Of a DNA stretch of 64,000 bases, positions 1 through 64,000 are shown piece by piece (positions within the stretch are counted from its first letter, which is position 1; the number at the start of each line of letters is the position of its first letter). This stretch comes from Bacteroidales bacterium. GTDB lineage: Bacteria > Bacteroidota > Bacteroidia > Bacteroidales > TTA-H9. The DNA is taken from NCBI GenBank assembly GCA_030656615.1, contig JAUSOY010000081.1:33896-97895 (forward strand), in the 5' to 3' direction. The notes below the pieces were generated by a model. That model was not told the origin of the DNA. It saw only the letters and a list, made by a program, of their open reading frames with translations, and did not search any database. The translations under genes were made by a program, and so were the position numbers.

Positions 1-1349
1 TGGCTTTCGATGGATTGATCAATGGTTGATGTCAGTAATTCCGGATTTCGCTGACTTACTGCTTGAATCCAATCAGAAACCAATCCCCAGTCTCCACCGC
101 CATGTCCTGATTTACCGTATTTATTTGTATTTATCTCACAGGCTTCCATCGTTTTGGATTCTCCGGTTCGAAAATCGTACATCGTAAACTTCTTCATATC
201 GCCCTCGATAAATCCCATACTTCCCATTATACGGGTACGACGTCCTCCCCATGGCGTAAAAGCTTCCATGCTGAAACTGGCAGTAATCGAATCATCAAAT
301 TGAATATTCGTGATATAGTGATCGCATTGGTCGTTATCCATATCATAAACACACCGCCCGAAGTTGGTTGTTTCAAGATATTTACGGATAGCCTGTGGCC
401 TTTCTTCCGGATTATCCGGGAGGTCAAATACGTAATTCCATCCACTTTTAGGATGATAAATTTTTAGTGCCGAATACGGGCAAACAGCTTCCTGTTTACA
501 TCCATCCATACAACGAGCCGTCCATCCATCCGGTGCATTCTGTCGTTTAAACCACTTCAGATCGCCAAAAGCCTGAATCTTTCTTGAAGGTTTATCAATC
601 ATCCAACGAAGAATATCCAGGTCATGACACGATTTAGCCAGGATTATTGGAGTACACTCTTTGGAGTTATGCCAGTTACCCCTCACATAGGAATGGCTCA
701 TATGAATATGTTCGATCGGCTCCATATGTTGCATACTAATCACCTCGCCAATGACGCCTTCCTGAATCATTTCACGAAGTTTGATAAAGTATGGTGCATA
801 TCGTAAAACATGACATACCGCTACAATACGGCCTGTCTTTTTTGTTAGCTCCAATATATCACGACACTCTTGTTCCGATGGAGAAATAGGCTTTTCGAGC
901 AATACATCATAGCCCAGACGAAGCGCTTCCATGCATGGTCCGTAATGCAGTGCATCGGGTGTAGTAATAATTATGGCATCGGCAAATTTGGGTCTGGCAA
1001 AAACATGCTCCCAGGTTATAAACTGATTATCTTCCGGTATGTTATGTTTAGTAGAGTAACGCTGAAGCCGTATCGGAATGGGCTCGGCCACGCCAACAAT
1101 CCTCATCTGATCAGGATATTCAATTGCAAAATTCCCATATACATTACCCCTTGCCCCTGCCCCACATGTGATGGCTGTAAGTGGTTTTTCAAGTGGTAGA
1201 TGTTTGCTGTTTTCGGGAAGAATAATAGGATGTCCTATTTCATCGGTGGCCCAGGAGGAAAACGGAAAAAAGGAACCGCCGAGCACCACGCCCATCATTT
1301 TCAAAGCATCGCGACGGGTGAGTGAAGAAAATGGTTTATGCTGTTTCAT
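1..1349 (-). CDS. Gfo/Idh/MocA family oxidoreductase, Tat-signal-bearing (3' end truncated by window edge)
   Basis: My minus-strand translation from ATG at 1349: MKQHKPFSSLTRRDALKMMGVVLGG... (twin-arginine signal), then ITCGAGARGNVYGNFA and EKPISPSEQECRDIL typical of Gfo/Idh/MocA proteins. Open at window start, so missing from the ORF track. Confidence 0.85.
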   Translation of the reverse strand, partial: MKQHKPFSSLTRRDALKMMGVVLGGSFFPFSSWATDEIGHPIILPENSKHLPLEKPLTAITCGAGARGNVYGNFAIEYPDQMRIVGVAEPIPIRLQRYSTKHNIPEDNQFITWEHVFARPKFADAIIITTPDALHYGPCMEALRLGYDVLLEKPISPSEQECRDILELTKKTGRIVAVCHVLRYAPYFIKLREMIQEGVIGEVISMQHMEPIEHIHMSHSYVRGNWHNSKECTPIILAKSCHDLDILRWMIDKPSRKIQAFGDLKWFKRQNAPDGWTARCMDGCKQEAVCPYSALKIYHPKSGWNYVFDLPDNPEERPQAIRKYLETTNFGRCVYDMDNDQCDHYITNIQFDDSITASFSMEAFTPWGGRRTRIMGSMGFIEGDMKKFTMYDFRTGESKTMEACEINTNKYGKSGHGGGDWGLVSDWIQAVSQRNPELLTSTIDQSIES

Positions 1350-1670
1350 GTTATGTAGTATTGAAGTACCAAATATATCAAAAATATTCTATTTCCCCAG
1401 AAAGCCAGGTCTAATTTTTAATACTCATTCACTATGCTTGTCCGATTTTATTGATAATTAAGCATTCTCTATCATTTAAACGAATTTCAAAATAGTTTCA
1501 AAAAAACTTTCCATTGTCCAAATCCCGATTAATTGCCCCATAACACAAGTTTTCGAAGGGAATCCGTATTTTTACTCAAACATATTCCCGGCCTATACTT
1601 TATTAAAGTACGTCAGGGCGACAAATATTACTCAACAAAATTCATAAAGGAATCGCTATAGTGCCAATCA

Positions 1671-3083
1671 ATGCCTATGAAAACTTATAAGGTTTTTTAC
1701 CTATTTACCATCAGCATTTTTGCAGTACTGTTACTTCCAACCCTGGTGCAGGATGGAATGTTTTTAGATGGCGTTACCTATAGCTCCATCTCAAAAAATC
1801 TATCAAATGGAATCGGAAGTTTTTGGAAGCCTCATTATACCCGAATTTTGTATCCCGAATTTTACGAGCACCCACCTTTAGTCTTTGGAATTCAATCCTT
1901 GTTTTTCAGTGTTTTGGGAGATGGAATTTATACCGAGAGAATTTTCACATTACTCACCGCCATTTTGACCGCTGTAGGAATTATTTTGAACTGGCATTTA
2001 TTTACCGAAAGCAAGGATATAAAACGATTTGCATGGATTCCTGTACTCTTATGGATTAGCATACCGCTGGTTTTCTGGTCGTACCAGAACAATTTGCTCG
2101 AAAATACCTTGGGGGTTTTTACCATTTTTTCAATCTATTTCATATCCAAAGCCTTATTTCAACAAAGGATACTCTACTTAATACCAGGAAGTATCCTGGT
2201 TGTTTTAGCATTTTTCTCAAAAGGATTCGTCGGACTATTTCCCATAGTGGCCGTCCCAATCTATTATCTGGCATTAGAACAAAAAAGTAAAATAACCGGA
2301 ATTATATACGGCTTTGTAAGTTTGATTCTACCGATTTCACTGATATATCTAATCTTCCTTCTTTCCCCGGAAGCCAAAGTAAATTTCGGTCATTATATAC
2401 ATCAGCAACTCATACCTGCCTTATCCAATCAAAGAGAAATCACTACAGAAAATCATTTGTGGATTCTATCAAAACTAATTATTGAGCTATCCTTGCCAAT
2501 AATCATTGTTATTGCCCTATTTATCAGACAGATAAAAATAAAACTTTCCATTGATAAAACTTATAATCGAATCGGAATTTACTTCATACTGTTAGGAATC
2601 TCCGCCTCATTTCCCCTTATAATTTCTCTTAAACAACGGGCATTTTATCTGATTCCTTCCATCCCGTTTTTTATCCTCGGTATAAGTTTTCTGATTCTTC
2701 CATTCCTGAAATTTCTCGAAACCCTTTCAAAACCAATTGTATTGTGGATTAATCGATTAGCGGTAGTTATTTTGCTTTTTACCTCAATTTATTCAATATT
2801 CAATATTGGAAAGTATTCGAGGGATGAAGCCAAACTCAGGGATATTTATACACTATCAAAACATATACCGAATCAAACAATTATACAAACCACTCCGAAA
2901 ATTTGGAACGATTGGGCGTTTGTTGCGTACATGAGCCGGATAGGTGATTTAAGTCTTGATACCGACAACGAACACACCTATTATCTGTGCCTAAAAAATG
3001 ATAAAGTGTTTAATGGTATTGATGAAAAATATACAAAACTGGAATTAGATTTAAAGCTTTATGTTTTGTTAAAACAAAAATAA
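1671..3083 (+). CDS. ArnT/PMT-like membrane glycosyltransferase (GT39/GT83-like)
   Basis: 470 aa, many TM helices, early acidic motif QDGMFLDGVTYSSISKNL and HPPLVFGIQSLFF typical of dolichyl-phosphate-mannose-like transferases. Confidence 0.7.
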   Translation: MPMKTYKVFYLFTISIFAVLLLPTLVQDGMFLDGVTYSSISKNLSNGIGSFWKPHYTRILYPEFYEHPPLVFGIQSLFFSVLGDGIYTERIFTLLTAILTAVGIILNWHLFTESKDIKRFAWIPVLLWISIPLVFWSYQNNLLENTLGVFTIFSIYFISKALFQQRILYLIPGSILVVLAFFSKGFVGLFPIVAVPIYYLALEQKSKITGIIYGFVSLILPISLIYLIFLLSPEAKVNFGHYIHQQLIPALSNQREITTENHLWILSKLIIELSLPIIIVIALFIRQIKIKLSIDKTYNRIGIYFILLGISASFPLIISLKQRAFYLIPSIPFFILGISFLILPFLKFLETLSKPIVLWINRLAVVILLFTSIYSIFNIGKYSRDEAKLRDIYTLSKHIPNQTIIQTTPKIWNDWAFVAYMSRIGDLSLDTDNEHTYYLCLKNDKVFNGIDEKYTKLELDLKLYVLLKQK

Positions 3084-3397
3084 TCACGAATATTCCTTAA
3101 AGGCTAATTTTCTGATATTTAGAAAAGCACTCACATTCCAAGTTGTGTTTCGAATTGCATAAACGAAAATATTACGATTGAAAGTAGCCGTTTTTCATCA
3201 CGTTTAGTGAATTTTTAAAAATCAAATGTATATTTGTATAATAGGTAAAGTTTTTAACTTTACAGCTAATACAACAATAAAGAGGAAGAGAAATAACAAA
3301 GGTCTGGAGAGAAATTTCCTGACTAAGCAAGATAATATACAAACTGGTAAAGCATATATTATAAATTATAATTCTTTAATTTTTAACCGTTTCATTA

Positions 3398-6300
3398 TTG
3401 ATTTCAGCACTTAATCTGAGTAAAATGAAAAATAAAAAGTACTTTTTAGGCGCTCTGGGTCTGGTTATTATCCTGGTAGCAGCATATTTTGTTTTCGGAA
3501 AGAAACAAGAAAGAATCCCATTCAATCCGGCATTTGCGAGCTATATTTCGGCGTATACGTCGGGTAATATTTCAAAGGAAAGCATTATCTGTATCCGACT
3601 GGCCAATGAGCTTTCAGATGAGGAAATGAAAAAGTTAGGCGATACCCCTTTATTCAGGTTTTCGCCTTCCATCAAGGGCAGAACAATATGGAGAGATGGA
3701 TATACGATTGAATTTTTGCCTGACAAATCCCTGAAATCGGGAGAATCATATTATGGGGAATTCCTGCTTCACAAAATTATGCCAACGCCCAAAGACTTGA
3801 AGGTATTTCCCTTCGACTTTCAGATTATTCAGCAATCGTTTGATGTAAGCATTGAAGGAATGAAAGCTTTTGATAAAAAAACACTCGAATGGCAAAGGCT
3901 TTATGGCGTAATTCAAACGGCAGACGTAGAAAACCCGGAGGATATTCATAAAATCATTCATGCTAAACAAAATAAAAAATCACTCCCCATTCATTGGGAA
4001 TTCGATGGTAACAGGAAAAACTTTCGATTCACTGTCGACAGCATCGTACGAGCGGAGCAAGCATCTACGGTTGTACTGGAATGGAATGGAAAAGCCATTA
4101 ATGTCGATTTAATTGGCAATAAAGAAATAAACGTTCCGGCACTCGGCGATTTTATTCTCACCGACAATAAAGTATTTTATGAACCCGATCAATATCTGCT
4201 TTTGCAATTTTCGGATCCCTTACTCGAAAATCAAAATCTGGATGGTCTTATCCGCATCGGTCAAATATCAAATCTACAGTTTACTATTATTGATAACGAA
4301 ATCAGAGTATATGCTCCCCAGCGTCTTATTGGTACTCAGGACGTATTTATCGATGCGGGTATACAAAATATTTTACGGTATAAACTTAAGGAAGCCATTC
4401 AGTTTACGGCAACTTTTGAAGAAATTATGCCCGCAGTGCGGCTTATAAATACGGGGGTCATTCTACCCAATACGGGTAATCTGGCTTTTCCCTTCGAAGC
4501 TGCCAATTTAAAGGCTGTTGATGTCAAGGTGATAAAAATCTTCGAAAACAATATCAAACAATTCTTACAGGTAAATTCACTCAATGGATCCGATGAACTC
4601 AGGCGGGTAGGTTCTGTGGTTGCAAAAAAAACAATAAATCTGGATGGAGATAAGCTGCTGGATTTACACAAATGGAATCAATTTTCGTTGGATTTAAACG
4701 ACTTAATAAAAAATGAACCCGGAGCTATTTATCAGATTTCCATAGGATTCAAACAAGAATATTCCTTATACAATTGTATAAGTACAACAGGTACAACCTC
4801 AAATAGCGATGAAGATTCAGATGAGGACAGTTATTACGAAGAAGAAGGATATTATAGCGATGACTATAATAACTACTATTACCCAAGGGGTTACCGCTGG
4901 AATCAGAAAGATAATCCTTGTCATGTATCATATTATACCGGAGATCGGTGGATAAAACAAAACGTTCTGGCATCTAACCTTGGCCTGATCGCTAAAAAAG
5001 GAAGTGGTGATAAAATGCTCTTTGTTGTAAATGACTTAAAAACAACAAAACCCATTGGTAATGCTACTTTAGAAATTTACAATTATCAAAACCAATTGAT
5101 AGCCAAAGGCAATACAAATAGTGATGGGCTGGCAGAAATCAGCATTAAACAAATTCCGTATCTCTTAATCGCTTCCGATGGAGCACAAAAAGCCTATTTA
5201 CGGCTGGATGATGGCTCATCATTGTCGTTAAGTAAATTCGATATTTCCGGTGATATCATTCAGGAAGGCATCAAGGGATTTATTTATGCCGAACGCAGTG
5301 TATGGCGTCCGGGAGATACGCTTCATCTGATGTTTATGCTTGAAGATAAGCTAAAATCCATACCGGCCCAACACCCTGTATCACTGGAATTATACAATCC
5401 AATGGGTCAATTGGTAAAAAAGATGATCCGTACCGAATCAATCCAAGGCATCTACAATTTCCGAACGTACACCTCCTCCGAAGCCCCAACCGGCACATGG
5501 AATGTGAAAATAAAAATTGGAGGTGCCTTCTTCCAGAAGAGTATCCGTATTGAAACCATCATGCCCAATCGCCTAAAAATTAATCTTGATTTTGGTGAAG
5601 GGCTGTATAAAGACAAAAATGTAAATGGAACGCTGCAGGTTCTTTGGTTGCACGGTGCAGCAGCTAAAAACCTGAATGCCAAAATAGAAGCCACGCTAAC
5701 CAAAACAAAAACGAGCTTCAAAAAATATCCCGATTATTCCTTCGACGATCCCACACGAGCATTTGAAGGAGAAACCAAGACGATATTTGATAACGCCATC
5801 GATGAAAACGGCAAGGCCAAAATTACTGCCGAATTCAATACTGAAAATGCTCCTGGAATGTTGAATGCCATTTTTGTTACACGCATTTTTGAACCCGGTG
5901 GAAGTTTCAGCATCGATAAAATGAATGTGCCGTATTATCCGTATAATTCATTTATCGGTATAAATATTCCATCCGTCGAAAAATCGCGCCAAACTCTTGT
6001 AACCGATAAAAATTATCCGGTAGATATCATTTCTGTTGATCAACAAGGAAGACTTTTACCGGGCACTAAAACCGTGGAAGTACAATTGTATAAAATTGAA
6101 TGGCGTTGGTGGTGGGATCGTTCCGACGAAGACCTGACAAATTACAACACCTCGGCTTACCACAAGCCCATCAAACGCGAATTACTAACCCTAAACAATG
6201 GAGAGGGAAAATACAATCTTAAGATTAATTATCCGGAATGGGGCAGATATTTACTTCGTGTTTGTGACAATCAGGGTGGTCATGCCAGTGCAAAGTCTTT

Positions 6301-8962
6301 CTATGTAGATTGGGGCAGCGAATATGCACACATGTCTAAAGACCAGCCGGGAGGTGCTACTATGCTCAGTTTTACCTCCGACAAAAGCAATTATAATGTT
6401 GGCGAAAATGTAGTCCTTACCATTCCCACAGGAAACGAAGGACGAGCATTTATTAGCATAGAATCCGGATCAAGAATAATACAAACGCATTGGGTAAATG
6501 TGACCACAGGACAGACAAAATTTGAATTTAAAGCCACACAGGAAATGACTCCCAATGTGTATGTAAATGTAAGTCTCCTCCAGCCACATGCACAAACGCT
6601 GAACGATCTTCCCATACGGATGTATGGAATTATACCCCTTATGATAGAAGACCCGGCAACAAAGCTGCAGCCAATAATTACGATGAACGAAGTCCTGAGG
6701 CCCGAAGAAAAAACGAGTATCTCTGTTTCTGAGAAAAATGGTAAAGAAATGAGCTATACCATTGCCATTGTTGATGAAGGCCTGCTTGATTTAACACGTT
6801 TTAAAACACCGGATCCATGGAATAATTTTTATGCCCGTGAAGCACTTGGTGTTAAAACTTGGGATTTATATGATAATGTTATTGGCGCCTGGGCAGCACA
6901 ACTGGCACGAATGTTCAGCATTGGTGGCGATGATTATAAACGACCCAAAGACGATAAAAAAGCAAAACGTTTTAAACCGGTTGTAATTTCACTCGGGCCA
7001 TTTCATTTAGAAAAAGGACAAAAGAAAACACACAAATTTACTATTCCACAATATATTGGTTCCATACGGGCCATGGTGGTAGCCGGATATGAGGGAACAT
7101 ATGGTTCTGCCGAAAAAACTGTTCCCGTTCGTAAACCATTAATGTTGCTGGCAACTTTGCCCAGGGTGATTGGTCCGGGTGAAACTGTTAGTTTGCCTGT
7201 AAACATTTTCGCCATGGAAAAAAACATGCGTAATGTTACAGTTGAAGTTCAAGCGAATCCACTATTCAGCATTATTGGCGATAATAGCACTCAGGTTCAA
7301 TTTACAGAAGTGGGTGACAAGATGGTCAATTTCGAATTGAAAGCCAAATCATCACCCGGAATAGGAAAAGTTAAGATTGTTGCCAGAAGTGGGTCAGAAA
7401 AGGCCGAATATGAGGTAGAAATCGATGTTCGGAATCCAAATCCATACATCACCAACGTCATTGATACCATCATTGAAGCCGGACAGACTGTTTCATTGGG
7501 ATACATACCTGTTGGAATGACTGGTACAAATAAAGGCTTATTGGAAGTATCGTCATTTCCACCCATCAACCTTGGAAAACGAATCGATTATCTTGTTCAA
7601 TATCCATACGGATGTGTAGAACAAACGACATCTTCCGTGTTTCCGCAGCTCTTCCTATCGCAATTTATGGAACTTTCCACGGCTAGAAAATCAGAAACTG
7701 AGTATAATGTTAAGGCAGGCATATTGCGGCTTTCCACATTCCAAATACCCGATGGTGGCCTGGCATATTGGCCGGGTTCAAATCAATCCGATGAATGGTC
7801 GACCACTTACGCCGGGCATTTCATGATTGAAGCTCAAATGCTGGGTTATAATCTTCCTCCAGCCTTTATGGATCAATGGAAGAGATTTCAGAAAAAACAA
7901 GCTACCAATTGGAGTTTAAGTCCTTACGAACGATCAACCTTAGTACAGGCTTACCGTTTGTATACCCTTGCTCTTGCAAAAGCGCCTGAATTGGGAGCAA
8001 TGAATCGGCTAAAAGAGCAAACCGGACTTTCGGTTGAGTCGAGCTGGTGCCTGGCAGCAGCGTATCAATTGGCGGGTCAGCCCGAAGTAGCCAAAGCAAT
8101 TACTGCTAAAATTACTACAACGGTTAAAAAGTACACCGAATTAGGCACTTCCTACGGCTCAGACCTCCGCGACAAAGCAATGATATTGGATGCCTTGTCA
8201 TTAATGGGTGAGAAGAGTAAAGCAGCTCCTCTTATGAAAGAAATATCCGGACAACTGAGTAGTCCTGAATGGTTGAGTACTCAAACGACTGCATATTGCC
8301 TTGTAGCTCTTGCAAAATTCATCCATAAAAACAGTATTTCTGATAAGTTGAGTTTCACCAGTAAAATCAATAATGAGTCACTAAAAATAAACACATCCTC
8401 CCCTTTTTCACAAACCAATTTCACCATTAAAAACACGAATAAGGGACACATAGAAATTAAAAATACGGGTAAGGGGATGATATTTGCACGAATCCTCCTG
8501 ACCGGTCAGCCTGAAACGGGACAAAGTCAGGGCAGCGCCGAAAATAATTTAAAAATTGATGTCGTGTACCGATCAATGGACGGCAAAGAAATCAATGTAG
8601 AAAAACTACAGCAAGGCAGCGATTTTATGGCCGAAGTAACGGTTTTCAATCCGGGTATCCGTGGAAATTATGAACAAATGGCATTATCCCAGATTTTCCC
8701 TTCGGGATGGGAAATCCATAATTCCCGGTTATTTGGAAATGAAAATGGAATAAAATCATCTCCGGCAACCTATCAGGATATTCGAGATGACCGCGTTTAT
8801 ACGTATTTCAACATCAATAAAAACCAAAAACTTATGTATTATGTTCTGCTGAATGCAAGCTATACAGGACGGTTTTTCATGCCATCCACCCAATGCGAAG
8901 CCATGTACGATGCAAGCATTAATGCCCGGGTACCCGGGAAATGGGTAGAAGTGGTAAAATGA
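3398..8962 (+). CDS. Bacterial alpha-2-macroglobulin family protein (YfhM-like) with thioester motif
   Basis: 1854 aa; likely start at 3425 (MKNKKYFLGALGLVIILVAAYFVFG). Macroglobulin domains, YAERSVWRPGDTLHLMF, thioester motif GCVEQ, alpha-alpha barrel C-terminal part; adjacent to pbpC. Confidence 0.9.
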   Translation: MISALNLSKMKNKKYFLGALGLVIILVAAYFVFGKKQERIPFNPAFASYISAYTSGNISKESIICIRLANELSDEEMKKLGDTPLFRFSPSIKGRTIWRDGYTIEFLPDKSLKSGESYYGEFLLHKIMPTPKDLKVFPFDFQIIQQSFDVSIEGMKAFDKKTLEWQRLYGVIQTADVENPEDIHKIIHAKQNKKSLPIHWEFDGNRKNFRFTVDSIVRAEQASTVVLEWNGKAINVDLIGNKEINVPALGDFILTDNKVFYEPDQYLLLQFSDPLLENQNLDGLIRIGQISNLQFTIIDNEIRVYAPQRLIGTQDVFIDAGIQNILRYKLKEAIQFTATFEEIMPAVRLINTGVILPNTGNLAFPFEAANLKAVDVKVIKIFENNIKQFLQVNSLNGSDELRRVGSVVAKKTINLDGDKLLDLHKWNQFSLDLNDLIKNEPGAIYQISIGFKQEYSLYNCISTTGTTSNSDEDSDEDSYYEEEGYYSDDYNNYYYPRGYRWNQKDNPCHVSYYTGDRWIKQNVLASNLGLIAKKGSGDKMLFVVNDLKTTKPIGNATLEIYNYQNQLIAKGNTNSDGLAEISIKQIPYLLIASDGAQKAYLRLDDGSSLSLSKFDISGDIIQEGIKGFIYAERSVWRPGDTLHLMFMLEDKLKSIPAQHPVSLELYNPMGQLVKKMIRTESIQGIYNFRTYTSSEAPTGTWNVKIKIGGAFFQKSIRIETIMPNRLKINLDFGEGLYKDKNVNGTLQVLWLHGAAAKNLNAKIEATLTKTKTSFKKYPDYSFDDPTRAFEGETKTIFDNAIDENGKAKITAEFNTENAPGMLNAIFVTRIFEPGGSFSIDKMNVPYYPYNSFIGINIPSVEKSRQTLVTDKNYPVDIISVDQQGRLLPGTKTVEVQLYKIEWRWWWDRSDEDLTNYNTSAYHKPIKRELLTLNNGEGKYNLKINYPEWGRYLLRVCDNQGGHASAKSFYVDWGSEYAHMSKDQPGGATMLSFTSDKSNYNVGENVVLTIPTGNEGRAFISIESGSRIIQTHWVNVTTGQTKFEFKATQEMTPNVYVNVSLLQPHAQTLNDLPIRMYGIIPLMIEDPATKLQPIITMNEVLRPEEKTSISVSEKNGKEMSYTIAIVDEGLLDLTRFKTPDPWNNFYAREALGVKTWDLYDNVIGAWAAQLARMFSIGGDDYKRPKDDKKAKRFKPVVISLGPFHLEKGQKKTHKFTIPQYIGSIRAMVVAGYEGTYGSAEKTVPVRKPLMLLATLPRVIGPGETVSLPVNIFAMEKNMRNVTVEVQANPLFSIIGDNSTQVQFTEVGDKMVNFELKAKSSPGIGKVKIVARSGSEKAEYEVEIDVRNPNPYITNVIDTIIEAGQTVSLGYIPVGMTGTNKGLLEVSSFPPINLGKRIDYLVQYPYGCVEQTTSSVFPQLFLSQFMELSTARKSETEYNVKAGILRLSTFQIPDGGLAYWPGSNQSDEWSTTYAGHFMIEAQMLGYNLPPAFMDQWKRFQKKQATNWSLSPYERSTLVQAYRLYTLALAKAPELGAMNRLKEQTGLSVESSWCLAAAYQLAGQPEVAKAITAKITTTVKKYTELGTSYGSDLRDKAMILDALSLMGEKSKAAPLMKEISGQLSSPEWLSTQTTAYCLVALAKFIHKNSISDKLSFTSKINNESLKINTSSPFSQTNFTIKNTNKGHIEIKNTGKGMIFARILLTGQPETGQSQGSAENNLKIDVVYRSMDGKEINVEKLQQGSDFMAEVTVFNPGIRGNYEQMALSQIFPSGWEIHNSRLFGNENGIKSSPATYQDIRDDRVYTYFNINKNQKLMYYVLLNASYTGRFFMPSTQCEAMYDASINARVPGKWVEVVK

Positions 8963-11376
8963 AAAAAATAACTGCTTTTATCGCTAAACATAAGCGTGGT
9001 ATAATCATAGTTGTTGCTTTGCCACTGGTTTTTTTTCTGTTGATGAGGGTAATTCTTCCAAATCCTATCTTCGATACACCCGTATGTTTGGTGGCCGAAG
9101 ATAAGGATGGGGCTTTGTTAGGGGCATATATTGCCAGTGATGGTCAATGGCGTTTTCCGTGTAATCCACAAATTCCTGATAAGTATCTACAGGCTTCACT
9201 CTGCTTTGAAGACAAACGATTTTTTTCGCATTTCGGTATCGATTTTCTGGCTACCGGAAGAGCCATCGTACAAAATACCCGTGCACTAAAAAAGGTAAGT
9301 GGAGGCAGTACTATAACCATGCAGGTTGCCAGATTGGCCAGAAATAAGCCAAGAAATCTTTTCCAAAAAATCATTGAAATGGGTTTAGCCGTATATATTG
9401 AGCTTACCCATTCGAAAGATGAAATATTTGCACTTTATGCCTGGCAAGCTCCATTCGGCGCAAATGTCGTTGGTTTGGATGCTGCCGCATGGAGATATTT
9501 CGGCAGAAAACCGGAACAACTATCATGGGGCGAAGCGGCTTGTCTTGCCGTGCTCCCCAATAGCCCTTCCCTGATTCATCCTGGTAAAAATCGCCAATTG
9601 CTCAAATCAAAAAGAGATTTTTTACTGACAAAGATGCGCGATAAAGGAATCATTGACTCCATAACCTGTACAATTTCCCAGCTTGAACCTTTACCGGACA
9701 GACCCTTACCCCTACCTCAACAAGCCACACAACTTCTCAATCGTATTTATGCCAACGATTATAATCCGAAGGCACCGGAAACGGCAAAATACACAACAAC
9801 CATAGATGCTGCCTTGCAACAACAAGTTATAAATATTTTACAGAGGCATAGTGCAATATGGAGTGCCAACGGAATACATAATGGAGCAGTATTGGTCCTG
9901 GATGTTGAAACAGGTAATACCATCGCATATGTTGGTAATATTTCAACAGGAGAAAAGGGTACACACAATAATGAAGTAGATGTAATAATGGCTCCAAGAA
10001 GCCCCGGCAGCACGCTTAAGCCACTTCTTTTTTCAGCCATGTTAAGCGATGGTTTGATCCTTCCAACGAGTCTTATTCCTGATATCCCTACACAAATTGC
10101 CGGTTACGCTCCAAAAAACTTTAATTTGGATTACGATGGTGCCGTACCTGCCAGAATTGCTCTTTCTCGTTCGCTAAATGTTCCCGCCATTCGGATGTTG
10201 AGAATGTACGGTGTTGAACGCTTTCATCTGACGTTAAAACGAATGGGAATGAGTACGCTCAATAAACCGGCAAGTCATTACGGACTTTCATTAATATTGG
10301 GAGGAAGTGAAACAAGCCTGTGGGAATTATGTGGAATTTATTCGAGTATGGCCCGAATACTGAACCATTATGGTGCCCACAGCGGGCGCTACGATAAAAA
10401 CGACTGGCATATGCCGCTGTATTTAAAAAACACTGTCTCACAAAACCAAAAGGATGACATTAAAACACCATTGGACGAAAGTTTTTTCATTAATGCAGGA
10501 TCCATCTGGTCTACTTTCGAGGCAATGGACGAACTGATGCGACCGGGTGAAGAAGCTATTTGGAGGGATTTAAATATTACTAAGAAGGTTGCCTGGAAAA
10601 CCGGAACCAGTTTTGGTTTCAGAGATGCGTGGGCTATTGGATGTACACCAAAATATATTGTGGGCGTTTGGGTGGGTAACGCTGATGGTGAAGGACGCCC
10701 CGGGCTTACTGGCATTTCAGCGGCTGCCCCCGTTATGTTTGATATTTTTTCGCTGCTACCCACATTTAAATGGTTTGATATGCCATACGACGATTTGATA
10801 AAAGTTCCTGTATGCAGCCAAAGTGGACACAGGGCATTACCGATATGCGAAAATCAGGATTCACTATGGATTCCACGCTCAGGCTTAAAATCAATGCCTT
10901 GTCCGTACTATCAGATTATCCATCTGGATGCCACCGAAAAATGGCGTGTTCATAGCGATTGTGAATCTCCGTCAAATATGATTTCAAAATCGTGGTTCGT
11001 TCTGCCGCCAGCCATGGAATGGTATTATAAAACGAAAAATCAGAATTACAAAGTTCTTCCTGATTTCCGAAGAGACTGTGCTCAAATCAATACGAGTGAT
11101 CTTGCGATGGAAATTATTTACCCGAAAGAAGCGACAAAAATATATGTGCCCTTGGAAATTGATGGACTTCCAGGAAAAACAATATTTGAAGTGGCTCACC
11201 GGAACTCATCGGCCACAATTTATTGGCATATCGACGGGCAATATCTTGGATCCACCAAGAACTTCCACCAAATGGCTTTATATCCTTCCGCAGGTAAACA
11301 TGTACTCAGTCTGGTAGATGAATATGGTGGAAGAATTGAGCAGAACTTTGAAATACTAAACAGAAAACAGCCTTAA
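8959..11376 (+). CDS. pbpC: Penicillin-binding protein 1C
   Basis: Transglycosylase motifs EDKRFFSHFGID and GGSTITMQVARL, transpeptidase SPGSTLKPLLF and KTGTSFGFRDAW, C-terminal BiPBP-like domain. Likely start 8959, ATGA overlap with upstream A2M stop. Confidence 0.93.
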   Translation: MKKITAFIAKHKRGIIIVVALPLVFFLLMRVILPNPIFDTPVCLVAEDKDGALLGAYIASDGQWRFPCNPQIPDKYLQASLCFEDKRFFSHFGIDFLATGRAIVQNTRALKKVSGGSTITMQVARLARNKPRNLFQKIIEMGLAVYIELTHSKDEIFALYAWQAPFGANVVGLDAAAWRYFGRKPEQLSWGEAACLAVLPNSPSLIHPGKNRQLLKSKRDFLLTKMRDKGIIDSITCTISQLEPLPDRPLPLPQQATQLLNRIYANDYNPKAPETAKYTTTIDAALQQQVINILQRHSAIWSANGIHNGAVLVLDVETGNTIAYVGNISTGEKGTHNNEVDVIMAPRSPGSTLKPLLFSAMLSDGLILPTSLIPDIPTQIAGYAPKNFNLDYDGAVPARIALSRSLNVPAIRMLRMYGVERFHLTLKRMGMSTLNKPASHYGLSLILGGSETSLWELCGIYSSMARILNHYGAHSGRYDKNDWHMPLYLKNTVSQNQKDDIKTPLDESFFINAGSIWSTFEAMDELMRPGEEAIWRDLNITKKVAWKTGTSFGFRDAWAIGCTPKYIVGVWVGNADGEGRPGLTGISAAAPVMFDIFSLLPTFKWFDMPYDDLIKVPVCSQSGHRALPICENQDSLWIPRSGLKSMPCPYYQIIHLDATEKWRVHSDCESPSNMISKSWFVLPPAMEWYYKTKNQNYKVLPDFRRDCAQINTSDLAMEIIYPKEATKIYVPLEIDGLPGKTIFEVAHRNSSATIYWHIDGQYLGSTKNFHQMALYPSAGKHVLSLVDEYGGRIEQNFEILNRKQP

Positions 11377-11446
11377 AATGGGTCGTTGAAATTATAATTT
11401 CATCCTGATTATCAGAAGTAAATCCCGAAGACTAAGCACTAATACC

Positions 11447-11944
11447 CTACATTTTAAACTGCAAACTACCGTTTGGACACTCAACAACACATTTCAGGCA
11501 TTTTGAACAGGTATAACTATCGCCCGGCCTTTCCTTTTGAGATTTGTATAGACTATACTTAATGGGTTCCATTGAAACGATATAACAAGCTTTATCACAT
11601 ATTCCACAGGTCTTACAACTTTCCGTCTTTAATTGTATTCTGAATAGGGAAAACTTATTCAACCAGCCGGAAATCCATGCGATGGGACAGCCAATTTTGT
11701 GATATTGATACATCTGCCTCATCTTACCCGAACCACTTAAACTCATCATTATCTCCATTATCAGTCCCATAGGACAGCCCCACCGGCAAAAGACCTTTCC
11801 AAAAATAATCCCAAGAACCACTCCAATTAGCAATATATACCATAGCGAAACATTAAAATATGATACAGCCACATACGTCGATATCCCAATAATTGCAAGA
11901 ATTATGAAGCGTGAATGAACAAGGGTTTTTAGAGTTTTCTGCAT
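11447..11944 (-). CDS. NapH/polyferredoxin-like membrane 4Fe-4S protein
   Basis: TM segments, CRWGCP motif, two ferredoxin motifs CKTCGICDKAC and CSKCLKCVVECP. Confidence 0.8.
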   Translation of the reverse strand: MQKTLKTLVHSRFIILAIIGISTYVAVSYFNVSLWYILLIGVVLGIIFGKVFCRWGCPMGLIMEIMMSLSGSGKMRQMYQYHKIGCPIAWISGWLNKFSLFRIQLKTESCKTCGICDKACYIVSMEPIKYSLYKSQKERPGDSYTCSKCLKCVVECPNGSLQFKM

Positions 11945-12246
11945 ATTCTTTCGGATAATTTATTAATAATAAGACTGTTATAAGATTATTTTTGGAAGCT
12001 TCTGTTCCAGCTTCCAAATGATAAAAGCATCAATAATATTTCAATCTTAAGAACACTCATGGGTTCATTCCAAACATAGTTCGGCCGGAATGACGAAAAT
12101 ATCAACTTCGCCTCTCGAAAAAAGCAATTCTCAAAATTGTAACAATAATTAAGCAGCTGATAAACCGCTACTTAAGTGCAAAATCCGCAAAGCCAATAAA
12201 TGCTAACGAAAAATGGAAAACATTAAAAAAACGAATTCGCCATTTT

Positions 12247-12654
12247 TTAGAATGCACCAATGACCGATTGAACAATCTCAAAAGTTTCGTCAGATGCGAT
12301 TTGCATAACTTCAGCAACCGAGGAAGGCATTCCTTCTTTCATAGCCGCTGTATTCATCAGGGCAACGTATGCTTTTCCATCCTCTTTTTCATACACCGAA
12401 ATGCGGCAAGGCATCATAATGGAAACAATTCTTTCGTGATTCTTTTCAAGCATTTTCCCTGAAAATTCAGGTTTACAAATCTCGATTACCTGAACCGGAC
12501 GCACTTCTTTGCCCGACTTTGCCAAGGATTGTTGTAAATTGTGTACGGCAGGATTCTGCCACTCTTTTTGATTTGCAGCACTCAACAGCTTTTCAATGGT
12601 TGTGGGCACGTCAAATGGGCTTACTTGTTCGATGATTAAATTATTTGTACTCAT
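12247..12654 (-). CDS. DUF302 domain protein
   Basis: ICKPEFSGKMLEKNHERIVSIMMPCRISVYEKEDGKAYVALMN matches the DUF302 pattern. Confidence 0.8.
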   Translation of the reverse strand: MSTNNLIIEQVSPFDVPTTIEKLLSAANQKEWQNPAVHNLQQSLAKSGKEVRPVQVIEICKPEFSGKMLEKNHERIVSIMMPCRISVYEKEDGKAYVALMNTAAMKEGMPSSVAEVMQIASDETFEIVQSVIGAF

Positions 12655-12673
12655 AATGCATATATTTGGCTGT

Positions 12674-13942
12674 TTAACTTAATTCTTTAACAATAGATAT
12701 AGCTGCAATGGTTCCATCAGCAACTGCAGTAGTTATCTGACGGTATTTTTTAGAAATTACATCGCCTACGGCATAAATATCGGACATACTTGTCAGCATA
12801 TCCTCATTGGTATTAACATAACCCCAGCTATCAAGTTCAAGCTTATCTCTAAACATATCAATATTGGGTTTCATTCCAATAAAAACGAATACGCCATCAC
12901 TTACCAACTTTGATCGTTCATGGGTTTTCAAATCTTCTACTTCGGTAATAATTTTATCTCCCTCGCGTACAAAAGACCTTGGTTCGAACCCGAATTTTGT
13001 TTGAATTTTTGGATTGGCAAAAAGCTTTTCCTGAGCCTGCTTATTAGCAGTAAAAGAGTCAAACTGGTGAACGACTGTAATTTTACTGGCAAACTTGCTA
13101 ATAAAATCAGCTTCTTCTATTGCTGAATTTCCACCCCCTATGACTAGAACTTCCTTATCGTCATAATACTTAGCATCGCAAGTTGCACAATATGAAATAC
13201 CCTTGCCTTTCAATTCCTTTTCACCGGGTATTCCCATCAAATTTGGAGATGTACCGGTAGCGATGATGATTTTTTTTGCTCTTATAGTTTCGAATTCATC
13301 AATCACGACCTCTTTTTTATTCAAGTCGATTTTTGTAACATCCACTGCCACTTTATAACTGGTTCCACATAATTTCGTTTGTTCCGACATATTGTGCGAT
13401 AACAAATATCCTGGTTGGGGATCGATAAATCCTGGATAATTTGAAACTTCGTGTGTTGTTGAAACATGCCCCCCTGGCAAAGCGATATCAATAAGTACCG
13501 TGTTCACTTTCGACTGGCAAAGGTATAAACCGGCAGTAAGACCACCCGGACCTGCTCCCAAAATAAGAACATCAAACTCAGAGACAGCAGGTTTTATTTG
13601 CGACTTTATTGCCTCCACCCTATCGTGGGTCAACATGTTATTGAGCTCATGGATAATTTCACTTCTTTTTATTCCACCACTGAGCATATTTCCAATCTGC
13701 TTTCCATCTTCAAAAAATAATAAGCTTGGAGAGGATTTTACCCCCAATTTTTCCGCTAACTCACGGTTTGCCTGACGATACATTTTTACAAAACGTATAT
13801 CATTACCATAAAGCTGTGCCAATCCCTCAAACTTTGGCGCCAGAGCGTCGCAGGGCGGACATTCGGTGGAATAAAAATCGAGGACTAGTTTCCCTCCGGC
13901 ATTAATCTCTAGTTCGAACTCGGAGGATGATATTTCTTTCAT
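12674..13942 (-). CDS. Thioredoxin-thioredoxin reductase fusion (N-terminal Trx, C-terminal TrxB-like flavoprotein)
   Basis: N-terminal Trx fold with CPPC (YSTECPPCDALAPKFEGL); then GAGPGGLTAGLYLCQSKVNTVLID, active-site CATCDAKYY, GGGNSAIEEADFISKFASKITVVHQ, YAVGDV. Confidence 0.9.
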   Translation of the reverse strand: MKEISSSEFELEINAGGKLVLDFYSTECPPCDALAPKFEGLAQLYGNDIRFVKMYRQANRELAEKLGVKSSPSLLFFEDGKQIGNMLSGGIKRSEIIHELNNMLTHDRVEAIKSQIKPAVSEFDVLILGAGPGGLTAGLYLCQSKVNTVLIDIALPGGHVSTTHEVSNYPGFIDPQPGYLLSHNMSEQTKLCGTSYKVAVDVTKIDLNKKEVVIDEFETIRAKKIIIATGTSPNLMGIPGEKELKGKGISYCATCDAKYYDDKEVLVIGGGNSAIEEADFISKFASKITVVHQFDSFTANKQAQEKLFANPKIQTKFGFEPRSFVREGDKIITEVEDLKTHERSKLVSDGVFVFIGMKPNIDMFRDKLELDSWGYVNTNEDMLTSMSDIYAVGDVISKKYRQITTAVADGTIAAISIVKELS

Positions 13943-14010
13943 TATTAACGTATTGCTTCTGATTTACTAAATTCTAATGTTTAACAAAATTCTAATGATT
14001 GGTTATTTTT

Positions 14011-15351
14011 TTAAACCGATTGTGTATTTTCGAAATAAGCCGAAAATCCAAGTTCCAGTAATTCTTTCACCGGACGGCAATCGGTTGAGTACACTTTTCC
14101 TGTTCTGTTTTTCGCTACCGAACCACAACCGCCACCACAGGCCAATTGCAGGTTACAGTTGCCACATTCCGGAATTGAAGTAACATCACGACTTTCCCAA
14201 ATTTCTATCAGTTCATTTTTGCGTGATACCTCCGGATAAAAAGTACCCAGAGATTCATCAGCCTTACCAACCGTGGCCGTGCACGAAAAAATATGTCCGC
14301 TATAATCGAATGCCCATTCCGTTTTACATGCCGGACATGCATCAAATAAAGGATCGGGTAAACTTCCATTTTCTGCCAGGAATTTCGAAATTGAATAAGC
14401 TGGCTTATGGAAATCAACAATATACAGATGTTGCTTTACAAGTTTGTATATTGAATCGTACAATGAAATACGGCTAAAAAGATTTTCAGAATCCGCCTGG
14501 CAATGATGTAACTCATAATTTCTTCCCAGCTGGGTTTTGAATAATTTGTTTTCTGTCCAGCCTTTATCAATGGCGAATTGTGCCAATTCGGGAAGTCCGT
14601 TAATGTTTTCTTTATCAAGCACCATCCGTAAATTTACCGGCAAGTCGTTATCAAGACAAGCATCAATCCCTTTGACAATTTTTTCAAACGTAGGTCCTCC
14701 TCCTTTCAAAAAACGGCGTTTATCATGCACAGAGCCTAAACCATCCAGAGTAACCTGAATCTCACGGATACGGGCCATTTTTAAAATATCGATATACTCA
14801 ACGAGTGCATAACCATTGGTAACGAAACAAACCTCAAGATTAATCCCATTTGCTTTTGATATGAGATACGAAATCATTTCCTTTTGACGGGTCGAATTCA
14901 TTAATGGCTCACCACCAAATACTGTCAGATATTTTTTTTGTCCGGCAAATTCTGAATTTATATAGTTGAAGAATGCATTAATAACTTCATGACTCAGTTC
15001 CTTGTCAGTATTCGCATATTCATCCTGATAACAATACGTACAGGCGAAATTGCAAGAATAATTCGGCACAAAAAATAATTGCACCTCATCTTCCTCACGG
15101 CTATCGATAAAATCGAGGTATTTACTTCGGTAAAGACGTTCTTCCTCCTTTTCATCAACCAAATAACCCATAGTGGCCAGATTTTCATGAAATTCCGGAG
15201 AAAGTGCTTTACCATCTAAAAATGCCTGAAGGTTTTTTCCTTCCACGGGATTTAATATATCAGCAGATCCACTCAGCAGATTTACCAGAAAATAATTATC
15301 TGATTCGGAAATTTTGGAGAATATGTTGTGTTTTGAATAATTCATTAACAC
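14011..15351 (-). CDS. Radical SAM/SPASM domain enzyme (putative peptide maturase)
   Basis: CNFACTYCYQ (CxxxCxxC), TVFGGEPLMN, VTNGYAL, C-terminal SPASM-type cysteines CPAC...CTATVG...CGNCNLQLACGGGCGS. Confidence 0.9.
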   Translation of the reverse strand: MLMNYSKHNIFSKISESDNYFLVNLLSGSADILNPVEGKNLQAFLDGKALSPEFHENLATMGYLVDEKEEERLYRSKYLDFIDSREEDEVQLFFVPNYSCNFACTYCYQDEYANTDKELSHEVINAFFNYINSEFAGQKKYLTVFGGEPLMNSTRQKEMISYLISKANGINLEVCFVTNGYALVEYIDILKMARIREIQVTLDGLGSVHDKRRFLKGGGPTFEKIVKGIDACLDNDLPVNLRMVLDKENINGLPELAQFAIDKGWTENKLFKTQLGRNYELHHCQADSENLFSRISLYDSIYKLVKQHLYIVDFHKPAYSISKFLAENGSLPDPLFDACPACKTEWAFDYSGHIFSCTATVGKADESLGTFYPEVSRKNELIEIWESRDVTSIPECGNCNLQLACGGGCGSVAKNRTGKVYSTDCRPVKELLELGFSAYFENTQSV

Positions 15352-15420
15352 ATGGTTATTTATAGCTATTTGTAGCGAAAATGTTAGAAAAAAAGATTTT
15401 CAAACGTTTGAAATTCCTGA

Positions 15421-15522
15421 TTAATCGTGACAGCCTACGATGGTTTTTGATGTCTTAGCACAGCATTGCGCCACTTTCTTCGTATTCACTTCCTTTATTT
15501 TCTTTTTAACAAGACTTTTCAT
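15421..15522 (-). CDS. Putative Cys-containing RiPP-like precursor peptide, 33 aa
   Basis: Not in ORF track (too short). Translated by hand: MKSLVKKKIKEVNTKKVAQCCAKTSKTIVGCHD*. Lys-rich N-terminal half, CC...C C-terminal half, immediately upstream (69 nt) of the rSAM/SPASM gene on the same strand. Confidence 0.65.
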   Translation of the reverse strand: MKSLVKKKIKEVNTKKVAQCCAKTSKTIVGCHD

Positions 15523-15610
15523 AAATATCTGATTTAGTATTGGGTAAAATATTTCAATATGGTTTATAATTTTTACTTTTTGTGATTTAAGCGATGCTTA
15601 TCTGGGCGTT

Positions 15611-16258
15611 TTAATGACCACACGAACAAGCGGCAGATTTTTTCCCGGCAATGGTAATACTGGCTACCTCCGCGTTTCCTTTTGCGTAGGGGCCCGATTC
15701 TTCAATAATTTCGATCGAGACAAAACCAGCATTTTTTAGATGTTCCATATATTCGGCACGGGTCACGGAACCAGCCCAGCACTCAGCAATGGCAATCGGA
15801 TTATTGCGGTCTTCTTCTGAAATTAGATGCGTGGCATAAATATCACTAATTACGAAACGACCTCCTTTTTTCAGAATTCTATAAATTTCATTCCAGACAG
15901 CCTGTTTATCGGAAGCATGATTGAGTGTGCAATTCGAAATCACTAAATCAGCCAATTCATCGGCAAGATCAAGTTTTTCGAGTTGGCATTGTATAAACCG
16001 GACATGATTTACTTTAAATTTCTCCGCATTACGGCGGGCTTTTTCAATCATTCCATCCGAAATATCGACACCATAGACAAAGCCTTCTACGCCGACCTTT
16101 TCTGCCATACGTAATACATCTGTTCCACGGCCGCTGCCAAGATCAACACATACTTCACCACTTAATGGTTTTGCATAATCAATTGCACCGCCACAAGAAA
16201 GGCAGCAATCCGATTCAGCCAACTGGCTGTATCTGGTATTTATTTCTTTGATTTCCAT
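15611..16258 (-). CDS. Class I SAM-dependent methyltransferase, ArsM (arsenite methyltransferase)-like
   Basis: VDLGSGRGTDVLRMA SAM-binding motif; three Cys contexts LSCGG, ISNCTLNHASDK and AECWAGSVTRAEYMEHLKNAGF resemble the ArsM cysteines; extra Cys at both termini. Confidence 0.75.
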   Translation of the reverse strand: MEIKEINTRYSQLAESDCCLSCGGAIDYAKPLSGEVCVDLGSGRGTDVLRMAEKVGVEGFVYGVDISDGMIEKARRNAEKFKVNHVRFIQCQLEKLDLADELADLVISNCTLNHASDKQAVWNEIYRILKKGGRFVISDIYATHLISEEDRNNPIAIAECWAGSVTRAEYMEHLKNAGFVSIEIIEESGPYAKGNAEVASITIAGKKSAACSCGH

Positions 16259-16400
16259 TATATTTATCTCAAAGTTAGTCTATTATCAGGGGACAAAGCA
16301 AGGATTAAAAAATAATACCCCAGCCATTTAAAAAGCCGTCTTAACTTCTTGATGAGAATTACATCTATTCAAGTCATAAACTGCTTCAAGGACTCAAAAA

Positions 16401-16829
16401 TCAGGACATTTTCTCCACTTTACTAATCTCAGAAAGGAGAAAATCCTTTGACTTAACACCAACAAAACGATTCACTGCTTTACCGTTTTTAAAGAGTATT
16501 AATGTAGGAATACTTCTTACCTTAAATTTTTGAGCCAGCGATTGGTATAATTCAATATCCACTTTTCCCACCCGCGATTTGTCGCTTAATTCAGCGGATA
16601 CATCATTTAATACGGGTATCATCATCCGGCACGGAGCACACCAACTGGCCCAAAAATCAACCAAAACGATCCTGTTCTTGGTTTGCTGGTCAAAATTTTT
16701 GTCGGTGAGCGTTAGAATACTTTCATGGTCTGCAGCCAGAGACGTACTTTTCATTTTAGCTTTCATCAGCATTCTGAAAACAATAAAAACCGTAAGAACT
16801 GAGGCTAATACTATCAGGGTTGTATTCAT
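16401..16829 (-). CDS. Membrane-anchored thioredoxin
   Basis: N-terminal TM/signal followed by VDFWASWCAPCRMMIPVL and IPTLILFKNGKAVNRFVG. Confidence 0.92.
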   Translation of the reverse strand: MNTTLIVLASVLTVFIVFRMLMKAKMKSTSLAADHESILTLTDKNFDQQTKNRIVLVDFWASWCAPCRMMIPVLNDVSAELSDKSRVGKVDIELYQSLAQKFKVRSIPTLILFKNGKAVNRFVGVKSKDFLLSEISKVEKMS

Positions 16830-16984
16830 AAAAATTTATCGATTTAGAAAATTAGTAACTGAATAGGTCGCATCAACAACATAAACAATGGAGTTAAAAT
16901 ATGGATTCATCTTAAATCGAAGAGATATCCTCTTTGAAAAATAGGAATGAACCCGGAGTGAAAATGCTTTCTCTTTCGATACTG

Positions 16985-16992
16985 CAAAGGTA
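16985..16992 (-). promoter_or_regulatory. Candidate Bacteroidota -7 element TACCTTTG for the thioredoxin-led block
   Basis: Plus strand CAAAGGTA = reverse complement of TACCTTTG, matching TAnnTTTG; about 155 nt upstream of the trx start. Confidence 0.4.
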
Positions 16993-17044
16993 AGTCCCTT
17001 CCTGATAAAAGCGGCCTTTTAAAGAATAAGCTCATTAACTCCGG

Positions 17045-17062
17045 ACTTGATATTCGACAAGT
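17045..17062. promoter_or_regulatory. Candidate Crp/Fnr-type operator, inverted repeat ACTTG-N8-CAAGT
   Basis: acttgatattcgacaagt, in the divergent intergenic region next to the regulator promoter. Confidence 0.3.
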
Positions 17063-17079
17063 TTTTTATTGAATTAGAC

Positions 17080-17087
17080 TACCTTTG
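17080..17087 (+). promoter_or_regulatory. Candidate -7 element TACCTTTG for the Crp/Fnr regulator
   Basis: Matches TAnnTTTG, 24 nt upstream of ATG at 17112. Confidence 0.45.
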
Positions 17088-17111
17088 CCTTACATAAACG
17101 AACAATAAGCG

Positions 17112-17807
17112 ATGAAGTCCATCACCGAAACGGATAGTGAATTTATTTGTCATATCGATGCTCCCTGCTTTCAAATGCTTTCTCATGAAGAAATTGAATT
17201 GGTAAGAAGCAGTAAAACCCAAATTCTCTTCAGAAAAGGTGACAACCTTACAAAACAAGGGGCATTTGTTTCATATGTGTTATTTTTAATTACTGGTTTG
17301 GCAAAACAATTTATTGAGGGTGACGGAAATTCGAGTTACAATTTGAAAATTATTGCTCCTGGTGAATTTTTAGGTCTTTCCGCCGTATTTTCTAAAAACA
17401 CCTTTAATTACTCGACAATAGCATTAACTGATTGTCAGGCTTTTTTGGTTGAAAAAACAGCCATTGAACGCGTTGCAAAAGAAAATGGAAGTTTCGGATT
17501 TAGCATTATTAAACGGTATACCGAACATTATTCGTACTTGTTTGATACAGTCAGAAACTTCATGAATAAACAGACAAACGGTCGTTTGGCAGATGCTATA
17601 TTATATATCGATGGATTAAAGCAACGTCATCCTGATATTTTTCAATTGCTTTTACGGAAAGATATCGCTGATTTTGCCGGGATTTCTACAGAGACTGCCG
17701 TGAAATTGCTCAAAAGTTTTGAAAAAGACTCAATAATCAGTCTTAAAGATAAGGATATCATAGTTTTAGATAAAGAAAGACTGATAAACATCAGTAAAAC
17801 CGGTTGA
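17112..17807 (+). CDS. Crp/Fnr family transcriptional regulator
   Basis: Cyclic-nucleotide-binding-like N domain (FRKGDNLTKQGAFVSYVLFLITGLAKQF, PGEFLGLSAVF) and C-terminal HTH (RKDIADFAGISTETAVKLLKSFEKD). Confidence 0.9.
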   Translation: MKSITETDSEFICHIDAPCFQMLSHEEIELVRSSKTQILFRKGDNLTKQGAFVSYVLFLITGLAKQFIEGDGNSSYNLKIIAPGEFLGLSAVFSKNTFNYSTIALTDCQAFLVEKTAIERVAKENGSFGFSIIKRYTEHYSYLFDTVRNFMNKQTNGRLADAILYIDGLKQRHPDIFQLLLRKDIADFAGISTETAVKLLKSFEKDSIISLKDKDIIVLDKERLINISKTG

Positions 17808-17936
17808 TAAATTATTCCAGTTCATTTTTTAGATTAATTTTCGAGCGTTAATAAAACTCCCTTGATACAATATTGACATTAATCCACTTAAAAGTTAATT
17901 TTACCGGAAAGACGTATAAAATCCAATATTTACATC

Positions 17937-18356
17937 ATGAAAATCGGAAAAAATTTACTTGCAATTCTGGCTGGAGGAATTACCTATTTCCTTCTTGGTT
18001 GGTTGGTTTATGGCATCATCCTGATGGATTTTATGCAAAACGGTACAAATCAATCGCTTAACAGGCCTGAAGAAGAATTTATTTGGTGGGCAATGCTTTT
18101 ATCTTGTTTTGCATTTTCATCCATTATTACCTTGGTTTACCATTGGTCAAAAAAGACAAGCTGGCTCGATGGTGCAAAAATAGGGGTTGTCATGGGAGTT
18201 TTAATCACCATCCTATTAGACTTTAGTTTTTATTCGATGACCACAATTTATTTGAGCATCACCCCAATTTTTATCGAAATCGTCGCTTCTGGTATTAATG
18301 CTGCAATTGTTGGAATCGTAGTAGGACTGATACTTTGCGAAACGAAAAAGAAATGA
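17937..18356 (+). CDS. Small multi-TM membrane protein (DUF1761-like?)
   Basis: 139 aa, four predicted hydrophobic segments by eye. Confidence 0.6.
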   Translation: MKIGKNLLAILAGGITYFLLGWLVYGIILMDFMQNGTNQSLNRPEEEFIWWAMLLSCFAFSSIITLVYHWSKKTSWLDGAKIGVVMGVLITILLDFSFYSMTTIYLSITPIFIEIVASGINAAIVGIVVGLILCETKKK

Positions 18357-18524
18357 AGCCACAATAACCCAATTCCTAATTTATACGAATGCCTCAATCG
18401 TATTACTTTTATTTCTAGCTGTTTGTGCTAATTGATCCGATTTAAACATATTGCAACGGAATCACATATTTATAGTACTACGGCATCATATCCACTTACC
18501 ATTCCCTTAAAAAAATAAACATCA

Positions 18525-18884
18525 ATGTTCATCAAGGATTTAAAAAACTGTGAGGAAATCGTTGCCGGAGATAATACCAAGCTCCGCGTAATTCTTCATC
18601 CGGATAAGGAAGATTTAGAAATTCGCTACAGCCTTGCACATGCACGACTGGGCCCTGGAAAAACCTCACAGCCTCATAGTCTTAAAACGACAGAAATCTA
18701 TTATATTCTTGAAGGAGAAGGTCAAATGCATATTGATGATGAATGCGTGAACGTATTTCCTGAACAGACGATATACATTCCACCAATGGCTAAGCAACAT
18801 ATAAAAAATATCGGGAATCAAGATCTTAAATTCATTTGCATTGTCGATCCTGCCTGGAGACCCGAAGATGAAATAATTTATTAG
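18525..18884 (+). CDS. Cupin domain protein
   Basis: Cupin pattern GPGKTSQPHSLKTTEIYYILEGEGQMHIDDE...PEQTIYIPPMAKQHIKN. Confidence 0.9.
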   Translation: MFIKDLKNCEEIVAGDNTKLRVILHPDKEDLEIRYSLAHARLGPGKTSQPHSLKTTEIYYILEGEGQMHIDDECVNVFPEQTIYIPPMAKQHIKNIGNQDLKFICIVDPAWRPEDEIIY

Positions 18885-18945
18885 GCCCTGATGGATAATG
18901 AATAAGGTCAGAAAAAAGGACGTAATCTGTGCTTATTTCCCAACT

Positions 18946-20487
18946 TTATGTATTTACAAAATCGCGCCAATGGCTGTTTTCTTCATAATCGAGCCTGACG
19001 ATCGTATTGTTTTGAACAGACCAAGATGCAAAATAGCTTGTCAGTTCTTGTTTAAGCATTTCGATGCTATCGCTGATTAATTCTTGATTAAATCCTTTTA
19101 TTCCGATATCGATAACCATTTCCATAGTAATAACACGGCTAACGACTCTGCCAAGTTCGAGGAGTTTGCGCTGAGGTAATGAATAATCCAGATTGAAATT
19201 GGTAATTTCTTTCAGATGTTCAGCCGACTTTTGAGTCAATGAAAAGTCTTTGAAAAATTGGTACAGATTTGTTTCTTTTGCTTGCTTCATCAGTTTTAAA
19301 AGAGCTTCAGAAATTTGAACATACAAAATGTCATTCGATCCTTCAAATATCTGGAATGGTCTGCTGTCAACAATAGCCCGTCCGGCGATGTGATTAAGTT
19401 TGTAACCCTTGGCGCCCACCAACTGAAATAAATTCTGAGCCGATTCCTGCATAAGATCCGTTGAATGCGATTTTACTGCATTGGCTTTAAGGCCCTGATC
19501 CATTAAATCAGCACCAACCTTTGCATGTTCACTGCTGTGTGCACAAATAGCAGATGTAATAGTATAAGCCGACTGGATACAAGCAAGGCGGTATTGCACC
19601 TGATCATACGCAAACAGACTCTTGGATCCCACAAATCGACTCTGACAGTGACTCAGTGCCTCATCAAGCATACGTTTCGTGAAACCCATCGCCATAGCAG
19701 GAATCTCAAGTCTACTACGGTGCAAACTATCTAAAAGCATGGCTACTCCAGTAGATTTAGGCTGCAAACGATACATACGTGGAATATGCACATCAATTTT
19801 ATTTCGGCCATAAGGAATCATATACAATCCCAGATTTTCGAAATATTCTTCAACATCAATTACTTGACCGACTTTATTATTATCGCTGATAAAAAAATCA
19901 ATATCCCGCATCAGATTCCCACCCGGTGTCTTTTTTCTGGCGGTCAGCAACCAGTAGTCGGCCCAACCTGTTAAACCAGCCCAATGCTTAGTTCCTTTCA
20001 AGTGATAATGCTCACGCTCTTCGGTATATGATGTTTGCATATTCAGGGCATCGCTCCCGTGATTGGGTTCGGTAATCATCAGGCCGCCCATACGCTTCTC
20101 TTCTATAAAGTTTCTGAATATTACCGATTTAACTTCTTCGTTGGCATATTTCGCTACAGGTTGAAGAAACAAAGCCCAATTAATACCCAAAGTCAATCCA
20201 AGGGCAAGAGATTCGTATGAAGCCGATGATATAACTTCAATTCCTTCATGTGTATGACCACCCCGACCCCCATATACTTCAGGAATAAAAGCCATGAACG
20301 GATCAGCAGCAAGGACTTCTCGCAATACGTATGGAGGCAATCCACGCTGTGTACCTAAAGTATCATGCGATGTTCTCTGGTAAAAAACCGATTCAAGGGT
20401 ACTTTTAAAATTTTTAATAAACACAGGAAATGCTTGATGGGCCTTTATGTCTCTACTGTTTTCAGCTATTTGATGAGTAAACTCCAT
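18946..20487 (-). CDS. Acyl-CoA dehydrogenase family protein
   Basis: MITEPNHGSDALNMQTSY, KGTKHWAGLTGWADYWLLTARK, GAKGYKLNHIAGRAIVDSRPFQIFEGSNDIL. Confidence 0.88.
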   Translation of the reverse strand: MEFTHQIAENSRDIKAHQAFPVFIKNFKSTLESVFYQRTSHDTLGTQRGLPPYVLREVLAADPFMAFIPEVYGGRGGHTHEGIEVISSASYESLALGLTLGINWALFLQPVAKYANEEVKSVIFRNFIEEKRMGGLMITEPNHGSDALNMQTSYTEEREHYHLKGTKHWAGLTGWADYWLLTARKKTPGGNLMRDIDFFISDNNKVGQVIDVEEYFENLGLYMIPYGRNKIDVHIPRMYRLQPKSTGVAMLLDSLHRSRLEIPAMAMGFTKRMLDEALSHCQSRFVGSKSLFAYDQVQYRLACIQSAYTITSAICAHSSEHAKVGADLMDQGLKANAVKSHSTDLMQESAQNLFQLVGAKGYKLNHIAGRAIVDSRPFQIFEGSNDILYVQISEALLKLMKQAKETNLYQFFKDFSLTQKSAEHLKEITNFNLDYSLPQRKLLELGRVVSRVITMEMVIDIGIKGFNQELISDSIEMLKQELTSYFASWSVQNNTIVRLDYEENSHWRDFVNT

Positions 20488-20782
20488 AAGGTTAAGTTCA
20501 ATAATTAAAAGGCATCATCCCAATAATTCATAATCTGGAAATGAATTACAACTCTATCTGATGGGATAGAAACCTCCATCAGTAATAACAGCGACAAAAT
20601 AATATTGTTTCATCGTTTCTTTTTTGAAGGCTTGAGAAAATAGATTTGGTTTTGAAATTTAAGGCAAGAGGCCAGACAATACTTAATAATGCATCATCAG
20701 GTGGCTATCGGAAAGGTGCTCTACCGGATTAGCATTCTACACAAATTGTAAATCATTATTGAAAACTAATGACTTACATTGA

Positions 20783-20986
20783 TTATTTTTTAATACTGGA
20801 CAAGTACAAAAGCATGATGCTAAAAACGGTGGCAGCAATCATTCCAATCCAATTAACCCAGATCGGTAACAAGCATGTTCCGATAAAAACTGCTACATCG
20901 GTAATAATCCGCAATAAATGGATTATCGCAACTATAGCAAATACGGTTCCTGCAAGTCGTAAAGCACAGTTTTTATAATTCAACAT
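20783..20986 (-). CDS. Small two-TM membrane protein, 67 aa
   Basis: MLNYKNCALRLAGTVFAIVAIIHLLRIITDVAVFIGTCLLPIWVNWIGMIAATVFSIMLLYLSSIKK; coherent hydrophobic pattern, unlike the antisense ORF. Confidence 0.6.
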   Translation of the reverse strand: MLNYKNCALRLAGTVFAIVAIIHLLRIITDVAVFIGTCLLPIWVNWIGMIAATVFSIMLLYLSSIKK

Positions 20987-21121
20987 ATTGAAAATGAATT
21001 AGTATTGACAATAAAAGTACGATGGAAATCAAAAAAAATCAAGATTCACAATTAAAATATCTGTTAGCATTCTCATGCCCGGCAGGCTTTTTATACATTT
21101 GTATAGCAACAATCATATCCT

Positions 21122-22480
21122 ATGAACGTACATTTTATCTCGATTGGCGGCAGTGCCATGCATAATCTGGCGCTGGCATTGCATTTAAAAGGTTTTCACA
21201 TCACCGGTTCCGATGACGAAATTTTCGAACCATCGCGCACTCGTTTATTGGCCAAAGGTCTTTTACCGGAAATCATGGGTTGGTTTCCGGATAGAATTCA
21301 TAACGAACTCGATGCAGTGATACTGGGAATGCATGCCCGTAAGGACAATCCGGAATTAATAAAGGCTCAACAACTTGGTTTGAGAATATATTCCTATCCC
21401 GAATATTTATATGAACAATCCAAAGACAAACTTCGGGTCGTTATTGGAGGAAGTCATGGAAAAACCACTGTAACGGCAATGATTCTTCACGTCTTGCATC
21501 AATTGGATATCAATTGTGATTATATGGTGGGTGCAAAGCTCGAGGGTTTTGATGTAATGGTTAAACTAAGTCATGACGCGAAAATTATGATTTTTGAAGG
21601 CGACGAATACCTTACCTCACCAATTGATTCACGCCCTAAATTCCATCTGTACAAACCTCATATAGCCCTGCTAACAGGAATAGCCTGGGACCATATGAAT
21701 GTATTTCCGACTTTCGATGTTTATCTCGAGAAATTTACAGAATTCATCCATCTAATCGAAACAAATGGTCATTTGGTCTATTATCAGGGTGATGAGCATT
21801 TACTTCAACTGGCTCTGATATGCCGCTCTGATATATCGCAAATTCCATATCAAGAAGTTAGTTACCATACATCGGAAAATGGAAGCATTATCACCGAAAA
21901 TGAATTGGAATATCCGCTGAATATATTCGGTCGCCACAATATGCAGAATTTGAAGGGTGCAATGGAAGTTTGTAAGTTATTGGGAATTACAGAAAATGAC
22001 TTTTTAAGCAGCATTCAAAATTTCCGTGGAGCATCCAACCGGCTTGAAAAACTATCGGATAACGGAAGTTCTTTTATTTATAAGGATTTTGCCCATGCCC
22101 CATCAAAAGTAGCAGCCACTACACGTGCGGTGAAAGAACAATTTCCAAACCACAAAATCATTGCCTGCCTTGAGTTGCATACATATAGCAGCCTCAATAT
22201 CGAATTTTTACCCCAATATGCGCATTGCCTCGAATCGGCAGACATTCGAATGGTATATTTCAGCAAGCATGCGCTGGAGATTAAAAAACTTCCTTCATTG
22301 GATACTCAGGCTGTTAAAAACGCATTTAATGACGATGAAATCATGGTTTTCAATCAATCTGAAGAAATGCTAAAATCAATCAGACAAAAATTTACAAAAG
22401 AAAATACGGTGCTGCTAATGATGAGTTCAGGCAATTATGATGGTATTTCGCTGAAGGATTTGGCCACATCACTTATATAA
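21122..22480 (+). CDS. mpl: UDP-N-acetylmuramate:L-alanyl-gamma-D-glutamyl-meso-diaminopimelate ligase
   Basis: Mur ligase: HFISIGGSAMHNLALALHLKGFHITGSDDEIFEPS, GGSHGKTTVTAMILH, FEGDEYLTSPIDSRPKF, HAPSKVAATTRAVKEQFP. Confidence 0.9.
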   Translation: MNVHFISIGGSAMHNLALALHLKGFHITGSDDEIFEPSRTRLLAKGLLPEIMGWFPDRIHNELDAVILGMHARKDNPELIKAQQLGLRIYSYPEYLYEQSKDKLRVVIGGSHGKTTVTAMILHVLHQLDINCDYMVGAKLEGFDVMVKLSHDAKIMIFEGDEYLTSPIDSRPKFHLYKPHIALLTGIAWDHMNVFPTFDVYLEKFTEFIHLIETNGHLVYYQGDEHLLQLALICRSDISQIPYQEVSYHTSENGSIITENELEYPLNIFGRHNMQNLKGAMEVCKLLGITENDFLSSIQNFRGASNRLEKLSDNGSSFIYKDFAHAPSKVAATTRAVKEQFPNHKIIACLELHTYSSLNIEFLPQYAHCLESADIRMVYFSKHALEIKKLPSLDTQAVKNAFNDDEIMVFNQSEEMLKSIRQKFTKENTVLLMMSSGNYDGISLKDLATSLI

Positions 22481-22489
22481 ACCGGCTAT

Positions 22490-24775
22490 TTACCGGGAGG
22501 TAGGGTTAAAAAGCGTATACCCAATATTGAACAGAATTGACCATGATTCTGTCTCTTTATCGAAATAGTTAACGCTCAGGCTAACAGGTCCAAAATAGCT
22601 ATCATAAACGAAAGCCATACTTCCCATAAAAAAACGATCAGAAAAATATTTACGATAGGCAGCTGTTTGAACTGCTGTAGAGACCACTTCTCTAAGCGGT
22701 TGATAAACATATCCTTCCATCCTTATATCCAATCGGCGGGTAATTTGAAATAAGTTTTTCGATCCAATAGCCACCGAATTAGGCGATCGGAATTTTGGAA
22801 GAAACAGCATTTGTGCCGCTAATATCGGCGAAAACTGAGGCATTGCAAGAACGCTGGCGGTATAATTTGTTGAAAAATCCATATTAGAGATGAGTAACTC
22901 ACCATACATTCCTAATTTCAAAGGACCTATCTGTTGAAAATAGTTGTCGTACATCATATCGATCATGAAGAATGAATAATTGCGTTCACTTTGATCTTTT
23001 ATAATTGATGTTGAGCCGGGATAATGATTCTCACGTCCGCTTACAAATCTAATTCCTGCTTTAAATCTTGAACCAGCTGTTGGATATTGTTTGCGGTTAA
23101 ACGAATTAAATTCGACCATCATATTAGCACCAGCATACCGAAAATCAGTTCTATCGAGGGTATCATTGCGTTGAATAAAATTCGTATGATAATATTTATC
23201 GGTATTCTCACCAATATTAATACCCAGTTTCAAAACACCATTCGTTGTTACAGGCAATCCTAGGGCACCCCTCATAAAACTCTCCGATTTAAGTAAAAAA
23301 GACGGTGTTTTATCTTCAATGAAATAGGAATTACTTTTAAAAAAATCAAAATAATTATATACATAATCCCCTTCGATAAAATAAGGAGTTTCTGATGGAA
23401 AATCGACTCTTCCTTTTATACGGGCCGAGGAATAAAACCGGCCAAAATATGAATTCACTAAAAAGCTTGTAGCATATCTTCCAAGATGATTATACTGCAA
23501 TTGCACAAATAGCTCGTTTGTAGCCGACGACGAAATATTACCGCCAAAATCAACTTCAAAAGATTCAGATGTTTGAACATCAAGCAATAAGTTAAAGTAT
23601 CCGGTGTATTTATTAAATCGTAACTGAGGAAAAACATATTTGATCCGGTCATCAGCTATCAGTCGGAAATAATCCGTCTTATAATCGCCAATCATTTTTT
23701 CTTTAGACTTATGATTGAGTATTATCCTGACATATTCTGACTGTGCCGGATTCAAGCCTCTTACAATTACACTATCGATATACAAATCGGGCTTTCGATT
23801 CCTGAATATATTACGTGCATTGTCGCGGGCTTCTATACTTTGCCGCTTTTGTACAAGCCCTTTAATGCTATCGAGCAGTCTAATAGCAGCACTATAACCA
23901 CTATCGATTAATGCCCTGGAAAATCGGAAATCAGTAACATCAACAGAAATGAGTTTTGGCTTAACTACCAAACCTTTTTTGCCTTTTGGAATTTCATATA
24001 AGGTTTTTGTCATCAGCATATTTTCGAGCTGAGATATAATATCGTCTGATTCGGGGCGAACATCATCGGCAGCTGCTTTGCTTCCAATAATAACATCCGC
24101 GTGAAACGTATTTACCGCCACATCTATCGGGAAATTATTATACATACCTCCATCAAACATAAGCCGTCCATCAATTTTTATGGGTTTAAAATAAAAGGGG
24201 AATGTCATGGAGGCTCTTACAATAGTGCCTAAACAACCGGTATCCGGGATATAGGGTTTATTCAAATAAATATCGGAAGCTACACAACGGAATGGAATAT
24301 ACAGCGAATCATAGTTATAATGACAAGCTGCACTGGCTGCTGCAAAAACCTCCATAAACTGGTAATCCATTTCAAATGGTGAAATAATATTGGTAGGAAT
24401 ACGGGTTTGCAGCTTTTGTGCATAATTAAACCGAAGTTTAAACCAACCGGCATTCGGGTCTTCTTTTTTATAATAATGGTAATAATCTTCCCCTATCTGC
24501 CCATCAGCCCATTTTTGAAATACGGATGATGTAACCAATTGTTCCATTTCGGCTGGTGTGTAACCTGCCGCATACAAACCACCAATAATAGCCCCCATTG
24601 AAGTACCCATAATATAATCGATGGGGATATCGTTTTCTTCGAGTGCTTTTAACAAACCAATATGGCAAACCCCTTTGGCACCACCGCCACTCAGAACAAC
24701 AGCAACTTTCTGAGCATTAATGTTGTTAATCAACAGCAACATTAATATCAAAGAAAAGATACATCGGCTTCGCAT
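22490..24775 (-). CDS. Patatin-like phospholipase with C-terminal Omp85/BamA-like beta-barrel
   Basis: GGGAKG and GTSMG motifs, DGGMYNNFP; POTRA-like and barrel C-terminus ending NIGYTLFNPTSR. ORF extends to 24847; signal peptide suggests start at 24775. Confidence 0.88.
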   Translation of the reverse strand: MRSRCIFSLILMLLLINNINAQKVAVVLSGGGAKGVCHIGLLKALEENDIPIDYIMGTSMGAIIGGLYAAGYTPAEMEQLVTSSVFQKWADGQIGEDYYHYYKKEDPNAGWFKLRFNYAQKLQTRIPTNIISPFEMDYQFMEVFAAASAACHYNYDSLYIPFRCVASDIYLNKPYIPDTGCLGTIVRASMTFPFYFKPIKIDGRLMFDGGMYNNFPIDVAVNTFHADVIIGSKAAADDVRPESDDIISQLENMLMTKTLYEIPKGKKGLVVKPKLISVDVTDFRFSRALIDSGYSAAIRLLDSIKGLVQKRQSIEARDNARNIFRNRKPDLYIDSVIVRGLNPAQSEYVRIILNHKSKEKMIGDYKTDYFRLIADDRIKYVFPQLRFNKYTGYFNLLLDVQTSESFEVDFGGNISSSATNELFVQLQYNHLGRYATSFLVNSYFGRFYSSARIKGRVDFPSETPYFIEGDYVYNYFDFFKSNSYFIEDKTPSFLLKSESFMRGALGLPVTTNGVLKLGINIGENTDKYYHTNFIQRNDTLDRTDFRYAGANMMVEFNSFNRKQYPTAGSRFKAGIRFVSGRENHYPGSTSIIKDQSERNYSFFMIDMMYDNYFQQIGPLKLGMYGELLISNMDFSTNYTASVLAMPQFSPILAAQMLFLPKFRSPNSVAIGSKNLFQITRRLDIRMEGYVYQPLREVVSTAVQTAAYRKYFSDRFFMGSMAFVYDSYFGPVSLSVNYFDKETESWSILFNIGYTLFNPTSR

Positions 24776-24961
24776 GGTGTTAATTTTAAAAAATATCCGC
24801 ATTATTCTTTCCACAAGGTAGTGAAATATACAGACTAAAGTAATCAATAAATCAAAAACAATTGAAAAATATATTTGTTAAAACACCCTCTTCAAGTATT
24901 AATTGACAGGACATCATAATCAAAGAAATGTTAAGAAACTAATTACCCAAATAAAAACCAA

Positions 24962-25014
24962 AAACCTCCCTGTTGCTACCATTGAGTGTTTCAAATGATA
25001 AAACAGGAAGGTTT
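24962..25014 (-). terminator. Hairpin terminator downstream of the PLP gene
   Basis: Arms aaacctccctgtt / aacaggaaggttt with one wobble/mismatch, T-rich tract on the minus strand after the hairpin. Confidence 0.5.
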
Positions 25015-25039
25015 GAAAAAACATTTAATATTGGAACAA

Positions 25040-26221
25040 TTATATTCTGGCCAGAGCCTGATCAAGGTCTGCTATAATATCCTCAACTTCCTCGATACCA
25101 ATGGCAAGTCTGATAAGTCCATCGGTTATTCCGGCAGCCTGACGGGCTTCGTAACTCATTTTTGAATGAGTCATAGAAGCAGGATGCTGAATCAGCGTTT
25201 CGATACCACCCAATGAAACTGCCAAAAGCATCATTTCAACACTACTCATTACAATTTTACCAGCAGCTATTCCTCCTTTTACTTCAAAACTAATCATAGC
25301 ACCTGAGCCATTCATTTGTTTTTTAGCAAGTTCATATTGGGGATGTGATTTCAAACCTGGATATCGAACCCAGGCAATTTTAGGATGATTCTCGAGATAT
25401 TCGGCTACGATCATGGAGCTTTCCTGTGCCTTATCAATTCTGATTGCCAAGGTTTTTAATCCTCTTCTGGCTAACCATGATTGATGTGGATCGATATTAC
25501 AGCCCATATTGACCATCACTGGACGCACAACTTTATAAAGCTCCTGCGTTTTTGTTACAATGATTCCACCAACAATATCAGCATGTCCATTGATGAATTT
25601 CGTCATTGAGTGTAAAACGATATCGGCTCCCAAATCGAGGGGTTTCTGAAGATAAGGGCTGCAAAATGTATTGTCTACACAAACCAAAATACCTTTAGAC
25701 TTTGCAAATGCACAAATTGCATCAATGTCACAAATTCCGATGGTAGGATTGGCGGGTGTTTCAAGATAAATGAGCTTCGTTTCTGGTGTAACTGCGTCTA
25801 TTACGTTTTGAATATTGGTGGTATCAACCCAGGTACTTTTCACTCCAAAACGTGCGAAAATAGTTTCAGCCACCACGCGTGACGGACCATAAACGGCATT
25901 ATGACCGACCATATGAGCACCCATACCAAGCAATGCCATATAAACTGTAGTTACTGCTCCCATCCCAGAGGATGTGGCTATTCCACCAAAACCATTTTCG
26001 AGCATAGCAACGGTATTCTCCAAATCGCTAATCGTAGGGTTTCCGATACGAGTATAAATATATCCTGGATCTTCACCAGCAAAACATTGTGCACCATGGT
26101 CGGCATCACGAAATTTAAAAGTAGAGGTTTGGTAAATGGGTGTTACGGCACTACCCAACTGATCTTCAAATCCACCGCCATGTACAAGCATGGAGTTGAA
26201 TCCTGATTTTTTGATCTTCAT
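25040..26221 (-). CDS. Cys/Met metabolism PLP-dependent enzyme (methionine gamma-lyase / cystathionine gamma-synthase-like)
   Basis: QTSTFKFRDAD, YTRIGNPT, HSMTKFINGHADIVGG (PLP Lys), VSLGGIETLIQHPASMTHS. ORF runs to 26479; likely start MKIKKSGFNSMLVHGG at 26221. Confidence 0.92.
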   Translation of the reverse strand: MKIKKSGFNSMLVHGGGFEDQLGSAVTPIYQTSTFKFRDADHGAQCFAGEDPGYIYTRIGNPTISDLENTVAMLENGFGGIATSSGMGAVTTVYMALLGMGAHMVGHNAVYGPSRVVAETIFARFGVKSTWVDTTNIQNVIDAVTPETKLIYLETPANPTIGICDIDAICAFAKSKGILVCVDNTFCSPYLQKPLDLGADIVLHSMTKFINGHADIVGGIIVTKTQELYKVVRPVMVNMGCNIDPHQSWLARRGLKTLAIRIDKAQESSMIVAEYLENHPKIAWVRYPGLKSHPQYELAKKQMNGSGAMISFEVKGGIAAGKIVMSSVEMMLLAVSLGGIETLIQHPASMTHSKMSYEARQAAGITDGLIRLAIGIEEVEDIIADLDQALARI

Positions 26222-26411
26222 TTCTGATATTTTTGATATACTGGAAAAAGCCACATTTGGACAAATCAGTTCTTTAAGCAGCCGTTTCCGTAAATTAATT
26301 AGCTTTGGCAAAAATACGCTTTTGAAACGCGTTAGCCAATTTATCGATGACATAATAAACCAATCATAGGTTAATTTGTTAATTATTATCGAATCAACTA
26401 AAATCACAATC

Positions 26412-27326
26412 ATGTTTACAAAGAATCTGACTCTAATGATCGCCACATTGCTATTATCGGGCAGCGTAATGGCTATCACTCCTCCTGATACATCATACTG
26501 GCACAGAACAACAGAAGCAGGTTTAACATTTTCTCAATCCAGCATGACAAACTGGGCCGCTGGTGGAAGTAACTCCGTGGCTGTAAGCACCTACCTGAAT
26601 GTATTAATGAATTACAAAAAAGAAAACGTCAATTGGGATAATTCACTTGAATTAGGATATGGTATGCTCAAAACTGAAGGTTTGGGATTACGAAAGAACG
26701 ATGATAAAATTAACCTGAGCAGCAAATATGGATATAGAGCTGCTGAAAACTGGAATTATAGTGCCTTGCTATCCTTCAAATCACAATTTGCGAATGGATA
26801 TGCCTATGATGTTAATGATTCGGTTGCTATCTCGCGATTTTTGGCTCCTGCCTATATTCTTTTGGGCGTTGGTATGGATTATAAACCGAATGATATGCTT
26901 TCTATTTTTATGTCGCCCCTCTCCGCACGGGTAACCTTGGTAACCGACCAGGATCTTGCCAATGCGGGAGCCTATGGCGTTGATAAAGCAGTATACGATG
27001 CAAATGGTGATATGATTACGAAAGGGAGTAATTCGCGCCTTGAAGTAGGGGCCTCTTTTAAAATGCTGTATAAGAAGGAAATTATTAAAAATGTCAGTTT
27101 CCAATCCACCCTTCAATTATTCACTGATTATATAAAAGACCCACAGAATGTTGATATGGACTGGGAGGTGATAATGCTTTTTAAGGTGAATCAATTCATT
27201 CAGGCTAATCTGAATACCCATATCTTATACGACCACGATATCAACATAACTACAAAAGATGGCAGTATTGGCCCCAGAACTCAGTTTAAGGAAGTTTTTG
27301 GATTGGGTTTTGTGGTAAAATTTTAG
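26412..27326 (+). CDS. DUF3078 domain outer-membrane-like protein (paralogue 1)
   Basis: Signal peptide MFTKNLTLMIATLLLSGSVMA; TFSQSSMTNWAAGGSNS, NWNYSALLSFKSQFANGY, GPRTQFKEVFGLGF. Confidence 0.85.
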   Translation: MFTKNLTLMIATLLLSGSVMAITPPDTSYWHRTTEAGLTFSQSSMTNWAAGGSNSVAVSTYLNVLMNYKKENVNWDNSLELGYGMLKTEGLGLRKNDDKINLSSKYGYRAAENWNYSALLSFKSQFANGYAYDVNDSVAISRFLAPAYILLGVGMDYKPNDMLSIFMSPLSARVTLVTDQDLANAGAYGVDKAVYDANGDMITKGSNSRLEVGASFKMLYKKEIIKNVSFQSTLQLFTDYIKDPQNVDMDWEVIMLFKVNQFIQANLNTHILYDHDINITTKDGSIGPRTQFKEVFGLGFVVKF

Positions 27327-27394
27327 AGAATCTCCGGATTTTGCAGAACTGCTGAATTACAGGCTATCAAAATATTTTATCTATCTGAAATATT

Positions 27395-28438
27395 TCAGAT
27401 AGAATCATCCTGTCTTGCGTTCGTATACCTACGCCATTTCTCAATGACCGCCTTCATATCTTCCGGAAGATCAGAATCGAATTTCAGGATTCCGGGTTTT
27501 GTCGGATGCTGAAATGCGAGTGATTTGGCATGCAATGCCTGACGAGGAAGAATTTCAAAACAATTGTCGACAAACTGTTTGTATTTAGCAAATAGTGAGC
27601 CTTTTAATATTCGTTTTCCGCCATAAGCTTCATCTCCAAAAAGAGGATGGCCAATGTGGCTAAAATGTGCTCTTATCTGATGGGTTCTACCCGTTTCGAG
27701 CCGGCATTCGACGAGTGTTACATAGCCGAAGCGTTCTAAAACCGTATAGTGCGAAACCGCGTGACGCCCAAAATCCGGATCGTCGGAAATACACATCAGC
27801 CTTCGGTCGCGTGAAGATCGACCGATATTTCCACGAATCGTACCTTCATCTGATTCCATATCACCCCACACCAATGCCTGATAACGCCTTTCTATGGTAT
27901 GATCGAAAAACTGACGGGCGAGAACGGTTTGTGCAAATTCGGTACAGGCAATAGCCATGATTCCAGTAGTATCCTTATCAATTCGATGAACCAGCAAAGG
28001 AAGCCCAACTTTAAACTGTTGAAAATGAAAATATAATGCATTCAGTAGTGTCCCGTTATAATTTCCATAAGCCGGATGAACAACCATACCAGCAGGTTTA
28101 TTGATAATCAATACTTCATCATCCTCAAAAATAATATTAAGGGGAATGTCTTCCGCAGTAATCTCGTGAATCTGTGGTGGCTCGGGTAGAAGAATTGTAA
28201 TTATTTCGCAAGGCTTAACCCGATAATTGGGTTTAACCGCAACATTATTAACCAGAATATTACCAGCCCTGGCAGCAATCTGGAGACGATTCCGGGATAC
28301 TCCTTCAATTTTATTCGCCAAGAATTTATCGATCCGGAACAGCCCTTGGCCTTTATCAACTACGAAGCGATAATGCTCAAAGAGCTCACTACTTTCCTCA
28401 TTCAGTTCAGAATCATCCTTTATGGGTATATCCATCAT
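27395..28438 (-). CDS. RluA/RluD family pseudouridine synthase
   Basis: S4-like N domain, VHRIDKDTTGIMAIA catalytic motif, CRLETGRTHQIRAHFSHIGHPLFGDEAYGG. Confidence 0.93.
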   Translation of the reverse strand: MMDIPIKDDSELNEESSELFEHYRFVVDKGQGLFRIDKFLANKIEGVSRNRLQIAARAGNILVNNVAVKPNYRVKPCEIITILLPEPPQIHEITAEDIPLNIIFEDDEVLIINKPAGMVVHPAYGNYNGTLLNALYFHFQQFKVGLPLLVHRIDKDTTGIMAIACTEFAQTVLARQFFDHTIERRYQALVWGDMESDEGTIRGNIGRSSRDRRLMCISDDPDFGRHAVSHYTVLERFGYVTLVECRLETGRTHQIRAHFSHIGHPLFGDEAYGGKRILKGSLFAKYKQFVDNCFEILPRQALHAKSLAFQHPTKPGILKFDSDLPEDMKAVIEKWRRYTNARQDDSI

Positions 28439-30357
28439 TTTATAACAGATAGTCGGGTAGAGTATTCCGAATTATTACCCGAAGCAGCAACCCTGATAAA
28501 ATACAATCCCTGTTTAAGATCAGGTAGTGAAATTATCGTTTCAAACGGGCCTGAATACATCAATCGGCCAGCCAAATCAAATATCCTTACTTCCATTCCA
28601 ATCGGGGATGCATTATCCGGAAGCTTTATGTTAAGCTGATTTCCATTCAAAGGATTGGGGTAAACACTCAAACTGAGGTTCTTTTTAATAACCGGAATTT
28701 GTGGAAGTACGGCTTTACCCAGTACGGGTCTAATCATCAGGCTACCATTCTGAATCGATTGTTGCCAAACTCCATCCGTATTAAAATGTGTATTGAGACT
28801 ATTATCGGCCGAACGGTCGAAACCTACATTCAGATTATCGGATGTTGTCTGAAGCCATCCAACGTGAAAAGCATTTACAACGGGTATTCCTTTAGCAAAA
28901 TAAAACTCATTAAAACCAAATTCATTTGCTGATACTGCTTTAACCAAAGTATCCGGAGAAATAATTTTTCCCGGAATGCCATTATCATCATCCCATACCA
29001 TCAAATAGAAATATTGTTCATTAGCTGCGTTTTTAGTATTGTTAAACAGCATTTTTACACCCCGGAGGGTATCACGGGTATTCACCGAAAAACGATATGC
29101 CAGTTGGGCTCCCGATGGTGTGAGACCATAACCGGCCTCTGGAATTCCATCGTCATAGGCATAATAATTTCCAAAATACTGCTTGTAATATAAAGTATCA
29201 CTCAAACGGGAAGGACCATCCTCATCACCATGAATAACATGTCTGACAAAAAAACTAGCTGAATCGCGGGTTCCAAATGGATCAATTGGTAAAATACTCT
29301 GAACCCGGGGAGCCGAAAACATTTGATAATCCACGTAACCACCCGAATAAAAAGGCTGAATGCTGTAATTGCCTCCATAAAAATAATCAACTTCCGCACC
29401 GGAAGCATTCAAAACCCAATACTCGTAACGCGAACCATGAGCTACCGTATCAAGATTTACAATGGTATTATACAAGGTATCACGCATTTCATTGGTAGGA
29501 TCGTTTGAATACTGTGTATATGGCATCGATTGATAACGCTTTAGGAAACTTGGCGTTCCCGAAACGAAAGAAATATTACGATAAATCGTATCAGCCAACG
29601 AACGATTTAAATTCAGGTAGACAAAATCAACATTCCAATGGTCCATGCTACTTTGCCAGGATGGAAGAATATTATTGGCAAGACTGGCAAAATTAACCAG
29701 TCGAAAGCGGAAATTCTTATTGTAATACGAAGCACTGTCATCAATTTTAATCATCACCTGACGAAACCAGGTATTATATCGGGTATAAAAAGTGTCGATG
29801 CTCATTCCTTCTTCTGACCAAACCTGAATCCATTGAGACAAATCTGAATTATAAAACTGCAGCACGAGCGAATCGCCCTTCTGTGGTTCATTGCCTCTTC
29901 CCTGCGGCTGATAGTAAAAACTGATATACAACGAATCGGAGGTTTTGATTGCTCTTTTTACCGGAGAAAATATCGTATCTAAGCGGATAAAATGTGACGT
30001 AAGCTTATCTGCTTCAAATGATGTAAAACTTGCGTTTGTGTATATATGTCCGGCAGAATCAAGGGCATCAAAGGTGGCACAGCCATGGTTAGGTGGATTA
30101 ATACAAAACCCATCATTAATGTATGCGTTCATATCAGACCAAAGATTTTGATCGGGAAAAAGGCTACGTTTCCTGAAATCGTCGAAAAAAGGAAGATTTA
30201 GAAATATCGTCTCGGCTTTAGCCTGCTTGAGGTTTTGTTGCTTTTTAACAGCCAACTCTATAAATGGATTATAGGCCGACGGTGTAATAAACTCCTGTGC
30301 CCTGAGGCCGGCAGTTGCCAAAGTGAAAAAAATGAGTATAAATATCTTTTTCATCAT
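28435..30357 (-). CDS. T9SS type A sorting domain-containing secreted protein
   Basis: Signal peptide; C-terminal SLSVYPNPLNGNQLNIKLPD...LKQGLYFIRVAASG...RLSVIK. Confidence 0.85.
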   Translation of the reverse strand: MMKKIFILIFFTLATAGLRAQEFITPSAYNPFIELAVKKQQNLKQAKAETIFLNLPFFDDFRKRSLFPDQNLWSDMNAYINDGFCINPPNHGCATFDALDSAGHIYTNASFTSFEADKLTSHFIRLDTIFSPVKRAIKTSDSLYISFYYQPQGRGNEPQKGDSLVLQFYNSDLSQWIQVWSEEGMSIDTFYTRYNTWFRQVMIKIDDSASYYNKNFRFRLVNFASLANNILPSWQSSMDHWNVDFVYLNLNRSLADTIYRNISFVSGTPSFLKRYQSMPYTQYSNDPTNEMRDTLYNTIVNLDTVAHGSRYEYWVLNASGAEVDYFYGGNYSIQPFYSGGYVDYQMFSAPRVQSILPIDPFGTRDSASFFVRHVIHGDEDGPSRLSDTLYYKQYFGNYYAYDDGIPEAGYGLTPSGAQLAYRFSVNTRDTLRGVKMLFNNTKNAANEQYFYLMVWDDDNGIPGKIISPDTLVKAVSANEFGFNEFYFAKGIPVVNAFHVGWLQTTSDNLNVGFDRSADNSLNTHFNTDGVWQQSIQNGSLMIRPVLGKAVLPQIPVIKKNLSLSVYPNPLNGNQLNIKLPDNASPIGMEVRIFDLAGRLMYSGPFETIISLPDLKQGLYFIRVAASGNNSEYSTRLSVIK

Positions 30358-30361
30358 AATA

Positions 30362-31189
30362 CTATTCAGGTTCGTCTGTTATAAGCGTATCGGTATCAAT
30401 TTTTGACTCTTCACGAGCCTTGCTATAATCAAATCCATCTTCTTTCCTAAACCAGATGTCGACACTGCTACCTGGCTGAAGCACTCTTCCGGGAGAAGGA
30501 AACTGTTTATAAACCCTATTACCTTCGGGTTGTGGATTTTCGAGATAGGAAATTCTTCCAACATTGAGTGAAGAAGAAAATACTGATTTATTTGACATAG
30601 AATAATCAAGGCCAATCAAATTTGGCACAACGGTGGTAAATCCATCAGTGCCCAATTCTACTTCAATTACAATTTTTGAACTTCTTGGAATCATTTCTCC
30701 ACTTCGAACAGCTTTAGTTGCAATTCGCTGGGCGGAAACAGCATTTTTATATTCTCCCGGAACATAATCAATATAATCGATTTGTAATCCCGCTCCTTCA
30801 ATAGCAGAAACTGCCTGTCGCAATGAAATATCAATCAAATTAGGCATCGCAACCTTCTCAGATGTAGAGGCTACAATGGTAATATATAGCTTTCTTCCTT
30901 GCTTAATTTTAGCACCCTCAGGAGGTTCCTGCATACAAATGCAGCCTTTTTCCTGCCGGGGATCAAAAATCGAATCAAGAATGACCACCTCCATATCGTT
31001 ATTTATGGCAAATAATTCTATCTCCGAAATGGGCTGTCCCATAAAACCGGGCATCTCCACAAATTCTCCATGCCGGGTATACACACTTAAAATCTGTAGT
31101 GTACCCCATATGAGCAAAATACCTGCAAAAAAAGCCAGGGCAATATGCTTATAAAACAAGCTCGTTTTCAGAAATTCAATAAATTTCAT
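30362..31189 (-). CDS. PASTA domain-containing membrane protein
   Basis: One N-terminal TM; repeats such as VAMPNLIDISLRQAVSAIEGAGLQIDYIDYV and TVVPNLIGLDYSMSNK. Confidence 0.88.
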   Translation of the reverse strand: MKFIEFLKTSLFYKHIALAFFAGILLIWGTLQILSVYTRHGEFVEMPGFMGQPISEIELFAINNDMEVVILDSIFDPRQEKGCICMQEPPEGAKIKQGRKLYITIVASTSEKVAMPNLIDISLRQAVSAIEGAGLQIDYIDYVPGEYKNAVSAQRIATKAVRSGEMIPRSSKIVIEVELGTDGFTTVVPNLIGLDYSMSNKSVFSSSLNVGRISYLENPQPEGNRVYKQFPSPGRVLQPGSSVDIWFRKEDGFDYSKAREESKIDTDTLITDEPE

Positions 31190-31361
31190 CGTTGAAAGGC
31201 TTAATAACTGCTAATTCAATATAACTCCGGCAATTTTAAAAAATTGTACCAAAGGCTGCAAAGATACAAATAATGAAGCTTTGAAAACAGCCGTCGTAAA
31301 TCGTGCTTACCACTTCTGAATCCCAAATTTTGCAACTACATTTGCAATAAATATTAAAGAA

Positions 31362-32342
31362 ATGAAGCAGAAAATAGCTATTCTGGCCGGAGGTGATTCC
31401 GGAGAATTCCAGGTATCGGTAAGAAGTGCTAAAAGCGTTGCCGATTTCATCGATAAAGAGAAATATGAGGTCTACTCCATATTGATGCAAGGAAAAGAAT
31501 GGTATTGTATTCAGAATGAGATAAAATATCCTGTTAATAAAAACGACTTCAGCATACTTATTGATACTGATGTTATCTATTTTGACGCCGCATTCATTAT
31601 TATCCACGGCACACCCGGGGAAGATGGGAAATTACAGGGCTATCTTGAGATGTTGAAAATCCCATACACCAGCTGTAATTCTATTACTTCTGCTCTCACT
31701 TTCAACAAATATTTTTGTAATGGCTTCGTCAAAAACTTCGGAATTAACATAGCTCCTTCCGTTTGGATTAAAAAAAGTGATTCGATTGATGAAAAAACAA
31801 TACTGGCTATCACTGGATTACCCTGTTTTGTGAAACCAAATTGTGGAGGTTCAAGTGTGGGGATGACAAAAGTGAATTTGAATTCAGAGTTAAAAACAGC
31901 GCTGGATATTGCTTTTAAAGAAGACCCCGAAGTTCTTATCGAAGCGTTTAATAAAGGCAGGGAGATTACCTGTGGTGTTGTTCAGATTAAAGGTGAAATT
32001 ATTGCCCTTCCATTATGCGAAGTAAAAAGTAAAAAAGAGTATTTCGATTTTGAGGCCAAATACAACGAACTGCTTGCCGATGAAATTGTCCCTGCTGTAA
32101 TTACTGAGGCTGAAACACAAACATGTACCCAATTATCGAAAGAACTTTATAAAAAGCTCAACTGCTTTGGTGTGGTACGCTTCGATTATATCATGGATGA
32201 GCAAGGAATTTTCAATTTCCTTGAGGTAAATACGGTTCCGGGAATGTCGGCTGAAAGCATTGTTCCAAAAATGGTTAAAGCCCACGGATGGACTCTGTCC
32301 CAGTTTTACGGCCTGCTTATCGAAGAAGCTTTAAACCGCTGA
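31362..32342 (+). CDS. ddl: D-alanine--D-alanine ligase
   Basis: AILAGGDSGEFQVSVRSAKSV, IIHGTPGEDGKLQGYLEMLKIPYTSC, CFVKPNCGGSSVGMTKV, FLEVNTVPGMSAESIVPKM. Confidence 0.93.
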   Translation: MKQKIAILAGGDSGEFQVSVRSAKSVADFIDKEKYEVYSILMQGKEWYCIQNEIKYPVNKNDFSILIDTDVIYFDAAFIIIHGTPGEDGKLQGYLEMLKIPYTSCNSITSALTFNKYFCNGFVKNFGINIAPSVWIKKSDSIDEKTILAITGLPCFVKPNCGGSSVGMTKVNLNSELKTALDIAFKEDPEVLIEAFNKGREITCGVVQIKGEIIALPLCEVKSKKEYFDFEAKYNELLADEIVPAVITEAETQTCTQLSKELYKKLNCFGVVRFDYIMDEQGIFNFLEVNTVPGMSAESIVPKMVKAHGWTLSQFYGLLIEEALNR

Positions 32343-32918
32343 TTCTATCAGAAATTTCATAAGCTTTTCCACGGCCCTACCCCGGTGACTAATTTGATTT
32401 TTTAAGAAAAGAGGCATTTCAGCAAAACTTTCTTCATATCCCGTTGGTCTAAAAACAGGATCGTATCCAAAGCCTTCTTTACCCTGGCATTCAGACAATA
32501 TTTCACCCTCCACCCTTCCTTCGAAGTAATGCTCTATTCCATTAATAATCAAACAAATGGTTGTTCGAAAACGTGCTGTCCTGCATTTTACTTCCTTCAT
32601 TTCATCCAGAAGTTTAACAATATTGTCGTTAAAACTACAGCCCTCCCCGGCATAACGTGCTGAAAACACTCCAGGGCGTCCATTTAGGGCATCTATTTCA
32701 AGTCCGGTATCATCCGCAAAACAATCCATCCCGTACTTCGAAAACACATGATGTGCTTTTAAAAAAGCATTTCCTTCAAGAGTCATGCTGGTTTCGGCAA
32801 TTTCATCGAAACAACCAATATCAGCAAGGCTTAAAATAGAAAAACGATTTTCAGCCAAAGAGATTATTTCACTCAATTTATGGGTATTATTGCTCGCAAA
32901 AACAAGTTTTTTAATCAT
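32331..32918 (-). CDS. rdgB: XTP/dITP diphosphatase (HAM1/RdgB family)
   Basis: VFASNNTHKLSEI, ADDTGLEIDALNGRPGVFSARYAG, GFGYDPVFRP, NQISHRGRAVEKL. Confidence 0.93.
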   Translation of the reverse strand: MIKKLVFASNNTHKLSEIISLAENRFSILSLADIGCFDEIAETSMTLEGNAFLKAHHVFSKYGMDCFADDTGLEIDALNGRPGVFSARYAGEGCSFNDNIVKLLDEMKEVKCRTARFRTTICLIINGIEHYFEGRVEGEILSECQGKEGFGYDPVFRPTGYEESFAEMPLFLKNQISHRGRAVEKLMKFLIESAV

Positions 32919-32934
32919 AATAAAAATTTAAAAA

Positions 32935-33621
32935 TCAATTTTCTGTCCAGTGGATAGCTTCTAAATCATTGGCGATCAAATAATCATTGGCCTTTGAAAA
33001 TGGCCTGCTTCCAAAAAATCCGCGATTTGCTGAAAGTGGAGAAGGATGAGCCGCATGTAATAATAACTGCGATGAAATACCTGAAGAATTAATTATGGCT
33101 TTGGCATTGTTTCCCCAAAGCATAAAGACGCATAATGCTTTATTTTGAATTATATGTTTTAAGGTAAGTGAAGTAAATTTCTCCCAACCAATTTTTGAAT
33201 GCGATGCAGGAGCAGATTCTCTTACGGTAAGGCTGGTATTCAGTAAAAATACCCCCTGACGGGCCCAAAACTCAAGATTTCCCTGCCATGGAGGCTCTTT
33301 TTGCAAATCGAATTTCAGCTCTTTAAAAATATTACGGAGCGAAGGAGGCAACTTTTGTCCATATGGCACCGAAAAGGCAAGACCATGCGCCTGATTCTTG
33401 CCATGATACGGATCTTGTCCGATTATTACAACTTTTACTGAGCTAAGGGGGGTAAGTTCAAAAGCTTCAAAAATATTTGAATAAGCTGGATATACGACAT
33501 TTTCTGCATACTCAGCTTTTAAAAAACGATCGATATCATTCAGAATTTCAATTATTTGAGGATTATCGAAAAGTGATTTCCATCCATTGCGTACAGAAGA
33601 TTTAACAAACTCCATAATCAA
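32935..33621 (-). CDS. ung: Uracil-DNA glycosylase
   Basis: VIIGQDPYHGKNQAHGLAFSV, LLNTSLTVRESAPASHSKIGWE, AAHPSPLSANRGFFGSRPFSKAN. Confidence 0.95.
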   Translation of the reverse strand: MIMEFVKSSVRNGWKSLFDNPQIIEILNDIDRFLKAEYAENVVYPAYSNIFEAFELTPLSSVKVVIIGQDPYHGKNQAHGLAFSVPYGQKLPPSLRNIFKELKFDLQKEPPWQGNLEFWARQGVFLLNTSLTVRESAPASHSKIGWEKFTSLTLKHIIQNKALCVFMLWGNNAKAIINSSGISSQLLLHAAHPSPLSANRGFFGSRPFSKANDYLIANDLEAIHWTEN

Positions 33622-33738
33622 GTGTTAGTAATTAAAAGTGGCAGAGTTAATAAAAATCATCGTATATTGGGTGAAATAGTTGCATTTAAATATACAAACC
33701 GCTTATTTTGTATCCGTATTAGAATTCGAAGTAAAATT

Positions 33739-33867
33739 ATGAAAAAACTTATTTATATCCTTTTACTTTCTATGATTGGAGGATTGGTTCTCGTATCCTG
33801 CAAATCTCAAGAAAAATGTGCCGCATATGGCGAAGCTAAAAATTTCAAAATAGAACAACGCAAGTAA
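33739..33867 (+). CDS. Small putative lipoprotein, 42 aa
   Basis: MKKLIYILLLSMIGGLVLVSCKSQEKCAAYGEAKNFKIEQRK, lipobox-like LVSC; hairpin plus T-tract downstream. Confidence 0.6.
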   Translation: MKKLIYILLLSMIGGLVLVSCKSQEKCAAYGEAKNFKIEQRK

Positions 33868-33935
33868 TTCCTGAGAAATTTTTCAAAATTCCTATGTTAT
33901 GGCCAGAAACGGCCTATACAAAACACGCATATAAA

Positions 33936-33960
33936 GTACCGAAGTATCGGTGCTTTTTTT
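33936..33960 (+). terminator. Rho-independent-like terminator after the small lipoprotein gene
   Basis: gtaccga-agta-tcggtgc stem followed by a T-run. Confidence 0.6.
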
Positions 33961-34175
33961 GTGCTATTTGAAATTTACTACATAATGGCCAATTATATGA
34001 ATTTCTTCAGGGCTAAATGACTGGAGTTCGATTTCTCTACAGTATTATTCACACAATACATTTTATTCAGTCAATTTTTAGCACGAAGTTTCAAAGCCTT
34101 GAGTTCTTGTTCGATCAATCAAATAAATTATAAGAAAAGCTTCCTGAAAAATCGGTTTAAAGATTAGGAATAAAA

Positions 34176-34235
34176 TACAAATAAAGAGGAAGAGGGGTTA
34201 TGCGTACGCATAACCCCTCCTCCTCTTTATTTGTA
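34176..34235. terminator. 60-bp near-perfect palindrome (30-bp arms, one mismatch), likely terminator of the downstream-facing minus gene
   Basis: tacaaataaagaggaagaggggttatgcgt / acgcataacccctcctcctctttatttgta; 10 nt past the stop of the 34246-35724 minus CDS. Confidence 0.7.
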
Positions 34236-34245
34236 AAATATTATT

Positions 34246-35724
34246 TTACTGGTCAATAACGACTTTAGTAATATGCATTTTATGGTTTACCTCAACCTTT
34301 AGCAGATAAATTCCATTCGGAATACCTGCAAGACTAAGTTCAAAACTACGATTGGATGATGTGGCATCAAATTCTGTATTCAAAATAGTCTTACCAATCA
34401 GATCCACAATTTTAACCCTAGCAATTCCATTTACCGCATTTGTCAGTTTAACAAAAAGTCGATCCTTAGCAGGATTAGGATATACCTGGACACCCATATT
34501 CTGAGGATCATTTATTCCGATACCCATTTTTGTTGTAAAGGAACGAGTTGACCATGCTGACGAATCAGCACCATGCCATGCTCTCATTCTCCAATAATAC
34601 TTTGTATTATTATCCAATAGAATGGGGATGCGGAATGAAGTTATGGTATCACCAATAGAATTTCCATCGAAAAGCAATTCAGCAAACGTATTTGTAGGAC
34701 TAACCTGCATTTCGTATCGATTAATACCGGTCATTTTAGTCCAGGTACAAGTTGGTTGACGCTCCTGATCTACGGCATTATCCGCAGGAAGAAGTAAAGC
34801 AGGACTTCCGATAATGGTCAGATTCCAGATATCGCTCCAGTTACTGGTATCGGATTCATGACGAGCTCTGACTCTCCACCAGTATTTGGTAGCAAAAGTC
34901 AGGCCTTCAGCAACAACTGCAACATCTTCAGTTACATACTTCAAAGGATCCGAGAATAACTCATCTGTAGAAACTTCATATTCATACTTCTTACTACCTG
35001 CAATTGCATCCCATTTCAGTTCAACATCGAGCATTTGGCCAACAGTGTTATTTCCAGGTTTTGAAAGCTTAGGTTTAGAAATAACCGTGAAATTCCACGT
35101 TTCAGACCATACACTTGTATCGCCTTCAACAATTCCTCTGATTTTCCAGTAATATTTTCCACCATACTGTAATTTGGCAGTAGAAACTAAATAAATACTA
35201 CCAGCAACAACACCCAGTACAGGGCTTGTAAAAGTCTCGTCCGTCGAAATTGCGTACTGATACTTATTAACACCTGAAATTTGAATGGCACCCAAATTAC
35301 TCTTCCATTTCAGACTTACCAAAGCGGCCTGATCAACAGCATTATTTGCAGGACTGCTGAGGGCAACCTTTTCAAAAGTGGTAAAGCTACGGGTTGGTGA
35401 CCAGTAAGAGCTATCGCCGGTGGCCAAGTCATAAGCTTTCACTTTCCAATAATACATTTGGTTAAAATGGAGATTTGCCATCTGTACCCCAGTTTCAAAT
35501 TCGGTCATAAAAACCATGGGGGACGAAAAATTGGCTGCTTCATCAACTAACAGTTTGTACTTGATAACACCGCTACCGGTAACACCTGACCAACTAATTG
35601 TGGCGTTTGGCATCAGATTGGTAGCAAGGTCATCCGGGCTAAGAGGCGTGGGAGTGTATATCTTCGGCTGCGCAAAAACTGTAATGGCAGCGATCGTAAA
35701 CAATAATGTAATAAATCTTTTCAT
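34246..35724 (-). CDS. T9SS-secreted protein with tandem fibronectin-III-like repeats
   Basis: Repeated motifs (YYWKVKAYDLATGDSSYWSPTRSF, YYWKIRGIVEGDTSVWSETWNF, YWWRVRARHESDTSNWSDIWNL, YYWRMRAWHGADSSAWSTRSF) plus VQVYPNPAKDRLFVKL...GIYLLKVEV C-terminus. Confidence 0.88.
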   Translation of the reverse strand: MKRFITLLFTIAAITVFAQPKIYTPTPLSPDDLATNLMPNATISWSGVTGSGVIKYKLLVDEAANFSSPMVFMTEFETGVQMANLHFNQMYYWKVKAYDLATGDSSYWSPTRSFTTFEKVALSSPANNAVDQAALVSLKWKSNLGAIQISGVNKYQYAISTDETFTSPVLGVVAGSIYLVSTAKLQYGGKYYWKIRGIVEGDTSVWSETWNFTVISKPKLSKPGNNTVGQMLDVELKWDAIAGSKKYEYEVSTDELFSDPLKYVTEDVAVVAEGLTFATKYWWRVRARHESDTSNWSDIWNLTIIGSPALLLPADNAVDQERQPTCTWTKMTGINRYEMQVSPTNTFAELLFDGNSIGDTITSFRIPILLDNNTKYYWRMRAWHGADSSAWSTRSFTTKMGIGINDPQNMGVQVYPNPAKDRLFVKLTNAVNGIARVKIVDLIGKTILNTEFDATSSNRSFELSLAGIPNGIYLLKVEVNHKMHITKVVIDQ

Positions 35725-35758
35725 TGGCTGAGATATTTAATGTATTACCAAAGTACAA

Positions 35759-38672
35759 TTATCGGATAACAACAAATTTTCTGGTAACCGACGATTGTCC
35801 GGCGATGACCTGAATCATATAAGTTCCTTTAGACAAGTCGCGTACTTCTACCGAAAATTCATGATTTCCGGGGGTAAGTTGTCCCATATTCATACTCTTT
35901 AATGTTCTTCCGCCAAAATCGATTACACGAATCTGAACACTGGCAGATTGGCTCATGCTAATACTAACTTTAGTATAGTCAGAGGCCGGATTTGGGAATA
36001 CATTAACAATAGGAGTAATAGGTGATGCGATAGAAGGCATTTCATCAATGCCTACAAAGGCTCTTGATTCCCAAATACCACGTCCAAAAGTAGCTGCATA
36101 AATAGCACCATAATTCGTAATCGCAGGAACTATCAAATCAGGGAGATTTGGATCCGTTGAAGGAACAATGAATGATGCTCTGCTTCTGATTTGCTGTTGG
36201 AGTGCATAAACAGGGATTGTTGCCATTCCGTTTGATTCGGCTTCCCAGGTACCTGCTGCTGCATTATTGGTGGTAAATACGCCAAACTCGGTACCAAGAA
36301 TAATGGTATTTGAGTTATTGAGTTCAATAAGTGAGGCATAAACAGGTGCCTTTGGTAAATTACCCTGAATCGAATTAAATGTGGGTAATGAATCAATAGC
36401 ATTCGTAGAACGATATACATAATCATTATTGCCATAGTTAGCCAGGGTAACAATGATATGTTTTTTATTATTGGGGTCAACTGCAATTGAAGTGATTTTT
36501 CGATCGGTAAAAGTGCGGATGAGACTTGTAGCAACAACACATTTTGCACTATTTACATCAGCACGTTCGTAATTATACGCCTGAATAAGATTAGAAATTC
36601 TGTAAACCTTTCCTTCTGCAGTACCTACAAAAACATGATTAGCATCTGCTGAATAGGCAATGGCTGTAGGGATTCCTGTAACCTTTGCAATATTCCACCA
36701 GGCAGGAGTTTTAGTAAAGTCAAGTACGTCTTTCGAAAGGAAAATCTTGTCTTTCATGGCAAGAAAACACTTTGCAACAACCTGGTCTTTAATATTATGA
36801 ATTTCTCCCTTATACATTTCTTGTGTAGCTACCTTATGGAATGGATAAGCATAATTATTTGAGCGAACGATAAACGTTTCACCCATTTTAATGGTATCCT
36901 TTGCCAGAACGCGATACTTAACTGTATCAAAAGAATTCTGGTCATTAAAGTTTTCATATAATACAAAAGGAGCAGGGAAATCAGAAATCGTCATACCTGA
37001 AGATGCAAGAAATGCGTCTGCAAAACTAAATCCTTTGTCTTCCGTTCTGCGGAACTGCGTTGCACCACTGGCATCCACTTTTCGTGATAAAATAAAATAA
37101 TTGGGATTGATAAGACTGATAGCCTGGTAACCACCAACACCCGTATTATTTAAATCACCATTCCAAACTTCAATGGCTGAAATTGGAGAATTTCCACCAT
37201 CGCCAATATATTGGATTCCATTACCCAGTGTTCCACCCATTACATTACCAAAACCATTTGTATTAACAGTTGTAAACTGGGCAACATTGTAATTTTTAAT
37301 GATGGGACGGAAACGTAAAGCATCATCCTGATTGATAGAAATTCCACCATCATTTCCAACGACAAACGTATTGGGATATCCTGGGCGGAAGGCATATACG
37401 TGATGATTGGCCGCTAAGTATAAAGGCGAGAATTTATTAGAAGTACTTGAGCTTACTGCCGAGTTTCCCCATGAGAAAAATCCATTGTCAGTAACTTTTT
37501 TACCTGACCACATATTAATACCCCCTAAAAGAATCTGATCAGGATTGTTAGGATATACAGCAATGGTATTGGCAATTGCACCTTGTCCTACAAATACATC
37601 AGTGAGGGTTTGGGCAGCACCCGGGAAAATAACATTCCATGTTTCGCCTTTGTCAGCAGAGCGATAAACATTAAGCATATTAAAATACTCATTCGCCATG
37701 CTGGCATAAATAATATCATTATTTGATGGTGCAATAGCCAGTTCTATACGGGAAGCTCCGGTTGCGGGAAGCTTGTTAACATTGGTTGTATCCGTTGGGG
37801 AAGGACGGGTTGACTGATTTATAAAACCATTAACGTCACCATTATTTGCTACATAAACCTTAGAACCTACGGAAGCAACAACTAATCCATTGCCAGCAAC
37901 TTTAACGTCAAAGGCAAATGCACTAAGCTCCTTAGCCACATTATCACTATCAATAAATTTGGCATTTTTCCATTCGGCACTGCCTGCGTCTTTATATTTA
38001 AGACCTGAATTCGTAGCAGCGAAAATACGACCATTGGTCAAATCGGTGGCCAGTTCATTAATGTATTGCCACTCCAGAACGCTACCATTTAAATAAGGTG
38101 CAGTTCCCGGAACCAGAGTAAAAACATCCCCATCAGCTGACATGTATAGACCACGACCTTGCGTAATGCCATTCTCGCCTGTACCGGCATAAATGGAATT
38201 ATCAGCCGTTTGAACCATACAGGTAACGTTGAGATTTGCATTAGCCTGATTCACTTTTACCCAGGTTGCTCCGAGATTGGTGGTTTTCCAAATACAACCA
38301 GTAACACTGGCTGCATACATGGTCATTGCACCTGCATCTCTTTTGTCAAATAAAATGGCACGGGTACGCCCTCCAACATTGTCGGGACCCTTACTCTGCC
38401 AGTTTAATCCAATAGCATTTCCCGATTTAAAAATTTTTTCAGCTTGTTCACGGGCATTAATTACATCCATAGGATTGATGGTACCAGTTATCTGGTTCAC
38501 TTTCAATGACTGAAGGTAATCTCCCGAACTTTGACCCGATGTGGCCGTTTGTTGAACGGTGGCTTCATTGTTACCGAAGCCTGTTCCGTCAAAGCGCGAT
38601 GTGGCAACAACCACCGAACCCACTCCTATGACCAGAGCCAGGATGGTTAACAGTAAAGTTTTATTTTTCATA
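35759..38672 (-). CDS. T9SS-secreted protein with BNR/sialidase-like beta-propeller repeats
   Basis: Start likely 38672 (MKNKTLLLTILALVIGVGSVVVA); ASVTGCIWKTTNLGATW, VYRSADKGETWNVIF repeats; NVFPNPASDYTKVSI...GTYMIQVIAG C-terminal sorting domain. Confidence 0.88.
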
Positions 38673-39494
38673 TCGTTAAGATTTGTTTGTAGATAGATTC
38701 TCGCACAAAAAATAGTGGCACAAGTTACATATTCTTTATAAATTACCAAAGAGCAGTTATTCAAAAAATATCAACAATATCAAGGGATATTTATAAGCCC
38801 GTCCTTATTTCCTGAAAAATAGTCCGGGACAAAATACCGATTAACTTATTTCGCTTCAAAATTAAGGACTTTTATTACGAAAAGCAACAGACTTACAGCT
38901 ATTACAGCATTCTGCTTTCATAACAATAAATTTCGACAGCTGCCTTGCATTCTGTTTTATGGCTAAAGCTCATTCTTCCAATGTAAAAACATCATGATTC
39001 CATCCGCAGTTTCCTGCAAAACCTATGTAAGTACAAGCCTGCTACCAGCTAAATTATTACAGTTATACAGCATATTAGTACTCCTATAATTTTTCACTTT
39101 TCCCAAAAAAAATATCCATCAGCCGTTTAACATTAATACTTGCATAGTAAGTAGGTAAAAAAGTCAAATAAAATCTGCCCTTTATCTTTTTTGAATTCAT
39201 TGCGCTTTCCAATTTTAGTTATCGAAAAAATTATATAGGCTTTCGATGAAAATATCATTCGGAGGATCCAAAAAACAATAGCTCATGCAAACGCATACAT
39301 TAATAATAGTGTCTGGTTTGGGAGCATTCATTAAAGATTTATAAATTGCAGGGTGTTATTAAGCATTATCCATTTTATGTACCTTTATGATTTCCAATAG
39401 GATGTTTATTATTCCTATTATTATAAACGTTGCAATGATTGATGCTGGTGCAAATTTACTACGCTTATCATAAAACATAACTGAAATCATTTCC

Positions 39495-40940
39495 ATGAAC
39501 CATAGAGTAGAAAAAGATTTTATCGGTGAAGAAGAAATACCTTCCACGGCATTGTTTGGACTACAATCGCTGAGAGCCCGACACAATTTTCCGGATACTA
39601 CCCCATTTCATCCGGAGTGGTACAAAGCAGTGGCTCTCGTTAAACTGGCAGCATACCAAACAACTGAATTATTCTATGAGGCTGTTACCAAAAAATATCC
39701 TGAGAAAGAATTCCCTTTTCAACGCATTCCCAAAAAAAATCTCGATGCATTGATGGAGGCTGCTTCCGAAGCTTCCAGAGGTTTTTACTTCGAAAACTTT
39801 ATAGTTCCGGCAATAAGCGGTGGTGCCGGCACCAGTATTAATCTCAACCTTAATGAAATAATTGCCAATGCGGCTCTGCTTAAAATTGGCAAACAACCCG
39901 GCGAGTATAATCACATCGACCCAATTGAACATGCTAATATTTTTCAATCCACCAATGATGTCGTTCCAACGGCTTTGCGTATTGCATCCATGCAGCTATT
40001 CAAAGAACTTGAAGAATGTATTAATGACCTTCGAAAAATCACAGAAGAAAAGGAAACGGAAAGCAGAGATACATTAAGAATTGCCCGAACTCAACTGCAG
40101 GATGCTGTACCCTCATCATACGGCCGGTTATTTAGCACCTATAATGATGCTCTATCGCGCGATTGGTGGAGGGTTTCCAAATGTCAGGAGCGTATAAAAG
40201 TGGTGAATATGGGAGGCGGGGCAGCCGGAACGGGCATTGGAATACCACGGTACTACATCATGGAAATTGTTCATCAACTTCAAAAACTCACCGGACTGCC
40301 GCTTACACGAGGTGAAAATCTATCGGATGCAACTTCCAGCCTGGATTCCTTTGTTGAAGTTCACGCCATTCTCAAAGCCCTGGCAGTAAATCTGGAAAAA
40401 ATGGCATCCGATATTCGTCTACTATCTTCAGACCTAATGGGTAGTAAAGAACTGGAAATACCTCCACGCCAGATAGGCAGCAGTATTATGCCCGGTAAAG
40501 TAAATCCTGTAATTCCGGAATTTATTATCAGTGTTTCTCATCGAGTTTATACCAATGATATGCTGATTACCAGCTTGGCTGGCCAGGGACAACTCGACCT
40601 GAATGCATACATTCCTCTGCTTGGCCATGCTTTTCTTGAAAGCATTAAACTCCTCATCGCTGCTTGTAAAACCATGGCTACCAACTTAATGAAAGACCTA
40701 AAATTCAATTCTTCGGTATCTGAAAAAAAATTAATGCAATCTCCGGCCATTAGTACGGCTCTGTCACCCTATATCGGATATCACAAAGCATCCATTATTG
40801 CCGGCTTGATTAAAGAAAAAGGCATCGACATTCACGAAGCGGTTAAAATATCAGGGCTTATCACTGAAGAAAAAGCCAATACCATTTTTAGTCATGAAAA
40901 TCTTCTGAAATCAGGATTTTCTATTCACGATCTGGATTAA
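39495..40940 (+). CDS. Aspartate ammonia-lyase / fumarase superfamily lyase
   Basis: IFQSTNDVVPTALRIAS, GSSIMPGKVNPVIPEF signature loop; 14 nt upstream of hydF. Confidence 0.85.
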   Translation: MNHRVEKDFIGEEEIPSTALFGLQSLRARHNFPDTTPFHPEWYKAVALVKLAAYQTTELFYEAVTKKYPEKEFPFQRIPKKNLDALMEAASEASRGFYFENFIVPAISGGAGTSINLNLNEIIANAALLKIGKQPGEYNHIDPIEHANIFQSTNDVVPTALRIASMQLFKELEECINDLRKITEEKETESRDTLRIARTQLQDAVPSSYGRLFSTYNDALSRDWWRVSKCQERIKVVNMGGGAAGTGIGIPRYYIMEIVHQLQKLTGLPLTRGENLSDATSSLDSFVEVHAILKALAVNLEKMASDIRLLSSDLMGSKELEIPPRQIGSSIMPGKVNPVIPEFIISVSHRVYTNDMLITSLAGQGQLDLNAYIPLLGHAFLESIKLLIAACKTMATNLMKDLKFNSSVSEKKLMQSPAISTALSPYIGYHKASIIAGLIKEKGIDIHEAVKISGLITEEKANTIFSHENLLKSGFSIHDLD

Positions 40941-40953
40941 GAACGAGGGAAAT

Positions 40954-42183
40954 ATGAAAAAGGGAACAGAATCGCGGCCACATATTGGCATTTTTGGCAG
41001 GCGAAATAATGGTAAGAGCTCTATCATTAACCGGCTTTCTGGCCAGGAAATAGCCATCGTTTCAGATTTTGCCGGAACAACCACTGATCCGGTGAAAAAA
41101 AATATGGAAATTGGCGGAATTGGGCCTGTAATACTGATTGATACCGCTGGAATTGATGATGAAGGCGAATTGGGGGAAAAAAGAATTGCCAAATCGCTGG
41201 CAGTTATCCCCACCATCGATCTGGCTTTACTTATAATCACGTCAAACTCCTTCGGCGAATTTGAGGAAAACCTCATCCTGAACTTCCAAAAAAATGATGT
41301 GCCTTTCATCGTTATTCACAATAAATCTGATTTGGTAAAGGTTTCCTCCGAATTAAAAAGCCGGCTTGAGTCAGAATTCAATACGAAAGTATTGGATTTT
41401 AGCTGTATAAACCGTTCAGACCATTCGATACTTATTCAGCAAATTCGTCATTCGATTCCCGAATCGGCCTACAAAAGCACATCTATGTTGGGCGATTTAA
41501 TATCTTATGGAGATATTGTTCTCTTAATTACACCCATTGATGATGAGGCTCCCGAAGGCCGATTGATTCTTCCTCAGGTTCAAACCATACGAGATGTACT
41601 TGATAATGATGGTATTACAATTGTTGTAAAAGAACGGGAAGCTGAACAGGCACTTAAACAAATGATCAGACCGCCAAAACTCGTGGTAACCGACAGTCAG
41701 GTTTTTCTGAAAGCCGATGCGATGATCCCTGAAAATATTATGCTTACCAGTTTCAGTATCCTTCTGGCACGCCAGCGTGGCGATTTCAGCAATTATTTAA
41801 AAGGAACACCACAAATAGCAAAACTAAAAGACGGCGATCGGATACTTTTACTCGAATCGTGCACTCATCATGTTTCCTGCGATGATATTGGCCGGATTAA
41901 AATACCACGCTGGCTGACTCAGTATACCGGCAAGCAATTACATTATGATGTTGTAAGTGGTCTATCTCAATTAAACCGTGATATCCACGATTATGCTCTA
42001 TTAATTCAGTGCGGGGGTTGTGTAATTACGCGAAAACAAATCATCAACCGCTTAAAACCAGCGGTAGATGCTGGCATCCCCGTTACAAACTATGGAATGG
42101 CCATCGCATGGGCTCATGGCATTTATCAACGAGCCGTACAGCCTTTCACAAAAATGGAAATTAATAACGAGGAATATCTCTAA
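40954..42183 (+). CDS. hydF: [FeFe]-hydrogenase maturation GTPase HydF
   Basis: GRRNNGKSSIINRL, DTAGIDDEGELG, C-terminal CTHHVSCDDIGRIKIPRW and QCGGCVITRKQI. Confidence 0.93.
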   Translation: MKKGTESRPHIGIFGRRNNGKSSIINRLSGQEIAIVSDFAGTTTDPVKKNMEIGGIGPVILIDTAGIDDEGELGEKRIAKSLAVIPTIDLALLIITSNSFGEFEENLILNFQKNDVPFIVIHNKSDLVKVSSELKSRLESEFNTKVLDFSCINRSDHSILIQQIRHSIPESAYKSTSMLGDLISYGDIVLLITPIDDEAPEGRLILPQVQTIRDVLDNDGITIVVKEREAEQALKQMIRPPKLVVTDSQVFLKADAMIPENIMLTSFSILLARQRGDFSNYLKGTPQIAKLKDGDRILLLESCTHHVSCDDIGRIKIPRWLTQYTGKQLHYDVVSGLSQLNRDIHDYALLIQCGGCVITRKQIINRLKPAVDAGIPVTNYGMAIAWAHGIYQRAVQPFTKMEINNEEYL

Positions 42184-42195
42184 ATTATATGCGAT

Positions 42196-45000
42196 ATGAA
42201 AATCAAACTCTTCATCCTTTTCTCGCTGTTGGGTGTTTTCCCCGTTTTAAAAGCGCAGCAGGCTAATCCTTCTTTTTCGGATAAAAAAGGATTATTTATT
42301 GATGGATTAGAGCTATCTTATCGCAAAGTTAAATTTAAAAATCCCACACCATTCTTCTCGCTTGATGTAAACGATCAGCCATGGACTTTCAACAAAAAAA
42401 GAATTATCCATGGCGATACGATAATTATTAAGGATGAAATCCTGAATATAAAAATATGGCCATTTTATACTCAAAACGGATCATCCTGGATCATCGAATG
42501 CAGCAATCAGAAAAAGGAAATCATCAAGATTTCCAATTTTGTTCCATTTGGTGAAAGTAGTGATAAGGCCTTCATTACCGGAAAGGGTAGCTACGAATGG
42601 CCCGGATATTTGTGTCGTTCACAACTTTTCCGTCCCGGATACGCACCGCTGGGGGTTGTTTTGCCGGATAATGCCTGGCATTTGGGGTTCAGCTCATTAG
42701 AAACACGCGAAAATCAATGGGTTACAAGTATTATCCGGAGAAAAAATATTTTCAATATCAAATGTAGCCGTTGGCATGCAGAATTAAAAGCTGGTGAAAA
42801 AATCCGTTATCAAATGTGGAGCGAAATTCATCATGGCGGATGGATTCGGGGAATGGAAATTATGTTTCGCGAACGCTGGTTACATGATTTGGAGACTTTC
42901 GACCAAAGTCTATATCAACGACCCGACTTGGCATGGATTCGAAATTCGTGGATAATGCTACTGCAATTTGCATGGGATTCGCAATACTATGATTCAGAAC
43001 AACAAGAGTCGCAACTATTTCAAACCCTCAACGATTATATCAAACCCCTTGGTGGAATCGACATTTATACGCTTTGGCCTACCTGGCCCCGTCTGGGATT
43101 GGATGAACGCAACCAATTTGATCTGTACGCCGATTTGCCCGGCGGTTTAGCGGCCATTAAATTGCAGACTGAATCGATGCATACCCTTGGCAAGAAATTT
43201 TTTATTTCATACAATCCCTGGGATGAAAGTACCCGTACTGAAGATCATCTGCAAGGTATGGCTCGCTTGCTCAAAGATACCGATGCCGATGGAGTGGTAT
43301 TGGATACCCGTGGAAAATCATCGGCTGAACTTCAGGCTGCCGCTGATAACGTAAAACCAGGAATCATTATGTACTCAGAAGGAATGGCTGTTCCGGCCGA
43401 TATGCCCGGTATCGTTTCCGGGCGGGTTCACGACGCTCTTTTTATGCCTCCACTTCTTAATCTTAATAAATACATCAAACCCGATTTTGCCATCTTTCGG
43501 GTCATACAAATGGCCGACGAATACATTCATCGTGAGGCATCCGTGGCTTTTTTTAATGGTTATGGCATGGAAATCAATACCATGAAGCCTGGCAGACCGA
43601 TTAGTATGCGGACGGAACTGGAATTTTTGGGGTTAACTACTAAAATACTCCGCGAAAATGCCAGCGTATTTTTTAAACAAAACTACCAAATTCTAATTCC
43701 AACATTAAAAGACAGTATATGGGTAAATAAATGGCCAAGCGAAGAAAAAATTATCTATACCATATACAGTCTTCAGACGGATGGATTTGATGGTCCCTTA
43801 TTTCTGTTCGACAATTCTCAGCTGCCAAATCCATCATTAGCCGACAAACCCTATCATATTGTCAGCCTTTGGAATCATGAAGAGGTTAAAAGCAGCCTTT
43901 TTAACGGCAAACATTATATTCATGTCAGAACATCGCCATTTGATAAAAGCTTTCTGCATTCGCGAAGGGAAGGAAGTGTGGAATGCATTGCCATATTGCC
44001 GAATATGCTGGAGGTTGAACAAAAAGGCGATAGCTTAAGATTTGGATCGTATAATGGTGATCGTATCCGATTAAATGCAGGTAATCCTTCGTATAACGGT
44101 AAGTACATTGATTTTGAATCGGGTCATCATCGCATCAGCTTATTCAAACACTTCGGAAATTACGAAGGGAAAGTAGTTATCCAACTTTTTGCCGGAAATG
44201 AATTGCTCGACGAACGCTACGGATTTATTCCCAAAGGCCTTCCCCGTTTAATTTCAGAAAACCGTAAGAGTACATCAGGAGCCATGGACACTACCGCAAT
44301 GTCATTTATTTATGGAGGTCCTTTTTCATGGTTCTCAGGTCGTTCGTCAGAACTTCCTGAATCTTTTATCCCCTATCCGGCGATGAATGACAGCATTCGA
44401 TTAGAAATAAATGATTTATGGGTAGATACTCATCCGGTAAGCAATGCTCAATTTTATCATTTTCTGAAACACTCAGGATATAACCCTTCCGATACAACAA
44501 ATTTTTTAAAGCATTGGACACATAAGCGTCCACAACCTCATCAAATGGATAAAGCCGTGGTATTTATAAGTCTGGAAGATGCTTTGGCTTATTGTGAATG
44601 GGCCGGAAAACGTCTTCCTAGCGAAGCAGAATGGCAATATATTGCAGGCAATGGTAAAGTTATAAAGTATCCCTGGGGCAATGAGCCGGATACCATACCT
44701 TGTACATCACAGCATCCAAATCATACAAATACAAGCTGTTCAAAAGCCAATAATACCGCAGGCTTATCCGGATTATGTGGTAATGTATGGCAACTCACCA
44801 ATGACATTTATAATAACGGTTCTTATACATTTGTAATTATGAAAGGTGGTACATCATTCAAACCCGATTCGAGTATCTGGTATCTCGAAGGGGGTCCAAG
44901 GCCCATTTCTCATCCTCAGATGCTTCTGATGGTTTCCCCTTCTTTTGATCGGTCGGCTTTTGTTGGATTCCGGTGTATAAAGGATGTAAATTCTAAATAG
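42196..45000 (+). CDS. Secreted TIM-barrel-like glycoside-hydrolase-type protein fused to an FGE/SUMF1-fold domain
   Basis: Signal peptide; central NSWIMLLQFAWDSQYYDSE...IDIYTLWPTWPRLG...GVVLDTRGKSSAEL...GIIMYSEGMAV; C-terminal LWVDTHPVSNAQFYHFL, LPSEAEWQYIAGNG, LCGNVWQLTND, KGGTSF. Confidence 0.72.
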   Translation: MKIKLFILFSLLGVFPVLKAQQANPSFSDKKGLFIDGLELSYRKVKFKNPTPFFSLDVNDQPWTFNKKRIIHGDTIIIKDEILNIKIWPFYTQNGSSWIIECSNQKKEIIKISNFVPFGESSDKAFITGKGSYEWPGYLCRSQLFRPGYAPLGVVLPDNAWHLGFSSLETRENQWVTSIIRRKNIFNIKCSRWHAELKAGEKIRYQMWSEIHHGGWIRGMEIMFRERWLHDLETFDQSLYQRPDLAWIRNSWIMLLQFAWDSQYYDSEQQESQLFQTLNDYIKPLGGIDIYTLWPTWPRLGLDERNQFDLYADLPGGLAAIKLQTESMHTLGKKFFISYNPWDESTRTEDHLQGMARLLKDTDADGVVLDTRGKSSAELQAAADNVKPGIIMYSEGMAVPADMPGIVSGRVHDALFMPPLLNLNKYIKPDFAIFRVIQMADEYIHREASVAFFNGYGMEINTMKPGRPISMRTELEFLGLTTKILRENASVFFKQNYQILIPTLKDSIWVNKWPSEEKIIYTIYSLQTDGFDGPLFLFDNSQLPNPSLADKPYHIVSLWNHEEVKSSLFNGKHYIHVRTSPFDKSFLHSRREGSVECIAILPNMLEVEQKGDSLRFGSYNGDRIRLNAGNPSYNGKYIDFESGHHRISLFKHFGNYEGKVVIQLFAGNELLDERYGFIPKGLPRLISENRKSTSGAMDTTAMSFIYGGPFSWFSGRSSELPESFIPYPAMNDSIRLEINDLWVDTHPVSNAQFYHFLKHSGYNPSDTTNFLKHWTHKRPQPHQMDKAVVFISLEDALAYCEWAGKRLPSEAEWQYIAGNGKVIKYPWGNEPDTIPCTSQHPNHTNTSCSKANNTAGLSGLCGNVWQLTNDIYNNGSYTFVIMKGGTSFKPDSSIWYLEGGPRPISHPQMLLMVSPSFDRSAFVGFRCIKDVNSK

Positions 45001-45007
45001 ATCGGCC

Positions 45008-45826
45008 ATGATCAAAATTTTTATTGTTTCAGATGGAAGCGGAAGAACCGCACAACAAGCTTTACAAGCTGCACTTGTTCAGTTTCCGGATTCACCCGAC
45101 GAAATCGAAATTGAGCTTTTCAATGGTATCCGCAGTGTAGATCAAATCGAAGATATTTTATACAAAGCCGGACATGAGGGAGCCCTCGTTATCCATACCC
45201 TGGTTAGCGAGAACCTCCGGCATCTTATGCATGGAGTTGCAAGAAATCATATTGTAGAAACCATCGATCTGATGGGACCCTTACTATTTAAATTAGCCGA
45301 TCATCTTTCATATCAGCCGAGTGGGAAACCGGGTTTATATCATCAGGCCAATGAAGAATATTTTAAGCGGATTGATGCTGTACAATATACATTCAATCAT
45401 GATGATGGTATCCGGGCCGAACAACTCGAAGACGCCGAAATAATTCTACTGGGAGTAAGCCGCACATTTAAAACCCCTGTAAGCATCTATCTGGCTTATA
45501 AAGGCTGGAGAGTAGCCAATATTCCGATTGTTGAAGGAATGGAGCTACCGGCAGGCGTTATGAATGCGAATCCGGGAAATGTATTCTGCCTTCATAATTC
45601 TCCCCTTGGATTGTCAAAACTAAGACAATCAAGACAGGATTACTTGAAAGGATATGCCGGACCATACGCTTCACTCGAACAAGTGAAACGCGAACTCAAT
45701 TTTGCCAACCATCTTTTTATGCGTCAACCATTATGGAGAATAATCAACGTCGCGAATAAATCCATCGAAGAAATTGCCAGCGAAATTCTTACAAATATGC
45801 ATATGAACTCCAAAATCACGGAATAA
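45008..45826 (+). CDS. Pyruvate,phosphate dikinase / PEP synthase regulatory kinase-pyrophosphorylase (DUF299)
   Basis: FIVSDGSGRTAQQALQAAL, VDAIQYTFNHDDG-like AVQYTFNHDDGI, LLGVSRTFKTPVSIYLAYKGWRVANIPIV. Confidence 0.92.
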   Translation: MIKIFIVSDGSGRTAQQALQAALVQFPDSPDEIEIELFNGIRSVDQIEDILYKAGHEGALVIHTLVSENLRHLMHGVARNHIVETIDLMGPLLFKLADHLSYQPSGKPGLYHQANEEYFKRIDAVQYTFNHDDGIRAEQLEDAEIILLGVSRTFKTPVSIYLAYKGWRVANIPIVEGMELPAGVMNANPGNVFCLHNSPLGLSKLRQSRQDYLKGYAGPYASLEQVKRELNFANHLFMRQPLWRIINVANKSIEEIASEILTNMHMNSKITE

Positions 45827-45941
45827 GAATCTAGAAAAGGGGAATGAATAAAAATTATTAACAGAAAATGAATATTGAACACCTTTCATTTGTACTTTTA
45901 ACATACATATTTCAATAAAATCACTCAATAAAACTACTTCC

Positions 45942-46604
45942 ATGAAAATCAGGATCTTCGTAATGACAATGGTTATTTTACTAATCTCAGCCTGTAGTAA
46001 AGACGATCTCTCCTCCACCTCTACTCTTAAAGGAATTATTAAAAATGAAGCCGGTGAGCCCATCAGTGGGGTTACCATAAAATGTAATCTTTTAACAACC
46101 AGCTCATCTACCGATGGTTCATATTCGATAACAGGCATTCCCGAAGGAGATTACACACTAACAATCAACAAATTGGGATATAAGGATTATAGCAGCCAGA
46201 ACTCATTTACTAAACCGGTAATCAGAACTGTTGATTTAACAATGATTGTTCCAGGATGGATAGATACCTACTTTACTGGTGATTATGCAGTGAATTTTAC
46301 TGTAAATGGTGCATCGGTAGGTTTTGCAGATGAGCAATCGGATATGGATTATGATGGCACCAACGTATTCACTCCCAACGTAGCTTTGGGGATTTTAGAT
46401 CTGGGGCCAAACACCCTTAAAAATATCGGGACAGTACCCACATCGGCATACACTTCTTCTACAAAGGCATATGCAGGAAATGTATACGCCGTTAAGACAC
46501 TGGAAGGCAATTACGTCATTTTTAAAATCACACAAATGACCTCACAAAGTCGAATGATTACGTTCGATTGGAAATATCAGGCCAATGGAGGTCCGCAATT
46601 CTGA
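45942..46604 (+). CDS. Lipoprotein with carboxypeptidase-regulatory-like (CarboxypepD_reg) domain
   Basis: LISACSKDD lipobox; TLKGIIKNEAGEPISGVTIKCNLLTTSSSTDGSYSITGIPEGDYTLTINKLGY. Confidence 0.8.
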   Translation: MKIRIFVMTMVILLISACSKDDLSSTSTLKGIIKNEAGEPISGVTIKCNLLTTSSSTDGSYSITGIPEGDYTLTINKLGYKDYSSQNSFTKPVIRTVDLTMIVPGWIDTYFTGDYAVNFTVNGASVGFADEQSDMDYDGTNVFTPNVALGILDLGPNTLKNIGTVPTSAYTSSTKAYAGNVYAVKTLEGNYVIFKITQMTSQSRMITFDWKYQANGGPQF

Positions 46605-46876
46605 ATCAAAACTATATCAGGCATTTTTATGCACAATGATGAAAAAGTCTGATCTGCAATTACAAATTACCGGTAACTGATAATCAGAATAATCGTTTGC
46701 TGAAGCCATTTCAGGGGTGAAGAAAATCACTCCCCGGATATTATTTTCGTCTTTTAAACGTTTGTATTCGCTGAATCCCTTAAGCAGTGTTAATACTTTC
46801 GTGATAAATGCATGCTTTATAAATACAGAAAAAAAACCTGTTTTTATATGTTTGCATACCAAAACAAGACAAAACA

Positions 46877-47839
46877 ATGAATATCCGTTTTTTACTACCT
46901 GTGATGTTAATTCCTTTTCAAATCTTCGCCGGTGATCCGCCCATTTCTGTCCCTGATAGTTTAAGACCCTGGATTATCAGTTGCAACAACACATTGAATT
47001 TTAATCAGACACACCTTTCAAACTGGGCCGAAGGAGGAGAATCGTCCTATTCGGGAACAGCCTTTATCAGTTTTCAGGCGGGTTTGGACAGAGGGAAATA
47101 TTCCGTCGATCATCAATTGGATCTGGCGTATGGAATGTTGCGTACCGCATCAAAAAAGATAAGGAAAACAGATGACAAAATAGACTACACCTCCACTTTT
47201 AGTTATAAGGCAATACGCTCGTGGAATTATTCCACGCTCATAAATTTCAAATCTCAATTCAGTAATGGATACAAATACCCCAATGATTCTACCGTTGTAT
47301 CCACATTTATGGCTCCTGCCTATCTTACGCTGTCGCTTGGAATGCAGTATAAGCCTACAAAAACTTTTGTTTTTTTTATTTCTCCCGCCTCCGGACGTTT
47401 TACCCTTGTTTTAGATGATGTGCTGGCCAATGCAGGAGCTTTTGGTGTTACAAAGGCCGTTTACGATTCAGATTCAACGCATAGTATAATAAAACCCGGG
47501 CGACATATCAAACCCGAATTCGGTATCAATCTGAACATACAATACAAGAAAAAAATTGTTGAAAATGTGAAAATCGAAAGCCGCCTCGTCCTTTATAACA
47601 ACTATTTTGACGAAGACCCTTCAAACCGCTGGAACATTGATATCAACGCTGAGACAAACTTTGTTTTCACCATCAATAAATACCTCACATCAAACATACG
47701 CATGAATCTGATTTACGATCATGATACTACGATTACTGATTATGTTTGGGAAGAAAATGAAAAGGTAAAAACAGGCGAAGGTCCACGAACGCAATTCAAG
47801 GAAACCTTTGGTATTGGCATCAATTATAAAATTCAATAA
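46877..47839 (+). CDS. DUF3078 domain protein (paralogue 2)
   Basis: LNFNQTHLSNWAEGGESS, SWNYSTLINFKSQFSNGYKYPND, GPRTQFKETFGIGI; clear paralogue of 26412-27326. Confidence 0.85.
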   Translation: MNIRFLLPVMLIPFQIFAGDPPISVPDSLRPWIISCNNTLNFNQTHLSNWAEGGESSYSGTAFISFQAGLDRGKYSVDHQLDLAYGMLRTASKKIRKTDDKIDYTSTFSYKAIRSWNYSTLINFKSQFSNGYKYPNDSTVVSTFMAPAYLTLSLGMQYKPTKTFVFFISPASGRFTLVLDDVLANAGAFGVTKAVYDSDSTHSIIKPGRHIKPEFGINLNIQYKKKIVENVKIESRLVLYNNYFDEDPSNRWNIDINAETNFVFTINKYLTSNIRMNLIYDHDTTITDYVWEENEKVKTGEGPRTQFKETFGIGINYKIQ

Positions 47840-47913
47840 TCAGTAAATATTAAGCAGCGGCGCTTTTCTAAACGCCAGGTACTATTGACGTACGATCTTC
47901 TCAAACGAAAAAA

Positions 47914-47937
47914 GGCCTTCAACTGATGTTGAAGACC
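47914..47937 (-). terminator. Terminator for L31
   Basis: ggccttcaac-tgat-gttgaagacc hairpin, T-run on the minus strand afterwards. Confidence 0.6.
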
Positions 47938-47961
47938 GGAATATTATCGGTTTCAGAAAAA

Positions 47962-48231
47962 CTATTTCTGAGTATTTCTATCCATGTGTTTCTGATACCT
48001 GCTCATGAACTTGTCAACCCTACCAGCAGTATCAATAAGTTTCATCTTACCAGTGAAATAAGGATGTGATGTGTTTGAGATCTCAAGCTTCACCAGTGGA
48101 TATTCAATACCATCTTCCATAACAATGGATTCTTTGGTTTTAGCCGTTGATTTGGTAATAAATGTATAATCATTGGACATGTCTTTGAAGACGATGAACC
48201 TATAATCTGTGGGGTGGATGTCTTTTTTCAT
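47962..48231 (-). CDS. rpmE2: 50S ribosomal protein L31 type B
   Basis: [29 protein letters not shown]...[33 protein letters not shown] track extends to 48288 but start is at 48231. No zinc-type CxxC cysteines. Confidence 0.95.
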
Positions 48232-48301
48232 TGTGTTAGCTTCTCTTTTTTCAGGACTGCAAAAGTAATAAATTTTTCGTTTCAGCAAGAACTATGTCCA
48301 T

Positions 48302-49420
48302 TTATTTTTTCATATTTAACAAAAACTCCATTGTATCGATAGCATCTGAATAATCCCATAAACCAGCCTGCTGTGCCTGTCCTGGTTTTACGCTGGCAAC
48401 CTCAACGTCTGCAGATGTTACAACACATTGCAATGCATCGGTATTTTCTTTCACAAAGGCAATGCTTTCGTCCAGCGTAGTGTATTCAGTATAATTAATA
48501 ACCGAAATAGCCGCCATCAATTGTCGTTCGGGTCTGAATATTAAATAGCCCGAATCAAAATGAGCCAGTGAATTAACGAGAACCATGGCCTTTTGATAAT
48601 CATAATTGTTAATATATTTTGAGTGATGCCGAATCCAGTCGAATGTATTCATCGCTTTGAAAAGGTTCATAAAATCATATCCGGCAGGAACCATCAAGTG
48701 GGAGACCGAACGACATCCCCGACCAAAATAAAGCAGAATATCATCGGCTATCCCTTTCAGTTCTTCATCACTTTCGGATCCGGTAAGTATGGCCATACTG
48801 TTTCGATTTCGACGGATGATATGTGGGTAGCGGCCAAAATAATACTCGAAATATCTTGAAGTATTATTCGATCCAGTAGCAATAACGGCATCAAATCCAG
48901 AAACCCGCTCGGATGTAAAACTTATTCTATCATGCAATGTGGGGCAGTTTTCAGAAAGAAAACGTCCCATAGCCGGCAATAACATTCCATCATCGGATGA
49001 TAATTTGGCAAGTAAGCGATTTCCGGATACCAAAACACAAAGCATATCATGGAATCCAACGGCCGGAATATTACCAGCCATCACCACCAAAACTGTCTGA
49101 GGTTTCTTTACAGGTATAGCATAATTATTCATCCAATTACTCAGCTTTTCCGATTCAAGCATATCCGAAATACTTAAAAATCGGGCCTTTACGAAATCGG
49201 GAACAAACCAAGGATTTTGATGTTTAGCCTCTTGTATCAGGTCAGCAAACTCATCCACCCAAATCTGATTATCAATGGATATATCAACTGCTCTCCCGGC
49301 GGCGGCACCCAGTACCTTTCCTAATTTATTAAAAGCGTCAAATAGTTCTGTCTCTGGCATTATGGTATTTTTGTGCTGCAAAAATAAAGCTTTCAATCGG
49401 GCGTTAAAACCTAAATCCAT
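48302..49420 (-). CDS. Acyl-CoA reductase (LuxC-like)
   Basis: VVMAGNIPAVGFHDMLCVLVSGNRLLAKLSSDD, YFGRGCRSVSHLMVP. Start could be 49360 (MPETELFDAF). Confidence 0.82.
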   Translation of the reverse strand: MDLGFNARLKALFLQHKNTIMPETELFDAFNKLGKVLGAAAGRAVDISIDNQIWVDEFADLIQEAKHQNPWFVPDFVKARFLSISDMLESEKLSNWMNNYAIPVKKPQTVLVVMAGNIPAVGFHDMLCVLVSGNRLLAKLSSDDGMLLPAMGRFLSENCPTLHDRISFTSERVSGFDAVIATGSNNTSRYFEYYFGRYPHIIRRNRNSMAILTGSESDEELKGIADDILLYFGRGCRSVSHLMVPAGYDFMNLFKAMNTFDWIRHHSKYINNYDYQKAMVLVNSLAHFDSGYLIFRPERQLMAAISVINYTEYTTLDESIAFVKENTDALQCVVTSADVEVASVKPGQAQQAGLWDYSDAIDTMEFLLNMKK

Positions 49421-49424
49421 AATA

Positions 49425-50333
49425 ATGCGCTACTTCTTACTGTTTATTGTATGGTTTTCATCCATTGCATCGTTTGCCCAATCAGAAGACAAGCTTACTG
49501 ACAGCCTGGCCCGACTATCGGCCAGGATTTATCAACCGGGAAGTGATGAAGCTAAAATGGAAGCCTCCTCGAAATTTCGTGATGCATTACTGGTCTATTG
49601 CCAAAGCAATAAAGCTTTTAAAACCAGCCTTTCAAAAATTAAGTCGCTGGGAATATTACAATCTCCCGCAGCAGAAATTTCAATTCTTAATTGGAATATT
49701 CCGATTGCTGGCGGAAAACATTTTTATCAAGGCATTCTTTTTCAACAAATTAACGACGCACTGAAGCACTGGTATTTAAACGATAGCAGCGAAATCATTG
49801 CTCAGCCATCTACCGTCGCTCTCGGTCCACAAAATTGGTACGGTGCACTTTATTACAGCATTATTCCTTCCTCTGAAAAAAAAATAACGTTCTATACCCT
49901 GTTGGGATGGGATGGGAATAATCTTCAGGTTGCCCGAAAAATTATCGACATCCTTTGGTTTGATGAAAGCGGAAATCCTGTATTTGGTAAACAGGTATTT
50001 GGCGGCAAGCGCGACTATCGGATAATTTACGAATATGCTCAGGGAGCGTCTTTCGCATTACGGTATGATGAGCAGGCGTATTACAGGAAAAGATGGTGGT
50101 CAAGAAAACCAGTACAATACAGTAGGATGATGATTTTACATAACCGTTTGGTATCGTCAACCAACTCAGGAAAAAGCCTTCCTCAATTCGTATTTCCTGC
50201 CGGAAATATTCTCGATGCCTGGATTCAGGAAAATGGAAAATGGAAATTCATACGCGATGTGGATGCACGCAATCCGGAAAGTTTACAAGACAAAAATCCA
50301 GCGAAACCACCACAACAAGGATTAAAACCCTGA
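49425..50333 (+). CDS. Conserved secreted protein of unknown function
   Basis: Signal peptide MRYFLLFIVWFSSIASFAQ; ORF track start is too far upstream; ATG 49425 in frame with stop 50333. Confidence 0.7.
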   Translation: MRYFLLFIVWFSSIASFAQSEDKLTDSLARLSARIYQPGSDEAKMEASSKFRDALLVYCQSNKAFKTSLSKIKSLGILQSPAAEISILNWNIPIAGGKHFYQGILFQQINDALKHWYLNDSSEIIAQPSTVALGPQNWYGALYYSIIPSSEKKITFYTLLGWDGNNLQVARKIIDILWFDESGNPVFGKQVFGGKRDYRIIYEYAQGASFALRYDEQAYYRKRWWSRKPVQYSRMMILHNRLVSSTNSGKSLPQFVFPAGNILDAWIQENGKWKFIRDVDARNPESLQDKNPAKPPQQGLKP

Positions 50334-50385
50334 AAAAATTCAAAACAATTGTAGTTTCGCATTGTTATTTGAAGAATTTTAAACC

Positions 50386-51123
50386 ATGTCCACCATTCGC
50401 ATCGCTGCCGTATCCTATATTAATACGTATCCTTTTGTAGAAGGATTAACAGCCTCAGGCCTTCTTCCGGATGCCCGGCTTATTCTGGATGTTCCATCAG
50501 CCTGTGCAAGGTCTTTTGCTGAAAAAACCTGTGATATCGCTTTGCTTCCGGTGGGGGCAATGCAAAAAGAAGATCTGAAATCGCTTATCGGAATCCATTG
50601 CCTTGGTACCAATGGAGGCGTAAAAACGGTGGTTTTGCTATCGAATACACCAATACATCGCATTAAGTCAATAAAACTAGATAGCGATTCGAGTACCTCG
50701 GTTCAACTGGTTCGGATACTTGCCGAAAATTACTGGATAATCAATCCGGAATTTATCCCGGCCGATAATTATCATGTAAATGCAGGTGAAGGAATTGTAC
50801 TGATTGGAGATAAGGTTTTTTCGCTCAAAGATCGTTATGAATTTTGTTATGACTTATCCGATGAATGGCTGGCGTATAGTCGTTTACCCTTCGTATTCGC
50901 CGTGTGGGCAAAAACAAAACCAATAGATTCTGATTTTGAAGAACGTTTTAATAATGCTTTATCCTATGGTATTTCACGCATTCCACACCTCCACGAAAAA
51001 TACGACAAGCGTGGATTAAGTAATGCGGAGATGGAAAACTACCTGACTCATGCCATGAATTACACCTTAGACGATAAAAAGATGGAAGCCCTTTCACTTT
51101 TTTTAGATAAAAAAAGGGGGTGA
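50386..51123 (+). CDS. mqnA: Menaquinone biosynthesis protein, futalosine pathway (MqnA-like)
   Basis: IRIAAVSYINTYPFVEGL, DVPSACARSFAEKTCDIALLPVGAM, RLPFVFAVWAKTK. Confidence 0.85.
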   Translation: MSTIRIAAVSYINTYPFVEGLTASGLLPDARLILDVPSACARSFAEKTCDIALLPVGAMQKEDLKSLIGIHCLGTNGGVKTVVLLSNTPIHRIKSIKLDSDSSTSVQLVRILAENYWIINPEFIPADNYHVNAGEGIVLIGDKVFSLKDRYEFCYDLSDEWLAYSRLPFVFAVWAKTKPIDSDFEERFNNALSYGISRIPHLHEKYDKRGLSNAEMENYLTHAMNYTLDDKKMEALSLFLDKKRG

Positions 51124-51137
51124 ATAAATCCACCCCC
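51116..51137 (-). terminator. Strong intrinsic terminator for the sigma/anti-sigma operon, overlapping the mqnA 3' end
   Basis: Minus strand GGGGGTG-N8-CACCCCC followed by TTTTTTT. Confidence 0.8.
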
Positions 51138-51164
51138 GAAACAAACAAAACTATCCACTCAAAA

Positions 51165-51641
51165 CTATTTTTTTTCCTTCGATGCACGACGGTCTGATCG
51201 TAACTGATCGAGCAACTGTCTTTTAAATTCCATTTCAACATATTGAAGTCTAACTACTTTTGCCGATGGAATTACCTTTTTCAGCTTTGTGGTAAAGTCT
51301 TTTTCCAGATCGAGCATTCTTTGCATCACCTGAAAATGTTCTTCAATCATTTTATCGGCATCATCATTGGTAAGCTGTGAAAAATCAGGATGTTTACCAT
51401 GAACAACCTTATTTACACGACCCTTCTGAATTTCTTCCTTCTTGTTTTCAAAATCGTTATATAATGGCCAGAAATTTTGTGATTCTTCCGTCGACAATTC
51501 CAATTTCTGAGTAATGAAGGCCACTTTCTGAGAATAAATTTGTTCTTTTCTTTTTTCCCAGCCTTCTCCTTTTTCTTTCTGTGCTATACCCGACAACGCT
51601 ATACAAACCGCCGTCAGAGTGAAAAAAAGTTTTCTAATCAT
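51165..51641 (-). CDS. Periplasmic Spy/CpxP-like helical protein
   Basis: Signal peptide MIRKLFFTLTAVCIALSGIAQ; LELSTEESQNFWPLYNDFENKKEEIQKG; likely start 51641. Confidence 0.7.
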   Translation of the reverse strand: MIRKLFFTLTAVCIALSGIAQKEKGEGWEKRKEQIYSQKVAFITQKLELSTEESQNFWPLYNDFENKKEEIQKGRVNKVVHGKHPDFSQLTNDDADKMIEEHFQVMQRMLDLEKDFTTKLKKVIPSAKVVRLQYVEMEFKRQLLDQLRSDRRASKEKK

Positions 51642-51671
51642 TTTATATTGCTCTTTTGATTTACACATTTG

Positions 51672-52148
51672 CTACTCCGAATAAACTAGCTCCATGTTTA
51701 CTTTTTCGAGAATCAGATAATCAATAATATCATCATCCGTAATACTGGTCAGATTAACAAATCCTTCAGCATTTCCAGGCGAATTTACATCATTTAAAAG
51801 GGATTCCACCAACATTTCTTCCGAGTAATCCGATATCAGTGCCTGATTAATAATATCACTATTGGCAATGGGCGAGATAGTATTGGCGGATGGGTTAAGA
51901 TTAAAAAAGTAGGTCATTCCAACAATCAGGAATAATACGGCTGCCGCAGAGAAATATACAACCGGGCGAAAAAACCAATCGAATATTGAGTGTTTTGTAT
52001 GCACCGGAACGCTCTGAATTCTTGTTTGAATTTGAGAAGGCAATGATTCAAAATAATTTTCCGGCGTACGGAATGGATTATGATCGCCCGCCAGGCTTCG
52101 TAACCGCTGATCAATCTTCGAATCTGTATGTGCTTTATCGTCTTTCAT
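51672..52148 (-). CDS. Putative anti-sigma factor, single-TM
   Basis: Central TM FFRPVVYFSAAAVLFLIVGMTYFF; position directly downstream of ECF sigma gene. Confidence 0.65.
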   Translation of the reverse strand: MKDDKAHTDSKIDQRLRSLAGDHNPFRTPENYFESLPSQIQTRIQSVPVHTKHSIFDWFFRPVVYFSAAAVLFLIVGMTYFFNLNPSANTISPIANSDIINQALISDYSEEMLVESLLNDVNSPGNAEGFVNLTSITDDDIIDYLILEKVNMELVYSE

Positions 52149-52180
52149 CTTGTTCTTTGATAACCAAAAACATAATAGGT

Positions 52181-52783
52181 TTAATTTGAATCCAGATAAG
52201 CTTCAATTTTTCTTACCGCATGATGGTATGAGGCCTTTAACGCGCCGACAGAAGTTCCCAAAATTCGGGAAATTTCTTCATACTTCATATGGTCATAATA
52301 TTTCATTTGAAAAACGAGCCTCTGCTTATCGGGTAAACGAAGCATGGCTTTTTGAAGTTTTTTTTCTATTTCATCACCCGAAAAAAAGTTATCATCAGTC
52401 AATTTATTTTCAAGGTTTTTCTGGATATCGATAAGTGGTAAAAACAATACCGTTCGTTTACGGCGAAGAAAACGCAAGGCCTCATTTGTTGCGATTCGAT
52501 ATATCCATGTATAAAGACTCGATTGTTCACGAAAATCTCCAATGTGTTTAAAAACCTTAATAAAAACATCCTGCACCAAATCATTTGCGTCATCATGCGA
52601 AATAACGATTCGCCTTACTAACCAGTAAAGCCTTTCCTGATACTGATGTACAAGCAGTCGGAAAGCATAATTTTTATGCTGTTCAGACCGAAGCATTTCA
52701 ATCAGTTCCTTTTCGTTTATTTCTGACAAATCTTTCGCGTTTATTGCTTCTAAGATACAACAACAAGGCGTAGGTTTAATCAA
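52181..52783 (-). CDS. ECF-type RNA polymerase sigma-70 factor
   Basis: DANDLVQDVFIKVFKHIGDFREQSSLYTWIYRIATNEALRFLRR; MKYYDHMKYEEISRILGTSVGALKASYHHAVRKI. Confidence 0.93.
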   Translation of the reverse strand: MIKPTPCCCILEAINAKDLSEINEKELIEMLRSEQHKNYAFRLLVHQYQERLYWLVRRIVISHDDANDLVQDVFIKVFKHIGDFREQSSLYTWIYRIATNEALRFLRRKRTVLFLPLIDIQKNLENKLTDDNFFSGDEIEKKLQKAMLRLPDKQRLVFQMKYYDHMKYEEISRILGTSVGALKASYHHAVRKIEAYLDSN

Positions 52784-52920
52784 CCGCCATTAATCCGCTT
52801 TATATCGCGAAAAAAAGAAAGCAATTCTAAGCCGTCAAAACAAAAAAAACCTGTAGGTTTGATTTCGATTTACGGAAATAGATTACACGCCGGGGATGAT
52901 TCCGGACAATAAAACAATAC

Positions 52921-55848
52921 ATGAGGTTGAGCAAATTTTTAATTCGTTTATTCATAGTGGTATCCCCTATTTTGTGGAGTGGTGGTGTATTGGCACAAAA
53001 GGTTTCAAAAAACGATTCGGACAAATGGGCCGATTCTGTCATGCTGGGAATGAGCAACAAAGATAAATTCGGGCAATTGCTCATGATTCGTACTTACTCC
53101 AATAAAGACGAAAAATACTATCGTAAAATAGATAGTCTGGTCGCAAAATATGGTATTGGTGGACTCACTTTTTTTCAAGGCGGACCCGTTAGGCAGGCCA
53201 TACTGATCAATCGCTGGCAAAATCTGGCCAAAATTCCATTACTCATCAGTATCGATGCAGAAAATGGTTTGGGGATGCGCCTCGACTCCTGTTTTTCTTT
53301 CCCGGCTAATATGACCATGGGAGCTTTAACGAACGACAGCCTTATTTATCAGAGTGGTGAAGCCATCGGAAAACAATGTCGCAGGTTGGGAATTCATCTC
53401 AATTTTGCTCCTGTTGCCGATATCAATAATAATCCGGCCAATCCGGTGATAAATACCCGATCGTTTGGCGAACAGGCCGAACGAGTTGCCGATAAAAGTC
53501 TGGCTTATACACTTGGTCTTCAAAATACCGGGGTAATGGCAACTGCCAAACATTTTCCAGGACACGGTGACACCGATTCCGACAGCCATTATACCTTACC
53601 CCTCATTAACAAGCCTGCCCGGGAAATTCTCAAAACAGAACTCCATCCATTTAAAACTTTGTCGAAAGCCAATATTGCAGCCGTTATGGTGGCTCACCTT
53701 TTTGTGCCTTCGCTCGACCCAACTCCAAACCTCCCTTCTACCCTTTCTCCGGTGATAGTTGATTATCTTTTACGCGATCAAATCAATTTCAAGGGATTAA
53801 TCATTACGGATGCCCTGGATATGCAAGGCATTACAAAATTTTTCAAACCTGGTGAAGCAGCACTAAAAGCCTTTTTGGCCGGGAATGATATTCTCTTGCT
53901 CCCACCTGATATTCCGGCTGCCATTGCCGGTTTACAATCTGCCTGCGATTCAGGCCTCATCAATCAGGAAAAACTTGACCAAAGCTGCCGTAAAATACTC
54001 ATCGCAAAGCACCAGCAGAAGTTGTATCAGTCAAGATTTATCAATACAAAAGACATTACTGCAGAGATAAACCCGCTTAGTAATCGGGTGCTATCTCGTC
54101 AGATCTACCAAAATGCTACAACCCTCGTTCACAATTCATTAAATCTATTACCTTTTGAAAGGCCCGATACATTGAAGATCGTGAGTATTTCGATAGGAAA
54201 TACAAACGGAAGCAGGTTTTTTGAACGACTAAAATCATACTTTGCCATACCATCAAATTTCAACAGTTTAAGTGAGCCGGACATCTCCGATGCCATGAAT
54301 AACGGGAATCTAATCGTATTAGACATTAACCTCCCGTCCATTTATAAGAATCAGAATTTTGGCATCGACTCGAAAACCATTACCGAAATACGCATTTTGG
54401 CCAATAAATATCCGGTAATACTGGTCATTTTCGGCAGCCCCTATTTCATCGAAAAATTCAACGAAAAAGACCCTTTTGCTGCGATCATCGTAGCCTATGA
54501 AAATAATTCTGATTGTCAGGGCCTGGCAGCGCAATGTCTGGCAGGGGCATTGCCTTTCAGAGGCCAGCTTCCGGTAAGCTCGGGCGAATGGTGTAAGGCT
54601 GGTTCAGGTATTCAGACCCCTGAGCAACAAAAGCTCCGTTTTATAATGCCCGAAGAAATAGGAATTCCGAATGCTGAACTTTCAAAAATTGATAAAATTG
54701 TTGAAAAAGGAATTAAAAATAAAGCCTATCCCGGATGTCAGGTATTATTGGCAAAAGATGGAAAAGTTTTCTATCATAAGGCATTTGGTCATCATACATA
54801 CGATAAAAATCAAGTGGTAAAAACGGATGATGTTTATGATCTTGCCTCTTTAACAAAAATCATGGCAAGTACTCCGGCCGTGATGGCCAATGAGCAGGCT
54901 GGGCTTATCGATCTTGATGAACCCATCCGTGAATATTTACCCAATCTCGAACACCGTGCTTTCCGGCGTCACAGTCTTCGCGAAATAATGGCACATCAGG
55001 CAGGTTACACCCCATGGATTCCCTTTTATACCAAAACTCTGAAAAACAATAAACCGTCACCGGAATATTATTCCAATTCCTTTTCCGAAAATTTTAATAT
55101 TGAAGTGAGTGAAAACCTATTTCTTCGCAGCGATATGCGCGATACGATTTACCAATGGATCGACGAATCGACGGTGAAAGATGCCGGAAAATATTTGTAC
55201 AGCGATCTGGGATTTATCATGATTAAACCCTTAATCGAAAATATTACCGGAATGGATTTTGCTGGTTTTCTTCAGTGGCAGTTTTATTCTCCCCTGGGTC
55301 TGCGTACCTTGGGATTTAAACCATTGCAACGCATAGACAGCAGCCGCATCATTCCAACCGAGCACGATACAATATTCAGGGGAAGAGTTTTAAAAGGATA
55401 TGTACACGATCCGGCAGCAGCAATGCTTGGCGGGGTTTCTGGTCATGCCGGACTTTTCTCTGATGCGCTGGATGTTGCCATAATGATTCAGATGTATCTA
55501 TGGAAAGGATATTACGGAGTGCATCAGATAATCGATACGGCCATTATCGAAAAATATACTTCCCGTGCTTTTCCGAATGGGGAAAACCGGCGTGGAATAG
55601 GCTTTGATAAACCCCTGCCTGTAGGAAAAAAATCGGTGCATGTTTGTGCCGCCGCTTCTCAGCAAAGTTTCGGACATTCAGGATTCACCGGTACATATAC
55701 CTGGGCAGATCCTGAAAACGGCCTGCTTTATGTATTCCTCAGCAATCGGGTATATCCGGATGCATCTAATAATGCACTGAATATGATGAACATACGAACA
55801 GAAATTCATCAGGCAGCCTATGAAATCCTTCAAAAACATTGTAAATAA
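52921..55848 (+). CDS. GH3 (NagZ-like) - class C beta-lactamase-like serine hydrolase fusion
   Basis: KHFPGHGDTDSDSHYTLP, GLIITDALDMQGI; C-terminal LASLTKIMASTPAVM (SxxK), YSDLGF, GHSGFTGTYTWADP. Confidence 0.92.
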   Translation: MRLSKFLIRLFIVVSPILWSGGVLAQKVSKNDSDKWADSVMLGMSNKDKFGQLLMIRTYSNKDEKYYRKIDSLVAKYGIGGLTFFQGGPVRQAILINRWQNLAKIPLLISIDAENGLGMRLDSCFSFPANMTMGALTNDSLIYQSGEAIGKQCRRLGIHLNFAPVADINNNPANPVINTRSFGEQAERVADKSLAYTLGLQNTGVMATAKHFPGHGDTDSDSHYTLPLINKPAREILKTELHPFKTLSKANIAAVMVAHLFVPSLDPTPNLPSTLSPVIVDYLLRDQINFKGLIITDALDMQGITKFFKPGEAALKAFLAGNDILLLPPDIPAAIAGLQSACDSGLINQEKLDQSCRKILIAKHQQKLYQSRFINTKDITAEINPLSNRVLSRQIYQNATTLVHNSLNLLPFERPDTLKIVSISIGNTNGSRFFERLKSYFAIPSNFNSLSEPDISDAMNNGNLIVLDINLPSIYKNQNFGIDSKTITEIRILANKYPVILVIFGSPYFIEKFNEKDPFAAIIVAYENNSDCQGLAAQCLAGALPFRGQLPVSSGEWCKAGSGIQTPEQQKLRFIMPEEIGIPNAELSKIDKIVEKGIKNKAYPGCQVLLAKDGKVFYHKAFGHHTYDKNQVVKTDDVYDLASLTKIMASTPAVMANEQAGLIDLDEPIREYLPNLEHRAFRRHSLREIMAHQAGYTPWIPFYTKTLKNNKPSPEYYSNSFSENFNIEVSENLFLRSDMRDTIYQWIDESTVKDAGKYLYSDLGFIMIKPLIENITGMDFAGFLQWQFYSPLGLRTLGFKPLQRIDSSRIIPTEHDTIFRGRVLKGYVHDPAAAMLGGVSGHAGLFSDALDVAIMIQMYLWKGYYGVHQIIDTAIIEKYTSRAFPNGENRRGIGFDKPLPVGKKSVHVCAAASQQSFGHSGFTGTYTWADPENGLLYVFLSNRVYPDASNNALNMMNIRTEIHQAAYEILQKHCK

Positions 55849-55896
55849 CCAAAAAACAAAAACTCAAATGGATTGTTTTGAAATAATTATCCTTAT

Positions 55897-56793
55897 ATGA
55901 GTACAAAAGACGTCCATTCGAACCATACACAACGAAACAGGCTTCTGTGGGCATTCGGTATAAACCTGATAATCGCTCTGGCTGAAGTTGCTGGCGGTAT
56001 TTTTTCCAATTCGCTGGCACTTATCTCTGATGCTTTTCATAATGTTGGCGATTCGCTGGCGATACTGCTGAGCTATTTTGCCATATTACTTGTCGCCAAA
56101 CCCGTAAGCAAACTAAAGACCTTTGGAAATAAAAGGGCGGAAATACTCATCGCCTTGTTTAATGCAGCTGCTTTAACCGGTATTTGTCTTTTTCTAATCA
56201 TAGAAGCCATCGAACGTTTTATGAACCCCTCACCCATCAGCGGTGGTATTATGTTATGGGTAGCGGTAATCGGTCTTGTAGGAAATCTTGTGGCAGTTTT
56301 CATTCTTCACCAAAATCATAAAGATAGCTTAAACATCAAATCAGCATATCTTCATTTGATGGGCGATACCTTATCTTCGGTAGCGGTAGTGGCCGGAAGC
56401 ATTCTTATTCTATGGAAAGGTATTTATTGGATCGATCCACTCATCACCATTATCATCAGCATTTATATTATCATCGGAGCTTATGAAATTATCAAACAAA
56501 CGGTGCATATTCTGATGCAAGGCGTACCTGAAGGATACGATTTAAAAGAAATTAAAAACGGCCTCGAAAAACATGATTTGGTAGAAAGCATACATCATGT
56601 ACATTTGTGGATGCTTAACGAGAGTCAGATACACTTCGAATGCCATGCCATGTTAATTCAGGATATGGCCTTAAGCAGTGCCCAGTCTGTTAAGCAGGAA
56701 CTAACAGATATTCTCGAAAAAAAATATCATATTAACCATGTTACTATTCAACTCGAAATAAACGATTGCTCCGAGAAAAACCTACATTATTAA
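55897..56793 (+). CDS. Cation diffusion facilitator family transporter (CzcD/ZitB-like)
   Basis: AFGINLIIALAEVAGGIFSNSLALISDAFHNVGDSLAILLSYFAI; HLMGDTLSSVAVVAG. Confidence 0.93.
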   Translation: MSTKDVHSNHTQRNRLLWAFGINLIIALAEVAGGIFSNSLALISDAFHNVGDSLAILLSYFAILLVAKPVSKLKTFGNKRAEILIALFNAAALTGICLFLIIEAIERFMNPSPISGGIMLWVAVIGLVGNLVAVFILHQNHKDSLNIKSAYLHLMGDTLSSVAVVAGSILILWKGIYWIDPLITIIISIYIIIGAYEIIKQTVHILMQGVPEGYDLKEIKNGLEKHDLVESIHHVHLWMLNESQIHFECHAMLIQDMALSSAQSVKQELTDILEKKYHINHVTIQLEINDCSEKNLHY

Positions 56794-56809
56794 TCTAAGT
56801 AAACATTCA

Positions 56810-57631
56810 ATGAAACAAGGAACTAAATCGACACTACTATGGGTACTTGCGGTACTTCTGATGTGCTTTATGGCTGTATATCAAAGGCTAACCGGCCCTA
56901 CGCATCCCGAACGTGGCAAGGCAGTAATCAACAATACGGACGTAAAATTCAAACTTTTACGAAGCCAGGGTGGAATTATAGATGCTCCGGTAAAAATAAA
57001 AGTAGCTGATACAGCCATACGTGGAGAAGTAAAATACCGCCTCTTTAATACCGATAGCGAATGGGTCAGTTTAATGATGATACGCGAAGGCGAATTCCTC
57101 ACCGCATTTCTACCAAATCAACCACCGGCCGGTAAGCTTGAATATTCGGTCAATTTGTATCATGATATCGAATCGGTTAGCTTAACGGAGCAACCGGTAG
57201 TTATTCGTTACAAGGGTCACGTTCCTGAATACATTCTGTATCCACATATATTACTGATGTTCCTTGCCATGGTTTTTAGTATGCGTGCCGGACTGGAAGC
57301 AATGGTTAACGGACCCTCCGCGTACATGCAGGCAAAATTCACCCTGATTTTCCTGATCATCGGCGGGCTTATTCTTGGCCCAACGGTACAATATTTTGCC
57401 TTCGGTGAATGGTGGACTGGCTGGCCCTTAGGCAGCGATTTGACCGATAATAAAACAGCCGTTGCTGTTTTAGGCTGGATAGTGGCATTCGTTAAGCTAC
57501 GTAAAAATCCAAAGCATCGTACCTGGGTTATTGTGGCCTGCCTGGTTTTGCTGGCCGTTTATCTAATTCCGCACAGCATGTTTGGCTCAGAACTCGATTA
57601 TAATACCGGACAAATTAATACCGGAAAATAA
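56810..57631 (+). CDS. Conserved membrane protein of unknown function
   Basis: 273 aa with N-terminal TM, extracytoplasmic beta-rich part and C-terminal TMs. Confidence 0.65.
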   Translation: MKQGTKSTLLWVLAVLLMCFMAVYQRLTGPTHPERGKAVINNTDVKFKLLRSQGGIIDAPVKIKVADTAIRGEVKYRLFNTDSEWVSLMMIREGEFLTAFLPNQPPAGKLEYSVNLYHDIESVSLTEQPVVIRYKGHVPEYILYPHILLMFLAMVFSMRAGLEAMVNGPSAYMQAKFTLIFLIIGGLILGPTVQYFAFGEWWTGWPLGSDLTDNKTAVAVLGWIVAFVKLRKNPKHRTWVIVACLVLLAVYLIPHSMFGSELDYNTGQINTGK

Positions 57632-57637
57632 AACTTT

Positions 57638-57664
57638 TTGGGCCGGCTGCCTTAGCCGGCCCAA
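57638..57664 (+). terminator. Intrinsic terminator
   Basis: Perfect 11-bp stem ttgggccggct-gcctt-agccggcccaa with T-rich tail. Confidence 0.75.
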
Positions 57665-57678
57665 TTTATTTCTATTCT

Positions 57679-58293
57679 ATGACATTAATTATCATTGCAT
57701 TAACTTCCATCATCTCTCTCCTTGCTTTTTCTCAAAGAGATTTATTTGCTCGTCTTCAATTCAATGCATACCTGATTAAAAACAGTAATCAGAGTTGGCG
57801 CTTCCTGAGCTACGGACTTATTCATGCCGACTGGGTTCATCTCATGGTCAATATGTTTGTTCTGTATTCTTTTGGACAAATCGTGGAAGCACATTATCAG
57901 ATATTGTTTGAAACTAAAGGCTTGTTTTACTTCGGCTTGCTGTATATTGGAAGCCTTGGGATGTCGGTAGTACCAGCCTATGGCAAGAATAAAGAAAATA
58001 TACATTATAATGCCGTGGGAGCCAGTGGTGCCGTTTCGGCCATTGTATTCACATCCATTCTGTTTCAGCCATTATCAAAAATCTATTTCTTTTTTATTCC
58101 GATAGGAATACCTGCCATCATATTTGGCATACTATATCTTTGGTACTCATGGTATATGTCGAAGAAAAACATCGATAATATAGGCCATGATGCACATTTT
58201 TGGGGGGCTATTTTTGGAATCGTTTTCACCATCGCAATAAAACCATCCATTATTCTCTATTTCTTTAATCAGATAACTTCTATTCTTCGATAA
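57679..58293 (+). CDS. Rhomboid family intramembrane serine protease
   Basis: HADWVHLMVNMFVLYSFG, GASGAVSAIVF (catalytic Ser), HDAHFWGAIFGIVF (catalytic His). Confidence 0.92.
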   Translation: MTLIIIALTSIISLLAFSQRDLFARLQFNAYLIKNSNQSWRFLSYGLIHADWVHLMVNMFVLYSFGQIVEAHYQILFETKGLFYFGLLYIGSLGMSVVPAYGKNKENIHYNAVGASGAVSAIVFTSILFQPLSKIYFFFIPIGIPAIIFGILYLWYSWYMSKKNIDNIGHDAHFWGAIFGIVFTIAIKPSIILYFFNQITSILR

Positions 58294-58358
58294 CATTTCC
58301 TTTTTGACCGATAGACTAAAAAAGCCTATTTTTGTATAAATCAAAAAATCTTTCCATC

Positions 58359-59054
58359 ATGACAAAAAAGACATTGATACTCGCGGGCCTCATGCTATTT
58401 ATTGGATTAACATCCATTTATGCCCAAAAAATTGGTTTTAAAGCAGGTTATAATTTCTCAAAACCAGTACTTAGCGGTGATGGAAGCGATGAATTTAAAA
58501 ACGCAACCGGTGTCCTGAGTGCAGGTACTTACGGTATATATATCAACAACAAAATTGCCCCATTCATTTCTCTTCAACTCGAAGGCAATTACGAACCACG
58601 CGGATTCAATTATAAATTCCCCGGTATAGATATTGGTGAAATAACCGGCATGGATATTTCCGGTGACTTTTACAGCCGAATGAACTATCTAACCATACCA
58701 GCATTAGTAAAAGTAAAAGTGCTGATGTTTCATGCAGAAGTCGGGCCATATATGTCTATACTTCTGAATGCCAATGAAGTAATGAAAGGAAGTGTAACCT
58801 TTAAAGATCCCATTACAGGGCAAAATATTACCGAAACGTATGATGAGGAAAATGATATTAAATCAGATCTTAAAGGCTCTGATTTCGGTATTGCTGTGGG
58901 TGCTGGTTTAACACAAAATATTGGCCCTATACAATTTATGGCGGGGATACGCTATATGCTGGGAATGTCGAATATCATCAAAGAACCAGAAGGCAACGAA
59001 TCGATGAAACACAACGTATTTACCATATACGCAGGCGTGGCATTTGGTTTATAG
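58359..59054 (+). CDS. Outer membrane beta-barrel protein (PorT/OmpW-like)
   Basis: Signal peptide MTKKTLILAGLMLFIGLTSIYAQ; KIGFKAGYNFSKP, IGPIQFMAGIRYMLGMSNI, terminal TIYAGVAFGL. Confidence 0.85.
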   Translation: MTKKTLILAGLMLFIGLTSIYAQKIGFKAGYNFSKPVLSGDGSDEFKNATGVLSAGTYGIYINNKIAPFISLQLEGNYEPRGFNYKFPGIDIGEITGMDISGDFYSRMNYLTIPALVKVKVLMFHAEVGPYMSILLNANEVMKGSVTFKDPITGQNITETYDEENDIKSDLKGSDFGIAVGAGLTQNIGPIQFMAGIRYMLGMSNIIKEPEGNESMKHNVFTIYAGVAFGL

Positions 59055-59141
59055 ACATTTTTGTTATGGATTTGCAAGTTCAAACCATTTCAAGGCTATA
59101 GAATGATGGCCTGATGGCTTAGCAGCGAAACAATTATTAAG

Positions 59142-59184
59142 GTGAGTATGATAGCGGTTGACAGAAACCGGAAATCATACTCAC
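59142..59184 (+). terminator. Intrinsic terminator
   Basis: gtgagtatgat...atcatactcac stem followed by T7. Confidence 0.7.
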
Positions 59185-59403
59185 TTTTTTTATGCTTTTT
59201 ATAAATATTCTATCCGACATCATTGCTTCATTTTTAAGCAAGATGCATTGATTATCACATATTTTAAATCAGTGACTGTTACTGATTAAATCATTGCTAA
59301 CCCAAGAGAGCCGTCTAAATTTATATGCTCCATAATACTGTTGGCGCAAATGGAAACCATTGAACTAATGAAAAAAACGATTTTAAACGAACGACCATTA
59401 AAT

Positions 59404-59467
59404 CACTTTAACCCAATTCGTATTTGATGATGCCGGAACAGGTCGATAAGCTGGCAGAAATCAATGC
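59404..59467 (+). pseudogene. Degenerate gene-fragment repeat, copy A
   Basis: cactttaaccc...gatgatgccggaacaggtcgataagctggcagaaatcaatgc aligns with copy B at 61046-61110; short frames MMPEQVDKLAEINADAALNFDKAKIH. Confidence 0.45.
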
Positions 59468-59710
59468 CGATGCCGCATTGAACTTCGATAAAGCGAAAAT
59501 TCATTAAACCATTTCTTATCCTATTTCTCGTACCGACCCAATTTTCTGAAACTGAGCAATATTTTTAATAAAAGCTTGTTTTTTCAAAACACTTTATTCA
59601 TAGCTTTGATACCGTTCTCATATGAGACGGAATTATACGGTGCACATATCCTTCCATTTTTGAAGGCTTAGGTGGGATAAAAGTGAATATATAAGCAAGT
59701 TAGCAGCAAA

Positions 59711-60997
59711 TTGATTAAACCCCATCAAATTAAATATATGAAAACGACAACCTTATTTTTAGTCTTTTTAATCTGCGTAATATCGCTATTTAGTCAGATT
59801 ATTGATCGCAAATATGATTTTCTTATCCGAAAAGCTGACTCTTTGTATCAGGTAAAAGATTTTAAGAACTCTGGTTTTGCATTTTCTAATGCTTTTAAAG
59901 CACCTGATTCTAAAATAACAAGAAACCATCGTTATAATGCTGCTTGTTCTTGGGCTTTGGCAAACTATCCTGACAGCGCCTTTTATCATTTAAAATATAT
60001 TGCCACTAAAATGAATTACACGGATTATGGGCATATAAAGGGAGATCCTGATTTCAAATCACTTTATAGTGATAAAAGATGGCAATCCATTACTGAGTTG
60101 GTTAAAGCAAATAAAGACATAGCCTATTCCAATATAGACTTCATAACTCTTGATGGATACAAAGTTGAAGTATTAACGTCCGGGATGCAAAATAATAAAG
60201 CAAATAAACCGGTGGTTGTTTTTGAAAATGGAATGGCAAGTAGTTTTGGAAGTTGGGATATAGTAGTGGAAGAAATTTCCAAAACAAATGCAGTGCTTCG
60301 ATACAATCGTCCAAGAATAGGAGAATCAGAAAATGATAACCTTCCGCCAACAACAACGCATATTGTTAACAATCTGAGAAAAATGCTTTTACAAAAAGGA
60401 TTGAAACCACCTTACTTATTGGTTTCTCATTCATTTGGCGGAGCTTATATAAGAAGTTTTGCCTCCATGTATCCGGAGGAAATTGCAGGTCTTGTTTTTG
60501 TGGATCCCGTTGACTTTACTCAAAAAAAAGGGGATGGCGATTTGCCCTACCTCGAAATTGGATTGACCCAACATCAGATTGATTCAATTTTTGGAAAACC
60601 ATATGGTAATTTTATAGAGAAACTTTACGAAGAAATGCCTGGTTTCTATGTTGAGGAAGTCAAAATTTCAAGGTCTTTATATAATAGTGAGTTTAAGGAA
60701 TGTGCAAGCAATCCTTTGCCTAATGTGCCAGTACATTTTATACAGGCAGGGGGATACACCTCTAATGAAGCACCTACCATTTATGATAGAGAAAAAATGT
60801 GGAGAATTGCCAATAATCTTAAAATGAAACGTTGGCTCGCGCTTATTAACCCGTTGAAACATGGTAAGTACTTCTATAGTTCGCAATCCGGCCACTATAT
60901 TCAACAAGATGACCCTGATTTAGTAATTTCAAGTATTAAATTGGCTTTGCTGGATTATTCTAAAATCAAGAAAGAAAAAGAAACCAACCGCCAATAG
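59711..60997 (+). CDS. Alpha/beta hydrolase with N-terminal helical-repeat region
   Basis: VVFENGMASSFGSWDIVV, LLVSHSFGGAYIRSFASMYPEEIAGLVFVDPVD (nucleophile elbow SHSFGG), GHYIQQDDPDLV; likely start 59738. Confidence 0.88.
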   Translation: MIKPHQIKYMKTTTLFLVFLICVISLFSQIIDRKYDFLIRKADSLYQVKDFKNSGFAFSNAFKAPDSKITRNHRYNAACSWALANYPDSAFYHLKYIATKMNYTDYGHIKGDPDFKSLYSDKRWQSITELVKANKDIAYSNIDFITLDGYKVEVLTSGMQNNKANKPVVVFENGMASSFGSWDIVVEEISKTNAVLRYNRPRIGESENDNLPPTTTHIVNNLRKMLLQKGLKPPYLLVSHSFGGAYIRSFASMYPEEIAGLVFVDPVDFTQKKGDGDLPYLEIGLTQHQIDSIFGKPYGNFIEKLYEEMPGFYVEEVKISRSLYNSEFKECASNPLPNVPVHFIQAGGYTSNEAPTIYDREKMWRIANNLKMKRWLALINPLKHGKYFYSSQSGHYIQQDDPDLVISSIKLALLDYSKIKKEKETNRQ

Positions 60998-61045
60998 ATT
61001 GGAAGCTGCACGGACAGTCCCGTCTCCCGGAACTCAGCCCAGAGT

Positions 61046-61110
61046 CAGTTTAACCCGGTATAGGATCAGATGATGCCAGAACTGGCTGATAAGCTTGCCT
61101 ACCTAAACGC
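61046..61110 (+). pseudogene. Degenerate gene-fragment repeat, copy B
   Basis: cagtttaacccgg...gatgatgccagaactggctgataagcttgcctacctaaacgc; frame MMPELADKLAYLNACQTETK. Confidence 0.45.
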
Positions 61111-61216
61111 ATGTCAGACAGAAACGAAGTAGCAAATTGAATGGAAAAAATTACCTAAAACAATAAACGCCAGCCACTAACACACGCTATGTTTCAAGTG
61201 GGAACAGATTCTATTT

Positions 61217-62884
<1,668 letters not shown>

Positions 62885-63350
62885 CTATTTGCAATACGAT
62901 TTCCCCGCCTGCAAAATTACAACCTTTAAGCGTAGCAATCCACTCATAGCAATAAAACCCATAAGAGTATGAAGTAATTGAGTCAATCGTATGAGGTTTA
63001 CTACGGTGTATAATTCATGAAATTTTATTGAACCGGGTAACCGATAGCTTCGTCAGAATGCATTTAGCATCAAGGAAAACAAGAATATGAATCAAAGCCA
63101 CCTGGTTACATTTTTGGTATTCGAAGTAAACAAAAAGCATCCGACGTGCTATTCTAAAAACTGAAACTGATAGTCCATCAACGATTTTTTTAACATTGTT
63201 GGAGAAAAATCCATCAGAGAGATTCGGAGAACAACACATTGAATACTCTTTAGTAAAAATGAGGAAATAAATAAAGGATACTCTCAGAGCAAACTCAAAG
63301 ATAAATCAGGTTTATTAATACCTTCACTGATCAATTAAAAGGACACATCC

Positions 63351-63731
63351 ATGTCAAATATTCTGCTTTTTTCGATGCTAACCATCACCCTGGCTTTGGT
63401 ATTCTATTCGGTGGGTGTTTGGTCAGAGCGTTTTTCAAAATTTCTCAAACCCTGGCATGTTATTACTTTCTGGATTGGTTTTACTTTCGATGTTTGTGGC
63501 ACTTCGGCCATGCATTACATTTCAAATAATCCCTTCGATTTAACCAATATGCATACCCTAACCGGACAAATTGCACTTTGGCTAATGCTGGCTCATGCCA
63601 TTTGGGCCACATCCGTCGTACGCCGAAAAAAAACCGAATTGCAAAAGAAATTTCATCGCTACAGTTTATTCGTATGGATCATTTGGTTAATCCCCTACAT
63701 TGGAGGAATGATTTTAGGGATGAACCGATAA
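63351..63731 (+). CDS. TIGR03987-like/HsmA-type small membrane protein
   Basis: 126 aa four-TM protein; FWIGFTFDVCGTSAMHYISNNPFDLTNMHTLTGQIALWLMLAHAIWA. Confidence 0.75.
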   Translation: MSNILLFSMLTITLALVFYSVGVWSERFSKFLKPWHVITFWIGFTFDVCGTSAMHYISNNPFDLTNMHTLTGQIALWLMLAHAIWATSVVRRKKTELQKKFHRYSLFVWIIWLIPYIGGMILGMNR

Positions 63732-63806
63732 AAAACCAAATTTTCTCTGATGGATCGAATGATACCATATTAACCGAACATCAGTATATTATCATAAAAA
63801 AAGAAA

Positions 63807-63836
63807 GGCCGCCACTCTGTTGAGCGACGGCCTTCA
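63807..63836. terminator. Likely bidirectional intrinsic terminator
   Basis: aaggccg...cggcctt stem (inner ctc/gag), T-tracts on both strands. Confidence 0.7.
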
Positions 63837-63862
63837 ATAATTTTTTGAATTAGAAAATACGG

Positions 63863-64000
63863 CTATGTTCTAATTAATACAGCATTTTCTTTAAAAAGCT
63901 TGAACAATTCATAAGCCTCTGAAGAAGCTAGTATTGAATAAAGCCAAGCTTTGATAATTGTTTTTGTTCCCGATAATTTTCCGGCATATGCATACCAGTT
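63863..64000 (-). CDS. C-terminal part of a hypothetical protein (5' end beyond window)
   Basis: Minus-strand open frame NWYAYAGKLSGTKTIIKAWLYSILASSEAYELFKLFKENAVLIRT*, followed by the terminator at 63807-63836. Confidence 0.45.
   Translation of the reverse strand, partial: NWYAYAGKLSGTKTIIKAWLYSILASSEAYELFKLFKENAVLIRT

Follow-up and report, generated by a model that had tools for sequence, protein, structure and literature searches.

The window, i.e., the whole 64,000-nucleotide stretch of a Bacteroidales genome that has been analysed here, carries on its minus strand a group of genes in which a short reading frame missed by annotation lies between a putative methyltransferase and a radical SAM (rSAM)/SPASM enzyme. 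The features of this group are as follows:

11447..11944, minus strand: NapH-like membrane 4Fe-4S protein, 165 aa, an occasional neighbour (10 loci)
12247..12654, minus strand: DUF302 protein, 135 aa, a frequent downstream neighbour (41 loci)
12674..13942, minus strand: thioredoxin-thioredoxin reductase (Trx-TrxR) fusion, 422 aa, with CPPC and CATC motifs
14011..15345, minus strand: predicted radical SAM/SPASM peptide maturase with an N-terminal RRE-like segment, from a Radical_SAM match, the signature and a CteB fold
15388..15413, minus strand: stem-loop TTTCAAACGTTTGAAA followed by a T7 run, terminator-like, between the peptide and rSAM genes
15421..15522, minus strand: gene of the very probable precursor peptide, 33 aa, with a conserved frame, invariant core residues and purifying selection
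15611..16258, minus strand: ArsM-like SAM-dependent methyltransferase, 215 aa, with C22/C110/C160 aligned to C72/C174/C224 of CmArsM
16401..16829, minus strand: thioredoxin with an N-terminal hydrophobic segment, 142 aa, an upstream neighbour whose membership of the system is uncertain

A first-pass annotation of this DNA had pointed to a complete ATG-to-TAA frame of 33 aa in the gap between the methyltransferase and rSAM genes and on the same strand, and this has been borne out. Read on the minus strand from 15522 to 15421, the frame translates to MKSLVKKKIKEVNTKKVAQCCAKTSKTIVGCHD, which consists of a leader-like part, MKSLVKKKIKEVNTKKV, and a core, AQCCAKTSKTIVGCHD, before the stop codon TAA; it is located 88 nt past the methyltransferase stop (15611) and 75 nt ahead of the rSAM ATG (15345). 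As many ATG frames of similarly small size occur in the window by chance, the ORF alone proves nothing, and conservation has to be regarded as the test. Among 80 loci collected with the rSAM protein as the sole query, 73 have been found to contain an intact peptide homologue, nearly always immediately upstream of the rSAM gene. Two loci (L057, L077) retain a peptide fragment cut at the contig start, and three (L053, L059, L065) start at or inside the rSAM gene. The remaining two (L045, L047) are complete and have no local peptide; rSAM and Trx-TrxR are present, and in both genomes the peptide gene is found at another site, directly following that of the methyltransferase.

Across 68 distinct peptides, ten of the final 16 positions have been computed to be invariant (A18, C20, C21, A22, K23, S25, G30, C31, H32 and D33), and Q19 is shared by 67. 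The conservation of the CC-x9-C cysteines C20, C21 and C31, proposed earlier as a check, is thereby confirmed. Third codon positions vary freely and synonymous codons are used without constraint, with a pairwise pN/pS of 0.10 over the last 16 codons and of 0.002 over the invariant ones; since pS is saturated (about 0.8-0.9), these values are counts and not a fitted omega. The outcome named beforehand as refuting, i.e., non-conservation or a Ka/Ks near 1, has been looked for and has not been met. When Spirochaetota sequences are added, position 22 is occupied by A, S or T and position 25, mostly Ser, by S or T, and the other invariant positions hold across 54 distinct core sequences, Spirochaetota included. 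Conservation extends to the N-terminus as well, in the form MK(S/N/T)L(V/I)KKK or, more broadly, MK(S/N/T)(L/V)(I/V)(K/R)KK, a point on which the first-pass annotation has to be corrected; the middle varies in sequence and length, giving whole peptides of 31-39 aa. The peptide thus combines a Lys-rich, leader-like N-terminus with a core containing three cysteines; the Thr at position 24 is not conserved, which is a further small correction. Judged from these sequence comparisons, the 33-aa frame is a real, strongly selected gene, the product of which ends in AQCC-K-S-GCHD almost unchanged over at least two bacterial phyla.

The peptide, the rSAM enzyme and the methyltransferase have been observed in the same 6 of 399 Bacteroidota genomes, with peptide matches counted at E < 1e-10. 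The rSAM scores in these six range from 656 to 816 bits (next 228) and those of the methyltransferase from 350 to 397 bits (next 172). The chance of a 6/6 agreement among 399 genomes amounts to 1.9e-13 under the assumption of independent genomes, which they are not, as shared ancestry is ignored. Weak peptide matches in three Bacteroidota genomes (E > 0.002), where no rSAM is found, have been taken as chance. The next-best rSAMs (228 bits and below) have been placed outside the family because quite different Cys peptides occur nearby; for the next-nearest ones (L132 in G389, L133 in G051, and L136), the peptides differ in type, have an acidic leader (...SVDDLEERLEFAEWCEFCDPIFCAPV...) and may constitute a further uncatalogued family.

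Within a set of 61 relatives, all seven genomes with a true rSAM have the peptide adjoining it. One further relative, G442, encodes an intact peptide (L112, about 8240-8340, minus strand) and no rSAM has been found in this genome, which is 99% complete; this counts against the RiPP reading. The neighbourhood of this orphan comprises a different methyltransferase, a Fur-like regulator, a peroxiredoxin and additional genes that we have read from their sequences as TusA/Hdr-like, and it may reflect a recent loss, an assembly gap or another function. For Spirochaetota, the phylum of locus L075 (a Spirochaetaceae record), 298 genomes have been sampled with the rSAM counted at E <= 1e-60, yielding the peptide in 30 and the rSAM in 34. 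In the peptide-only genomes (G653, G688) the rSAM is cut by a contig end. Six genomes have yielded the rSAM only; in five of them a variant peptide that falls below the search threshold directly precedes the rSAM (e.g., MKSITKVNIHQNQSCCGTANNTVAQCCSKNTKLVAGCHD, which begins at the methyltransferase stop), and in the sixth (G529) the rSAM match is limited to residues 205-436 and looks truncated by the contig. Since unlinked, variant or contig-cut cases account for the exceptions, none of the complete loci examined has the rSAM in a genome without the peptide. Some variant Spirochaetota peptides carry a second, N-terminal CC (e.g., MKSVTKVNIKKNQVCCSTADSSVAQCCSKNTKIVAGCHD; L166:3983, L167:3907, L168:666, L169:4047, L170:3225, reverse-complemented), and their start abuts or overlaps the methyltransferase stop.

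The linkage is not absolute. The peptide has been retained beside the methyltransferase and unlinked from the rSAM in G459 and G460, and in G478 some 2 kb separate it from the rSAM, which is encoded on the other strand. The retention of the peptide next to the methyltransferase when unlinked from the rSAM shows that these two form a pair of their own. A second peptide copy in G461 (L127:5018, KTSST core) lies beside an SQR-like gene, DUF1847 and DUF302 with no adjacent rSAM, and its position counts against the RiPP reading.

The rSAM enzyme comprises 444 aa from the ATG at 15345 or 446 aa from a GTG at 15351. The CX3CX2C motif together with the SPASM pattern CX9-15GX4C...CX2CX5CX3C...C has been computed in 80 of 81 rSAM sequences, which meets the signature criterion for rSAM-RiPP enzymes. 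Its scores remain below every NCBIfam cut-off: the best, both near full length, are those to TIGR04463 (146 bits, cut-off 525, so that membership of this family is not met) and to CefB NF038107 (142 bits, cut-off 600), and the SCIFF maturase model TIGR03974 reaches 73.5 bits (cut-off 425). For the AlphaFold model (mean pLDDT 75.5, with low-confidence parts in the SPASM region), the best PDB fold match is CteB 5why (E 2.5e-18, TM 0.64), with 5wgg matched too, followed by anSME, SuiB and ChlB; in a sequence-profile search of the PDB, CteB has been the only match. Residues 6-57 of the model form three strands and then helices, an arrangement like that of RRE domains, and CteB, the best full-length fold match, has an RRE, while no PqqD/RRE profile has matched. 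As far as a predicted model permits, the enzyme is of the peptide-maturase type with a CteB-like fold.

Scans of the peptide and 46 homologues against NCBIfam and Pfam have returned nothing credible; a lachnocin match (E 0.1, one member) and a BTK motif (0.03) have been rejected. The peptide matches no NCBIfam precursor model, a PDB profile search with it has given no match, and a literature search on the peptide motif, TIGR04463, DUF6132 and rSAM RiPPs with arsenic has found nothing relevant. The predicted model of the peptide has no structure, as would be expected for a precursor, but this is uninformative as fold evidence. The general expectation for rSAM-modified RiPPs, namely genetic linkage between a short precursor and an rSAM that modifies peptides, is fulfilled. 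Consequently, the earlier proposal of a putative RiPP precursor is supported by the linkage to an rSAM/SPASM gene, the strict core under purifying selection, the CteB-like rSAM and the absence of a known precursor family, and we regard it as very probable that the peptide is a RiPP precursor, even if no modified product of it is known, which counts against this reading. That it represents an uncatalogued family of rSAM-modified peptides with the adjacent rSAM as its maturase is likely, the modification itself being inferred. In the broad sense this is a new RiPP family, outside SCIFF, TIGR04463 and any named precursor family tested.

In 62 loci the methyltransferase precedes the peptide at a distance of no more than 700 nt, with a median gap of 66 nt. 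In CmArsM, C72/C174/C224 constitute the As(III)-binding site (PMC3877260). The corresponding C22/C110/C160 are invariant in a 28-member alignment (A5), and the criterion of three As(III) cysteines for ArsM is met; with distant methyltransferases included the triad is kept in 27 of 28, the exception being a paralogue that does not adjoin a peptide. The score against NCBIfam PRK11873 (181 bits) is under the cut-off of 263, and no ars resistance genes are frequent near the peptide loci, which counts against the preferred reading. On the sequence evidence, the intact As(III) triad keeps open the earlier idea of a three-thiolate metalloid site in the peptide, as an alternative to thioether crosslinks, and does not show it. 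The source genome encodes a second, more canonical ArsM-like methyltransferase (G000:C72:20016-20537, 158.7 bits).

Downstream, the Trx-TrxR fusion follows the rSAM in most loci, and 66 of 74 such fusions have both CxxC motifs. Other frequent neighbours are a DUF6132-like small membrane protein, SQR-like flavoproteins, DUF1847, TauE/SafE, sulfur transport and Cys/Met enzymes, so the neighbourhood has a thiol and sulfur theme and is not an ars operon. The DUF6132-like protein, located upstream of the methyltransferase, displays a conserved GC(A/S)SGSC motif (L002:3409-3648 and 38 other loci). The 70 nt past the peptide fold with z < -3 relative to shuffled sequence in 22 of 74 loci, as compared to 2 of 74 for the upstream side, and it may reasonably be inferred that a partial terminator here favours the precursor over the enzyme in amount. 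No conserved protease has emerged from the survey of neighbours, and no C39 peptidase, PCAT or exporter stands out; leader removal is thus left unexplained. A scan with a defence library has returned only generic viperin and mad2 domain-level matches.

The same maturation could serve a different role, that of a secreted sactipeptide/ranthipeptide-like RiPP acting as a bacteriocin or as a signal. The rSAM/SPASM maturase fold would suit this, and SCIFF-derived ranthipeptides have been reported in quorum sensing, as far as a title in the reference list of PMC8326336 indicates. Bacteriocins, however, do not share a core nearly invariant across phyla, and unlike the Bacteroidales PCAT clusters (PMC10352776) these loci have neither a GG motif nor a PCAT, protease or exporter standing out nearby, which renders secretion unlikely. 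Because the core is near-constant across phyla and export genes are not conserved, an intracellular, cofactor-like or metal(loid)/sulfur role is likelier than that of a bacteriocin.

One may also postulate that the peptide remains unmodified and binds metal or metalloid, either like a metallothionein or as a metallochaperone for the ArsM-like methyltransferase, with the rSAM acting elsewhere. Three invariant cysteines plus His and Asp would provide ligands, the methyltransferase with its CmArsM-type triad is nearly always adjacent, two genomes link the peptide to the methyltransferase and not to the rSAM, and G442 keeps the peptide without an rSAM. Against this stand the near-perfect genome-level co-occurrence with one rSAM clade in two phyla, the peptide-maturase type of that rSAM, and a conserved Lys-rich N-terminus that lacks metal ligands and looks like a leader, and we therefore consider such a peptide improbable. 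A cis-acting leader, i.e., a Cys-rich uORF controlling rSAM translation or transcription, is hardly tenable: the short ORF does immediately precede the rSAM, and in many loci a stem-loop follows it, but a cis leader should always be directly upstream of the gene it regulates, and the retention of the peptide where unlinked (G459, G460) or on the opposite strand (G478) argues strongly against this; moreover, the spacing to the rSAM varies widely, and at both ends of the peptide (N-terminal MKSL, C-terminal GCHD) it is the protein sequence that is conserved while synonymous change is free.

For the preferred reading, an rSAM-modified precursor, we infer that the Lys-rich N-terminus would serve as a leader to which the neighbouring rSAM/SPASM enzyme binds through its RRE-like N-terminal segment, and that this enzyme would then modify the core AQCCAKxSxxxxGCHD. 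The most likely modification would resemble the maturation of CteB-type ranthipeptides, with a thioether joining C20 or C21 to a residue close by, for example S/T25, and D33 may be another invariant candidate acceptor. As Ser has no C-gamma, the type of link known from CteA cannot form at Ser25, and any crosslink there would be at C-alpha or C-beta. The family probably works in a CteB-like mode, with thioether chemistry in particular being inferred at roughly even odds. The ArsM-like methyltransferase, as the constant partner, might methylate the peptide or use it as a thiol ligand or carrier for metalloid or sulfur species, and the Trx-TrxR fusion could keep the cysteines of the peptide or of the enzyme reduced. 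A redox or metalloid role together with the methyltransferase is inferred only tentatively. Rather doubtful as a whole is the most specific version, in which the mature peptide is an rSAM-crosslinked intracellular cofactor or carrier, presents a metalloid or a reactive sulfur species to an ArsM-like methyltransferase dedicated to this task, and is recycled by a dedicated thioredoxin system. If true, methyl transfer to metalloid or sulfur would here depend on a peptide cofactor. The annotation-missed precursor, tied to an arsenic-type methyltransferase and a thioredoxin system, would join a small group of RiPPs with a core conserved like that of a cofactor and not of a bacteriocin, and ArsM-like enzymes outside ars operons would gain a defined context. 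As three or four genes define the system, it is directly testable by co-expression.

Among the known systems, TIGR04463 (rSAM_vs_C_rich) and CefB (NF038107) are the top NCBIfam models for the rSAM, yet their cut-offs are far from being reached. The Bacteroidales GG/PCAT rSAM RiPP clusters (PMC10352776) come from the same bacterial order as the loci nearest to that of the window and also have an rSAM with an RRE-like segment and a short precursor, whereas the loci described here have no GG motif and no PCAT, come mostly from environmental genomes and possess an invariant core. The methyltransferase keeps the Cys triad of ArsM (CmArsM; PRK11873) but belongs to a separate clade (350-397 bits as compared to at most 172 bits for other ArsM-like proteins), lies outside ars operons and is accompanied by adjacent RiPP genes. 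SCIFF membership, as defined by six cysteines in about 45 residues and a TIGR03974 maturase, is not met by three core cysteines in 33 aa and the low maturase score, in agreement with the initial view that the peptide is not SCIFF-like. A parallel in organisation is that of CteA-CteB (and Tte1186a) of the SCIFF/ranthipeptide type, in which an RRE-rSAM-SPASM maturase adjoins a short, broadly conserved Cys-rich peptide, as the rSAM/SPASM enzyme with its RRE-like segment does here. CteB was reported to link Cys32 of CteA to Thr37 or Thr34 by a Cys-Thr thioether (PMC8326336), and C20 and S25 of the present peptide are likewise a Cys and a Ser/Thr residue five positions apart; unlike CteA-CteB, the present system occurs in different phyla and is combined with a constant ArsM-like methyltransferase and a Trx-TrxR fusion.
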